41,974 nt of DNA, taken from NCBI RefSeq assembly GCF_003932495.1, contig NZ_QZMT01000016.1:1-41974 (forward strand), in the 5' to 3' direction. The DNA comes from Guyparkeria sp. SCN-R1 (lineage in GTDB: Bacteria; Pseudomonadota; Gammaproteobacteria; Halothiobacillales; Halothiobacillaceae). Position 1 is the stretch's first letter; every line of letters begins with the position of its first letter. The notes under the pieces were generated by a model, which saw only the letters and a program-made list of their open reading frames with translations, was not told the DNA's origin and ran no database searches. Made by a program: the position numbers and the translations under genes. This document shows positions 1 through 41,974 of this stretch, piece after piece.

Positions 1-39
1 GCGACGAGGGCTTTGGTGGCTATCTCGCTTTTACACCAC

Positions 40-68
40 TTGACTGGACACTACCCATCGTTTACACT
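40..68 (+). promoter_or_regulatory. Sigma-70 promoter of gshA
   Basis: A -35 box TTGACT (40-45) and a -10 box TACACT (63-68) are separated by exactly 17 bp. The predicted transcription start is near 75, giving a leader of about 60 nt before the gshA ATG at 136. The promoter also argues against any gshA start upstream of it. Confidence 0.6.
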
Positions 69-135
69 GTGGGCACGAAAGCGTGGTCAAGCACCGGCCC
101 GCACCCACCCCCGCGAATACCGTGACGAAAAGTCG

Positions 136-1479
136 ATGACAAACAACCATTCCGCCCTGCAACTGGACACCTCGGACTCGACCCCCGAGCTCGAAGCGAG
201 CTACTGCGGCCCGCTGTTGATGATCGAATCGCACATCATCGAGAACCGCCGCCAGATCGAGACCTGGTTCCGCGAGCAATGGCGAAAGACGCCGGCCCCC
301 TTCTACGCCTCGGTCGACCTGCGCAACGCCGGCTACAAGCTCGGCCCGGTCGACACCAACCTCTTCCCGGCCGGCTTCAACAACCTCAACCACAGCTTCG
401 ACCCGCTGGTGGTGCAGGCGATCCAGTCGGCGGTCGAGCACGCCTGCCCAGACGCGCGCGGCATGCTGATCATCCCGGAGCGCCACACGCGCAACCAGTT
501 CTACCTCGAGTCACTGGCCACCATGGCCGAGCTGTTCGAGCTGGCCGGCTTCGAGACGCGCATCGGTTCGCTCGACGCACTGGATGAGCCGGCGCACTTC
601 GACCTGCCGTCGGGCCGCACCCTGACCCAGCACCCGATCCACCGCGAAGGGCGCCGGATCGAGGTGGACGGCTTCTCGCCCTGCACCATCGTGCTCAACA
701 ACGACCTGTCGGGCGGGCGCGAGGACATCCTCGAGGACATCGAGCAGACCGTGGTGCCGCCCACGGCGCTGGGCTGGTGGCACCGCTCGAAGTTCAACCA
801 CTTCAGCCATTACCAGGCACTGGCCAATGAGCTGGCCGACCTGATCGACCTCGACCCCTGGCATCTCGCACCGATGATCCTCGACTGCGGCCAGATCGAC
901 TTCATGAAGCGCGAGGGCGAGAACTGCCTGCAGGAAAAGGTCAGCGAGATGCTCGCCGCGATCCAGAAGAAGTACGACGAGCTCGAGATCAAGGAAAAGC
1001 CCTTTGTCGTGATCAAGGCCGATGCCGGCACCTATGGCATGGGCGTGATGATGGCCCAGTCCGCCGAGGAGGTGGTCGGGCTCAACCGCAAGCAGCGCAC
1101 GCGGATGGCCGCCTCCAAGGACGGCCGCAGCATCAACCGCGTGCTGATCCAGGAAGGCATCTACAGCTTCGAGAAGCTGGGATCGAGCGGGCACGTCGCC
1201 GAGCCGGTGCTCTACATGATCGACCGCCATGTCGTCGGCGGCTTCTATCGCGTGCACACCAAGAAGGGCCAGAGCGAGAACCTCAACTCGCCCGGCGCGG
1301 AATTCGTGCCGCTGCCCTTCACCCAATCCTGCGTGACGCCAGCACCGGGCGCCTCGCCCGACAGCGACCAGAACCGGCTGTACTGCTACGGCGTGGTCGC
1401 CCGATTGGCCCTGCTGGCCGCCGCGCGCGAGCAACGCGACCTGATCGGCGGCCCAGCCGACGCCCCGTCCGCCGGCTGA
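136..1479 (+). CDS. gshA: Glutamate-cysteine ligase (T. ferrooxidans-type GshA)
   Basis: First and rate-limiting enzyme of glutathione synthesis; it joins L-glutamate to L-cysteine using ATP in the cytoplasm. The 447-residue product resembles the proteobacterial family first defined in Acidithiobacillus ferrooxidans, distinct from E. coli GshA. Visible landmarks are a conserved N-terminal block containing FNNLNHSFDP and a C-terminal block VVIKADAGTYGMGVMMA that looks like a nucleotide-binding loop. The open frame extends upstream to position 13, but that region precedes the promoter, and 136 is the first ATG after it; no strong Shine-Dalgarno is visible. gshB follows 23 bp downstream, which supports a glutathione operon. 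Confidence 0.9.
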   Translation: MTNNHSALQLDTSDSTPELEASYCGPLLMIESHIIENRRQIETWFREQWRKTPAPFYASVDLRNAGYKLGPVDTNLFPAGFNNLNHSFDPLVVQAIQSAVEHACPDARGMLIIPERHTRNQFYLESLATMAELFELAGFETRIGSLDALDEPAHFDLPSGRTLTQHPIHREGRRIEVDGFSPCTIVLNNDLSGGREDILEDIEQTVVPPTALGWWHRSKFNHFSHYQALANELADLIDLDPWHLAPMILDCGQIDFMKREGENCLQEKVSEMLAAIQKKYDELEIKEKPFVVIKADAGTYGMGVMMAQSAEEVVGLNRKQRTRMAASKDGRSINRVLIQEGIYSFEKLGSSGHVAEPVLYMIDRHVVGGFYRVHTKKGQSENLNSPGAEFVPLPFTQSCVTPAPGASPDSDQNRLYCYGVVARLALLAAAREQRDLIGGPADAPSAG

Positions 1480-1502
1480 CCCGAACCGCAAGCGGAGCCC
1501 CC

Positions 1503-2447
1503 ATGCGTATCGCCGTCGTCATGGATCCGATCGACCGGATCAAGCCCTGGAAGGACACCTCCTTCGCCTTCCTGCTCAGCGCCCAGGCCCGCGACTGGGG
1601 CTGCTGGTACATCGAGCCCGACTGGCTGTTCTTTGCCGACGGCAAGCCGCAAGCCCAAGCCGCCCCGATCACGGTGATCGATCGCGACACGGACTTCTAC
1701 ACGCTCGGAGAACGCACCGTTCACGCGCTGACGGACTTCGACATCATCCTGCAGCGCCAGGACCCGCCGATCGACCTCGACTACCACTACATCACCGGCC
1801 TGCTCTCGCTGGCCGAACAGGCCGGCGTGGTGGTCGCCAACCGCCCGGATGCCGTGCGGGCGGCCAACGAGAAACTCCTCGCCCAGCATTTCCCCGCCCT
1901 TTGCCCGCCGACGCTGGTCAGCCGTTCGATCGACCAGTTCAAGGCCTTTATCGCCCAACAGGGCGAGATCGTGGTCAAGCCACTCGATGCCATGGGCGGT
2001 AGTTCGATATTCAAGATCCACGCGGACGACGAGAACACCCAGGTGATCCTCGAGGTGATGACGCGCGACCAGACCGAGCTGGTCATGGCGCAGCGCTACC
2101 TGCCCGAGATCCGCACCGGCGACCGCCGCGTGCTGCTGATCGACGGCAAACCGGTCGATCACGCCCTGCTGCGCGTGCCGGGCGAGAAGAGTTTCCGCGC
2201 CAATCTCGCCGCCGGCGGCCGCGGCGAGGTGGTCCCGCTGCGCGAACGCGACCGCGAGATCGCCGCGACCGTCGGCCCGTGGCTGGCCGAACGCGGCTAC
2301 TGGTTCGTCGGCCTGGACGTGATCGGCGACTGGTTGACCGAGATCAACGTCACCAGCCCCACCTGCGCCCGCGAGATCAGCGCGGTCACCGGGCTGGACC
2401 TGACCGGGCAGATGCTCGACCGGCTCGCCGACCGAATCGGACGATGA
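1503..2447 (+). CDS. gshB: Glutathione synthetase
   Basis: Second step of glutathione synthesis: ATP-dependent addition of glycine to gamma-glutamylcysteine. The 314 residues match the usual length of the bacterial ATP-grasp enzyme. The N-terminal pre-ATP-grasp part begins MRIAVVMDPIDRIKP. The ATP-binding loop VVKPLDAMGGSSIF lies near residues 157-170, and the C-terminal metal and product site reads EINVTSPTCAREI. It lies 23 bp after gshA, and its stop codon overlaps the apbE start (ATGA, 2444-2447), so the two are probably translationally coupled. Confidence 0.95.
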   Translation: MRIAVVMDPIDRIKPWKDTSFAFLLSAQARDWGCWYIEPDWLFFADGKPQAQAAPITVIDRDTDFYTLGERTVHALTDFDIILQRQDPPIDLDYHYITGLLSLAEQAGVVVANRPDAVRAANEKLLAQHFPALCPPTLVSRSIDQFKAFIAQQGEIVVKPLDAMGGSSIFKIHADDENTQVILEVMTRDQTELVMAQRYLPEIRTGDRRVLLIDGKPVDHALLRVPGEKSFRANLAAGGRGEVVPLRERDREIAATVGPWLAERGYWFVGLDVIGDWLTEINVTSPTCAREISAVTGLDLTGQMLDRLADRIGR

Positions 2448-3508
2448 TCGACCGGCGCCGGCGCGCGCTGCTGGCCGGGCTCGCCGGGTTGCCGCTGGCC
2501 ACGCTGGCCGGCTGCGGGGGCGAGCCCACCTTCCGCGAGGCTGGCTTCAGCGTCTTCGGCCAGGTCTGGACCCTGCGATTCGCCGACACCCCCGCCGCGC
2601 AGATCAATGCCGCCGTGCATGCCGCCCAGGGTATCGTCGAGCCGCTCTACCGTCGCTTGCATCCCTGGCGCGACAGCGAACTGACACGCTTCAACCGCCA
2701 GCTGGCCGAGCACGGCGAGGCCGTGGCCAGCCCCGAAATTCGGGCATTGATACGGGCCGCGCGCCCCCTGTTCGAGGCCAGCGGCGGGCGCTTCGACCCG
2801 AGCATCGGTGGGCTGATCGCCCTGTGGGGCTTTCATCGGGATGCCGGCGACACGCCAATCACCCCACCCGCCGAGTCCACGCTGGACGCATGGCTGGCCG
2901 ATGCGCCCTCGCTCGACGAGGTCCGGATCGAGGGCGACCGTGTGATCACCACCAACCCGCGGACCCAGTTCGACTTCAACGCCCTGGCCGAGGGCTTCGC
3001 CGCCGAACGGGTGCTCGACGCCATCGAGGCGGCCGGGGTGAGCGACTGCCTGCTCGACTCCGGCGGCGATCTCTACACCCTGGGCCGCGCCGGCGGGCGG
3101 GACTGGCAGCTGGGCATTCGTGACCCCAGGGGCGATCCGCACGGCGCGGCGGCGCTGGGTGGCGTGCGGGTCGCAGGACGGCATGCGCTGTGCAGCTCCG
3201 GCGACTACGAGCGTCGCCTGCGCTATCAGGGCAAGAGCTTCGGTCACATCATCGATCCGCTGACCGCCCGCCCGGCGCGGCACAACAGCGGCACCACGGT
3301 GCTGGGCCGCGACCCCATAACCGCCGACGGCGCCGCCACCGCGCTGATGCTGCTCTCACCCGAGGAGGCCGAGCACGTTGCCCGGCACCTGGGGCTCGAC
3401 GGTATCCTGCTGGTAACCGAGAATGGCAGGCCGTGGCGTGATGCCGGCATGCAGTCGGCCATGTCGACGACGCCCGCCGGGCGCACGATCGACTGGCACA
3501 CGCCCTAA
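2444..3508 (+). CDS. apbE: FAD:protein FMN transferase (ApbE), lipoprotein
   Basis: Attaches FMN covalently to threonine residues of exported flavoproteins such as the NQR/RNF subunits, using FAD and a divalent metal. The ATG at 2444 overlaps the gshB stop and gives 354 residues. The N-terminus MIDRRRRALLAG...LAGCGG combines a twin-arginine-like segment with a lipobox Cys near residue 24, so the protein is probably a periplasmic lipoprotein. Family motifs are visible: DFNALAEGFA, LLDSGGDLYTLG, and the C-terminal metal-site region ADGAATALMLL. No obvious flavoprotein target is encoded nearby. Confidence 0.88.
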   Translation: MIDRRRRALLAGLAGLPLATLAGCGGEPTFREAGFSVFGQVWTLRFADTPAAQINAAVHAAQGIVEPLYRRLHPWRDSELTRFNRQLAEHGEAVASPEIRALIRAARPLFEASGGRFDPSIGGLIALWGFHRDAGDTPITPPAESTLDAWLADAPSLDEVRIEGDRVITTNPRTQFDFNALAEGFAAERVLDAIEAAGVSDCLLDSGGDLYTLGRAGGRDWQLGIRDPRGDPHGAAALGGVRVAGRHALCSSGDYERRLRYQGKSFGHIIDPLTARPARHNSGTTVLGRDPITADGAATALMLLSPEEAEHVARHLGLDGILLVTENGRPWRDAGMQSAMSTTPAGRTIDWHTP

Positions 3509-3534
3509 TCCAGAACCACCCGGAAAACGCAGGG

Positions 3535-4326
3535 ATGCCGACCAAGGGAACGACACAAACACACCACCGCCCCGGCGACCTCGCCGCGAACCCCGCGCTG
3601 GGCTCGTCCCGCGTATTGCCGATCGCCATCGGGCTGGCCGTGCTGGCCCACGTCGGCCTGCTGCTACTCGAAATCACCCGCCCCGAAGCCGAACGGCGCC
3701 CGGTCATCGAGATCACCCTGGATGCCCCCGAGGCTGAACGCAGCGTTGATGCGGGCCGGGAGACCGATGCCGTCAATCGCGAGCTGCCGGCCGACCCGAT
3801 GCTCGCCGGTCAGCGCGGCCCGGACAGCCCCACCGACACCCTCAAGGAAGACGGGCAGGGCCCGCAGCAGGAAGGTGCCTGGGCGGCGAGCGACACGCCG
3901 CGCCGCATCTCCACCCAGGATCAGATCGACCAGCTCTACGAACAAGTCAACGAGGCACTGCGCACCGGCTACGCCACCAGCCGCACGCAGGGCGGCCCTG
4001 CCGGGCGCTATCTCGCACGCTGGAAGCGCCAGGTCGAGGCCTACGGCAATCAGCATTATCCCGATGCGCTGGTGCAGCAGAACCTCTCGGGACAGGTGAT
4101 CCTCGAGGTGACCATCGGCAAGGGCGGGCACGTGCTCAACCTCGCCATTCGCCAGTCGTCCGGCAACCCGATCCTCGACAACGCCGCACGCAACCTCCTG
4201 CAGGCCGCTGCCCCCTATCCGGCGTTCCCCGACGAACTGGCCGCCCGGCACGATCGCCTGGTGATCACGCGCACCTGGGTCTTCACCAGCGACCGCCGGC
4301 TGCTCGACGAGGCGACAAGCCCTTGA
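3535..4326 (+). CDS. TonB-family energy transducer
   Basis: A 263-residue inner-membrane protein of the TonB family, which couples the proton-motive force through ExbB/ExbD to outer-membrane receptors. Residues ~26-46 form one transmembrane segment (VLPIAIGLAVLAHVGLLLLE). A variable, charged periplasmic linker follows. The C-terminal ~90 residues carry a TonB_C-type domain (HYPDALVQQNLSGQVILEVT...SSGNPILDNAA). The usual Pro-rich X-Pro repeats are weak, so it may be one of the TonB paralogues found beside gshB in many gammaproteobacteria rather than the siderophore TonB. It starts 26 bp after apbE. No exbB or exbD is present in the window. Confidence 0.8.
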   Translation: MPTKGTTQTHHRPGDLAANPALGSSRVLPIAIGLAVLAHVGLLLLEITRPEAERRPVIEITLDAPEAERSVDAGRETDAVNRELPADPMLAGQRGPDSPTDTLKEDGQGPQQEGAWAASDTPRRISTQDQIDQLYEQVNEALRTGYATSRTQGGPAGRYLARWKRQVEAYGNQHYPDALVQQNLSGQVILEVTIGKGGHVLNLAIRQSSGNPILDNAARNLLQAAAPYPAFPDELAARHDRLVITRTWVFTSDRRLLDEATSP

Positions 4327-4356
4327 TTGACAACCGACAGCCCCATTCGGCGGGCG

Positions 4357-4385
4357 TTGCGCTCACCGGACACCGCCCCTATACT
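4357..4385 (+). promoter_or_regulatory. Sigma-70 promoter upstream of dksA
   Basis: A -35 TTGCGC (4357-4362) and -10 TATACT (4380-4385) have a 17-bp spacer. The start would be near 4392, leaving a leader of about 170 nt before the dksA ATG. The remaining 4386-4561 holds no gene that I can recognise. Confidence 0.55.
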
Positions 4386-4561
4386 TGCCCGTCGCCCGTT
4401 CTCGGCCACGGACCGGAGGACGAGGCAGGCAGCGGCCCCGGCGCGATCCGCGCGATTGCACAACGTCCGGGGCGGCCCCGAAAGGGCCCGTTCCGCGAGT
4501 CGTCATTCGGCGCTTTCACATTCAATTACAGCGTCTGCTCGGGCAGAGGTGGTGGATAAAC

Positions 4562-4978
4562 ATGGCAGTTGAACTCCCGGAAGGTTACAAGCCCTCGGAA
4601 GACGAGGAATACATGAACCCGATGCAGCTGGAGTACTTCCGGCAGAAGCTCATGACCTGGCGCGACCAGTTGATGGTCGAGTCGGATTCGACCATCAACC
4701 ACCTGCGCGAAGAGAACTGGCAGGAGCCCGACATCAACGATCGCGCCACGCTGGAATCCGACGCCGCGCTCGAGCTGCGCACCCGCGATCGTTATCGCAA
4801 GCTGATCAACAAGATCGACAAGGCACTCAAGCGCATCAACGACGGCGATTACGGCTTCTGCGAGGAGACCGGTGACGAGATCGGCCTCAAGCGCCTGGAA
4901 GCCCGCCCGATCGCCACCCTGACGATCGAGGCCCAGGAGCGCCACGAGCGCCTCGAGCGTGTCCAGCGCGATGATTGA
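4562..4978 (+). CDS. dksA: DksA-type RNA polymerase-binding regulator, Cys-poor
   Basis: DksA binds the RNA polymerase secondary channel and works with ppGpp to adjust rRNA, tRNA and amino-acid promoters. The start at 4562 gives 138 residues beginning MAVELPEGYKPSEDEEYMNP. The coiled-coil tip DINDRA keeps the family D-x-x-D-x-A residues that reach the active site. The C-terminal globular part reads YGFCEETGDEIGLKRLEARPIATLTIEAQERHE, so three of the four zinc-finger cysteines of E. coli DksA are replaced and only one Cys remains. This resembles the zinc-independent DksA forms known from Pseudomonas DksA2 and alphaproteobacteria. Its stop overlaps the next gene. Confidence 0.9.
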   Translation: MAVELPEGYKPSEDEEYMNPMQLEYFRQKLMTWRDQLMVESDSTINHLREENWQEPDINDRATLESDAALELRTRDRYRKLINKIDKALKRINDGDYGFCEETGDEIGLKRLEARPIATLTIEAQERHERLERVQRDD

Positions 4979-5552
4979 TGCGGTACGCCGTCTCGCGGCT
5001 GCCGCTCTGGCCGCCGCGCTGACACTGACGGCCCTGCCGGCAGCCGCCGACACCCAGGTGCGGCTGAATACCAGTCACGGCGCCATCCTCATCGAGCTGT
5101 TCGACGACAAGGCACCTGCCACGGTCGACAACTTCCTCGCCTATGTCCGTGACGGGTTCTACGAGGACACCATCTTCCACCGCGTGATCCCGGGCTTCGT
5201 CGTCCAGGTTGGCGGCTATACCGCCGACTTCGAGCGCAAGGCCACCCGGGCCCCGGTCGAGAACGAGGCCGACAACGGTCTGAAGAATCTCCATGGCACG
5301 CTATCGATGGCGCGCACCAACGACCCGGACTCGGCCACCTCGCAGTTCTTCATCAATCTCGCCGACAATGACTTCCTTGATCGTCAAGCCGGCAAGCCCG
5401 GCTATGCCGTTTTCGGCCGGGTGATCGAGGGGCTGGACAACGTCGAGGCGATCGCCGCCATCCCGACCGGGGCAGCCGGCCCGTTCCGCCAGGACGTGCC
5501 CCGCGAGACCGTGCGGATCGAATCGGCGCACATTGTCGAGCCTGCCGAATAA
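4971..5552 (+). CDS. ppiA: Periplasmic cyclophilin-type peptidyl-prolyl isomerase
   Basis: Catalyses cis/trans isomerisation of Xaa-Pro bonds in exported proteins. The ATG at 4971 overlaps the dksA stop by 8 nt and gives 193 residues; a GTG at 4959 is also possible. The N-terminus MIDAVRRLAAAALAAALTL...AAADT is a signal peptide cut after AAA. Cyclophilin signatures are clear: FHRVIPGFVVQVGG and the block SMARTNDPDSATSQFFINLA, with the active-site Arg in FHRVIPG. Length and motifs fit PpiA. It is translationally linked to dksA, an arrangement without obvious functional logic. Confidence 0.9.
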   Translation: MIDAVRRLAAAALAAALTLTALPAAADTQVRLNTSHGAILIELFDDKAPATVDNFLAYVRDGFYEDTIFHRVIPGFVVQVGGYTADFERKATRAPVENEADNGLKNLHGTLSMARTNDPDSATSQFFINLADNDFLDRQAGKPGYAVFGRVIEGLDNVEAIAAIPTGAAGPFRQDVPRETVRIESAHIVEPAE

Positions 5553-5610
5553 CCGGCGTGCAGGGGTTCCCTCTCCCTAGATCCCGCCGCCAGACCCCGT
5601 CAACGGGCGC

Positions 5611-6759
5611 ATGAACCACGAGCAACCTCAGGTCCGTTTCGTCACCCATGGCGAAGAACTCGACGCCCTGCTCGAGGCCATGCGCGCGGCTCGCTACCTG
5701 CCGCTGGACACCGAGTTCGTCCGCGAGCGCACCTACTTTCCCCAGCTCGCCCTGCTGCAAATCGCCACCAGCGACACCGTCTGGCTGGTCGACCCGATCG
5801 CCGAGCTCGATCTCACGCCCTTCTGGCAGGCGCTGGTCACGCGTGACACCCCGGTGGTCCTGCATGCCGGCGATCAGGACCTCGACCTGATCCTCACGGC
5901 CGCCGGACGACTGCCGCCGCAGGTGTTCGACACCCAGATCGCGGCCGAACTGCTCGGCATCGGCGGCCAATTGAGTTACGCGGCCCTGACCGAGGCCCTG
6001 CTTGGCACCCGTCTGGACAAGGGCGAGACACGCAGCGACTGGCTTGCCCGCCCTCTGAGCCACACGCAGCTGAACTACGCCGTGCAGGATGTCGCGCAGC
6101 TCCACGCTCTCTACCCGCTACTCGAGCAACGCCTGCAAGACGCCGGGCGCCTCGACTGGATGGCCGAAGAGATGGCACGGCAATGTGACCCGGCGCGCTT
6201 CACCCCGCCCGACGAGCAACGCTGGCAAAAGATCCGTGGCGTGCAGACGCTCAACCGGGCCGGTCTGGCGGTACTGCAGGTCCTCGCGGCCTGGCGGGAA
6301 CGGCTGGCACGCGAACAGGACCGGCCGCGCCGTTGGGTATGGGGCGACCAGGCGATGCTGGACCTCGCCCACGCCATCGCGCGACAGACCGCCAAGGCCG
6401 ACAACCCGCCGAGTGCCGAGGCCATCACCGACCAGATCATCCGCGCTCGATCCCCGCTAGGCCGGGATTCGAGCGCCCAGGACGCGCTCGGTCAGGAGAT
6501 CGCGGCGGCACTGGCCGGCGATCCGGCCGACTGGCCGCGGCTGTCGCGTCCACCGGCACTGCCGCCAGCGCAGCGCGAGCTGGTAAAATCCCGACAGGCA
6601 AGGCTGGTCACCGTCGCCGAGGAGCACGCCATCAGCCCCTCTCGGCTGGCCACCAGCGCCGAACTCAGACAACAGCTGGCCAATCCGGATCGGCCATCTA
6701 GGCTCACGCAGGGCTGGCGAGCCCCACTGCTCGCGCCCATCCTGCAGGCACCCGACTAG
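5611..6759 (+). CDS. rnd: Ribonuclease D
   Basis: 3'-5' exoribonuclease of the DEDD family that trims tRNA and other small-RNA precursors. The product is 382 residues, close to the E. coli enzyme. Exo I is LPLDTEFVRERTYFPQ (~residues 30-45), Exo II contains LHAGDQDLDLI, and Exo III reads LNYAVQDVAQL with the conserved Tyr and Asp. An HRDC-type domain follows from about residue 205 (RWQKIRGVQTL onward). The TAG stop at 6757-6759 directly abuts the first base of the inverted-repeat element at 6760. Confidence 0.93.
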   Translation: MNHEQPQVRFVTHGEELDALLEAMRAARYLPLDTEFVRERTYFPQLALLQIATSDTVWLVDPIAELDLTPFWQALVTRDTPVVLHAGDQDLDLILTAAGRLPPQVFDTQIAAELLGIGGQLSYAALTEALLGTRLDKGETRSDWLARPLSHTQLNYAVQDVAQLHALYPLLEQRLQDAGRLDWMAEEMARQCDPARFTPPDEQRWQKIRGVQTLNRAGLAVLQVLAAWRERLAREQDRPRRWVWGDQAMLDLAHAIARQTAKADNPPSAEAITDQIIRARSPLGRDSSAQDALGQEIAAALAGDPADWPRLSRPPALPPAQRELVKSRQARLVTVAEEHAISPSRLATSAELRQQLANPDRPSRLTQGWRAPLLAPILQAPD

Positions 6760-7025
6760 GGAAGGTCTGCACGAATCCGATATCGCTCTGCGCGCACTGA
6801 GCCGCGCAGATGCAAGGCGCTCGTCCGCCGTGAAAGAGTTATTCTCTTTCCAAGGACGACAACACCGCAGATGCGCGGCTCAGAGCGCGCCCTGCGGGGC
6901 TTGGCGAGCCTTCCGTGCTCGGTGTTGCGCCGTCTTGACGTGGCCACCGGCACGTCGGCGACGACGCGCGTTGATCACGAATGGCTCGCCAAGCCAGAGT
7001 GATATCGGATTCGCGCAGACCTTCC
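6760..7025 (-). mobile_element. 266-bp MITE-like structured element, copy A
   Basis: A non-coding element bounded by a 31-bp terminal inverted repeat (6760-6790 and 6995-7025, 29 of 31 matching), with outer consensus GGAAGGTCTGCRCGAATCC. Inside are a perfect 13-bp inverted repeat (6898-6910 with 6983-6995), a 16-bp inverted repeat with one mismatch (6792-6807 with 6873-6888) and a 7-bp hairpin with a 5-nt loop (6832-6850). Read on the minus strand it aligns with copy B at 11997-12261, sharing blocks GCAACACCGAG, AAGCCCCGCAGGGCG and GCGCCTTGCATCTG. No ORF or target duplication is evident. It fills the gap between rnd and bolA. Confidence 0.8.
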
Positions 7026-7058
7026 TCAAACCCGCACGACCCGGAGGACCTTCCGCAG

Positions 7059-7283
7059 ATGACCGACAACGAGATCATCGAGCTGATCCAGGCCGAACTG
7101 CCCGACGCCCGCGTACGGCCGGACGGTGAAGGCTGCAATTTCCGCATCGCCGTGACCAGCAGCGCCTTTGTCGGCAAGTCCCTGCTGCAGCAACACCAGA
7201 TCCTCAATCGCATCCTCAAGCCGTCGCTTGATTCGGGCGAGCTGCATGCCGTCACCTACGACACGCGGACGCCCGACAGCTGA
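7059..7283 (+). CDS. BolA/IbaG-family protein
   Basis: A 74-residue BolA-family protein; such proteins pair with monothiol glutaredoxins and take part in Fe-S cluster or iron homeostasis. The start at 7059 is supported by GGAGG at 7043-7047; the longer upstream frame would run into the inverted-repeat element. The sequence MTDNEIIELIQAELPDARV...FRIAVTSSAFVGKSLLQQHQILNRIL...GELHAVTYDTRTP shows the BolA core with the C-terminal His in LHAVTYDT. The short form resembles IbaG more than BolA itself. It is usually found near murA or toluene-tolerance genes, which are absent here. Confidence 0.85.
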   Translation: MTDNEIIELIQAELPDARVRPDGEGCNFRIAVTSSAFVGKSLLQQHQILNRILKPSLDSGELHAVTYDTRTPDS

Positions 7284-7305
7284 TACGCCCAGACTTGCGC
7301 CACCC

Positions 7306-7320
7306 GGGGTGAGTCACCCC
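7306..7320. repeat. 15-bp palindrome GGGGTGAGTCACCCC
   Basis: A perfect dyad with 7-bp arms around one central G, between the bolA stop and the DUF1244 start. No T-run follows, only further C residues, so a Rho-independent terminator is unlikely. An operator is possible. Confidence 0.4.
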
Positions 7321-7355
7321 CCCAAGTGAATAAAACCGTTACGCGAGGGACCCTC

Positions 7356-7607
7356 ATGGCCATCGATTCCAGCAACCGTGATCAGATCGAGGCCGCCGCC
7401 TTCCGCCGGCTGGTGGCTCACCTGCAGGAACGCACCGACGTGCAGAACATCGACCTGATGAACCTGGCCGGCTTCTGCCGCAACTGCCTGTCACGCTGGT
7501 TGCGCGAGGAGGCCGAGAAGCAGGGCATCGACCTGGAGGATGCCGAGGCGCGCGAACACGTCTACGGCATGCCCTACGAGGAGTGGAAGGCCCGCTACCA
7601 GAAATAG
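7356..7607 (+). CDS. DUF1244 family protein
   Basis: A small conserved protein of 83 residues with no established biochemical role. It has the DUF1244 signature: AAAFRRLVAHLQERTDVQNIDLMNLAGFCRNCLSRWL and the C-terminal GMPYEEWKARYQ. The FCRNC motif holds two Cys that could bind metal or form a redox pair. The ATG at 7356 was chosen because the family begins there; an in-frame GTG at 7326 would add ten unrelated residues. It is followed by a strong terminator and may be transcribed alone or with bolA. Confidence 0.85.
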   Translation: MAIDSSNRDQIEAAAFRRLVAHLQERTDVQNIDLMNLAGFCRNCLSRWLREEAEKQGIDLEDAEAREHVYGMPYEEWKARYQK

Positions 7608-7622
7608 GTCGGGCCCAATAAA

Positions 7623-7655
7623 AACGCCCGGACCAGCATGGCCCGGGCGTTTTTT
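7623..7655. terminator. Bidirectional Rho-independent terminator
   Basis: A 9-bp stem AACGCCCGG / CCGGGCGTT (7623-7631 with 7643-7651) has A-residues before it and a T-run after it. It can therefore end the DUF1244 gene (+) and the convergent gene at 7677 (-). Confidence 0.8.
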
Positions 7656-7676
7656 GTGACGCGACGTGCAGCGCGC

Positions 7677-8621
7677 TTACTTGAGTGCCGGCCACTCGCC
7701 ATCGTTCAGCGCCTTGGCCGCGCGCTCGCGGTAGTAGTCGACATCGGCATTCTGGAATGGCTGGGTGTCATTGACGGTGATCACGCGGAACCAGCCGGTG
7801 TAGATGGCCAACAGCTGGTCGACACTGAACCCAGACACCTCGCGCGGATCGTCGCTCTGCTGCGCAAGCTCGCCGAGCTGCTTGTCGAGGATCTCGTGCA
7901 GGCGCACGATCACTGCCGCCAGTGGGTCATCGCGATGCTCGGGGGTGGTGCCGCCGAGCATGCGCGCGGCCGTCTCGACCGACTCGGGGTAGCCCTCAAG
8001 CTTGGCGGCGACGTCGTCGAGCATCGGTGCGGCCTTTTGCAGGGCTCGCGATGCCGGCACGGGGAATCCTCTGCCCTGGGTCGATTCGACCTGCATCTTG
8101 CCGATCTCCATCGCCGCCACCATGCGCGGCAGGCCCACCTCCTCGGCACGACGGATGGCCACGTCGAATCGATCCGGCGTCATGCCCATGCCGCTGCCGA
8201 GGTACTTGAGATAGGCGATACTCAGGTTCTCGCGCTTGAGATAGAGCTGGCTGCCACGCCGATAGGTCATCACCTCATCGGTCAGCAGGCGCTGCTCGAC
8301 CACCAGGTCATCCGGGTCGTCGGAAACGATTTCCGCACCGGAAAGCGCTGTGCCACCCGAGGGATGGCAGGTGCCGCTCAGCGTCTTGCCCTTGCCCGTC
8401 TGGACCTTGTTGATCCGGAGGGTCAAGGTGCCATCGTCATGCACCTGCTCGACGAAACCCTCGGCGTAACCGTCCAGTTCAGGATTGGGTTCGAACATGG
8501 GCACGAAGACCTTTTCGCCCACCTCGAAACTTGCGGCGGACGCTAGGCCGGCGGAGAGCAGCAGTGTCGCGCCAACGGTGACGCCGGCCACACGGGCCAT
8601 ATGACGGCTGATCGGTTTCAT
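7677..8621 (-). CDS. Periplasmic protein of unknown function
   Basis: I do not recognise this family. The start at 8621 gives 314 residues with a clear signal peptide, MKPISRHMARVAGVTVGATLLLSAGLASA followed by ASFEVG. The first ~45 residues of the mature part (VGEKVFVPMFEPNPELDGYAEGFVEQVHDDGTLTLRINKV) read like a small beta-rich domain. The rest is mostly helical and charged, with a single Cys in SGTCHPSGG. The frame continues upstream to 8756, but the signal peptide fixes the start. It lies alone, convergent with the DUF1244 gene and divergent from the methyltransferase-like gene. Confidence 0.8.
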   Translation of the reverse strand: MKPISRHMARVAGVTVGATLLLSAGLASAASFEVGEKVFVPMFEPNPELDGYAEGFVEQVHDDGTLTLRINKVQTGKGKTLSGTCHPSGGTALSGAEIVSDDPDDLVVEQRLLTDEVMTYRRGSQLYLKRENLSIAYLKYLGSGMGMTPDRFDVAIRRAEEVGLPRMVAAMEIGKMQVESTQGRGFPVPASRALQKAAPMLDDVAAKLEGYPESVETAARMLGGTTPEHRDDPLAAVIVRLHEILDKQLGELAQQSDDPREVSGFSVDQLLAIYTGWFRVITVNDTQPFQNADVDYYRERAAKALNDGEWPALK

Positions 8622-8813
8622 GACTCGTTCACGAACCCACTCACCGATAATGGCGGGCACGCCCATTCCAGTTGTCTGCCCCGCTGAAAGGGAGATCCAC
8701 ATTATCGTTACCTCGAAATACCTGTTTTCCAAGCGCGCAAGGCCGCGCCGGGTCACCGAGAGACCAGCGGCCTCTCGCCGAGTTCATCCCGCATCGAATC
8801 ACGGGGCCATCGC

Positions 8814-9572
8814 ATGAAGGCCAACGTGCTCGAACGGCTGAACGACGAACATGGCCCGCTCGAGGTGACCGAACAGGGCGGCGAAGTCGCGCTCCAGTTC
8901 GGCAACCACACCTCCCAATCGGCCTGGCGACCGGAGCAGCCGGAGCAACTCTGCTTCGCCTATTACCGGGCCATGATGTTGCCCTTGGCGCTGCACCCGC
9001 ACCCCGCCCGCATCGGGCTGCTGGGGTTCGGTGGCGGCGTCCTGGCGAAGTTTCTTCTCGAACATATCGAGTCTAGCATCCACGCTGTCGATCTGCGCCC
9101 CGCCCTTGGCCCGATTGCCGCGCGTCACTTCGGACTGGACCTTGAGCACCCCCGGCTGGACCTGCAGTTCGCAGACGTCAGTTCACCGGACTGGGAGCCG
9201 CCGGCACCACTGGATGTCGTGCTGATCGACCTGTTCGACCAGGACGGCATGATCCGCCTGCCGAATGAAACGGTCGCGCGGCTCGCCGAGGCGGTGGCCC
9301 CCGGTGGCATGATCTGCCTCAACCTGTGGCGTAACCACATGCCGGCAGTGGTCGAGGCCCACCGGCAACTCTCGGCGCACTTCCACCCGGACGCGCTGGT
9401 CGCCCACGTGCCCGACCGCCTGAACACCGTGATGACCTACCGGCGGGAGGCCTGGCGCCCTGAGGATCTGGAGAACGGCTTGCGACGACTCACCCGGGAA
9501 AGCGCGCCACTGCGACGCGCTCAGGGGCAGGCATGGCAATGGCTGCAACCGCTCCGGGGTCAGCGTCGGTAG
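8814..9572 (+). CDS. Spermidine synthase-like / class I SAM-fold protein
   Basis: A 252-residue protein with the Rossmann core of spermidine synthases and class I methyltransferases. The nucleotide loop is IGLLGFGGGVLAKFLL (~64-79), the acidic residue after strand 2 is in IHAVDLRP, and the strand-4 region is LDVVLIDLFDQDGM. The polyamine-binding N-terminal beta domain of true SpeE is reduced and no SpeD is nearby, so polyamine synthesis is doubtful. Orphan proteins of this kind are often annotated simply as spermidine synthase-like. Donor and acceptor are unknown. It stands alone before a terminator hairpin. Confidence 0.75.
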   Translation: MKANVLERLNDEHGPLEVTEQGGEVALQFGNHTSQSAWRPEQPEQLCFAYYRAMMLPLALHPHPARIGLLGFGGGVLAKFLLEHIESSIHAVDLRPALGPIAARHFGLDLEHPRLDLQFADVSSPDWEPPAPLDVVLIDLFDQDGMIRLPNETVARLAEAVAPGGMICLNLWRNHMPAVVEAHRQLSAHFHPDALVAHVPDRLNTVMTYRREAWRPEDLENGLRRLTRESAPLRRAQGQAWQWLQPLRGQRR

Positions 9573-9634
9573 CCGAGGAGGAACGCGCCGGGCAAGGATC
9601 GCCCGGGCAACAATAGCGCGGGGCGCAGACGAAG

Positions 9635-9662
9635 AAAGGCCCGCCATGGAAGGCGGGCCTTT
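9635..9662. terminator. Terminator hairpin between the SpeE-like gene and the tRNA operon
   Basis: An 11-bp stem AAAGGCCCGCC / GGCGGGCCTTT with a 6-nt loop. Short T-runs lie on both sides, so it can end the + strand gene at 8814 and the - strand tRNA operon. Confidence 0.7.
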
Positions 9663-9669
9663 CGGGATG

Positions 9670-9746
9670 TGGCGCAGCGGACGGGACTCGAACCCGCGAC
9701 CCCCGGCGTGACAGGCCGGTATTCTAACCAACTGAACTACCGCTGC
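9670..9746 (-). tRNA. tRNA-Asp (GTC)
   Basis: A 77-nt cloverleaf on the minus strand, with the 3' CCA encoded at 9670-9672. The acceptor stem is GCAGCGG, the D-arm region is TAGTTCAGTTGGTTAGAA, the anticodon loop is CTGTCAC with anticodon GTC, and the T-arm has GGTTCGAGTCC. It is the last gene of the Gly-Val-Asp operon. Confidence 0.95.
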
Positions 9747-9758
9747 TTATAGAGATGA

Positions 9759-9834
9759 TGGTGGGTGGTGAGAGGCTCGAACTCCCGACCTAAGCCTTGT
9801 AAGGGCTCCGCTCTACCAACTGAGCTAACCACCC
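9759..9834 (-). tRNA. tRNA-Val (TAC)
   Basis: A 76-nt cloverleaf on the minus strand, CCA encoded. The 5' end is GGGTGGTTAGCTCAGTTGG and the anticodon loop CTTACAA gives anticodon TAC. It is the middle gene of the operon, 2 nt after tRNA-Gly and 12 nt before tRNA-Asp. Confidence 0.95.
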
Positions 9835-9836
9835 GA

Positions 9837-9912
9837 TGGAGCGGGAAACCGGATTCGAACCGGCGACCCCAACCTTGGCAAGGTTGTGCTCTACCAGCTG
9901 AGCTATTCCCGC
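9837..9912 (-). tRNA. tRNA-Gly (GCC)
   Basis: A 76-nt cloverleaf on the minus strand, CCA encoded. The 5' end is GCGGGAATAGCTCAGCTGG, the anticodon loop is TTGCCAA with anticodon GCC, and the T-arm has GGTTCGAATCC. It is the first gene of the operon. Confidence 0.95.
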
Positions 9913-9957
9913 ACATCTCTCGCGACCGATCGCTCGACCGCGTTTGCTAGAGCGCGC

Positions 9958-9985
9958 ATTATACAAACCCGGATTCGTGACGCAA
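9958..9985 (-). promoter_or_regulatory. Promoter of the tRNA-Gly-Val-Asp operon
   Basis: On the minus strand, -35 TTGCGT (9980-9985) and a perfect -10 TATAAT (9958-9963) are separated by 16 bp. The -10 is followed by a GC-only stretch GCGCGC, the discriminator typical of stringently controlled stable-RNA promoters. The start lies about 40 nt before tRNA-Gly. Confidence 0.8.
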
Positions 9986-10109
9986 CCCCTTGGGGACGCG
10001 GATGACGAAAAAATTTCAGCGCCCCACTCGCCGGACCAGCCATCTCATTGATCGCAGGCGACAAATCCGGCCCCAAAGACGCCACGCTTGCTGCGAAAAA
10101 CTGTTTACC

Positions 10110-11984
10110 TCACCCCGGCAGGCGCTCCCCACCGCTGGATGGCGCACCCACCCCTTCCCGGGCCGCAGGTCGATCGGCGTCGGCGGACGGCTGGTACAGG
10201 CCGATCAGGATCCAGCCCGGCCCCGGCCGCTGGCTGAGCTCGTCACTCAAGGGCCGCAGGTTGCCGTTGGGGGTGATGCCGAACAGCAACTCGCCGCGCC
10301 CCTCGTAATGAGCGAGGTACTCGCTGTAGCCAAAGCTCTCCGTCAGGCGGGTGCTGAACAACTCCGCACCGGCCTCGACCAGGCGAAACAGATGACCCAG
10401 CGACACATCCTCGCGGAACAGGCCGCGGGCGTTGAACTGGGTGGTGATGCGCTGGTTGTCCGAACCGGCCACCTCCTGCGGGGTCTGCAGCACGAACACG
10501 TTCGACTGGCCAAACTCGTGGCGATAGCGGACCGCGGCGAGGTTGTTGATCTCCGACTGCGCCGACATGGCGAACATCTGGCCGATGCCGACCAGGTCCA
10601 GCTTGCGGTCGGCCGCCTCGGAGACGGGATTGCCGTAATAGGTCTCCAGCCCGTCCATGCGCGCCTGGCGGATCTCGCTGTAGTTGCCGTCGGCCATCAC
10701 CACGCGAAAGCCATGCTTGTTCAGCACCTTAGCGATCTCACGCGTGACGCGATTGGCGCCGACGATCAGCACGCCGTGATCCTCTGGCAGGGCGATGTCC
10801 AGGGCCCTGGCCAGCGGCCGGGCGGTCAGCGAGGCCAGCACCACGGTGCCGACAATGATGATGAAGGTCAGCGGCACGATCACCTCGGCGCCTTCAAGCC
10901 CCTGCTCGACCAGCTTGAGCGCGAACAGGCCCGAGACGGCTGCTGCGACGATACCCCGTGGCCCGATCCAGGCAATCATGGTCTTCTCGCGCCAGTTCAG
11001 TCCGCTGCCGATCGCCGACAGCCAGACCTTCAACGGCTGGGCGACAAACACGATCGCCGCAAGCACCAGCAACGCCCCGAAGCCCACCTGACTCAGGGTG
11101 GCCGGATCGATGCGGGCAGCAAGCAAAATAAACAGCCCGGAGATGAACAGGATGCTCAGGGTTTCCTTGAAATGCAGGATGTCGTCAAGCGGCACGCCAC
11201 GCATGTTGGCCAGCCAAATACCCATCACGGTCACCGCCAGCAACCCGGACTCCTCGGCCAATACGTTGGATGCGGTGAAGACGGCCAGCACCGCGGCCAG
11301 CACGGTCACGTTGATCAGGTAATCCGGCAGGGCATGGCGCACCAGCAACTGGCCGAGCAGCCAGCCACCCGCGACACCCAGCACGGTGCCAAGGCCGACC
11401 AGCTCGAGGAACGGCAGCACCACCCCCTCGAGCCCCGCCGCCCCGGTCTGCGACTGGGTGACGATGAACTCGTAGACCAGCACGGCGAGCAGGGCGCCGA
11501 TCGGGTCGATGATGATCGCTTCCCAACGCAGGATCTTGCTTACCCGCGGGCTGGGGCGAACGATGCGCAGCAGGGGCGCGATCACCGTTGGCCCCGTCAC
11601 CACCACCAGCGCCCCGAACAGGAACGCGATCGGCCAGTCCAGGCCAACAAACCAGTGTGCCGCGGTGGCCGCCACCCCCCAGGAGATCACCGCCCCCAGG
11701 GAGACCATGCGGACAATGGTCGACGAGACCCCCTGTATCTCCCGAAAGCGCAGAGTCAGGCTGCCCTCGAACAGGATCACGCCGACGGCCAACGAGACGA
11801 TCGGGAAGAGCAGGTCGCCGAACAGCTCGTCGGGGTTGAGCAGGCCGAAGATCGGGCCCAGCGCGATGCCGATCAGCAACAGGAACAGAATCGCCGGCAC
11901 TTTCACCCGCCAGGCGAGCCACTGCGCGGCAATGCCCAGCACCACGATGGCGGTCAGGGAAAGAAGAATCGAGTCGTGCATCAA
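10110..11984 (-). CDS. CPA1-type Na+/H+ antiporter with RCK/TrkA-N domain
   Basis: An inner-membrane cation:proton antiporter for sodium/potassium and pH homeostasis. The product is 624 residues. The N-terminal ~400 form a 12-13-helix exchanger with the CPA1 signature RWEAIIIDPIGALLAVLVYE and the conserved VVTGPTVIAPLL. From about residue 400 (DHGVLIVGANRVTREIAKVL) a Rossmann RCK_N domain is present, followed by a TrkA-C-like part, which suggests nucleotide-gated regulation. ATG codons at 11984 and 11981 are equally possible. The second MITE-like element begins 12 bp upstream, so the promoter must lie inside or beyond it. Confidence 0.9.
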   Translation of the reverse strand: MMHDSILLSLTAIVVLGIAAQWLAWRVKVPAILFLLLIGIALGPIFGLLNPDELFGDLLFPIVSLAVGVILFEGSLTLRFREIQGVSSTIVRMVSLGAVISWGVAATAAHWFVGLDWPIAFLFGALVVVTGPTVIAPLLRIVRPSPRVSKILRWEAIIIDPIGALLAVLVYEFIVTQSQTGAAGLEGVVLPFLELVGLGTVLGVAGGWLLGQLLVRHALPDYLINVTVLAAVLAVFTASNVLAEESGLLAVTVMGIWLANMRGVPLDDILHFKETLSILFISGLFILLAARIDPATLSQVGFGALLVLAAIVFVAQPLKVWLSAIGSGLNWREKTMIAWIGPRGIVAAAVSGLFALKLVEQGLEGAEVIVPLTFIIIVGTVVLASLTARPLARALDIALPEDHGVLIVGANRVTREIAKVLNKHGFRVVMADGNYSEIRQARMDGLETYYGNPVSEAADRKLDLVGIGQMFAMSAQSEINNLAAVRYRHEFGQSNVFVLQTPQEVAGSDNQRITTQFNARGLFREDVSLGHLFRLVEAGAELFSTRLTESFGYSEYLAHYEGRGELLFGITPNGNLRPLSDELSQRPGPGWILIGLYQPSADADRPAAREGVGAPSSGGERLPG

Positions 11985-11996
11985 GAGGCTCGCTTG

Positions 11997-12261
11997 GGAA
12001 GGTCTGCACGAATCCCCAATGCCTCTGGCTTGCCGGCTTGTTCGCCATCAAGGCGCCGATCCGAAGGCGGGCTCATTGCCCGGCGAGGATCGGCAACACC
12101 GAGGGCGGACAAGCCGGCAAGCCCCGCAGGGCGGACCGCCAGGCGCCCATCTGCTGCGTTGCAGCGCTTGCCAATGACGATGGCCATTGATCTGCGCACG
12201 GCGCCTTGCATCTGGACGCCTGGCGACCCGCAGAGGCGTTGGGGATTCGTGCAGACCTTCC
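11997..12261 (+). mobile_element. 265-bp MITE-like structured element, copy B
   Basis: A 31-bp terminal inverted repeat with one mismatch (11997-12027 and 12231-12261) encloses a perfect 14-bp inverted repeat (12027-12040 with 12110-12123) and a 9-bp one (12137-12145 with 12217-12225). The outer 19 bp GGAAGGTCTGCACGAATCC match copy A, while the inner terminal-repeat bases differ from A yet pair within B. Shared internal blocks are GCAACACCGAG (12093-12103), AAGCCCCGCAGGGCG (12119-12133) and GCGCCTTGCATCTG (12201-12214). No coding potential is evident. It lies immediately upstream of the antiporter gene. Confidence 0.8.
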
Positions 12262-12399
12262 GTGGAAATCAGCCGGCATGATAGACGTTATTCGTCCCCT
12301 CGGGCGAATCCCCGTCGCGGGGTCGGGGGAAGCCGCAGGGCGACCGGGGCCAACGTCCCGCCGACACCCACGCGACCAGCGACGCGGTGCGCAGCACGC

Positions 12400-12423
12400 A
12401 AAAAACCCGGGAGGCCCCGGGTT
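12400..12423 (-). terminator. Rho-independent terminator of the DsrE-like gene
   Basis: An 8-bp stem AACCCGGG / CCCGGGTT with a short loop is followed, on the minus strand, by a run of six T (12405-12400). In 12262-12399, on the other side, I see nothing else. Confidence 0.75.
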
Positions 12424-12482
12424 GCGATGACGATCGTTGGCCGGTGACGCCCCGCCCGGGGGCGCCTGGCCAGGCGGACGGC

Positions 12483-12929
12483 TTACGGATGAATGTACGC
12501 CCAGCCTTCCATCTGGCGATCGGCGACGTGGGCCACGCCGGACGGGACGACGTCGGATTCCTTGGTGTCGTAAAGGTCGTCCTTCACGTCCAGGTTCTTG
12601 CCGCGCAGGGTGTTGGCACAGACCTTGATCTCGACATCATGCGCCTTGACGTTGTCGATGGCGGCCTGCAGTTGCGGGTCGTTGCGCGCCTCGGTCAGCA
12701 TGGCAATGCCACCGCCATGGACGGCGATCTCGATCTGGGTTTCCGGGCCGGACGGCGAGTTGATGTGGTTCGTGACGTTACGCAGGGCAGCCTTAATGGT
12801 GTTCATGTCCGACTTGTTGACATGATAGACGACCTGCTTGGTCTTCTCGGTCTCGGCCAGGGCGGCGTTGGACTGCAACGCCAGCGGCGCGGCGATGATC
12901 AGGGCAAGGGTGGCGATCAGCTTTTTCAT
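12483..12929 (-). CDS. Periplasmic DsrE-family protein
   Basis: A 148-residue exported protein of the DsrE/DsrF-like fold, a family that includes sulfur-relay proteins. The start at 12929 is set by AGGAGA upstream and by the signal peptide MKKLIATLALIIAAPLALQSNAALAE. The mature part shows the fold's alternating strands and helices: KQVVYHVNKSDMNTIKAALRNVTNHI, IEIAVHGGGIAML, and VEIKVCANTLRGKNL with one conserved Cys. A role in periplasmic sulfur handling is plausible in a sulfur oxidiser but is inference. Two dyads upstream suggest tight regulation. Confidence 0.83.
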   Translation of the reverse strand: MKKLIATLALIIAAPLALQSNAALAETEKTKQVVYHVNKSDMNTIKAALRNVTNHINSPSGPETQIEIAVHGGGIAMLTEARNDPQLQAAIDNVKAHDVEIKVCANTLRGKNLDVKDDLYDTKESDVVPSGVAHVADRQMEGWAYIHP

Positions 12930-12996
12930 GGCTTTCTTCTCCTTCAGTATCAAAACCAGTGAGAGCACCCTACGCCGCCAATACCCAAGCGTGGAA

Positions 12997-13016
12997 GTCG
13001 AATATTTTTATTCAAC
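12997..13016. promoter_or_regulatory. Imperfect dyad GTCGAATATTTTTATTCAAC
   Basis: Arms GTCGAATA and TATTCAAC pair in 7 of 8 positions around a 4-nt centre. It lies about 70 bp upstream of the DsrE-like start in an AT-rich patch and shares the GAATATT core with the perfect palindrome at 13039-13058. It is likely an operator of the same regulator. Confidence 0.45.
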
Positions 13017-13038
13017 GAGCACATTCATAAATCAAAGC

Positions 13039-13058
13039 AGTTGCGAATATTCGCAACT
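13039..13058. promoter_or_regulatory. Perfect 20-bp palindrome AGTTGCGAATATTCGCAACT
   Basis: A gapless 20-bp perfect dyad about 110 bp upstream of the DsrE-like gene. No T-run follows and the sequence is AT-centred, so it looks like an operator for a dimeric regulator rather than a terminator. Sulfide/persulfide-responsive ArsR-type regulators use similar ATTC/GAAT dyads, but the assignment is inference. Confidence 0.55.
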
Positions 13059-13121
13059 CTTTTCTTAAGAGAACAGCCAGATACGGACAGCCACATCCAG
13101 GCCGCCCGCCCCGGAAACGAG

Positions 13122-13148
13122 AAAGGCCCGTCACGGGACGGGCCTTTT
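13122..13148 (-). terminator. Terminator of nadA
   Basis: A 10-bp stem AAAGGCCCGT / ACGGGCCTTT with loop CACGGG lies 26 bp after the nadA stop. It is near-symmetric, so it may also stop transcription from the other side. Confidence 0.7.
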
Positions 13149-13173
13149 CAGGACAGGAGGGGGGGATGACGAC

Positions 13174-14280
13174 TCAGGCGTCGTTGTTGCCTTGAGTGAC
13201 GATGCCCCGGCTGCGCGAGAAGTCGAGCATGCGCTGGATCGATTCGACCGCCTTGACCCGGATCGCGGGGTCGACCGTGATCTCGTGGTCTTGCGGGTGC
13301 TTGAGCGCGTCCCGCACGCTCACCAGGCCGTTCATGGCCATCCACGGGCAGTGCGCACAGGAGACGCAGGTCGCCGATCGCCCGCCGGTGGGTGCCTCGA
13401 TCAGCGTCTTACCCGGTGCGGCCTCGGCCATCTTGTGGAAGATGCCGCGGTCGGTGGCCACGATCAGGGTCTCGTTAGGCAGTTCGGTCGCCGCCTTGAT
13501 CAGCTGAGAGGTCGAACCGACCCGGTCGGCCATGTCGACCACCGCCTCGGGCGATTCCGGGTGGACCAGGATGGCGGCCTCCGGGTGCTTCGCCTTGAGC
13601 TCGGCCAACGCGTCGGCGCGGAACTCGTCGTGGACCACACAGGAGCCTTCCCACAACAGCATGTCCGCGCCGGTCTTGTCGCGGATATAGCGCCCCAGGT
13701 GCTTGTCCGGCGCCCAGAGGATCTTCTCGCCGCGCTCCTTGAGGTGCGTGACGATCTCCAGGGCGTTGGAGCTCGTGACCACCCAGTCGGCGCGCGCCTT
13801 CACCTCGGCCGAGGTGTTGGCGTAGACCACCACGGTGCGGTCGGGGTGGGCGTCGCAGAAGGCGGTGAACTCCTCGGGCGGACAGCCGAGGTCCAGCGAG
13901 CACTCGGCGTGCAGCTCGGGCATCAGCACACGCTTTTCCGGGCTGAGGATCTTGGCCGTCTCACCCATGAAGCGCACCCCGCAGACGACCAGCGTCTGCG
14001 CCTCGTGCTCGGCGCCGAAGGCCGCCATGTCGAGCGAGTCGGATACCCGCCCACCGGTCTCGTCGGCCAGGATCTGCAGGTCCTCGTCGACGTAGTAGTG
14101 AACCACCAGCACCGCATTCTGCTCGACCAGCAACTCCTTGATCTCGGCGCGCAGGGCCTCGCGTTCTTCGGCGGTCACCGGTGCGGCCGGCTTGGAGGCC
14201 AGCGCAATGCGGGCGATCTCGGGCTCGAGGGCGACGGGGATCTCGCGCGCGGCGCGATCGGATTGGGCATTCGCGGTCAT
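13174..14280 (-). CDS. nadA: Quinolinate synthase
   Basis: A [4Fe-4S] enzyme that condenses iminoaspartate with dihydroxyacetone phosphate to quinolinate in de novo NAD synthesis. The start at 14280 (MTANAQSD) follows GGGAGG and gives 368 residues, the normal length; the frame upstream is unrelated. Family motifs include [15 protein letters not shown], the Cys in [29 protein letters not shown]-like [14 protein letters not shown], and the cluster region [13 protein letters not shown]. No nadB or nadC is present in the window. It lies 121 bp after aspS on the same strand, so cotranscription is possible. Confidence 0.95.
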
Positions 14281-14401
14281 ACGGCCTCCCGGGAAGGACG
14301 GCGCGCCGGGCAAGCCCGACGGCCAACGAACAAGGCATTGCTGCCACCCATAACTATAGACGGCAGCACCGATTGCAAGCGTAGGGGATCTACCCCCGGG
14401 G

Positions 14402-16207
<1,806 letters not shown>

Positions 16208-16278
16208 CAAATCCGTCGTGGTGAAAAGCCCGCTATGGTAGCGCCAGCGGCGGGATTTTTCGAGCGCTGCCGGCCGGC

Positions 16279-17013
16279 TCAATCCTTGTCGCGCGAATCC
16301 GTCCGGCCGAGGTACGGCTCAGGTGGCGCGGTATCGAGCACACGCCCATCGCCATCGCGACGCGGTGGAAGGACCACGCCCAGCGACACCACCATGCGAA
16401 AGCCCTCCTCGACGGTCATGTTCAGCTCGACCAGCTCCGAGCGCGGCACCATGATCACGAACCCCGAGGTGGGGTTGGGCGCGGTGGGCACGAACAGCGT
16501 CACCAAGTGTTCCTCGATGCGATCCTGCACCTCGCCGATCGGCTCGCCCGAGACGAACGCGATCGACCAGGCGTTGCGGCGCGGGTACTCGACCAGCACC
16601 ACCTCGCGAAACGAGCGCGAGTCCTGCGAGACAAAGGTCTCGATCACCTGCTTGACCGCCGAGTAGATGCTGCGCACCAGCGGAATGCGGTTGAGCAGCC
16701 GCTCCCAGGCATGGATCAGGCTGCGCCCGAGGATATTGGCCACCAGGGCCCCGGTCAGCAGCACGATCACCACGGCGAAGAACGCCCCCATGCCGGGCAG
16801 CTCGAAGCCGATCAGCGCCTCCGGCCGGTAGGCCGAGGGCAGGAGCACGATGCTCTTGTCCATGAAGGAAATCAGGGCGTTGACCACCCAGAAGGTCACC
16901 GCCAGCGGTGCCCAGACCAGGATGCCGGCAATCAGCCAGCGGCGCAGGGTGACAAAGCGCCCACCCTTGCCGGGCTTGTCCTCGTCGTCCGGCATCTGCG
17001 GCTGCTCGCTCAT
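16279..17013 (-). CDS. DUF502 family membrane protein
   Basis: A conserved inner-membrane protein of 244 residues with unknown function. Two transmembrane segments are visible ([21 protein letters not shown], ~22-42, and [21 protein letters not shown], ~75-95). The DUF502 hallmark [19 protein letters not shown] follows, then a soluble domain with [19 protein letters not shown] and [13 protein letters not shown]. The start at 17013 overlaps the upstream stop (ATGA). DUF502 genes often precede aspS in gammaproteobacteria, as here, without a known reason. Confidence 0.88.
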
Positions 17014-17498
17014 GCGCCCCCCGCGGCCCCCGTCATGGGCAACAATGGCCGCATCCACGAGGCGATGGCCGCCAGTAACGCCAGCGCGGCAAGCAGCGTG
17101 AACCACTGGCGCAGTCGCTGGTACGACCAGCCGACCGGCAGGCTATCGAGCCAGTGGCGATCGATCTGCCAGGAAACCACCAGCAGCAGGAACAACAGCG
17201 AGAGCGACAGCACCGCCCAGGGCAGCATCGCCGCAACCCAGGCGGCCAGCACCAGCAGCGCGCCCCAGGCCAGGCGATGGCGCGCATCCCCGACCAGCAG
17301 GGCGCGCTCGGCAGGCGTGGTCGCCAGGACCACGCCCCAGTGGATCGCACCGAGAAAGCCGAGCATCACCGCGGCATAGGCGGACAGCGCATCGAGCGCA
17401 TGGGCCGACCAGGCCGGCGTGGTCATCCACGCCAGTGCCGCCAGGGCCCAGAACGGGATCAACAAGCCGAACGCGAGCAGGTAGGCGGTAGTGCGCAT
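17010..17498 (-). CDS. DUF3429 family membrane protein
   Basis: A 162-residue integral membrane protein with about five hydrophobic segments. The core SAYAAVMLGFLGAIHWGVVLA matches the DUF3429 signature, with conserved Gly-Ala-Ile-His-Trp. The last ten residues overlap nothing functional. Its TGA overlaps the ATG of the DUF502 gene, so the two are probably translated together. Function is unknown; the context suggests an envelope protein co-expressed with aspS. Confidence 0.82.
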   Translation of the reverse strand: MRTTAYLLAFGLLIPFWALAALAWMTTPAWSAHALDALSAYAAVMLGFLGAIHWGVVLATTPAERALLVGDARHRLAWGALLVLAAWVAAMLPWAVLSLSLLFLLLVVSWQIDRHWLDSLPVGWSYQRLRQWFTLLAALALLAAIASWMRPLLPMTGAAGGA

Positions 17499-17600
17499 TC
17501 CGATCTCCTTGGCCCCGGGGCCGTGACTTACGCCGGGCGGCGCAATGAACTTGTTGTCATTCTAGGCCAAGCACCCGCCGGAACAACCATCCAGAAACGA

Positions 17601-17627
17601 CATCGCCCGGGGGAGGCCCGGGCGATG
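17601..17627 (-). terminator. Hairpin downstream of the chemoreceptor gene region
   Basis: A 10-bp stem CATCGCCCGG / CCGGGCGATG with a 7-nt loop lies 25 bp beyond the chemoreceptor stop. Only a short T-run (TTT) follows on the minus strand, so termination strength is uncertain. Confidence 0.5.
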
Positions 17628-17651
17628 GCTGGCTAGCAGACGTGGCTCGGC

Positions 17652-19661
17652 TCAGCCGGTATTGAACTTGCTCACCTGACGCGATAGCTCGTGGGCATAG
17701 CGAGCCACCGATTCACCGGCATCGGCGGTTTCCTGAGCGGCCTGGGCGTTGTCGCTCGTGGTCTCGCTCATGTGCTCGATGCTGGTCTTCATCTCGCCGG
17801 AGACGGCCGTCTGCTCCTCGGCGGCCGCGGCGATGCGCGTGCTCATGTCCTCGAGCCGCTCGAAGGCCGAGGCGATCTCGTTGAGCATGCGGTCGGCCTG
17901 GGTGACCGCCTCGAGGCTCTTGTTGCTTACCTCGCGGCCGGCGGTCATTGCCTCGACCGCCTCGCCGGCACCCTCGCGCAGCCGGGCGATGATATCGGTG
18001 ATCTCGCGGGTCGAATCCTGGGTGCGGTTGGCCAGCGAGCGCACTTCCTCGGCGACGACCGCGAAGCCGCGCCCCTGCTCGCCGGCACGCGCCGCCTCGA
18101 TGGCCGCGTTCAGTGCCAGCAGGTTGGTCTGCTCGGCGATCGAGCCGATGACGTCCAGCACCTTGCCGATCGACTGCGACTGATCCGAGAGGTTGGCGAC
18201 AATGCCCTCGGCGCGGGTGAGCACCTCGTCGAGTTCCTCGGCGTTGCGGGCGCTGCCGTTGACCTGACCCAGACCGTCATGCAGCTGGCGGTTCGCCTGC
18301 TGCACGGCCGAGCTGGCCTCCTCGGCCCCGCGGGCGACCTCTTCGGCGGCCTCCAGGGTCTGACCCATGCCGGTCATCAGCGAATCGATCGCCGCCTCTT
18401 CGCGCTTGGCGCCTTCCCGACCGCGCCGCGAGGCACGCTCGAGGCTTTCGGAGGCCTCGGACATGGCCGACGACGAGCGGGCCACCTCGCGCACCAGGTT
18501 CTGCGCGGTGTCGGCGAAGGTGTTGAAGGCCGCCCCCACCTGGGCAATCTCGTCGTTGCCCTCGGCCGGCAGCCGCTGGGTCAGATCACCGTCGCCTTCA
18601 GCGATATCGCGCATGCGACCGGCGATGTGTTGCAGCGGCCGGGAGATGGTCAGCACCGACAGCCAGGCCAACAGGCCGACCACGAACATCCCCGTGACCA
18701 CCGAGCCGATCTGCCAGTTACTGGTCGACTCCAGTGCCGCCATCAGGCTCTTGGAGCGCTCGGCGATCTCGCCCCGCTCGCGCGCGACGATCGACTCGAC
18801 GCTTTGCTCGATCTCCTTGAAGACCGGCGTCAATTCGGTCCGCACCAGGTAGGCGTCCATGCGCCACTTCTCGGAGGCGTGGATGTCGAAGGCGCGGTTG
18901 GCCGCCTCGATGAACTGCGGCAGCTTCTCGTTGAGTTGCTCGACGGCATCAAGCTGCTCGAAGGTAAGCAGATAGTCGTACTCGTCGGCGATCTTTTGCG
19001 AGCGCTCGAGGGCCTGGTTGGCGTAGAGGTTGAAGTTCTCGCGCAGGGCCGGGGAACGGAAGGAGATAAAGCCACGCAGGCCGGCCACCACATTGCCCCA
19101 GTCGCCCTGCAGACGGGCGAGGTCAATCACCAGCCGGCGACGGGAGTAGCGACTGGCATCAGCGTTCTCCTCGGCGTTGAGCAGCTGGCCGAGAAGGCCC
19201 GCGATCTCGCGCTGCAGCGGGTTGGCATGCACGTTGGCGTACTGCATGCCCGGGTTGTTGGCCGCCTCGTCGCCGGAAATGGTTATGACCTTTTCGGCCG
19301 TCGCGGTGAATCGATCGAGTTGCTCATCAAGCTTGCCGCCGGCGTTGTCGCGGTAGCGCGACAGTTCGGTCCGTGCCGCCTCGACCTTTTCCAGGGCGTC
19401 GCGGAAGCGGGCGAGGTCCTCGTCGCGCTGGCTCTGCAGGTAGAAACCCAGCGCCCCGACCCCGCGTTCGACCTGGATGCGAATGGTGTCGGCGGCAAAG
19501 GCCGCGGGCTGACCGCGCTCGACCACTTCCTCGACCTCGTGGGCCACCTTGTTCATGTTCACCATGGTGAGCACGGCGATCGCGACCATCAGGGCCAGGA
19601 TCAACCCGAACCCGAGCAGGTTCTTCTGCGACAAACTGAAACGATTCAACCAACCTAGCAT
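17652..19661 (-). CDS. Methyl-accepting chemotaxis protein
   Basis: A 669-residue transmembrane chemoreceptor that signals through CheA/CheW. TM1 spans ~14-35 and a large, mainly helical periplasmic ligand-binding region (~36-315) follows. TM2 ([19 protein letters not shown]) is near 318-337, followed by a HAMP domain containing [17 protein letters not shown]. The cytoplasmic tip [20 protein letters not shown] and [18 protein letters not shown] lie near 505-545. No NWETF-like CheR tether occurs at the C-terminus (SKFNTG). AGGAGG precedes the ATG. The ligand is unknown and no other che gene is in the window. Confidence 0.93.
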
Positions 19662-19772
19662 CTGCTCCTCCTGCCCTCGTTCCTATATCAGGACGGGCTG
19701 ATTCCCGCGCGATTCTTGTGGGTAAGCGTTGTTATCGACCCGCGGGGCAAAAACTTGATGCCCGCGAGTGTT

Positions 19773-19788
19773 TTCGCGCAGACCTTCC
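19773..19788 (-). repeat. Solo terminal sequence of the MITE-like family
   Basis: TTCGCGCAGACCTTCC on the plus strand equals the outer 16 bp of the copy A terminal repeat. No partner end or internal blocks were found nearby, though an inverted pair CCGCGGGGCA / TGCCCGCG lies just inside it. It may be a decayed or truncated copy. Confidence 0.55.
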
Positions 19789-19809
19789 CTGACCGCCGCC
19801 AAGATCCCG

Positions 19810-19998
19810 TCAGTTGCCGACGAGGCTCATTAGGAATGCCACGAACCCGGCCACGGCAAGCAGGATCAATGCCACTCCGAGCCATTCCTCGCGCGACCCC
19901 TTGCGACTGGCCGCCATCATCGGCTTGACCCGGGGCAGCAGGAAGAGCAGGACCGCGCCCAGCAGCACGGCCATGCCGATCTTCATCCAGAGATCCAT
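19810..19998 (-). CDS. Small two-helix membrane protein
   Basis: A 62-residue hydrophobic protein that I do not recognise. AGGAG lies 7 nt upstream of the ATG at 19998, which fixes the start. Two transmembrane helices (MKIGMAVLLGAVLLFLLP and WLGVALILLAVAGFVAFLMSL) are joined by a basic loop RVKPMMAASRKGSREE, predicted cytoplasmic by the positive-inside rule. It stands between the Bax-inhibitor gene and the chemoreceptor on the same strand, but a terminator separates it from the former. Confidence 0.75.
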   Translation of the reverse strand: MDLWMKIGMAVLLGAVLLFLLPRVKPMMAASRKGSREEWLGVALILLAVAGFVAFLMSLVGN

Positions 19999-20057
19999 CA
20001 CGTCACTCCTTGCGGCCCATGCCAATGGGCCCATTTCCAAGTGATTACATACAAGAA

Positions 20058-20082
20058 GACCCCTTGCACGAGGCAAGGGGTC
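20058..20082 (-). terminator. Terminator of the Bax-inhibitor-1 gene
   Basis: A 10-bp perfect stem GACCCCTTGC / GCAAGGGGTC with loop ACGAG lies 58 bp after the stop at 20140. On the minus strand TCTTCTTG follows. Confidence 0.65.
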
Positions 20083-20139
20083 CGGTGTGCTGACGCCCGT
20101 GACCCGGCCGCCGGCCGAGTCGGGCAAGCGCCCCTTGTG

Positions 20140-20808
20140 TCAGTCGTTCTGGTTCATCCCCAGCAGACTGAGCAGGTGCACGAAAAGGTTGAAGATGTTC
20201 AGGTACAGACTGACGGTCAACAGCAGGTAGTTGTCCTCCCCACCGTTCACCATCCGGCCGGTGTCGTAGAGGATAAAGCCGCTCATCAGGAGGACGACCG
20301 CCGCGGAGATCGCCATGGACAGCGCCGGGATCTCGAGGAAGATGTTGCCCAGCATGGCCGCGAGCACCACCACCAGGCCGACCACCAGAAAGCCGCCCAT
20401 GAAGGAGAAGTCACGCCGCGAGACCAGCGCGTAACCGGACAGGCCGAGGAAGATCGCGCCGGTACCGCCCAGGGCAGTCATGACGATCTGCCCACCGTTG
20501 GGCAGGGCGAGGTAGTGGCTCAGCATCGGGCCCAGCCCGAAGCCCAGCAGGCCGGTGATGGCGAACACCACGCCGAGGCCGGCGGCCGAATGGGCCGTGC
20601 GCGGCAGGACGAACCAGACCAGCACCAATGCGCCACCCAGGGTGAGCAGCGATGTCCAGCCCGGCACGCCGGCCAGCAGGGAGACCGTCGCCATCAGCGC
20701 CGAGAACAGCAGCGTCAGCGACAGCATCATGTAGGTGTTGCGAATGACCTTGTAGGTCTCGAGCTGGGAGACCCCCGTCTGAACGGTGGCCTGATTCTCG
20801 AATGCCAT
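20140..20808 (-). CDS. Bax inhibitor-1/YccA family membrane protein
   Basis: A 222-residue inner-membrane protein of the BI-1 family with seven predicted transmembrane helices. In E. coli the relative YccA modulates FtsH proteolysis; other members leak calcium ions. The N-terminus MAFENQATVQTGVSQLETYKVIRNTYMMLSLTLLFSALMA is typical of the proteobacterial YccA/YbhL group. The C-terminal helix ends in NIFNLFVHLLSLLGMNQND with the conserved acidic tail. GAGGTGAGG precedes the ATG. It is divergent from the SDR gene. Confidence 0.9.
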   Translation of the reverse strand: MAFENQATVQTGVSQLETYKVIRNTYMMLSLTLLFSALMATVSLLAGVPGWTSLLTLGGALVLVWFVLPRTAHSAAGLGVVFAITGLLGFGLGPMLSHYLALPNGGQIVMTALGGTGAIFLGLSGYALVSRRDFSFMGGFLVVGLVVVLAAMLGNIFLEIPALSMAISAAVVLLMSGFILYDTGRMVNGGEDNYLLLTVSLYLNIFNLFVHLLSLLGMNQND

Positions 20809-20917
20809 GCAACCTCACCTCGTCTCTGGTATTCATGTGATTCGGAGTTGATCCCGGAGTATAAGTGCTGTGAACTCAGGCGCAATCGCCCGACCTGATT
20901 CCAAGGAGCAGCCCCTC

Positions 20918-21778
20918 GTGTCCGACCTCGCCGCCCAATCCCGTCGCGTCCTGATTACCGGCTGCTCATCCGGCATCGGCCGACGCGCCGCCGAAATACT
21001 CGCCGAGCGAGGCCATCACGTGGTCGCCAGCCTGCGTAATCCGGCCGACGTGGCCGACTGGCCGCACGCCCACATCCCGGCCGTGCAGCTGGATCTGGAT
21101 GACCCCGAGTCCATTCGGGCAGGGCTCACCGCGGCGGTCGAGGCGGCCGGCGGCCCGATCGAGGCGCTGTTCAACAACGGTGCCTACGGGCAACCGGGTG
21201 CGGTCGAGGACCTGAGCCGCGACACCCTGCGCGCCCAACTCGAGACCAACCTGCTGGGTACGCTCGAACTGACCAATCTCGTCATCCCGTCGATGCGTGA
21301 GGCGGGCTTCGGTCGGATCGTGCAGAACAGCTCGGTACTGGGGGTGAGCGCGCTGGCCTTCCGCGGGGCCTACGTCGCCTCGAAGTTCGCGCTCGAAGGC
21401 CTGAGCGACACGATGCGCCTGGAACTGGCCGGCAGCGGCATCGACGTCTCCCTGATCGAACCCGGCCCCATCACCTCGCGCTTTCGCGCCAACGCCCAGC
21501 GGGCCTTCGAGGCGAACATCGACTGGCAGCGCTCGGTGCACCGCGAGGCCTACGAGCGCCAGCTCGAGCGACTGAAGAAACCCGGCCCGGCCGCACCGTT
21601 CACCCTGCCGCCGGAGGCCGTGGTCCGCCGCGTGATCCATGCGATCGAATCACGCCGACCGAAGGCGCGTTACCCGGTAACCGTGCCGACCTACCTGTTC
21701 GCCGTGCTCAAGCGCCTGCTGACCACGCGGGCGATGGACCGCGTGCTGGCTCGCGCCTCGGGCGGCGGCAAGCGCTGA
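20918..21778 (+). CDS. SDR-family oxidoreductase
   Basis: A short-chain dehydrogenase/reductase of 286 residues. The GTG at 20918 is chosen because AAGGAG lies 9 nt upstream; the frame could start at another GTG at 20870. The NAD(P) motif is ITGCSSGIGRR (~12-22), the NNAG equivalent is FNNGAYG, and the catalytic Tyr-Lys pair is in AYVASKFALEGL with the Ser in QNSSVLG. The C-terminal segment is hydrophobic and basic, which may aid membrane contact. It overlaps the cardiolipin synthase gene (TGATG), so a lipid-related substrate is possible but unproven. Confidence 0.85.
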   Translation: MSDLAAQSRRVLITGCSSGIGRRAAEILAERGHHVVASLRNPADVADWPHAHIPAVQLDLDDPESIRAGLTAAVEAAGGPIEALFNNGAYGQPGAVEDLSRDTLRAQLETNLLGTLELTNLVIPSMREAGFGRIVQNSSVLGVSALAFRGAYVASKFALEGLSDTMRLELAGSGIDVSLIEPGPITSRFRANAQRAFEANIDWQRSVHREAYERQLERLKKPGPAAPFTLPPEAVVRRVIHAIESRRPKARYPVTVPTYLFAVLKRLLTTRAMDRVLARASGGGKR

Positions 21779-23208
21779 TGAACGCGCTCGACTCGCCCAT
21801 CGCGCAGCTCTACGTCCTGATCGAGTGGACGATCCGGCTCGCCGCCCTGTTCATCGTGCCGCTGCGCCGCCCGCCCGCTGCCGCGACGGCCTGGTTGCTG
21901 CTGCTCTTCTTCCTGCCGATCGTCGGGCTAGTGATGTACCTGTTGGTGGGCCGACCCCGGATTTCCCGCGATCGCGCCGAGAAGGTCGCCCATCTGACGC
22001 ATACCCTGCGCCCGATCACCGACCGGCTCGCCCAAGCGGAGCCACAGGGCAGCGGCAACCTGCCAGCGCGCTTCGCCGCGGTCGACCAGATGGTGCGTCG
22101 CTGGCGCCAGTTCCCGCTGTTCGACGGCAACCGCATCGGTCTGATCGATTCGATGGACGCCTTTGCCGCCGAACTGGTGCGCGAAATCGACGCGGCCCGG
22201 GACCATGTGCACCTGACCTTCTACATTGCCGCGATCGACCGGGCCACCCGCCCGGTATTCGATGCCATGGAGCGGGCGGCGGCGCGGGGCGTGACCGTCC
22301 GGCTGATCGTCGACGACTTCGGCTCCAAGGAAAACATGCGCGATCTGCGGCGACTCGCCCATCGCGGCATCGCGGTTGGCCGGGCGTTCCCGCGCTCGAA
22401 GCTGCCGCGCAAGTCGGCACGCTTCGATCTGCGCAACCACCGCAAGCTGGTGGTGATCGACGGACAGGTCGGCTACGCCGGCTCGATGAACCTGGTGCAC
22501 CCGGAATTTCGCCGCGGGCAGTCCTACGAGGACCTGATGTTGCGCATCGAGGGGCCGGTGGTGCTCGAGCTGCAGGCCATCTTCGCCGGCGACTGGTACC
22601 TGGAAACGGGGCTGCTGCTGGACACGGAGCAATATTTCCCGGCCCCGGTCACGGCCGGACACGAGTCCTGCGTCGGCCTGCCCAGTGGCCCCGAGTACCC
22701 CGAGCCGCTGCTCCAACGACTGCTGCTCGGGCTGCTGCATGCCGCCACCGAACGGGTCGAGATCGTCACGCCGTATTTCGTCCCCGACGAATCCACCCTC
22801 GATGCGCTCAAGGCCGCCGCCCGTCGAGGGGTGCATTGCGAGCTCATCCTGCCCGAATCGCTCGACCACCCGTTGGTGCAACTGGCACAGGAATCCTACT
22901 TCGACGAATTGCTCGAGGCCGACGTGATCATCCGGCGCCACCCGACCCGACTGCTGCACAGCAAGATCACCCTCTGCGACGGCCAGCTCTCGCTGGTGGG
23001 TAGCGCCAATCTCGACGTACGTTCCTCGCTGATCAACGCCGAATTCGGCCTGCTGTGCTACTCCAGCGAAACCGCCGCCCGACTGGCCGACCAGATCGAG
23101 GCCTACCGACGCGTCTGCCCACTGCTGACTCGCGAGCAATGGGACGAACGTGGCCGCGGCCGCATCCTGGCACAGAATCTCGCCCGCCTGACCTCGCCCC
23201 TGCTCTGA
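21778..23208 (+). CDS. cls: Cardiolipin synthase (phospholipase D family)
   Basis: Condenses two phosphatidylglycerol molecules into cardiolipin at the inner membrane. The 476 residues fit ClsA-type enzymes. Two N-terminal transmembrane helices (~8-25 and ~38-58) are followed by two PLD domains with HKD motifs: HRKLVVIDGQVGYAGSMN near residue 221 and HSKITLCDGQLSLVGSANLD near 394. Both contain intact H-x-K-x4-D. It starts inside the SDR stop codon and is followed by a strong terminator. Confidence 0.92.
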   Translation: MNALDSPIAQLYVLIEWTIRLAALFIVPLRRPPAAATAWLLLLFFLPIVGLVMYLLVGRPRISRDRAEKVAHLTHTLRPITDRLAQAEPQGSGNLPARFAAVDQMVRRWRQFPLFDGNRIGLIDSMDAFAAELVREIDAARDHVHLTFYIAAIDRATRPVFDAMERAAARGVTVRLIVDDFGSKENMRDLRRLAHRGIAVGRAFPRSKLPRKSARFDLRNHRKLVVIDGQVGYAGSMNLVHPEFRRGQSYEDLMLRIEGPVVLELQAIFAGDWYLETGLLLDTEQYFPAPVTAGHESCVGLPSGPEYPEPLLQRLLLGLLHAATERVEIVTPYFVPDESTLDALKAAARRGVHCELILPESLDHPLVQLAQESYFDELLEADVIIRRHPTRLLHSKITLCDGQLSLVGSANLDVRSSLINAEFGLLCYSSETAARLADQIEAYRRVCPLLTREQWDERGRGRILAQNLARLTSPLL

Positions 23209-23255
23209 GACAGTCGGCAGCGGGGAATCCCGGACAATCCCGGGCGCCAACGTAA

Positions 23256-23277
23256 AACGGCGCCCGAAGGCGCCGTT
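23256..23277. terminator. Convergent terminator with CGAA tetraloop
   Basis: A 9-bp stem AACGGCGCC / GGCGCCGTT closes a CGAA loop between the converging cls and Sel1-repeat genes. A-residues on the left give a T-run on the minus strand. Confidence 0.7.
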
Positions 23278-23314
23278 CAGTCCAAACCGTTTGGCCGGTC
23301 CGTTGGCGGGGTTC

Positions 23315-24073
23315 TCAGCGGTTGGCCGCCCGTTGGTCCAAGGCGACCAACATTCGGTCCTGCGCCTGCAACTCCTCAGAGAGCTCACGCGCGGCGACCA
23401 ACTCCTCCTCGTCCATTTCACCGAGGAACGACTGCATCAGCTCGTCTGCCGCCCGGTGACCGTTCTCCACCAGCGGGCTGAGCAGGCCATAGGCCGCCAC
23501 GTAGTCGGGCTCGTCCAGGCCCAGGCCATGGGCGTACATCATGCCGAGGTTGTAGCGGGCCACGGTGTGCCCCTGGGCGGCCGCTTTGCCATACCAATGC
23601 AAGGCCTTCTCGTAGTCCGGCTCGACACCCTTTTCGCCCAGGTAGAGCGCGGCCAGGTTGCTCTGGGCACGTGCATAACCTTCCTCGGCAGCCCGGGTGA
23701 ACCAGTCAAGTGCCTCGTCGCGATCCCGCTCGACACCCTGGCCTTGGAAGTACATGGTCCCGACCGCCAGCTGGCTCGGGGCGAAACCGGCATCGGCCGC
23801 CTTTCGGTACCAGCGCATGCCGAGTTCGTAGTTCTTCTCGACCTTCTTGCCGTTGCAGTACATGTGCCCCAGGACGTACTGGGCGAAGATGTCGCCCTTT
23901 TCGGCCTTGGGCAGCCAGTGCTCGACACCGCCGTTTTCGTAGAGATCCTGCGCGACTGCCGCCGGAAGGTCGGCCGCCTGCGCTGACAGCGGCAGGGCCA
24001 GCCCACCGGCCGCCAGCGAGAATGCCAGCGCCCGCGCCAGGCAGCCGGCGCCTAATGTATTGATACGTTTCAT
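23315..24073 (-). CDS. Exported Sel1-repeat protein
   Basis: A 252-residue protein with a signal peptide ending LSAQAADL and about four Sel1-like repeats, recognisable by units such as QYVLGHMYCNGKKVEKNYELGMRWYRKAADAG, each with the A-x2-L/Y-x2-G pattern. Sel1 repeats form helical solenoids that mediate protein-protein contacts, often in envelope stress or signalling. The C-terminal ~40 residues are acidic and probably form a helix. No partner can be inferred from neighbours. It is expressed separately from the ZIP gene, with a 202-bp AT-richer gap between them. Confidence 0.83.
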   Translation of the reverse strand: MKRINTLGAGCLARALAFSLAAGGLALPLSAQAADLPAAVAQDLYENGGVEHWLPKAEKGDIFAQYVLGHMYCNGKKVEKNYELGMRWYRKAADAGFAPSQLAVGTMYFQGQGVERDRDEALDWFTRAAEEGYARAQSNLAALYLGEKGVEPDYEKALHWYGKAAAQGHTVARYNLGMMYAHGLGLDEPDYVAAYGLLSPLVENGHRAADELMQSFLGEMDEEELVAARELSEELQAQDRMLVALDQRAANR

Positions 24074-24275
24074 GATCCCTGCCCTCGTTCTGCTCCGATT
24101 CGGGAAACAAGCATGCCCCCGAAACGGCGGAAATACAATTATAAAATACCACGCCGAGTGACTGATTTCGAAGGGAAAATATCACGGGAAACGAATATCC
24201 CCCTATCAGCACATAGTGATCCTCATCACCCACGCCGGACCGCACCACGGCAGCGTTCCCGCTCAATGTGCGCAA

Positions 24276-25022
24276 TCAATGCGCTATCGCCAGCTGAAAG
24301 GCGAACATCGCCATGAAGGACAGCACCACCACGGTCCCCACGTTGGTCGCTCTCAGGTGACGGTTGGCGTCCGGCAACAATTCGGCAAATACCATCCAGA
24401 TCATCGCCCCGGCGGCCAGTCCCAGCCCAATTGGCAGGAAGGGCTCGAAGGCGGTCACGAACAGGTAGGCAGGGACGGCCATCAATGGCTGCGGCAGACT
24501 GGAGAAGATCGCCCAGCCGGCGGCCTGCCAGACCGGCACACCGCGCGGCACCAGCACCAGAGCGATGGCCAGCCCTTCCGGGATGTTGTGCACGGCAATC
24601 GCCGCCGTGATGAACATGCCCAGATCCTCGCCACCGCCATAGGAGACCCCGACTCCCACACCCTCGGCGAAGGAATGGATGGTCATCACCCCGACGATCA
24701 TCAGGGCCTTTCTCGCATCCGCCCCCTGCAGGTCACTGACATCCGGGGTGTCGTGTCGATCCAGCCAGCGGTCGGCGAGCACGACCAGGACCAGGCCCGA
24801 GGCCATCCCCAGCAATACACGCCATGAACCGATGGCGCTGCCCTCGGCCACCAGGCTGTGGCTGGCCGCCAGCATCAGGCCCGCGGCCAGGGCGGCACCC
24901 ACCGCCAGCCAGCGGTCATCCACGTGCCGGGCGAAGGCGAGCGGGATGGCGCCCAGCCCGGTGGTCAGCGCCGTGATCAACGCGGCGATAAAGACGGTCA
25001 GCAGGCTGACTTCGAGTGTCAT
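24276..25022 (-). CDS. ZIP-family divalent metal transporter
   Basis: A 248-residue inner-membrane carrier of the ZIP family, which imports zinc and sometimes iron or manganese. About eight helices are visible. The metal-binding helices carry HSFAEGVGVGVS (TM4) and HNIPEGLAIALVL (TM5), the family hallmark. The loop between TM3 and TM4 is short (DRHDTPDVSDLQGADARK) and lacks the His-rich stretch of many eukaryotic members. No Zur-like box was found upstream, in contrast to the His-rich porin at 35990. Confidence 0.9.
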   Translation of the reverse strand: MTLEVSLLTVFIAALITALTTGLGAIPLAFARHVDDRWLAVGAALAAGLMLAASHSLVAEGSAIGSWRVLLGMASGLVLVVLADRWLDRHDTPDVSDLQGADARKALMIVGVMTIHSFAEGVGVGVSYGGGEDLGMFITAAIAVHNIPEGLAIALVLVPRGVPVWQAAGWAIFSSLPQPLMAVPAYLFVTAFEPFLPIGLGLAAGAMIWMVFAELLPDANRHLRATNVGTVVVLSFMAMFAFQLAIAH

Positions 25023-25074
25023 CGGCGAACCCCGATCGAGAAACTGGTGCTGACTTTAGTCACTCCTCGCCCCG

Positions 25075-26154
25075 TCAGCCCGCCGACGGCCAGCCGAGAT
25101 CAAGCTCCCCCAACGGCAGTCCTGCTCGGGCCTCGAGCCCCGAACAGGTCACCCCCAGCAGCCGAATCGGCCGGCTCCCCGCCTCGGTGTCATCGAGCAG
25201 CCCCGGCAAGGCGCCCAGCAACTCGCCGGCCGACGACAACGGCCTCGTGAAGGTGCGCCGACGGGTGATCTGAACGAAATCCGCGTACTTGACCTTCAGG
25301 GTGACCGTGCGGGCGGCAAGCTCGCGGGCCGCCAGGTCGCGTGCGACCCGCTCGACCAACGGGGGCAGGGCCGCCTCGACCTCATTACGGGCAATCAGGT
25401 CGCTTGCGTACGTGGTCTCGTGTCCCAGCGACTTGCGCTCGCGCCGGCTCTGCACGGGGCGCTCGTCGATGCCGCGCGCGATCTGGTAGTAGTGTCGGCC
25501 CGCCTTGCCGAACCACTCGACCAGCTCATGCAGTTCGTGTCGGCGCAGATCGCCGCCAGTGTGAATGCCGTGCGCCTTCATGCGTCGCTCGGTGGCTGGG
25601 CCGACGCCATGGAAATCGCCCACCGACAGCGTCTCGATAAATGCCGGCGCGGCCTCGGGATCGATCAGGTAGAGACCATCGGGCTTCTCCACGTCCGAGG
25701 CGAGCTTGGCGAGAAACTTGTTGTAGGACACGCCGGCCGAGGCAATCAGCCCGGTCGTCTCACGAATCGCCGCCTTGATCTCGCGGGCCATCAGGGTGGC
25801 GGACCCGCGACAGGCCGAGCTGTCGCTGACATCGAGGTACGCCTCGTCCAACGACAGGGGTTCGATCCAATCGGTATAGCGGCGAAATACCTCGTGAATC
25901 TGGCGCGAAATCGCGCGGTAGACATCGAACCGGGGGCGCAGGAAGACCACCTCGGGGCAGGCACGGGCGGCGCGGGCGGCCGGCATCGCCGAATGAATGC
26001 CGAACCGTCGTGCCTCGTAGCTCGCCGCCGCAACCACGCCGCGGCCAGCCGGATCGCCACCGACCACCACGGGCCGACCGCGCAACTCGGGCCGATCGCG
26101 CTGCTCGACCGAGGCATAGAAGGCGTCCATGTCGACATGGATGATCTTGCGCAT
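25075..26154 (-). CDS. dinB: DNA polymerase IV
   Basis: A Y-family translesion DNA polymerase. The start at 26154 (MRKIIHVDMDAFYASVEQRD) gives 359 residues; the frame extends to a GTG at 26172. The catalytic carboxylates are in HVDMDAFYASVEQ (Asp near 8) and SLDEAYLDVS (Asp-Glu near 103). The helix-hairpin-helix thumb and little-finger domains follow. The C-terminus LPLGELDLGWPSAG has no obvious QLVLGL-type clamp-binding motif, though LGELDLGW may serve. It starts 14 bp after the stop of the diguanylate cyclase gene. No convincing LexA box was seen. Confidence 0.93.
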   Translation of the reverse strand: MRKIIHVDMDAFYASVEQRDRPELRGRPVVVGGDPAGRGVVAAASYEARRFGIHSAMPAARAARACPEVVFLRPRFDVYRAISRQIHEVFRRYTDWIEPLSLDEAYLDVSDSSACRGSATLMAREIKAAIRETTGLIASAGVSYNKFLAKLASDVEKPDGLYLIDPEAAPAFIETLSVGDFHGVGPATERRMKAHGIHTGGDLRRHELHELVEWFGKAGRHYYQIARGIDERPVQSRRERKSLGHETTYASDLIARNEVEAALPPLVERVARDLAARELAARTVTLKVKYADFVQITRRRTFTRPLSSAGELLGALPGLLDDTEAGSRPIRLLGVTCSGLEARAGLPLGELDLGWPSAG

Positions 26155-26168
26155 ACCCGCCGCAGGCC

Positions 26169-27806
26169 TCACTCGGCCAACGCGGCCCGGTTGCGCCCCG
26201 CCGCCTTGGCGCGATACATCGCCCGATCGGCCGCCCGCACCAGGTCATCGCCACCGACCGCGTGGTCTGGGTAAAGGGCCACACCGATACTCGCCGACAC
26301 CCCCACGGTCTGCCCCTCGACTGTTAACGGCTCGGCCAACGATCGACACAACGCCCCGGCGACCGCCAATGCCTCCTCGCTGCCGGCAGGGGTATGCAGG
26401 AGGACGACGAACTCGTCCCCACCCAGCCGCCCCACCAGATCGGACTCGCGCAGACCGTCGACCAGCCGCCAGGCGGTGGTCACCAGCACTTCGTCCCCGG
26501 CGGCATGACCGAGACGGTCGTTGATCGGCTTGAACTCATCGAGGTCGATAAACAACAGGGCCACCTTCTCGCCGTGCCGGGCCGCAAGCCGCAATGACTG
26601 CTCGAGATGTTCGAAGAACAACGCCCGATTGGCCAGTCCGGTCAAGCCATCGTGCTGGGCCAACTGACGGATGCGCTCCTCCATGGCACGCCGTTCGGTG
26701 ATATCGCGGGCGATGCCGAGAAACGCCACCACCTCGCCGTTTTCACCACGCAACGCCGCGGCATTGCTGATATGCCAACGCCAATGGCCGTCCTGATGAC
26801 GCACCCGGTACTCGATGCCGCTCTGCGGCTGGCCGGAAGTCAGCACCTGCTCGAGGAAGCCCTGGCAATGAGACAGGTCCGCCGGGTGCAGGTAGTCACG
26901 GATATGGGTGCCGACCACGGTATCGACCGGGTGGCCCAGTGTTGTGGCCCAATTGGGCGAAACGTAGCTGAACACCCCGTCGGGCGTGAGCGTATAGATG
27001 ATGTCGTTGGCGTTCTCGACCAGCTGTCGATAGCGGGCCTCACCGATGCGCAGCTCGTCCTCTAGCGTCTTGCGCCGTGAGATGTCGTTGACGTAGCCGG
27101 TCCAGATGATCGTGCCATCCTGCAGCCGTTGCGGCAGATCGTTGGCCTCCACCCAGAGTACGCGGCCATCACGATGGCACATGCGGAATTCCGCCTGCCA
27201 GGGCTCCAGCCGCCTGCCTGACTCGATGCTGTCGGCCAGCACGCGATCGCGATCCTCCGCGTGAATCCGGCCAAGCAAGGCCTCGGCATCAGCGAGCACC
27301 TCGGCCTGACTCACGCCGAACATCTCCTCGACCCGTTGGCCAACGAACAGAAATCGCCAGTCCTCTCCGCCCGACCACTGCAACTGGTAGACAAAGCCAG
27401 GCAACTGCCGCGAGACCGTATGCAACTGCTGGGCGAAATCCCGGCTCCAGGTGATATCCCGCGCCGATCCCAACAACTCCACCACTTCGCCCTGCTCGTC
27501 GCGCAGCGGGCTCAACTGGATCTGCCAACTGCGATTGCCGCTGGGCACATCGAAAATCGACTCGACCAGGGCCGGCTCGCCGCTGGCGAAGCACTCGGCA
27601 TACACGGTCTCGAGATGTTCGGCCTGTTCGGCAGGCAGGAGCTCGCGCGGTGTCTTGCCCACGATCTGTTCGCGGGACAGCCCGGTATCTCGCAGCAGGG
27701 CGGCGTTGACTTCGCGATAGACAAACGCGCGATCCGCTCGCCGGGCGATCAGAAAGAGCACGTCCTGCGATTGCTCGAAACAGGCCTGATAGGGAACTCT
27801 CGGCAT
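26169..27806 (-). CDS. Multi-PAS diguanylate cyclase
   Basis: A cytoplasmic 545-residue sensor that makes cyclic-di-GMP from two GTP. Three PAS domains lie in about 1-120, 125-250 and 255-375; the last contains TPDGVFSYVSPNWATTLGHPVDTVVG and a PAC segment. The GGDEF domain (~376-545) begins HDGLTGLANRALFFEHLE and has an intact GGDEF near 460. RESD lies five residues before it, matching the RxxD inhibitory site. No EAL domain or transmembrane segment is present. The start at 27806 was chosen because the longer frame runs into tRNA-Phe. It is cotranscribed with dinB. Confidence 0.9.
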   Translation of the reverse strand: MPRVPYQACFEQSQDVLFLIARRADRAFVYREVNAALLRDTGLSREQIVGKTPRELLPAEQAEHLETVYAECFASGEPALVESIFDVPSGNRSWQIQLSPLRDEQGEVVELLGSARDITWSRDFAQQLHTVSRQLPGFVYQLQWSGGEDWRFLFVGQRVEEMFGVSQAEVLADAEALLGRIHAEDRDRVLADSIESGRRLEPWQAEFRMCHRDGRVLWVEANDLPQRLQDGTIIWTGYVNDISRRKTLEDELRIGEARYRQLVENANDIIYTLTPDGVFSYVSPNWATTLGHPVDTVVGTHIRDYLHPADLSHCQGFLEQVLTSGQPQSGIEYRVRHQDGHWRWHISNAAALRGENGEVVAFLGIARDITERRAMEERIRQLAQHDGLTGLANRALFFEHLEQSLRLAARHGEKVALLFIDLDEFKPINDRLGHAAGDEVLVTTAWRLVDGLRESDLVGRLGGDEFVVLLHTPAGSEEALAVAGALCRSLAEPLTVEGQTVGVSASIGVALYPDHAVGGDDLVRAADRAMYRAKAAGRNRAALAE

Positions 27807-27901
27807 CGATGCGCTCTGCCTCCGCCTTTGACATGACCAGTATGCGGCCAGCGGCGCCGGCACAAAAGACAGCCAGGCAAGACCACATTTCCCGAAACGA
27901 A

Positions 27902-27931
27902 AAAACCCCCGATGCGAGGATCGGGGGTTTT
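27902..27931 (-). terminator. Terminator of tRNA-Phe
   Basis: A 12-bp perfect stem AAAACCCCCGAT / ATCGGGGGTTTT with a 6-nt loop lies 9 bp after the tRNA 3' end. A run of T follows on the minus strand. Confidence 0.85.
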
Positions 27932-27940
27932 CGGGAATCG

Positions 27941-28016
27941 TGGTGGCCAGAGAGGGAATCGAACCCCCGACACGGGGATTTTCAATCCCCTGCTCTACCA
28001 ACTGAGCTATCTGGCC
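27941..28016 (-). tRNA. tRNA-Phe (GAA)
   Basis: A 76-nt cloverleaf on the minus strand, CCA encoded. The 5' end is GGCCAGATAGCTCAGTTGG, the anticodon loop TTGAAAA gives anticodon GAA, and the T-arm has GGTTCGATTCC. It is a single-gene unit with its own promoter and terminator. Confidence 0.95.
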
Positions 28017-28075
28017 ATGTCCGCTTGTCGCTGCCGGCGCACATCAGGCGCCGTCGCCGGGCGACGAGGCTGCGC

Positions 28076-28104
28076 ATTTAACGGCAAAATCGACGCGCGG
28101 TCAA
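28076..28104 (-). promoter_or_regulatory. Promoter of tRNA-Phe
   Basis: On the minus strand, -35 TTGACC (28099-28104) and -10 TTAAAT (28076-28081) are 17 bp apart, about 60 bp upstream of the tRNA. Confidence 0.6.
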
Positions 28105-28169
28105 CCCCGCCCCGGGAGGATCGAGGGCGGATCGGCGCCGAACGACCCAAGCCGTTTTCCGACCAGAGG

Positions 28170-28198
28170 CTGACGTGCCGCGGCGGGCATTGTATGCT
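28170..28198 (+). promoter_or_regulatory. Candidate promoter of the his operon (hisB)
   Basis: CTGACG (28170-28175) and TATGCT (28193-28198) have a 17-bp spacer and lie about 60 bp upstream of the hisB ATG. Confidence 0.5.
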
Positions 28199-28258
28199 CC
28201 CGATTCGGGAAGGTTTCCCGCTTAACCAAATTCCAACCGCCCGAGACGCGAACCGACC

Positions 28259-28852
28259 ATGGCCGCACGCACCGCGCAGATCCGCCGCGAGACCAACGAG
28301 ACCCGCATCGCCATCGACATCAATCTCGACGGCGAGGGCAAGGCCCGCCTCGAGACCGGCGTGCCCTTCTTCGAACACATGCTCGACCAGATCGCCCGCC
28401 ACGGGCTGATCGACATCACGCTGAGCTGCGACGGCGACACCGAGATCGACGATCACCACACCGTCGAGGACTGCGGCATCGTGCTGGGCCAGGCGGTGGC
28501 CAAGGCCGTCGGCGACAAGCGTGGCATCTACCGCTACGGGCATGCCTACGTGCCGCTCGACGAGGCGCTCTCGCGCGTGGTGATCGACCTGTCCGGGCGG
28601 CCGGGACTCGAGTTCAACTGCGACTTCACTCGTTCGCTGATCGGCCGCTTCGAGACCGAACTGGTCGAGGAATTCTTCCGCGGCTTCGTCAACCACGCTG
28701 GCGCGACGTTGCACGTCGACAACCTCCGCGGGCGCAACGCGCACCACCAGGCCGAGACGATGTTCAAGGCCTTCGGCCGGGCACTGCGGATGGCATTGAG
28801 CGCCGACGACCGGCAGGCCGACGCCATCCCGTCGACCAAGGGCTCGCTGTGA
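28259..28852 (+). CDS. hisB: Imidazoleglycerol-phosphate dehydratase
   Basis: Sixth step of histidine synthesis: Mn2+-dependent dehydration of imidazoleglycerol phosphate. The 197-residue monofunctional form lacks the phosphatase domain fused in E. coli HisB. Metal-binding His motifs are intact: [19 protein letters not shown], and [22 protein letters not shown]. The TGA stop has only its T outside the downstream inverted-repeat element; the GA belongs to the element's first bases. It begins the cluster hisB-hisH-hisA-hisF-hisI-hisE. Confidence 0.96.
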
Positions 28853-28994
28853 GGCGCCTCGGAAAATCGTCGCGAGGTGCACGAGTGCAAGGAGCCGCGG
28901 AGCGAGCGACGAGACATATCGGCAAGATAGGTGAGGAGCGAGTGAGCACGCGACGCAGCAATCGGGTGGCGCAGCAGATTTTACGAGGTGCCTC
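28851..28994. mobile_element. 144-bp MITE-like inverted-repeat element between hisB and hisH
   Basis: Terminal inverted repeats GAGGCGCCTCGGAAAATC (28851-28868) and the complement of 28977-28994 match at 16 of 18 positions. The interior has no ORF and carries repeated GAGCGAG-type words. The left end supplies the GA of the hisB TGA. The right end supplies GAGGTG at 28985-28990, seven bases before the hisH ATG. No second copy lies in this window. It is unrelated in sequence to the 265-bp elements. Confidence 0.7.
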
Positions 28995-28997
28995 GTA

Positions 28998-29630
28998 ATG
29001 CAGATCGCCGTCGTTGATTACGGGATGGGCAACCTGCGCTCGGTGGTCAAGGCCATCGAGCACGTCGCCCCGGATGGTGCCCACGTGGTGCTCACCGACG
29101 CCCCCGAGGTGATCCTGGAATCCGAGAAGGTGGTCTTCCCCGGCCAGGGGGCGGCGGCCCAGTGCATGAGCGCCCTGCGCGAGCGCAACCTGCCCGCCGC
29201 CCTGCGCGAGGCGGCGCAGACGCGGCCGTTCCTCGGCATCTGCATGGGCATGCAGGTGCTGCTGGAGCGCTCGGAGGAGAACGATGGCGTCGACCTGCTG
29301 GGCTGGTTTCCCGGCCAGGTCAAGCGCTTTCGCCCCGAGGATGAGTCGCTCAAGGTGCCGCAGATGGGCTGGAACCAGCTGCACCAGACGCAGGATCACC
29401 CGCTGTTTGACGGCATTCGTCAGGACGCGCGCTTCTATTTCGTGCACAGCTATTACTGTGAGCCGACGAACCCGGCCCACCCGGTCGCGACGGCCGACTA
29501 CGACCTGACCTACTGCGCCGCGCTGGCCGATGACTACGTCTTCGCCATCCAGGCACACCCGGAGAAGAGCGCCGACGACGGCCTCAAGCTCCTGGCCAAT
29601 TTCACCCGCTGGTCCGGACCTTGGTCCTGA
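28998..29630 (+). CDS. hisH: Imidazole glycerol phosphate synthase, glutaminase subunit
   Basis: A class I glutamine amidotransferase that passes ammonia to HisF. It is 210 residues long and starts [23 protein letters not shown]. The nucleophile Cys is in [17 protein letters not shown] (near residue 82), and the His-Glu pair in [18 protein letters not shown]. Its start lies 3 bp after the 144-bp inverted-repeat element, whose right end holds the only good Shine-Dalgarno, GAGGTG. hisA and hisF follow. Confidence 0.96.
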
Positions 29631-29673
29631 CCGCATCGCAACACGACAGCCGCATTTCGAGGACGCCCGAATC

Positions 29674-30429
29674 ATGCTCCTGATCCCCGCCATCGATCTC
29701 AAGGAAGGCAAATGCGTGCGCCTGCGCCAGGGGCGCATGGACGACGACACCGTCTTTTCCGACGACCCGGTCGCCGTGGCCGGCCGCTGGGTGGAGGCCG
29801 GCGCGCGCCGTCTGCACCTGGTTGACCTCGACGGCGCCTTCGCCGGCAGCCCCAAGAACCGCGAGGTCATCAAGGCCATCTGCGAGGCCTACCCGGACCT
29901 GCCGATCCAGGTCGGTGGCGGCATCCGCGACGAGGCCACCATCGAGCAGTACCTCGAACTGGGCGTGGATTTCGTCATCATCGGCACCAAGGCGGTCTCC
30001 GAACCGCACTTCGTCGAGGATGTCTGCCTGGCCTTCCCCGGGCACATCATCGTCGGCCTGGACGCGCGTGACGGCAAGGTGGCGATCGACGGCTGGTCGA
30101 AGCTCTCGCACCACGACATCCACGACATGGCCCAGCGCTTCGAGACCGACGGCGTCGCCGCGATCGTGTTCACCGACATCTCCCGCGACGGCATGATGCA
30201 GGGCGCGAACATCGAGGCGACCCGCGAGCTGGCCAAGTCGGTACGCATCCCGATCATCGCCTCGGGTGGCGTGACCGACATGAGCGACATCGATCTCTTG
30301 ATCGACGCCGCCGACGACGGCGTCTCCGGCGCGATCATCGGCCGGGCGCTCTACGAAGGCACCATCGACTTGAAGGAAGCCCAGAAACGCATCGACGACC
30401 GTGCGGGCATCCCGCCGTTCTCCGAGTAG
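29674..30429 (+). CDS. hisA: ProFAR isomerase
   Basis: An Amadori isomerase of histidine synthesis with a TIM-barrel fold. The start at 29674 ([20 protein letters not shown]) gives 251 residues; the in-frame extension into hisH is not family-like. The catalytic Asp residues are in PAIDLKEG and in DVRDGK-like [13 protein letters not shown]; phosphate-binding blocks are [18 protein letters not shown] and [11 protein letters not shown]. It lies 43 bp after hisH and 3 bp before hisF. Confidence 0.96.
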
Positions 30430-30432
30430 GCC

Positions 30433-31206
30433 ATGGGGCTTGCCAAGCGCATCATTCCCTGCCTGGACGTGGCCGAGGGTCGCGTGGTCAAGGGCGTTCA
30501 GTTCGAGGGCCTGCGTGACGCCGGCGACCCGGTCGAGGCGGCGCGCCGCTACAACCAGGCCGGTGCCGACGAGCTGACCTTCCTCGACATCTCCGCCTCC
30601 CACGAGGGGCGCGAGACCATGCTGCACGTGGTCGAGGCCGTCGCCGCCGAGGTATTCATCCCGCTGACGGTCGGCGGCGGCATCCGCACGCTGGCCGACG
30701 TGCGCCGGCTGCTGCACGCCGGGGCCGACAAGGTATCGATCAACACCACGGCCGTGCATCACCCCGAGCGCATCAAGGAGATGAGCGACGCGGTCGGCTC
30801 GCAGTGCATCGTGGTCGCCATCGACGCCCGGCGCGTCTCGGGCGAAGACGAACCGCCGCGCTGGGAGATCTTCACCCACGGCGGGCGCAACCCGACCGGG
30901 CTGGATGCCGTCGAGTGGGCCGAACACATGGCCGCGCTGGGCGCCGGTGAGCTGCTGGTCACCAGCATGGACCGCGACGGCATGCAGCAGGGCTTCGACC
31001 TCGAATTGACCCGCGCGGTTAGTGACGCCGTACCGATCCCGGTGATCGCCTCCGGCGGCGTGGGCAACCTCGATCACCTCGTCGACGGCATCACGCAGGG
31101 CCATGCCGATGCCGTGCTCGCCGCCAGCATCTTCCACTTCGGCACCTACAGCATCAGTGGGGCCAAGGCCGTGATGGCCAAGGCCGGGATCGAGGTGCGC
31201 GACTGA
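30433..31206 (+). CDS. hisF: Imidazole glycerol phosphate synthase, cyclase subunit
   Basis: The cyclase half of the HisH-HisF synthase, which makes imidazoleglycerol phosphate and AICAR. It is 257 residues long with start [33 protein letters not shown]. The two catalytic Asp lie in [12 protein letters not shown] and [13 protein letters not shown]; the phosphate sites are [16 protein letters not shown] and [11 protein letters not shown]. It is tightly linked to hisA. Confidence 0.97.
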
Positions 31207-31248
31207 ACCTGGCTGCGCCGTCGCGGCTGACGGTTTTTTCGCCATCCC

Positions 31249-31257
31249 TGATATACT
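31249..31257 (+). promoter_or_regulatory. Extended -10 promoter upstream of hisI
   Basis: TGATATACT provides an extended -10 (TGn plus TATACT) in the 98-bp gap between hisF and hisI. A second promoter here would allow separate expression of hisIE-tatABC. The -35 side is weak. Confidence 0.5.
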
Positions 31258-31304
31258 CCCGCGCCGGCCACCGGCCCGCCCACCGCTGAAAGACGACACC
31301 GACA

Positions 31305-31733
31305 GTGACCGAATCTCAGGCAACACCCCCGGCATTCCGCGAGTCGCGCGACTGGATCGAGACGATCGCCTTCGACGAGCACGGCCTGGTGCCGGCCATC
31401 GCACAGGACGCCACGACCGGCCGGGTGTTGATGTTCGCCTGGATGAACCGCGAGGCGGTCGAGAAGACCGCCGAGTTGGGCGAGGCGGTGTACTACTCGC
31501 GCTCGCGCCAGAAACTCTGGCACAAGGGCGAGCAGAGCGGCCACACCCAGAGGGTGCGCGAACTCCGGCTCGACTGCGACGGCGACGTGCTGCTGCTGTC
31601 GATCGAACAGCACGGCGGGATCGCCTGCCACACCGGCCGCGAGTCCTGCTTCTACCGTCGTCTCGAGGGCGGTCGCTGGCAGGCGACCGACGAGGTGAAG
31701 AAATCCCCGGGAGCGATCTATGGCAACGGCTGA
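31305..31733 (+). CDS. hisI: Phosphoribosyl-AMP cyclohydrolase
   Basis: Opens the adenine ring of PR-AMP, the third step of histidine synthesis. It is 142 residues with GTG start. Zinc and active-site blocks are [17 protein letters not shown]-like [36 protein letters not shown], and the C-terminal [13 protein letters not shown]. It is separate from, and overlaps by 14 nt, hisE rather than fused with it as in enterics. Confidence 0.95.
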
Positions 31734-32061
31734 CCGCCGATCGACCGAGGTGCTGGAACAGCTCGCCGCCCTGCTCGAGCAACGCAAGGGCGCGGATGCG
31801 GACAGTTCCTATGTCGCCAGCCTGTACCAGAAGGGGCGGGCGAAGATCGCCCAGAAGGTGGGCGAGGAAGGGGTCGAGGTCGCGCTTGCCGCGGTAGGCG
31901 ACGACCGCGACGAATTGATCAACGAGATGGCCGACCTGTGGTTCCACAGCCTGGTACTGCTGGCCGATGCCAACCTAACCCCGGCGGACGTGCTCGACGA
32001 GCTCGAACGCCGATTCGGATTGTCGGGCCTTGAAGAAAAGGCACGGCGCGCACAAGATTGA
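31720..32061 (+). CDS. hisE: Phosphoribosyl-ATP pyrophosphatase
   Basis: Hydrolyses PR-ATP to PR-AMP, the second step of histidine synthesis. It is 113 residues with the MazG-like fold: [52 protein letters not shown], in which the E-x2-E and E-x2-D metal ligands are intact. Its start lies inside hisI, and tatA follows 26 bp later. hisE next to tatABC is a recurrent proteobacterial arrangement. Confidence 0.95.
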
Positions 32062-32087
32062 CAGGACATCAGTAGGAGATCGCGATC

Positions 32088-32378
32088 ATGGGTACTTTTA
32101 GCATCTGGCACTGGCTGATCATTCTCGCCATCGTGCTGCTTCTGTTCGGCACCAAGCGTCTGAAGAACCTCGGCACCGATCTCGGTAGCGCGATCAAGGG
32201 CTTCAAGTCCGCCGTGAAGGACGAGTCGGAGAAGGACGAGGAAGAGCAAAAACGCGCCGAGAACCTGGAACACAAGGAGGGCGAGCAGCCCAACGCCAAC
32301 CGGGTGATCGAGAGCGAGACCATCGAGGCGGGCAAGGAAAACACCGCCGAGAAGTCGACCGAGCGCAAGGACAGCTGA
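32088..32378 (+). CDS. tatA: Sec-independent translocase subunit TatA
   Basis: The pore-forming subunit of the twin-arginine translocase. It is 96 residues long. The N-terminal helix is [23 protein letters not shown] with the F-G-x-K hinge, followed by an amphipathic helix [21 protein letters not shown] and a charged, flexible tail. It is the first gene of tatABC, and the ApbE lipoprotein of this window is a possible client. Confidence 0.96.
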
Positions 32379-32404
32379 TCCCAAGCGCGCATCGGTATTG
32401 ATCC

Positions 32405-33001
32405 GTGTTCGGCTTCAGCTTCTGGGAAGTGTCGCTCATTCTGGTCGTGGCCCTGGTGGTCATCGGCCCCGAACGGCTGCCCGGCGTGGCGCGCAAGGCG
32501 GGCGAATGGACCTACAAGGTCCGCAAGTTCGTCGCCAACGCCAAGGCCGAGATGGACAGCGAGTTCAACATGCAGGACATGAAGCAGCTGCTGAACTCGC
32601 AGGAATCCGAGATCAGCAAGCTGCGCGCGATGGTCGAGGAGACCCGCGACGACCTCTCGGGCACCGAGAGGAGCGTCAAAAGCGCCCTGTCCGATGCCGA
32701 ACAGACCATGCGCAGCTCGGCCGAGGCCGAGAAGGCTCGACTCGACAAGGCCGGCAAGCAGGCTGACGGTTCAGAGAACTCCCCGGACACGGGCGCCGAG
32801 GGCAGCCGCCTCAAGGCGCTCGACGACGAGGTGCCCGACACCTTCGAGGACGAGCTGAGCCGACTGGAATCGGAAACCGGCGAGACCTTCCGCCGCCCAT
32901 TCGAATCGGCCGACGCCGACACCCCGGCCGAGCCGGCCACGACCCAGGAATCGACGGCAAAAGACCAAGATGAGCCAACGGAACGCGGACGCGACAACTG
33001 A
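32405..33001 (+). CDS. tatB: Sec-independent translocase subunit TatB
   Basis: Forms the Tat substrate receptor with TatC. It is 198 residues and begins at GTG 32405. The TatB hallmark is FGFSFWEVSLILVVALVVIGPERLPGVARKAG with the conserved Glu and the G-P-E-R-L-P turn. A long amphipathic helix and a disordered acidic tail follow. Its end overlaps tatC by 32 nt. Confidence 0.95.
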   Translation: MFGFSFWEVSLILVVALVVIGPERLPGVARKAGEWTYKVRKFVANAKAEMDSEFNMQDMKQLLNSQESEISKLRAMVEETRDDLSGTERSVKSALSDAEQTMRSSAEAEKARLDKAGKQADGSENSPDTGAEGSRLKALDDEVPDTFEDELSRLESETGETFRRPFESADADTPAEPATTQESTAKDQDEPTERGRDN

Positions 33002-34097
33002 CGAACCCTCCGGTCTGGCGGGTTTCGTCTCGCATCTGGTCGAACTGCGCAACCGGCTGATCAAGTCGGTGGCCGTGGTCTTCGTGCTTTTCCTGGCGCT
33101 TTTCCCGTTCCGCAACGACCTGTTCCGCCTGCTCTCCGATCCGCTGTCGCAGTTCCTGCCGGAAGGCGCCAGCATGATCGCCGTGCAGGTCGCATCGACG
33201 TTCTTCATCCCGCTCAAGCTGGCCGGCTTCACGGCCCTTTTCCTGGCGATCCCGTTCCTGCTCTACCAGCTCTGGGCCTTCATCGCCCCGGGTCTGTACC
33301 AGCACGAACGCAAGATGGTGATCCCGCTGGTTTTCTCCAGCACCGTCCTGTTCTACCTGGGTGCCGCCTTTGCCTACTTCGCGGTCTTTCCGGTGGTCTT
33401 CGGCTTTCTCGCCGGCACCGGCCCGGCGGAAGTCAGCTTCGCGCCCGACATCAACGAGTACCTGAGCTTCGTCATCACGATGTTCTTCGCCTTCGGCTTC
33501 GTGTTCGAAGTGCCGGTGGCGACCGTGCTGTTGATCCTGATCGGCGTGGTCACGCCCGATCAACTGGCAGAAAAGCGCCGCTACGCGATCCTGGTCGCGT
33601 TCATCCTCGGCGCGATCTTCACCCCGCCGGACATCCTGTCGCAGTTCATGATGGCGATCCCGGTCTGGTTCCTCTACGAACTGGGTATCGTCATCGGCCG
33701 GATCCTGCTCAAGCGCCAGGGCGGCCCCGTGCTGCCGACCGACGATGAGCCCGAGCCGGACGACACCCCGCCCGGCGGTGGCACGGGCGGCGGCTCGCCC
33801 GCCGGCGGCAGCCCTGCAACCGCAAGCGGCACGGGCCCCGGCCGGGCCTTTGAAACCGAGAAGGACGACGATTTCGACTTTGATCGCGCCTTCGAGGAGA
33901 TCGAGCGAGAGCAGCAGTCTCTCGAGGCGATCGAGGCCGAGGCGCGTGAAGACGAGGCCACGCAAGGCGCCAGGAAAGAGACGCAGGATGACCAGGCGCC
34001 CAGCGAGCCCGAATCTAAATCCGAGCAAAAAGACTCGGATGCACGTCGAGACCACACGCCCGACGCGAACGACGACGAGCGCAACGACCGGCGCTGA
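32970..34097 (+). CDS. tatC: Sec-independent translocase subunit TatC with long acidic C-tail
   Basis: The polytopic core of the Tat receptor, binding twin-arginine signal peptides. Six transmembrane helices are contained in about residues 25-250. Landmarks are FVSHLVELRNRLIKS near the N-terminus, FIAPGLYQHERKMV in the first periplasmic-cytoplasmic region, and FILGAIFTPPDILSQ. Family members usually end near 250-260 residues; here ~120 more follow, rich in Gly/Pro then Asp/Glu (for example EKDDDFDFDRAFEEIEREQ). The tail is predicted cytoplasmic and disordered. Confidence 0.95.
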   Translation: MSQRNADATTDEPSGLAGFVSHLVELRNRLIKSVAVVFVLFLALFPFRNDLFRLLSDPLSQFLPEGASMIAVQVASTFFIPLKLAGFTALFLAIPFLLYQLWAFIAPGLYQHERKMVIPLVFSSTVLFYLGAAFAYFAVFPVVFGFLAGTGPAEVSFAPDINEYLSFVITMFFAFGFVFEVPVATVLLILIGVVTPDQLAEKRRYAILVAFILGAIFTPPDILSQFMMAIPVWFLYELGIVIGRILLKRQGGPVLPTDDEPEPDDTPPGGGTGGGSPAGGSPATASGTGPGRAFETEKDDDFDFDRAFEEIEREQQSLEAIEAEAREDEATQGARKETQDDQAPSEPESKSEQKDSDARRDHTPDANDDERNDRR

Positions 34098-34249
34098 TAC
34101 CGGTCGACCTCGTCGGCCGGGCGGGACCTTCGCCCGCCCAACCCAGAATGAAACGGATGGCCCGCTGCCCCCGCCGGGCGGATAACGGCGCGCGCCACCC
34201 GATTCGTTCCGGTGATTCCAACCGAAACACGAACAAGGAACGCAAGCCC

Positions 34250-35785
34250 ATGTCCAATATCGCCCCGCGACGCCCCGTCCTGCTTGTGATCATGGACGGT
34301 GTCGGCGTCAACCCGAGCCGCAAGCACAACGCCGTGAGCCTGGCCGAAACGCCTCGGCTCGACGAGTTGTACGCCCACCACCCGCACACGGTGATCGAGG
34401 CCTCCGGGCGGGCCTGCGGCCTGCCTGACGGCCAGATGGGCAACTCCGAGGTCGGTCACCTGACCCTAGGCTGCGGCGCGATCAACCGTCAGGACCTGGT
34501 GCGCATCGACGACGCGATCAAGGACGGCAGCTTCTACGAGAACTCCGCGCTGAACCAGGCGATGCAGAAGGCCGCGGATGCCGGTCGCCCGATCCACCTG
34601 ATCGGGCTGGTGTCCGACGGCGGCGTACACAGCCACGTCCGTCATCTGCTCGCCTTGATCAAGATGGCGAAGAAGATCGGCGCCCGGCCGCTGATCCACA
34701 TGATCACCGACGGCCGCGACACCGCGCCGAAATCCGCGCTGGGCTACCTCGACCAGCTCGAGCCCAAGCTCAAGGACGCCGGCGGGGCGATCGCCACCAT
34801 CAGCGGCCGCTACTACGCCATGGACCGCGACCAGCGCTGGGAGCGCACGGAAGAGGCGTTCAACGCCATCGTCCGTGGAGACGGCCCGCGTTTCCGTGAC
34901 GCCCGTGCCGCGCTCGACGCGTCCTACGCGGCCGAGCAGCACGACGAGTTCATCCGCCCCGCGGTGCTCGACGGCTTCGAGCCGCTGTCGGCCGACGACG
35001 CGATGATCTTCTTCAACTTCCGCAACGACCGCCCGCGCCAGCTCACCGAGGCGCTGGGCCAGGCGGAGTTCACCGGCTTCGACCGCGGCGACTACCAGCC
35101 GATCGTGGTCACCTGCCTGACCGAGTACGACCCGCGCTTCCTGTCGCCGATCGGCTTCCCGCCCGAGCGCCCCAAGAACGTGCTGGCCGAGGCGATCAGC
35201 CAGGCCGGCATCAAGCAGTTCCACTGCGCCGAGACCGAGAAGTACGCCCACGTGACGTTCTTCTTCAACGGCGGCAAGGAAGAGACCTTCGCCGGCGAGG
35301 ACCGCGTCATGGTGCCCTCGCCCAAGGTAGCGACCTACGATCTGCAACCGGAGATGAGCGCGCGCGAGGTGGCGGATGCGGCCATCGACGCGGTGCGCGC
35401 CGAGCAGTACGGCTTCGTGCTGGTCAACTTCGCCAACGGCGACATGGTGGGCCACACCGCCGTGCGCGAGGCGGTGATCAAGGCCATGGAGACGGTCGAC
35501 CTCGAGGTCGGCCGGCTGGTCGACGCCGCGCGCGAACAAGGCTACTCGATCATCCTCACCGCCGATCACGGCAACTGCGACGAGATGGTCGACCCCGTCA
35601 CCGGCGACCCACACACCCAGCACACCACCTACCCGGTGCCCTGCATCGTCATCGACAAGACCCCGGTGCGCCTGCGTACCGGCGGCGGCATCGCCAACAT
35701 CGCCGCGACCGTGCTCGAGCTGATGGGCCTGCCCCTGCCCAAGAAGATGAAGCGCTCGTTGCTGCTGGAAAAACCCTCCAGCTGA
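34250..35785 (+). CDS. gpmI: 2,3-bisphosphoglycerate-independent phosphoglycerate mutase
   Basis: Interconverts 3- and 2-phosphoglycerate in glycolysis and gluconeogenesis using two Mn2+. The start at 34250 (MSNIAPRRPVLLVIMDGVG) follows AAGGA and gives 511 residues, the family norm. The catalytic Ser is in GQMGNSEVGHLTLGCG, and metal ligands lie in VIMDGVG, GDMVGHTAV and LTADHGNCDEM. It lies 152 bp after tatC and ends before a strong terminator. Confidence 0.97.
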   Translation: MSNIAPRRPVLLVIMDGVGVNPSRKHNAVSLAETPRLDELYAHHPHTVIEASGRACGLPDGQMGNSEVGHLTLGCGAINRQDLVRIDDAIKDGSFYENSALNQAMQKAADAGRPIHLIGLVSDGGVHSHVRHLLALIKMAKKIGARPLIHMITDGRDTAPKSALGYLDQLEPKLKDAGGAIATISGRYYAMDRDQRWERTEEAFNAIVRGDGPRFRDARAALDASYAAEQHDEFIRPAVLDGFEPLSADDAMIFFNFRNDRPRQLTEALGQAEFTGFDRGDYQPIVVTCLTEYDPRFLSPIGFPPERPKNVLAEAISQAGIKQFHCAETEKYAHVTFFFNGGKEETFAGEDRVMVPSPKVATYDLQPEMSAREVADAAIDAVRAEQYGFVLVNFANGDMVGHTAVREAVIKAMETVDLEVGRLVDAAREQGYSIILTADHGNCDEMVDPVTGDPHTQHTTYPVPCIVIDKTPVRLRTGGGIANIAATVLELMGLPLPKKMKRSLLLEKPSS

Positions 35786-35806
35786 CCGAACCGGACCTCC
35801 GGCAAT

Positions 35807-35845
35807 CAAGGCCGCGCCGGCCCCGCTGGGGTCCGCGCGGCCTTG
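35807..35845 (+). terminator. Rho-independent terminator of gpmI
   Basis: An 11-bp perfect stem CAAGGCCGCGC / GCGCGGCCTTG with a loop of 17 nt that can itself fold; a short T-rich stretch follows. Confidence 0.7.
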
Positions 35846-35930
35846 TTCGTTTCGGCGAAAGGCGGACAACCGTTCGGCGCCAGGGGCAGCCGCAGGACCT
35901 TCTCCGCCGAGTAGGACTAGCCGTCCTTGT

Positions 35931-35945
35931 CGTTATGTTATAACG
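35931..35945. promoter_or_regulatory. Zur-like operator CGTTATGTTATAACG
   Basis: Arms CGTTAT and ATAACG are exactly complementary around a 3-nt centre. The sequence resembles the gammaproteobacterial Zur box (TGTTATA-TATAACA type). It sits 45 bp before the start of a His-rich outer-membrane protein and overlaps a possible -10 (TATAAC, 35939-35944), so Zur binding would block transcription when zinc is sufficient. Confidence 0.6.
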
Positions 35946-35989
35946 TTTGCGACATCACTAAGACCAACCTTGACCAAGGAACAAGAACC

Positions 35990-37279
35990 ATGCCCCGCCA
36001 CTTGCCGCTCCGTCTGGCCCCACTGCTCGCCGCCACCAGCGTAGTGCCCTGGGGCACCGGCCAGGCAGCCGCACTGGCACTCGACCCGACACTCACGGTC
36101 GTTCTGGACGGGGTCTACTACGATGACAATGCCGATGGCGAGGGCGACGCCCGGCTCGGCGAAACCGCCGGCATCTTCGATGCCCATGACCACGAGGCGG
36201 CCGACCACGAACACGGCCTCGAGCAGGGGTTCAATCTCCGCCACACGGAAATCTCGCTGACTGGCGGCATCGAGAAACTGCTCGATGCACGGCTGAACGT
36301 CGCCATCTACGACGGGGGCGATGTGGAAGTCGAGGAAGCCTTCCTCGCCACCACGGACCTGCCCGCCGGGCTGCGGATCAAGGCCGGCAAGTTCTACTCC
36401 GGCATCGGCTACGCCAACGAAAGACACCCGCACGACTGGGATTTCGTCGACCAGAACCTGCCCTACCGCACCCTGCTGGGTGTACACGGCCTGTCCGACA
36501 TCGGCGCACAACTCACCTGGCAACCGGCATGGGACCACGACACGCGCTTTGGCATCGAGGCCTTCCAGGGCGACAACAACGAACGTCTCGGCACCGAGGC
36601 CGACCACGCCGACGACCTGCCGGGCCGGGACGACGCCCCCGGCTTGTACACGGCGTTCGCCAAGTGGTCGCCAGCGCTCGGCCACGACCATGCCCTGCAA
36701 CTCGGCGCCTCGGCCGCCTGGTTTCGCAGTCACCAGGAATTCCATCACCACGACGAACCCGATGAGCACGGCCTGGACGGCGAGGCCCGTCTCTGGGGGC
36801 TCGATGCCACCTACGCCTTTCACGCGGACGGCGCCCACGGACAAGGCGACTGGCGCGTGGCGGCCGAATACCTAATCGCCGAGAAGAACCTCGAGGTGGC
36901 ACATCACGCCAGCGACCCGAGCGTGATCGGCCAGGCGCGAGACTTCACCGAGGACGGCCTGTACGTGCAGGCCACCTACGGGATTGCCCCGCGCTGGGAG
37001 GTCGGACTGCGCTACGACGCGGTTGGCTTCACCAACGAGAAACGCGGCCCGCTAGCCGCTTCGAATGCCGACTACGACGAGAGCGACCGCTGGACGGCGG
37101 CCGCCACCTGGCAGATCAGCGATACCAGCCGACTGCGCGCCCAGGTCGCACGGGTCAGCGCCGCCCTGGAAACCGACCGGGAGCACTACACCCAGTTCTA
37201 CCTGCAATACCAGTGGCGCTTCTCGCTCGGCCAACGCTCGGACCCTCACGCCGGGCATCACCACGGTCACGATCACTGA
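35990..37279 (+). CDS. His-rich outer-membrane beta-barrel protein, probably zinc-regulated
   Basis: A 429-residue exported protein; AAGGA precedes the ATG at 35990. A signal peptide (MPRHLPLRLAPLLAATSVVPWGTGQAAA) is followed by alternating beta-strand segments typical of porins, such as LLDARLNVAIYDGGDVEVEEAF and GLRIKAGKFYSGIGYANERHPHDWDFVD. His/Asp/Glu clusters occur at several sites (FDAHDHEAADHEHG, HQEFHHHDEPDEHG), and the C-terminus is DPHAGHHHGHDH. The Zur-like box and the His clusters suggest zinc capture or passage across the outer membrane. There is no TonB box or plug domain, so it is not a typical TonB-dependent receptor. Confidence 0.8.
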   Translation: MPRHLPLRLAPLLAATSVVPWGTGQAAALALDPTLTVVLDGVYYDDNADGEGDARLGETAGIFDAHDHEAADHEHGLEQGFNLRHTEISLTGGIEKLLDARLNVAIYDGGDVEVEEAFLATTDLPAGLRIKAGKFYSGIGYANERHPHDWDFVDQNLPYRTLLGVHGLSDIGAQLTWQPAWDHDTRFGIEAFQGDNNERLGTEADHADDLPGRDDAPGLYTAFAKWSPALGHDHALQLGASAAWFRSHQEFHHHDEPDEHGLDGEARLWGLDATYAFHADGAHGQGDWRVAAEYLIAEKNLEVAHHASDPSVIGQARDFTEDGLYVQATYGIAPRWEVGLRYDAVGFTNEKRGPLAASNADYDESDRWTAAATWQISDTSRLRAQVARVSAALETDREHYTQFYLQYQWRFSLGQRSDPHAGHHHGHDH

Positions 37280-37353
37280 CGCGGCCAGGGTATCGGCTGG
37301 CATGCTAACCTCGATGAGCCGCCAGCCTGGGCGGCACGCCGCGAGGACTTGCC

Positions 37354-38112
37354 GTGACCGACCCGAACCAGCCCAACCAGACCCCGCCGACCGACGAACC
37401 CATCACCCGGCCGGACGAGCCACGTCGCGGCATCGGGTGCCTCGGGGTGAGCCTGATCATCGTGGGCACGATGATCGTCACCCTGGTGCTCGGGGCAATC
37501 GCCGTACGCTACTTTCTTTTCCCGGATCAGTTCGAGCCGGTCGAACTGAACGCGGCCGAGCAACAGACACTCGACGACAAGCTTGCCACCATCGGCGTTC
37601 AGCCCGACCAGCCCTCGCCCCGAGCGGGGGATCGGTTTTCCTCGCGACCGGAGGAGTTCGATGACCAGGGTCGACTCAAGCCCGAGCCATACCGGGAGAA
37701 GGACGCCCCGCGCGAGGTGCAGTTCGACGAACGCGAGCTCAATGCCATCATTGCCCGCGACCCGGAGATGGCCCGGCGACTGGCCATCGACCTGTCCGAG
37801 GACCTGGTCAGCGTCAAGCTACTGGTGCCGCTGCCACCGGACTTCCCAGTCATGGGCGGGCAGACGCTACGCCTGAACGCGGGCGCCGAAGTGCGGCAAG
37901 TGCCGACGCCGGAAGGATCCCGGCTGGCGGTGGTCGTCACCGGCGTGAGCCTGTGGGGCGTGCCGCTGCCGAATACCTGGATCGGCGGGCTCAAGGGCGT
38001 CGACCTGGTCGCGGAATTCGGTGGCGAGCCGGGCTTCTGGCAATCCCTCGCCGAGGGCGTCGAGTCCGTTGACGTCGAGGAGGGCCAGCTGGTATTCCGG
38101 CTGGCCGAATGA
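37354..38112 (+). CDS. Single-pass membrane protein of unknown function
   Basis: A 252-residue protein from GTG 37354, which follows GAGGAC. A Pro-rich cytoplasmic N-terminus (~1-28) precedes one transmembrane helix (GVSLIIVGTMIVTLVLGAIAV, ~32-52). The remainder is probably periplasmic: a charged linker, then a beta-rich domain from ~120 (REVQFDERELNAIIARDPEMARRLAIDLSEDLVSVKLLVPLP...). I do not recognise an enzyme motif. The region resembles membrane-anchored lipid- or polymer-binding domains only in general shape. Neighbours give no clear clue. Confidence 0.78.
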   Translation: MTDPNQPNQTPPTDEPITRPDEPRRGIGCLGVSLIIVGTMIVTLVLGAIAVRYFLFPDQFEPVELNAAEQQTLDDKLATIGVQPDQPSPRAGDRFSSRPEEFDDQGRLKPEPYREKDAPREVQFDERELNAIIARDPEMARRLAIDLSEDLVSVKLLVPLPPDFPVMGGQTLRLNAGAEVRQVPTPEGSRLAVVVTGVSLWGVPLPNTWIGGLKGVDLVAEFGGEPGFWQSLAEGVESVDVEEGQLVFRLAE

Positions 38113-38149
38113 AAATCGCACACCCAGATAACCGAAAGGAGACTTTGGC

Positions 38150-38848
38150 ATGAAGACCGCCCTGATCACCGGCACCAATCGAGGCATCGGCCTGGATCTG
38201 ACCCGCCAGCTGCTCGAGGACGGCTGGCGGGTGCATGCCACCGCGCGTGATCCGGAGCAATCGGCCGAACTCAAGGCATTGGCCTTCGCCCACCCGGAGA
38301 CGCTGCGACTGCATGCCCTGGACGTTGCGGATGCCGAGTCCATCCGGGCACTTTCCGACCAGCTGGCCGACGAATCGATCGACTGGCTGATCAACAACGC
38401 CGGCATCTACGGCCCGCGAGGCGTGGCCTTCGGCAACGTCCACGACGTCGAGGCCTGGCTGGACGTGTTCCGCATCAACTGCATCGCACCGACGCTGATC
38501 ATGCAGGCGTTCGCCGACCAGGTGGCACGCAGTGACGAGAAGAAGATCGGCATTCTCTCGAGCAAGGTCGGCTCGATGGGCGACAACGGCTCGGGTGGCG
38601 GCTACATCTACCGGTCGAGCAAGGCGGCGGTCAACGCGGTAATCAAAAGCGCCTCGATCGACCTCGAACCGCGCGGCATCAATGTGGTCGCCCTGCATCC
38701 GGGCTGGGTGCTGACCGACATGGGCGGCCCCAACGCCGAGATCACCACCGCCCAGAGCGCCACCGGGCTGCGTCGCAACATGGCTGGCCTGACCGAGGCC
38801 GACCGGGGGCGGTTCATCGACATCGATGGCACGACCATTCCCTGGTAA
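38150..38848 (+). CDS. SDR-family oxidoreductase (C-factor-like)
   Basis: A 232-residue short-chain dehydrogenase/reductase; AAGGAGA precedes the ATG. The cofactor loop is ITGTNRGIGLDLTRQL (~6-21), NNAG is in WLINNAGIYG, and the catalytic Tyr-Lys is in YIYRSSKAAVNAV with the Ser in ILSSKVGSMG. The group includes Myxococcus CsgA-like proteins and many reductases of unknown substrate. It is 37 bp after the membrane-protein gene and may be cotranscribed. Confidence 0.87.
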   Translation: MKTALITGTNRGIGLDLTRQLLEDGWRVHATARDPEQSAELKALAFAHPETLRLHALDVADAESIRALSDQLADESIDWLINNAGIYGPRGVAFGNVHDVEAWLDVFRINCIAPTLIMQAFADQVARSDEKKIGILSSKVGSMGDNGSGGGYIYRSSKAAVNAVIKSASIDLEPRGINVVALHPGWVLTDMGGPNAEITTAQSATGLRRNMAGLTEADRGRFIDIDGTTIPW

Positions 38849-38957
38849 GCCCCCCCAAGCCAAGGCCATAAAGGACCCGCCTCCCCAGCAAAATCGCGGC
38901 AGTCCTCGGGGCATGCCGGGGACGGGGCCACCCGCCTCGCGCTTGCTGGCGCAAACG

Positions 38958-38974
38958 GGAATCGTTATCATTCC
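38958..38974. promoter_or_regulatory. Fur-like box GGAATCGTTATCATTCC
   Basis: The complement GGAATGATAACGATTCC matches the Fur core AATGATAATCATT at 11 of 13 positions. It lies 68 bp before the start of the small Cys-rich gene. The match alone is suggestive, not decisive. Confidence 0.4.
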
Positions 38975-39042
38975 GGTGCGATTCCAAGCGTGTGCATTCC
39001 ACGTAGCGCACTCGCCCCATGTCAGCCAGCCGGGAGGCCGCC

Positions 39043-39366
39043 ATGCAGCTGTTGCACCACTGTGGGGAAGAGGCCGACCAGATCGTGGTCACCTCGCCCG
39101 AAGGGGATCGGGAAATCGCCCGGTTTCGCTATGCCGAGCTCGACCGTTTCATCGCCGAGGGCAAGCTTTCGAGCGCGGAACTGTTCGACCGCCGCCCGGC
39201 GGGCCAGGCCGCACTGTGCCGGCAGCTGGCGCTGCTTGCTTGTGCGCGCGAATGCCGCCACGGCATGACCTGCCTGGCGGTCGACTGCCCCTACTACCCG
39301 GCACCCTCGCATCACCCCATCCCGACACTCGACAGCCTGCCGGCCGCCAAATCGAAACGCGCTTGA
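39043..39366 (+). CDS. Small Cys-rich protein of unknown function
   Basis: A 107-residue protein; GGGAGG at 39032-39037 lies 5 nt before the ATG at 39043, so the upstream ATG at 39019 is less likely. It has no signal peptide. The middle is helical (YAELDRFIAEGKLSSAELFDRR). Near the end, CARECRHGMTCLAVDCPYYP gives four Cys that could bind iron, zinc or a cluster. A Fur-like box upstream suggests iron control. Its stop overlaps an NtrC site of glnA. I do not recognise the family. Confidence 0.6.
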   Translation: MQLLHHCGEEADQIVVTSPEGDREIARFRYAELDRFIAEGKLSSAELFDRRPAGQAALCRQLALLACARECRHGMTCLAVDCPYYPAPSHHPIPTLDSLPAAKSKRA

Positions 39367-39379
39367 CCCAACATGGTGC
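39365..39379. promoter_or_regulatory. NtrC enhancer site 1 of glnA
   Basis: Read on the minus strand, GCACCATGTTGGGTC matches the NtrC consensus GCACCATWTTGGTGC strongly in the left half. Its centre lies 31 bp (three helical turns) from site 2, the spacing known for the E. coli glnA enhancer. Confidence 0.6.
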
Positions 39380-39394
39380 CAACGGCCAACCCAA

Positions 39395-39411
39395 TGCACC
39401 ATTACGGTGCA
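39395..39411. promoter_or_regulatory. NtrC enhancer site 2 of glnA
   Basis: TGCACCATTACGGTGCA is a perfect inverted repeat (TGCACC / GGTGCA) around 5 nt, close to the NtrC consensus. It lies about 190 bp upstream of the sigma-54 promoter. Between 39412 and 39585 I see nothing else. Confidence 0.75.
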
Positions 39412-39585
39412 TCCGGGGCCGCGTATCCGCCTCACTACCGAGGTGGGCCGCCGATGCACTGGCGGCGACACCACCCGCCGACTCCAGCGCGCCTTGCGGG
39501 ATAACAGTCACTTAGGCGCACCCGGGCCACCCGGCAGCCGCCCCATCTGACTGCACCTCCGCGCAGCAATCCGTCAACAAGAAAC

Positions 39586-39602
39586 AGGCACGGTTTCTGC
39601 TT
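39586..39602 (+). promoter_or_regulatory. Sigma-54 promoter of glnA
   Basis: AGGCACGGTTTCTGCTT has the essential GG (39587-39588) and GC (39599-39600) exactly 10 bp apart, in the -24/-12 context GGCACG...TGCT. Transcription would start near 39612, with a ~90-nt leader. Confidence 0.75.
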
Positions 39603-39700
39603 TTCTTGCACCAAGTCGGGCATCAGCGGATCATGTCGGCAGCATGCCGCGCGATCTCACGCCCGCCGCATTCGAGATACATCGTTCACCGGAGGATTCC

Positions 39701-41116
39701 ATGTCCAACGCGACCAACAAAGTCATGACCCTGATGGAAGAAAACGGCGTCAAGTTCGTCGACTTCCGCTTTACCGACACGCTGGGCAAGCAGCAGCACG
39801 TCACCTACCCGGCCAGCCACATCGACGAGGAAACCTTCGAGGACGGCGTGATGTTCGACGGCTCGTCGATCGCCGGCTGGAAGGGCATCAACGCCTCGGA
39901 CATGATCCTGATGCCGGACCCGGAATCCGCCAACATCGATCCGTTCTCCGAAGAGCCGACCCTGATCGTCGTCTGCGACATCATCGAGCCGGACACCATG
40001 CAGGGCTACAACCGTGACCCGCGCTCGGTCGCCCGTCGCGCCGAGGCCTACATCCAGTCCTCTGGCCTGGCCGATGCCGCGCTGTTCGGCCCAGAAAACG
40101 AATTCTTCATCCTCGACGACGTGCGCTGGGGCTCGGACATGTCCGGCTCGTTCGTCAAGATCGACTCCAAGGAAGCCGCCTGGAACGCCGAGCGCGTCTA
40201 CGAGGACGGCAACATGGGTCACCGCCCGGGCGTCAAGGGTGGCTACTTCCCGGTCCCGCCGGTCGACTCCCTGCACGACATCCGTCAGGCGATGTGCCTG
40301 GTGCTCGAGGAGATGGGCCAGGACGTCGAGGTCCACCACCACGAAGTTGCGACCGCCGGCCAGTGCGAGATCGGTGTCGCGTTCAACACGCTGGTGAAGA
40401 AGGCCGACGAAGTCCAGGACCTCAAGTACGTGATCCACAACGTGGCCCACGCCTACGGCAAGACCGCCACCTTCATGCCCAAGCCGATCGTTGGCGACAA
40501 CGGTTCCGGCATGCACGTCCACCAGTCGATGACCCGGGATGGCAAGAACCTGTTCTCCGGCGACGGCTACGCAGGCCTCTCCGAGATGGCGCTGTACTAC
40601 ATCGGCGGCATCATCAAGCACGCTCGCGCGCTGAACGCGTTCTGCAACCCGTCGACCAACAGCTACAAGCGCCTGGTCCCGGGCTTCGAGGCACCGGTCA
40701 AGCTGGCCTACTCCAGCCGTAACCGTTCGGCGTCCATCCGGATCCCGTTCGTCTCGAACCCGAAGGCCCGTCGCGTCGAGCTGCGCTTCCCGGACTCCAC
40801 CGCCAACCCGTACCTGGCGTTTGCGGCGATGCTGATGGCCGGCATCGACGGCATCCAGAACAAGATCCACCCGGGCGAGGCAGCGAGCAAGAACCTCTAC
40901 GACCTGCCGCCGGAAGAAGAGAAGAACATCCCCGAGGTGGCCTTCTCTCTGGATGAGGCGCTCAAGGCACTGGACGAGGACCGCGAGTTCCTGACCCGTG
41001 GCGACGTCTTTTCCGACGACCTGATCGACGCCTACATCGAGCTCAAGGGCGAGGAAGTCCAGCTGCTGCGGATGACCACCCATCCGGTCGAGTTCGACAT
41101 GTACTACAGCCTGTAA
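39701..41116 (+). CDS. glnA: Glutamine synthetase, type I
   Basis: ATP-dependent amidation of glutamate to glutamine, the main ammonia-assimilating step; a dodecamer. The start at 39701 follows GGAGGA and gives 471 residues. Landmarks are the beta-Grasp region [17 protein letters not shown], the metal-site strand [14 protein letters not shown], the ATP region [16 protein letters not shown] and NRSASIRIP. Tyr near 400 in NLYDLPPEE is the adenylylation site, so activity is probably tuned by GlnE. Tandem NtrC sites and a sigma-54 promoter lie upstream; a strong terminator follows. Confidence 0.97.
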
Positions 41117-41161
41117 GGCCAGTGGTCCGGCCGGGCGCAATGCCCGGCCACCGGAAACACG

Positions 41162-41187
41162 AACGCCCCGCATCGCGGGGCGTTTTT
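41162..41187 (+). terminator. Rho-independent terminator of glnA
   Basis: A 9-10-bp stem AACGCCCCGC / GCGGGGCGTT is followed by TTTTT. Confidence 0.88.
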
Positions 41188-41231
41188 GTCTGTGGGGTGG
41201 CAGCTTTTTGGGACCACCTCTCACTGGCACG

Positions 41232-41465
41232 TCACTTCTTGGGAACGCCCTCGGCACCCAGCTCTTCCTTCATCCGCTTCTGGAATTCCTGGATCTGCTC
41301 GCGAGCCTCTTGTTCGCTGACGCCGTAGCGAGCCTGGATCTTGCCGATCAGCTCATCCTTCTTGCCCTCGAGCACCGCGAACTCGTCACCCGTGATCTTT
41401 CCCCAGTATTCCTCGGCGTGCCCGATGAACGATCGCCAGTTACCTGCGATGTGATCCCACTTCAT
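41232..41465 (-). CDS. CsbD-family stress-response protein
   Basis: A 77-residue hydrophilic, helical protein. The start at 41465 follows AGGAG. The sequence MKWDHIAGNWRSFIGHAEEYWGKITGDEF...KKDELIGKIQARYGVSEQEAREQIQEFQ matches the CsbD-like fold, a family induced by general stress in many bacteria with unknown molecular action. It is convergent with glnA and divergent from the ArsR gene. Confidence 0.9.
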   Translation of the reverse strand: MKWDHIAGNWRSFIGHAEEYWGKITGDEFAVLEGKKDELIGKIQARYGVSEQEAREQIQEFQKRMKEELGAEGVPKK

Positions 41466-41617
41466 TACGGAACTCCTGTGCAGTTTTGCCCTCTTCATTG
41501 TAGGCAATCGACGCCGGCCTGCTGACATGAATGCGACGCTAATCTAAGTCGGCGATACAATGAGCCCAGCTAATGATTATTCCTTTCGATTAAATTTTGA
41601 GCACAAGAGAGACTGCC

Positions 41618-41944
41618 ATGCCACCCGAGGCCCTGTTTCGCGCCCTTGGCGACACCACCCGCCTGCGTTGCCTGATGCTACTGCTCCGAGAGAGCGAACT
41701 GTGTGTCTGCGAGTTGACCGAGGCACTGGCATTGAGCCAGCCCAAGATTTCCCGCCATCTCGCCCATTTGCGCGATGCCGGCATCACCCAGGTGCGACGC
41801 GATGGCACCTGGGTGTTCTACCGCGTCGCCGAGGACTTGCCCGCCTGGGTCCGCGCCGTACTCAAGGACACCTTCGATGGTAATGCCGGCGGCGAGACAT
41901 TCACCGAGGACCTTAACCGGGTAGCGTCCCGGGAAGTGGTGTAA
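41618..41944 (+). CDS. arsR: ArsR-family repressor, arsenic-sensing type
   Basis: A 108-residue winged-helix metalloregulator. The ATG at 41618 fits the family start MPPEALFRALGDTTRLRCLMLL; a TTG at 41597 is less likely. The metal site is ELCVCELTEAL, the C-V-C arrangement of arsenite/antimonite sensors of the ArsR type. The recognition helix is LSQPKISRHLAHLRDAGI and the wing RRDGTWVFYRV. The genes it controls would lie beyond the right edge (41974), so an ars operon is inferred, not seen. Confidence 0.9.
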   Translation: MPPEALFRALGDTTRLRCLMLLLRESELCVCELTEALALSQPKISRHLAHLRDAGITQVRRDGTWVFYRVAEDLPAWVRAVLKDTFDGNAGGETFTEDLNRVASREVV

Positions 41945-41974
41945 ATCTGGCGGGGTGAGGAGGCCACCGTGGCC

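Follow-up and report, generated by a model that had tools for sequence, protein, structure and literature searches.

The passage of zinc across the outer membrane of Gram-negative bacteria is commonly put down to TonB-dependent receptors, together with leakage through general porins. Receptors of the ZnuD type are 22-stranded barrels of about 650–700 aa, and L3 is the constriction loop of 16-stranded porins. MnoP is an Mn2+ channel controlled by metal starvation, for which we know of no ABC operon; MspD is an octameric mycobacterial porin of another fold, and AztD belongs to the zinc ABC importer AztABC(D).

As far as the excerpts of the sources go, MnoP of Bradyrhizobium japonicum is a manganese importer (PMC6011978); the porin MspD of Mycobacterium smegmatis is induced when zinc is scarce or Zur is lost (PMC13098993); psp, a PF07396-like porin under Fur control, is a prediction of 2004 for delta-proteobacteria (PMC545781); and the abbreviations of a Zur-regulon table include 'oprD: outer-membrane porin' (review PMC6103462). 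The matches listed for the open literature held no Zur-controlled zinc porin of Gram-negatives, and a search of the same literature for 'zinc-specific porin' or variants returned no paper; an earlier prediction may exist in RegPrecise or in subscription journals.

The window, that is, the whole stretch of 41,974 nucleotides from Guyparkeria sp. SCN-R1 analysed here, carries a porin gene that resembles each of these systems in part. Like ZnuD and other zinc TonB-dependent receptors, its product is an outer-membrane protein with a Zur box, but it is plug-less, has 429 residues and 16 predicted strands, and would need no TonB. Like MnoP, to which we liken it by description only, it would be a TonB-independent outer-membrane channel for divalent metal, with another metal and another regulator. 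With psp it shares a PF07396-like porin under a metal regulator of the Fur family, but psp concerns iron and a Fur box, and the excerpt on psp names no ABC partner. MspD is alike in its regulation by zinc starvation and Zur, but has a different fold. OprP and OprO (Porin_O_P, PF07396) belong to the same barrel class, with 16 predicted strands, and are the best structural matches; they have an arginine ladder, whereas the window porin is acidic (by composition, not at ladder positions), has histidine-rich loops and an HxH in L3, and is linked to a zinc box and, through its homologues, to ZnuA-like genes. As to AztABC(D), the binding proteins of the two operons scanned gene by gene are nearest AztC, below cut-off, and the partner gene here is a porin, AztD not being seen in these loci. 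We consider it likely that the window gene encodes a Zur-repressed, TonB-independent outer-membrane porin for zinc, or for zinc and similar divalent ions, that now serves a separate ZnuABC.

A probable OprP/OprO-type porin

35990–37279, + strand: porin gene, 429 aa, with a signal-peptide-like start (by eye) and then a predicted 16-stranded barrel

In Pfam, the protein matched Porin_O_P (PF07396) at 28.9 bits, above the gathering cut-off of 20.9, while a TonB barrel model reached 25.7 bits, below its cut-off of 27. The Plug domain PF07715 had no match in the porin, which is not among the four Plug matches of the genome. The initial annotation had read the protein as a barrel lacking a TonB plug, and these domain searches agree. 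An AlphaFold2 model made from five sequences supplied the strand count that the annotation had proposed to obtain by structure prediction: 16 strands, in a model of moderate confidence (pLDDT 67, pTM 0.70) with local pLDDT below 50 in parts of L1, L4, L5 and the tail. OprP was the leading Foldseek match, and a second structure aligner placed OprO/OprP at the top (Z 27.9 and 27.8), with the next other protein at 24.4. On this model the protein is probably a plug-less, 16-stranded porin of the OprP/OprO type, and the proposal that it stands outside the usual ZnuD class is supported by Pfam, strand count and structure matches alike. A ZnuD-like receptor was ruled out by the absence of a plug, the size and the predicted strands. 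A sequence search of the PDB gave three weak matches only (OprP at E 0.13), and reading a function from those relatives was set aside for that reason.

The Pfam family name and the best structure matches would also suit an ordinary anion or phosphate porin, similar to OprP/OprO, that stands under Zur by chance. This we regard as highly improbable, given an acidic composition (70 D+E against 31 K+R), a median acidic excess of 24 across 120 aligned rows, and homologues that adjoin ZnuA-like genes.

A Zur-type operator shared with znuA

35931–35945, no strand assigned: Zur-type operator CGTTATGTTATAACG, a 7-1-7 inverted repeat with one mismatch
35932–35944: operator core GTTATNNNATAAC, the pattern of the genome-wide search
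35939–35944, + strand: possible -10 hexamer TATAAC, inside the operator, weak

The operator ends 44 bases before the porin ATG (35990). Across the genome (2,418,072 bases in 68 contigs) the core GTTATNNNATAAC occurs in two places, at the porin gene and at C22:17162, the latter directly 5' of a histidine-rich znuA with an ABC ATPase gene after it; the reversed pattern, used as a control, occurs nowhere. Aligned upstream regions of four sequences have 13 invariant box bases amid variable surroundings. The pattern is present in 16 of 27 relative genomes, and the 11 same-genus genomes hold 20 sites, compared with 2 of the control pattern (summed from the table). Four further boxes of relatives were looked at: before znuA in G009 and G011 (by eye), before a ZigA-type zinc GTPase gene in G009 (582.6 bits against a cut-off of 600), and on contig C6 of G001, where no clear zinc gene adjoins. 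Since the same core precedes znuA or other zinc genes in the window genome and its relatives, the operator is of the zinc-regulon type by its company and not by shape alone. A zur candidate is found in a FUR-family gene on C29, for which Zur was the sole NCBIfam match at 1e-10 (149.7 bits, cut-off 167). Judged by the promoter operator and this zur homologue, CGTTATGTTATAACG is a Zur-type operator and the porin gene a probable member of the regulon, much as the initial annotation, which saw a Zur-like box before a histidine-rich outer-membrane protein, had it.

According to a review (PMC10393844, in excerpt), the Zur boxes of P. aeruginosa are palindromes of 17 bases, frequently overlapping the -10. 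A similar overlap had been suggested here, and TATAAC does lie within the box; a sigma-70 consensus scan found no full promoter above threshold around the operator, so that the hexamer stays a possible -10.

Homologues beside metal ABC importers

We gathered 122 distinct homologues. Of 57 relatives 28 gave a match, and of 369 genomes of the class 110 did; the set omits 11 places with a fragment or a second match. Downstream neighbours were counted for 116 of them, the six with less than 400 bases of downstream flank being dropped. A ZnuA-like gene lies directly downstream on the same strand in 104 of the 116, typically after a gap of 5–30 bases; in the remaining 12 it lies further on (three) or is absent (nine). 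In many homologues a ZnuB-like permease continues the series. Gene-by-gene scans of two loci, Halomonadaceae L036 and same-genus G009, gave porin, ZnuA-family protein (PF01297), ABC ATPase and ABC-3 permease in both. On a Sulfurovum mangrovi record the genes annotated immediately after the homologue are those of a zinc ABC substrate-binding protein and a metal ABC permease, and Vibrio campbellii has two perfect boxes immediately upstream of porin, binding protein and permease, in this order. A plasmid collection gave two distant matches only, both informative for gene context, and no close relatives. By gene order, the porin elsewhere heads a metal-import operon, which is new with respect to the initial annotation. 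The zinc-starvation switch, together with relatives beside a zinc-type import pump, points to an outer-membrane zinc route without an energised receptor.

The family models leave the metal unsettled. For the two scanned binding proteins the best NCBIfam model was zinc AztC, with manganese models next and all below cut-off; AztA came first or second for the two ATPases, again below cut-off; and the genome's own ZnuA fits best with a manganese model, below cut-off.

In G009, a single box stands before five consecutive genes, for a ZnuD-like TonB-dependent receptor (TBDT), the porin, the binding protein, the ATPase and the permease. The receptor gene of this locus (L188, G009:C1:325203-333977) lies at 3857-5911 on the - strand and the box at 5979; the receptor scores 196 bits with the ZnuD model, far below the cut-off of 950. 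As the receptor gene sits between box and porin, the two appear to belong to one Zur-controlled operon.

Some loci have further genes before the porin. A small frame of about 90–125 codons, with a hydrophobic start, His/Cys and in some cases C..C, precedes it in L093, L094, L099, L109, L140, L151, L159, L164 and L190 (3842-4198); the Sulfurovum frame, the only one scanned, matched nothing in Pfam or NCBIfam. The small upstream frame is possibly a metal-binding partner. L098 and L099 have tandem porin pairs in which the first copy is without the GAHGAHxF tail, and L108 has, on the strand of the porin and about 0.7–1.2 kb upstream of it, a Zur-like open frame (by eye). One pass over the homologue loci covered all except L001-L003, L021, L028, L032, L033 and L038-L088.

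Histidine clusters and loop L3

36185–36214, + strand: His/acid cluster 1, residues 66–75 (HDHEAADHEH), in predicted extracellular loop L1, at low local model confidence
36398–36493, + strand: predicted constriction loop L3, residues 137–168, with H146, H148, D151 and D154 (HPHDWDFVD)
36743–36769, + strand: His/acid cluster 2, residues 252–260 with H248 just before (248–260 around HHHDEPDEH), in predicted extracellular loop L5, at low local confidence
37229–37276, + strand: C-terminal tail, residues 414–429, ending HAGHHHGHDH where the family has GAHGAHxF, predicted periplasmic

The porin has 29 His in 429 residues. Three His clusters had been described, one of them at the extreme C-terminus beyond the last strand, and we recover them at residues 66–75, 248–260 and 420–429 (HAGHHHGHDH), the last of these past the final predicted strand (397–413). 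In the model, clusters 1 and 2 are predicted to lie in outer loops L1 and L5 and the tail in the periplasm. By strand count, segment 137–168 between strands 5 and 6 is L3, which in the window porin would be folded inward. Among 120 aligned rows (the window porin and 119 homologues), H146 is kept in 120, H148 in 117, D151 in 103 and D154 in 110, while E115 is found in 119 and E116 in 116.

The histidines could also mean that the protein is mainly a surface or periplasmic zinc buffer, storing or concentrating zinc in its clusters. Besides the 29 His in three clusters, box-bearing members are richer in loop histidines than other members (4.7 against 1.1 in L1, 3.8 against 1.6 in L5), a comparison that ignores the kinship of the bearers. 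Such a buffer nevertheless appears unlikely to us: conservation is strongest in the barrel and L3 and not in the clusters, the fold is that of a porin, and homologues share an operon with an importer.

Distribution of the box and breadth of the metal

A box was counted when 9 or all 10 of the 10 core bases matched no more than 300 bases before the start; the counts covered 118 of the 122 homologues, those with less than 150 bases upstream being dropped. Such a box precedes 12 of 16 counted members of the window's family, against 0.07 expected from dinucleotide shuffles, and 10 of 102 homologues outside it (0.44 expected), one of these ten being same-genus L034; inside coding windows there were none in 364. 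The initial annotation had named absence of the box upstream of orthologues as what would refute it, and in the window's family the box is kept. A chance box was ruled out by the genome count, the conservation in orthologues and the shuffles.

Four of the 16 family members have fewer than nine matches. L019 and L020 have 7 and 8; L188 (G009) has no box adjoining the porin, its box lying 2.2 kb upstream before the receptor gene; and L010 (G007) is a broken copy whose start is misplaced in the count; 72 bases upstream of its matched stretch there is a site with 9 of 10. Perfect boxes are found within 300 bases in 12 of 117 homologues and at 300–600 bases in 6 of 115, and in successive bins beyond 600 bases in 1/112, 1/94, 0/92 and 1/88. 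Several of the boxes at 300–600 bases have a small open frame containing His/Cys (~90–125 codons) between box and porin.

Among the 119 aligned homologues, 99 are without a box of at least nine matches within 300 bases (in 4 of the 99 the upstream sequence is too short to judge). Zur-type boxes are thus the rule in the window's family and scattered outside it, where most homologues have none, and much of the wider family is perhaps under other regulation or concerned with other metals. It could be, then, that the family comprises general porins for divalent metals (Mn, Fe, Co, Ni, Zn), that the regulator and not the pore sets the metal, and that in the window this regulator happens to be Zur. 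The scanned binding proteins also match manganese models, all below cut-off; almost every row has the HxH..D..D of L3, whether or not it bears a box, and the motif is for that reason not zinc-specific; and in an excerpted report the Fur-controlled psp of Geobacter and Desulfuromonas is predicted to concern iron (PMC545781). Against this, a Fur-like site of at least 14 matches was found in none of 95 box-less homologues, on which ground Fur control of these was set aside, and zinc AztC is the best NCBIfam model, below cut-off, for the two scanned binding proteins. We give the general-metal reading slightly less than an even chance; it overlaps with that of a porin for zinc or zinc and similar ions, and the two likelihoods are not exclusive.

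Absence of the ABC genes from the window lineage

37354–38112, + strand: conserved hypothetical gene flanking the porin; in four same-genus genomes three ABC genes separate the porin from this same gene

The locus reads gpmI, box, porin, binding protein, ATPase, permease and conserved hypothetical in G002, G004, G008 and G009, with an SDR gene after these where the stretch extends far enough. A divergent chemotaxis receptor gene (by eye) precedes the box in G002 and G009 and is in fragments in G008, and G009 has its extra receptor gene after the box. In the window, G001 and G005 the three ABC genes are missing between porin and conserved hypothetical, porin and box being kept; unlike 104 of 116 homologues, the window porin has no ZnuA-like gene directly downstream. 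Because ABC genes adjoin most homologues, the comparison suggests that the three were lost in the window lineage and not gained elsewhere. A search at E 1e-15 did not find the cognate binding protein in the window genome or in G001, G005, G006, G007 or G010 (G006 79% and G007 87% complete), and a move elsewhere in the window genome was rejected, the only matches being weak ones at znuA (C22) and at a second substrate-binding protein locus (C1).

That second metal ABC locus (G000:C1:212932; L192, L193) has an ATPase and a permease that resemble manganese/iron and zinc models, below cut-off, and no box of at least nine matches. The four TBDTs of the window genome resemble enterobactin-type, B12, siderophore and copper receptors, and none matches ZnuD well; since the stretches fetched for them hold no box of at least nine matches, the porin is the only outer-membrane protein found here under a Zur-type box, weaker receptor boxes being possible.

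The porin copy at G007:C42 (L010, L033), in a genome where the binding protein was not found, is interrupted by a stop or frameshift; porin copies without the ABC genes can thus decay. Together with the missing cognate binding protein of the window genome, the broken partnerless copy would fit a relic, a porin still expressed and unimportant since the ABC genes were lost. The window gene, however, is intact, with a dN/dS of 0.16 against its nearest orthologue (G001) and of 0.085 over residues 128–177, and the box core is intact in G000, G001, G005 and G006. On these comparisons the porin is under purifying selection, and we find a relic quite unlikely.

The C-terminal tail and the binding protein

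A tail of the form H..H.[FY], mostly GAHGAHxF or near it, ends 107 of the 122 homologues. Among the 116 with enough flank, it is present in 105 of 107 that have a binding protein in reach and in none of nine that do not (Fisher p 7e-12, kinship ignored); the two that lack it despite a binding protein are each the first copy of a tandem porin pair, and one of the nine partnerless porins is the broken L010. In a tree of 53 of the 122 porins, made by a quick method with the tail excluded (profile score of at least 395, truncated rows dropped), tail and binding protein each change three times, always together (sign test p 0.25). With only three independent changes the association falls short of significance, and we treat it as a lead, not as a result. 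A tentative and on balance doubtful extension is that porin and binding protein form one TonB-free line, in which the periplasmic GAHGAHxF tail would pass zinc to the cognate ZnuA-like protein or dock it, and that after the loss of this protein the tail was freed to become the His-rich metal tail (HAGHHHGHDH) serving the separate ZnuABC.

A putative passive route for zinc

The favoured explanation, a Zur-repressed porin for zinc or for zinc and similar divalent ions, would work as follows. With zinc plentiful, Zn-Zur would occupy the operator overlapping the possible promoter and block transcription; with zinc short, the porin would be made and open a low-resistance zinc path into the periplasm. 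The His/acid-rich outer loops L1 and L5 may gather divalent metal, which the HxH..D..D of the inward-folded L3 would let through, and the periplasmic zinc would then be taken up by the separate ZnuABC. Flux would be driven by the high-affinity periplasmic binding protein, with diffusion replacing TonB. The ancestral operon would have been under Zur control and have comprised the porin, a ZnuA/AztC-like binding protein, an ATPase and a permease; the window lineage would then have shed the three ABC genes.

If this is true, a porin family that stands beside ZnuA-like importers across the class, and is partly wired to Zur, would constitute a dedicated passive route for zinc. The solitary porin of the window would then be a natural experiment, in which the pump is gone, pore and operator persist, and the periplasmic tail is different as well.
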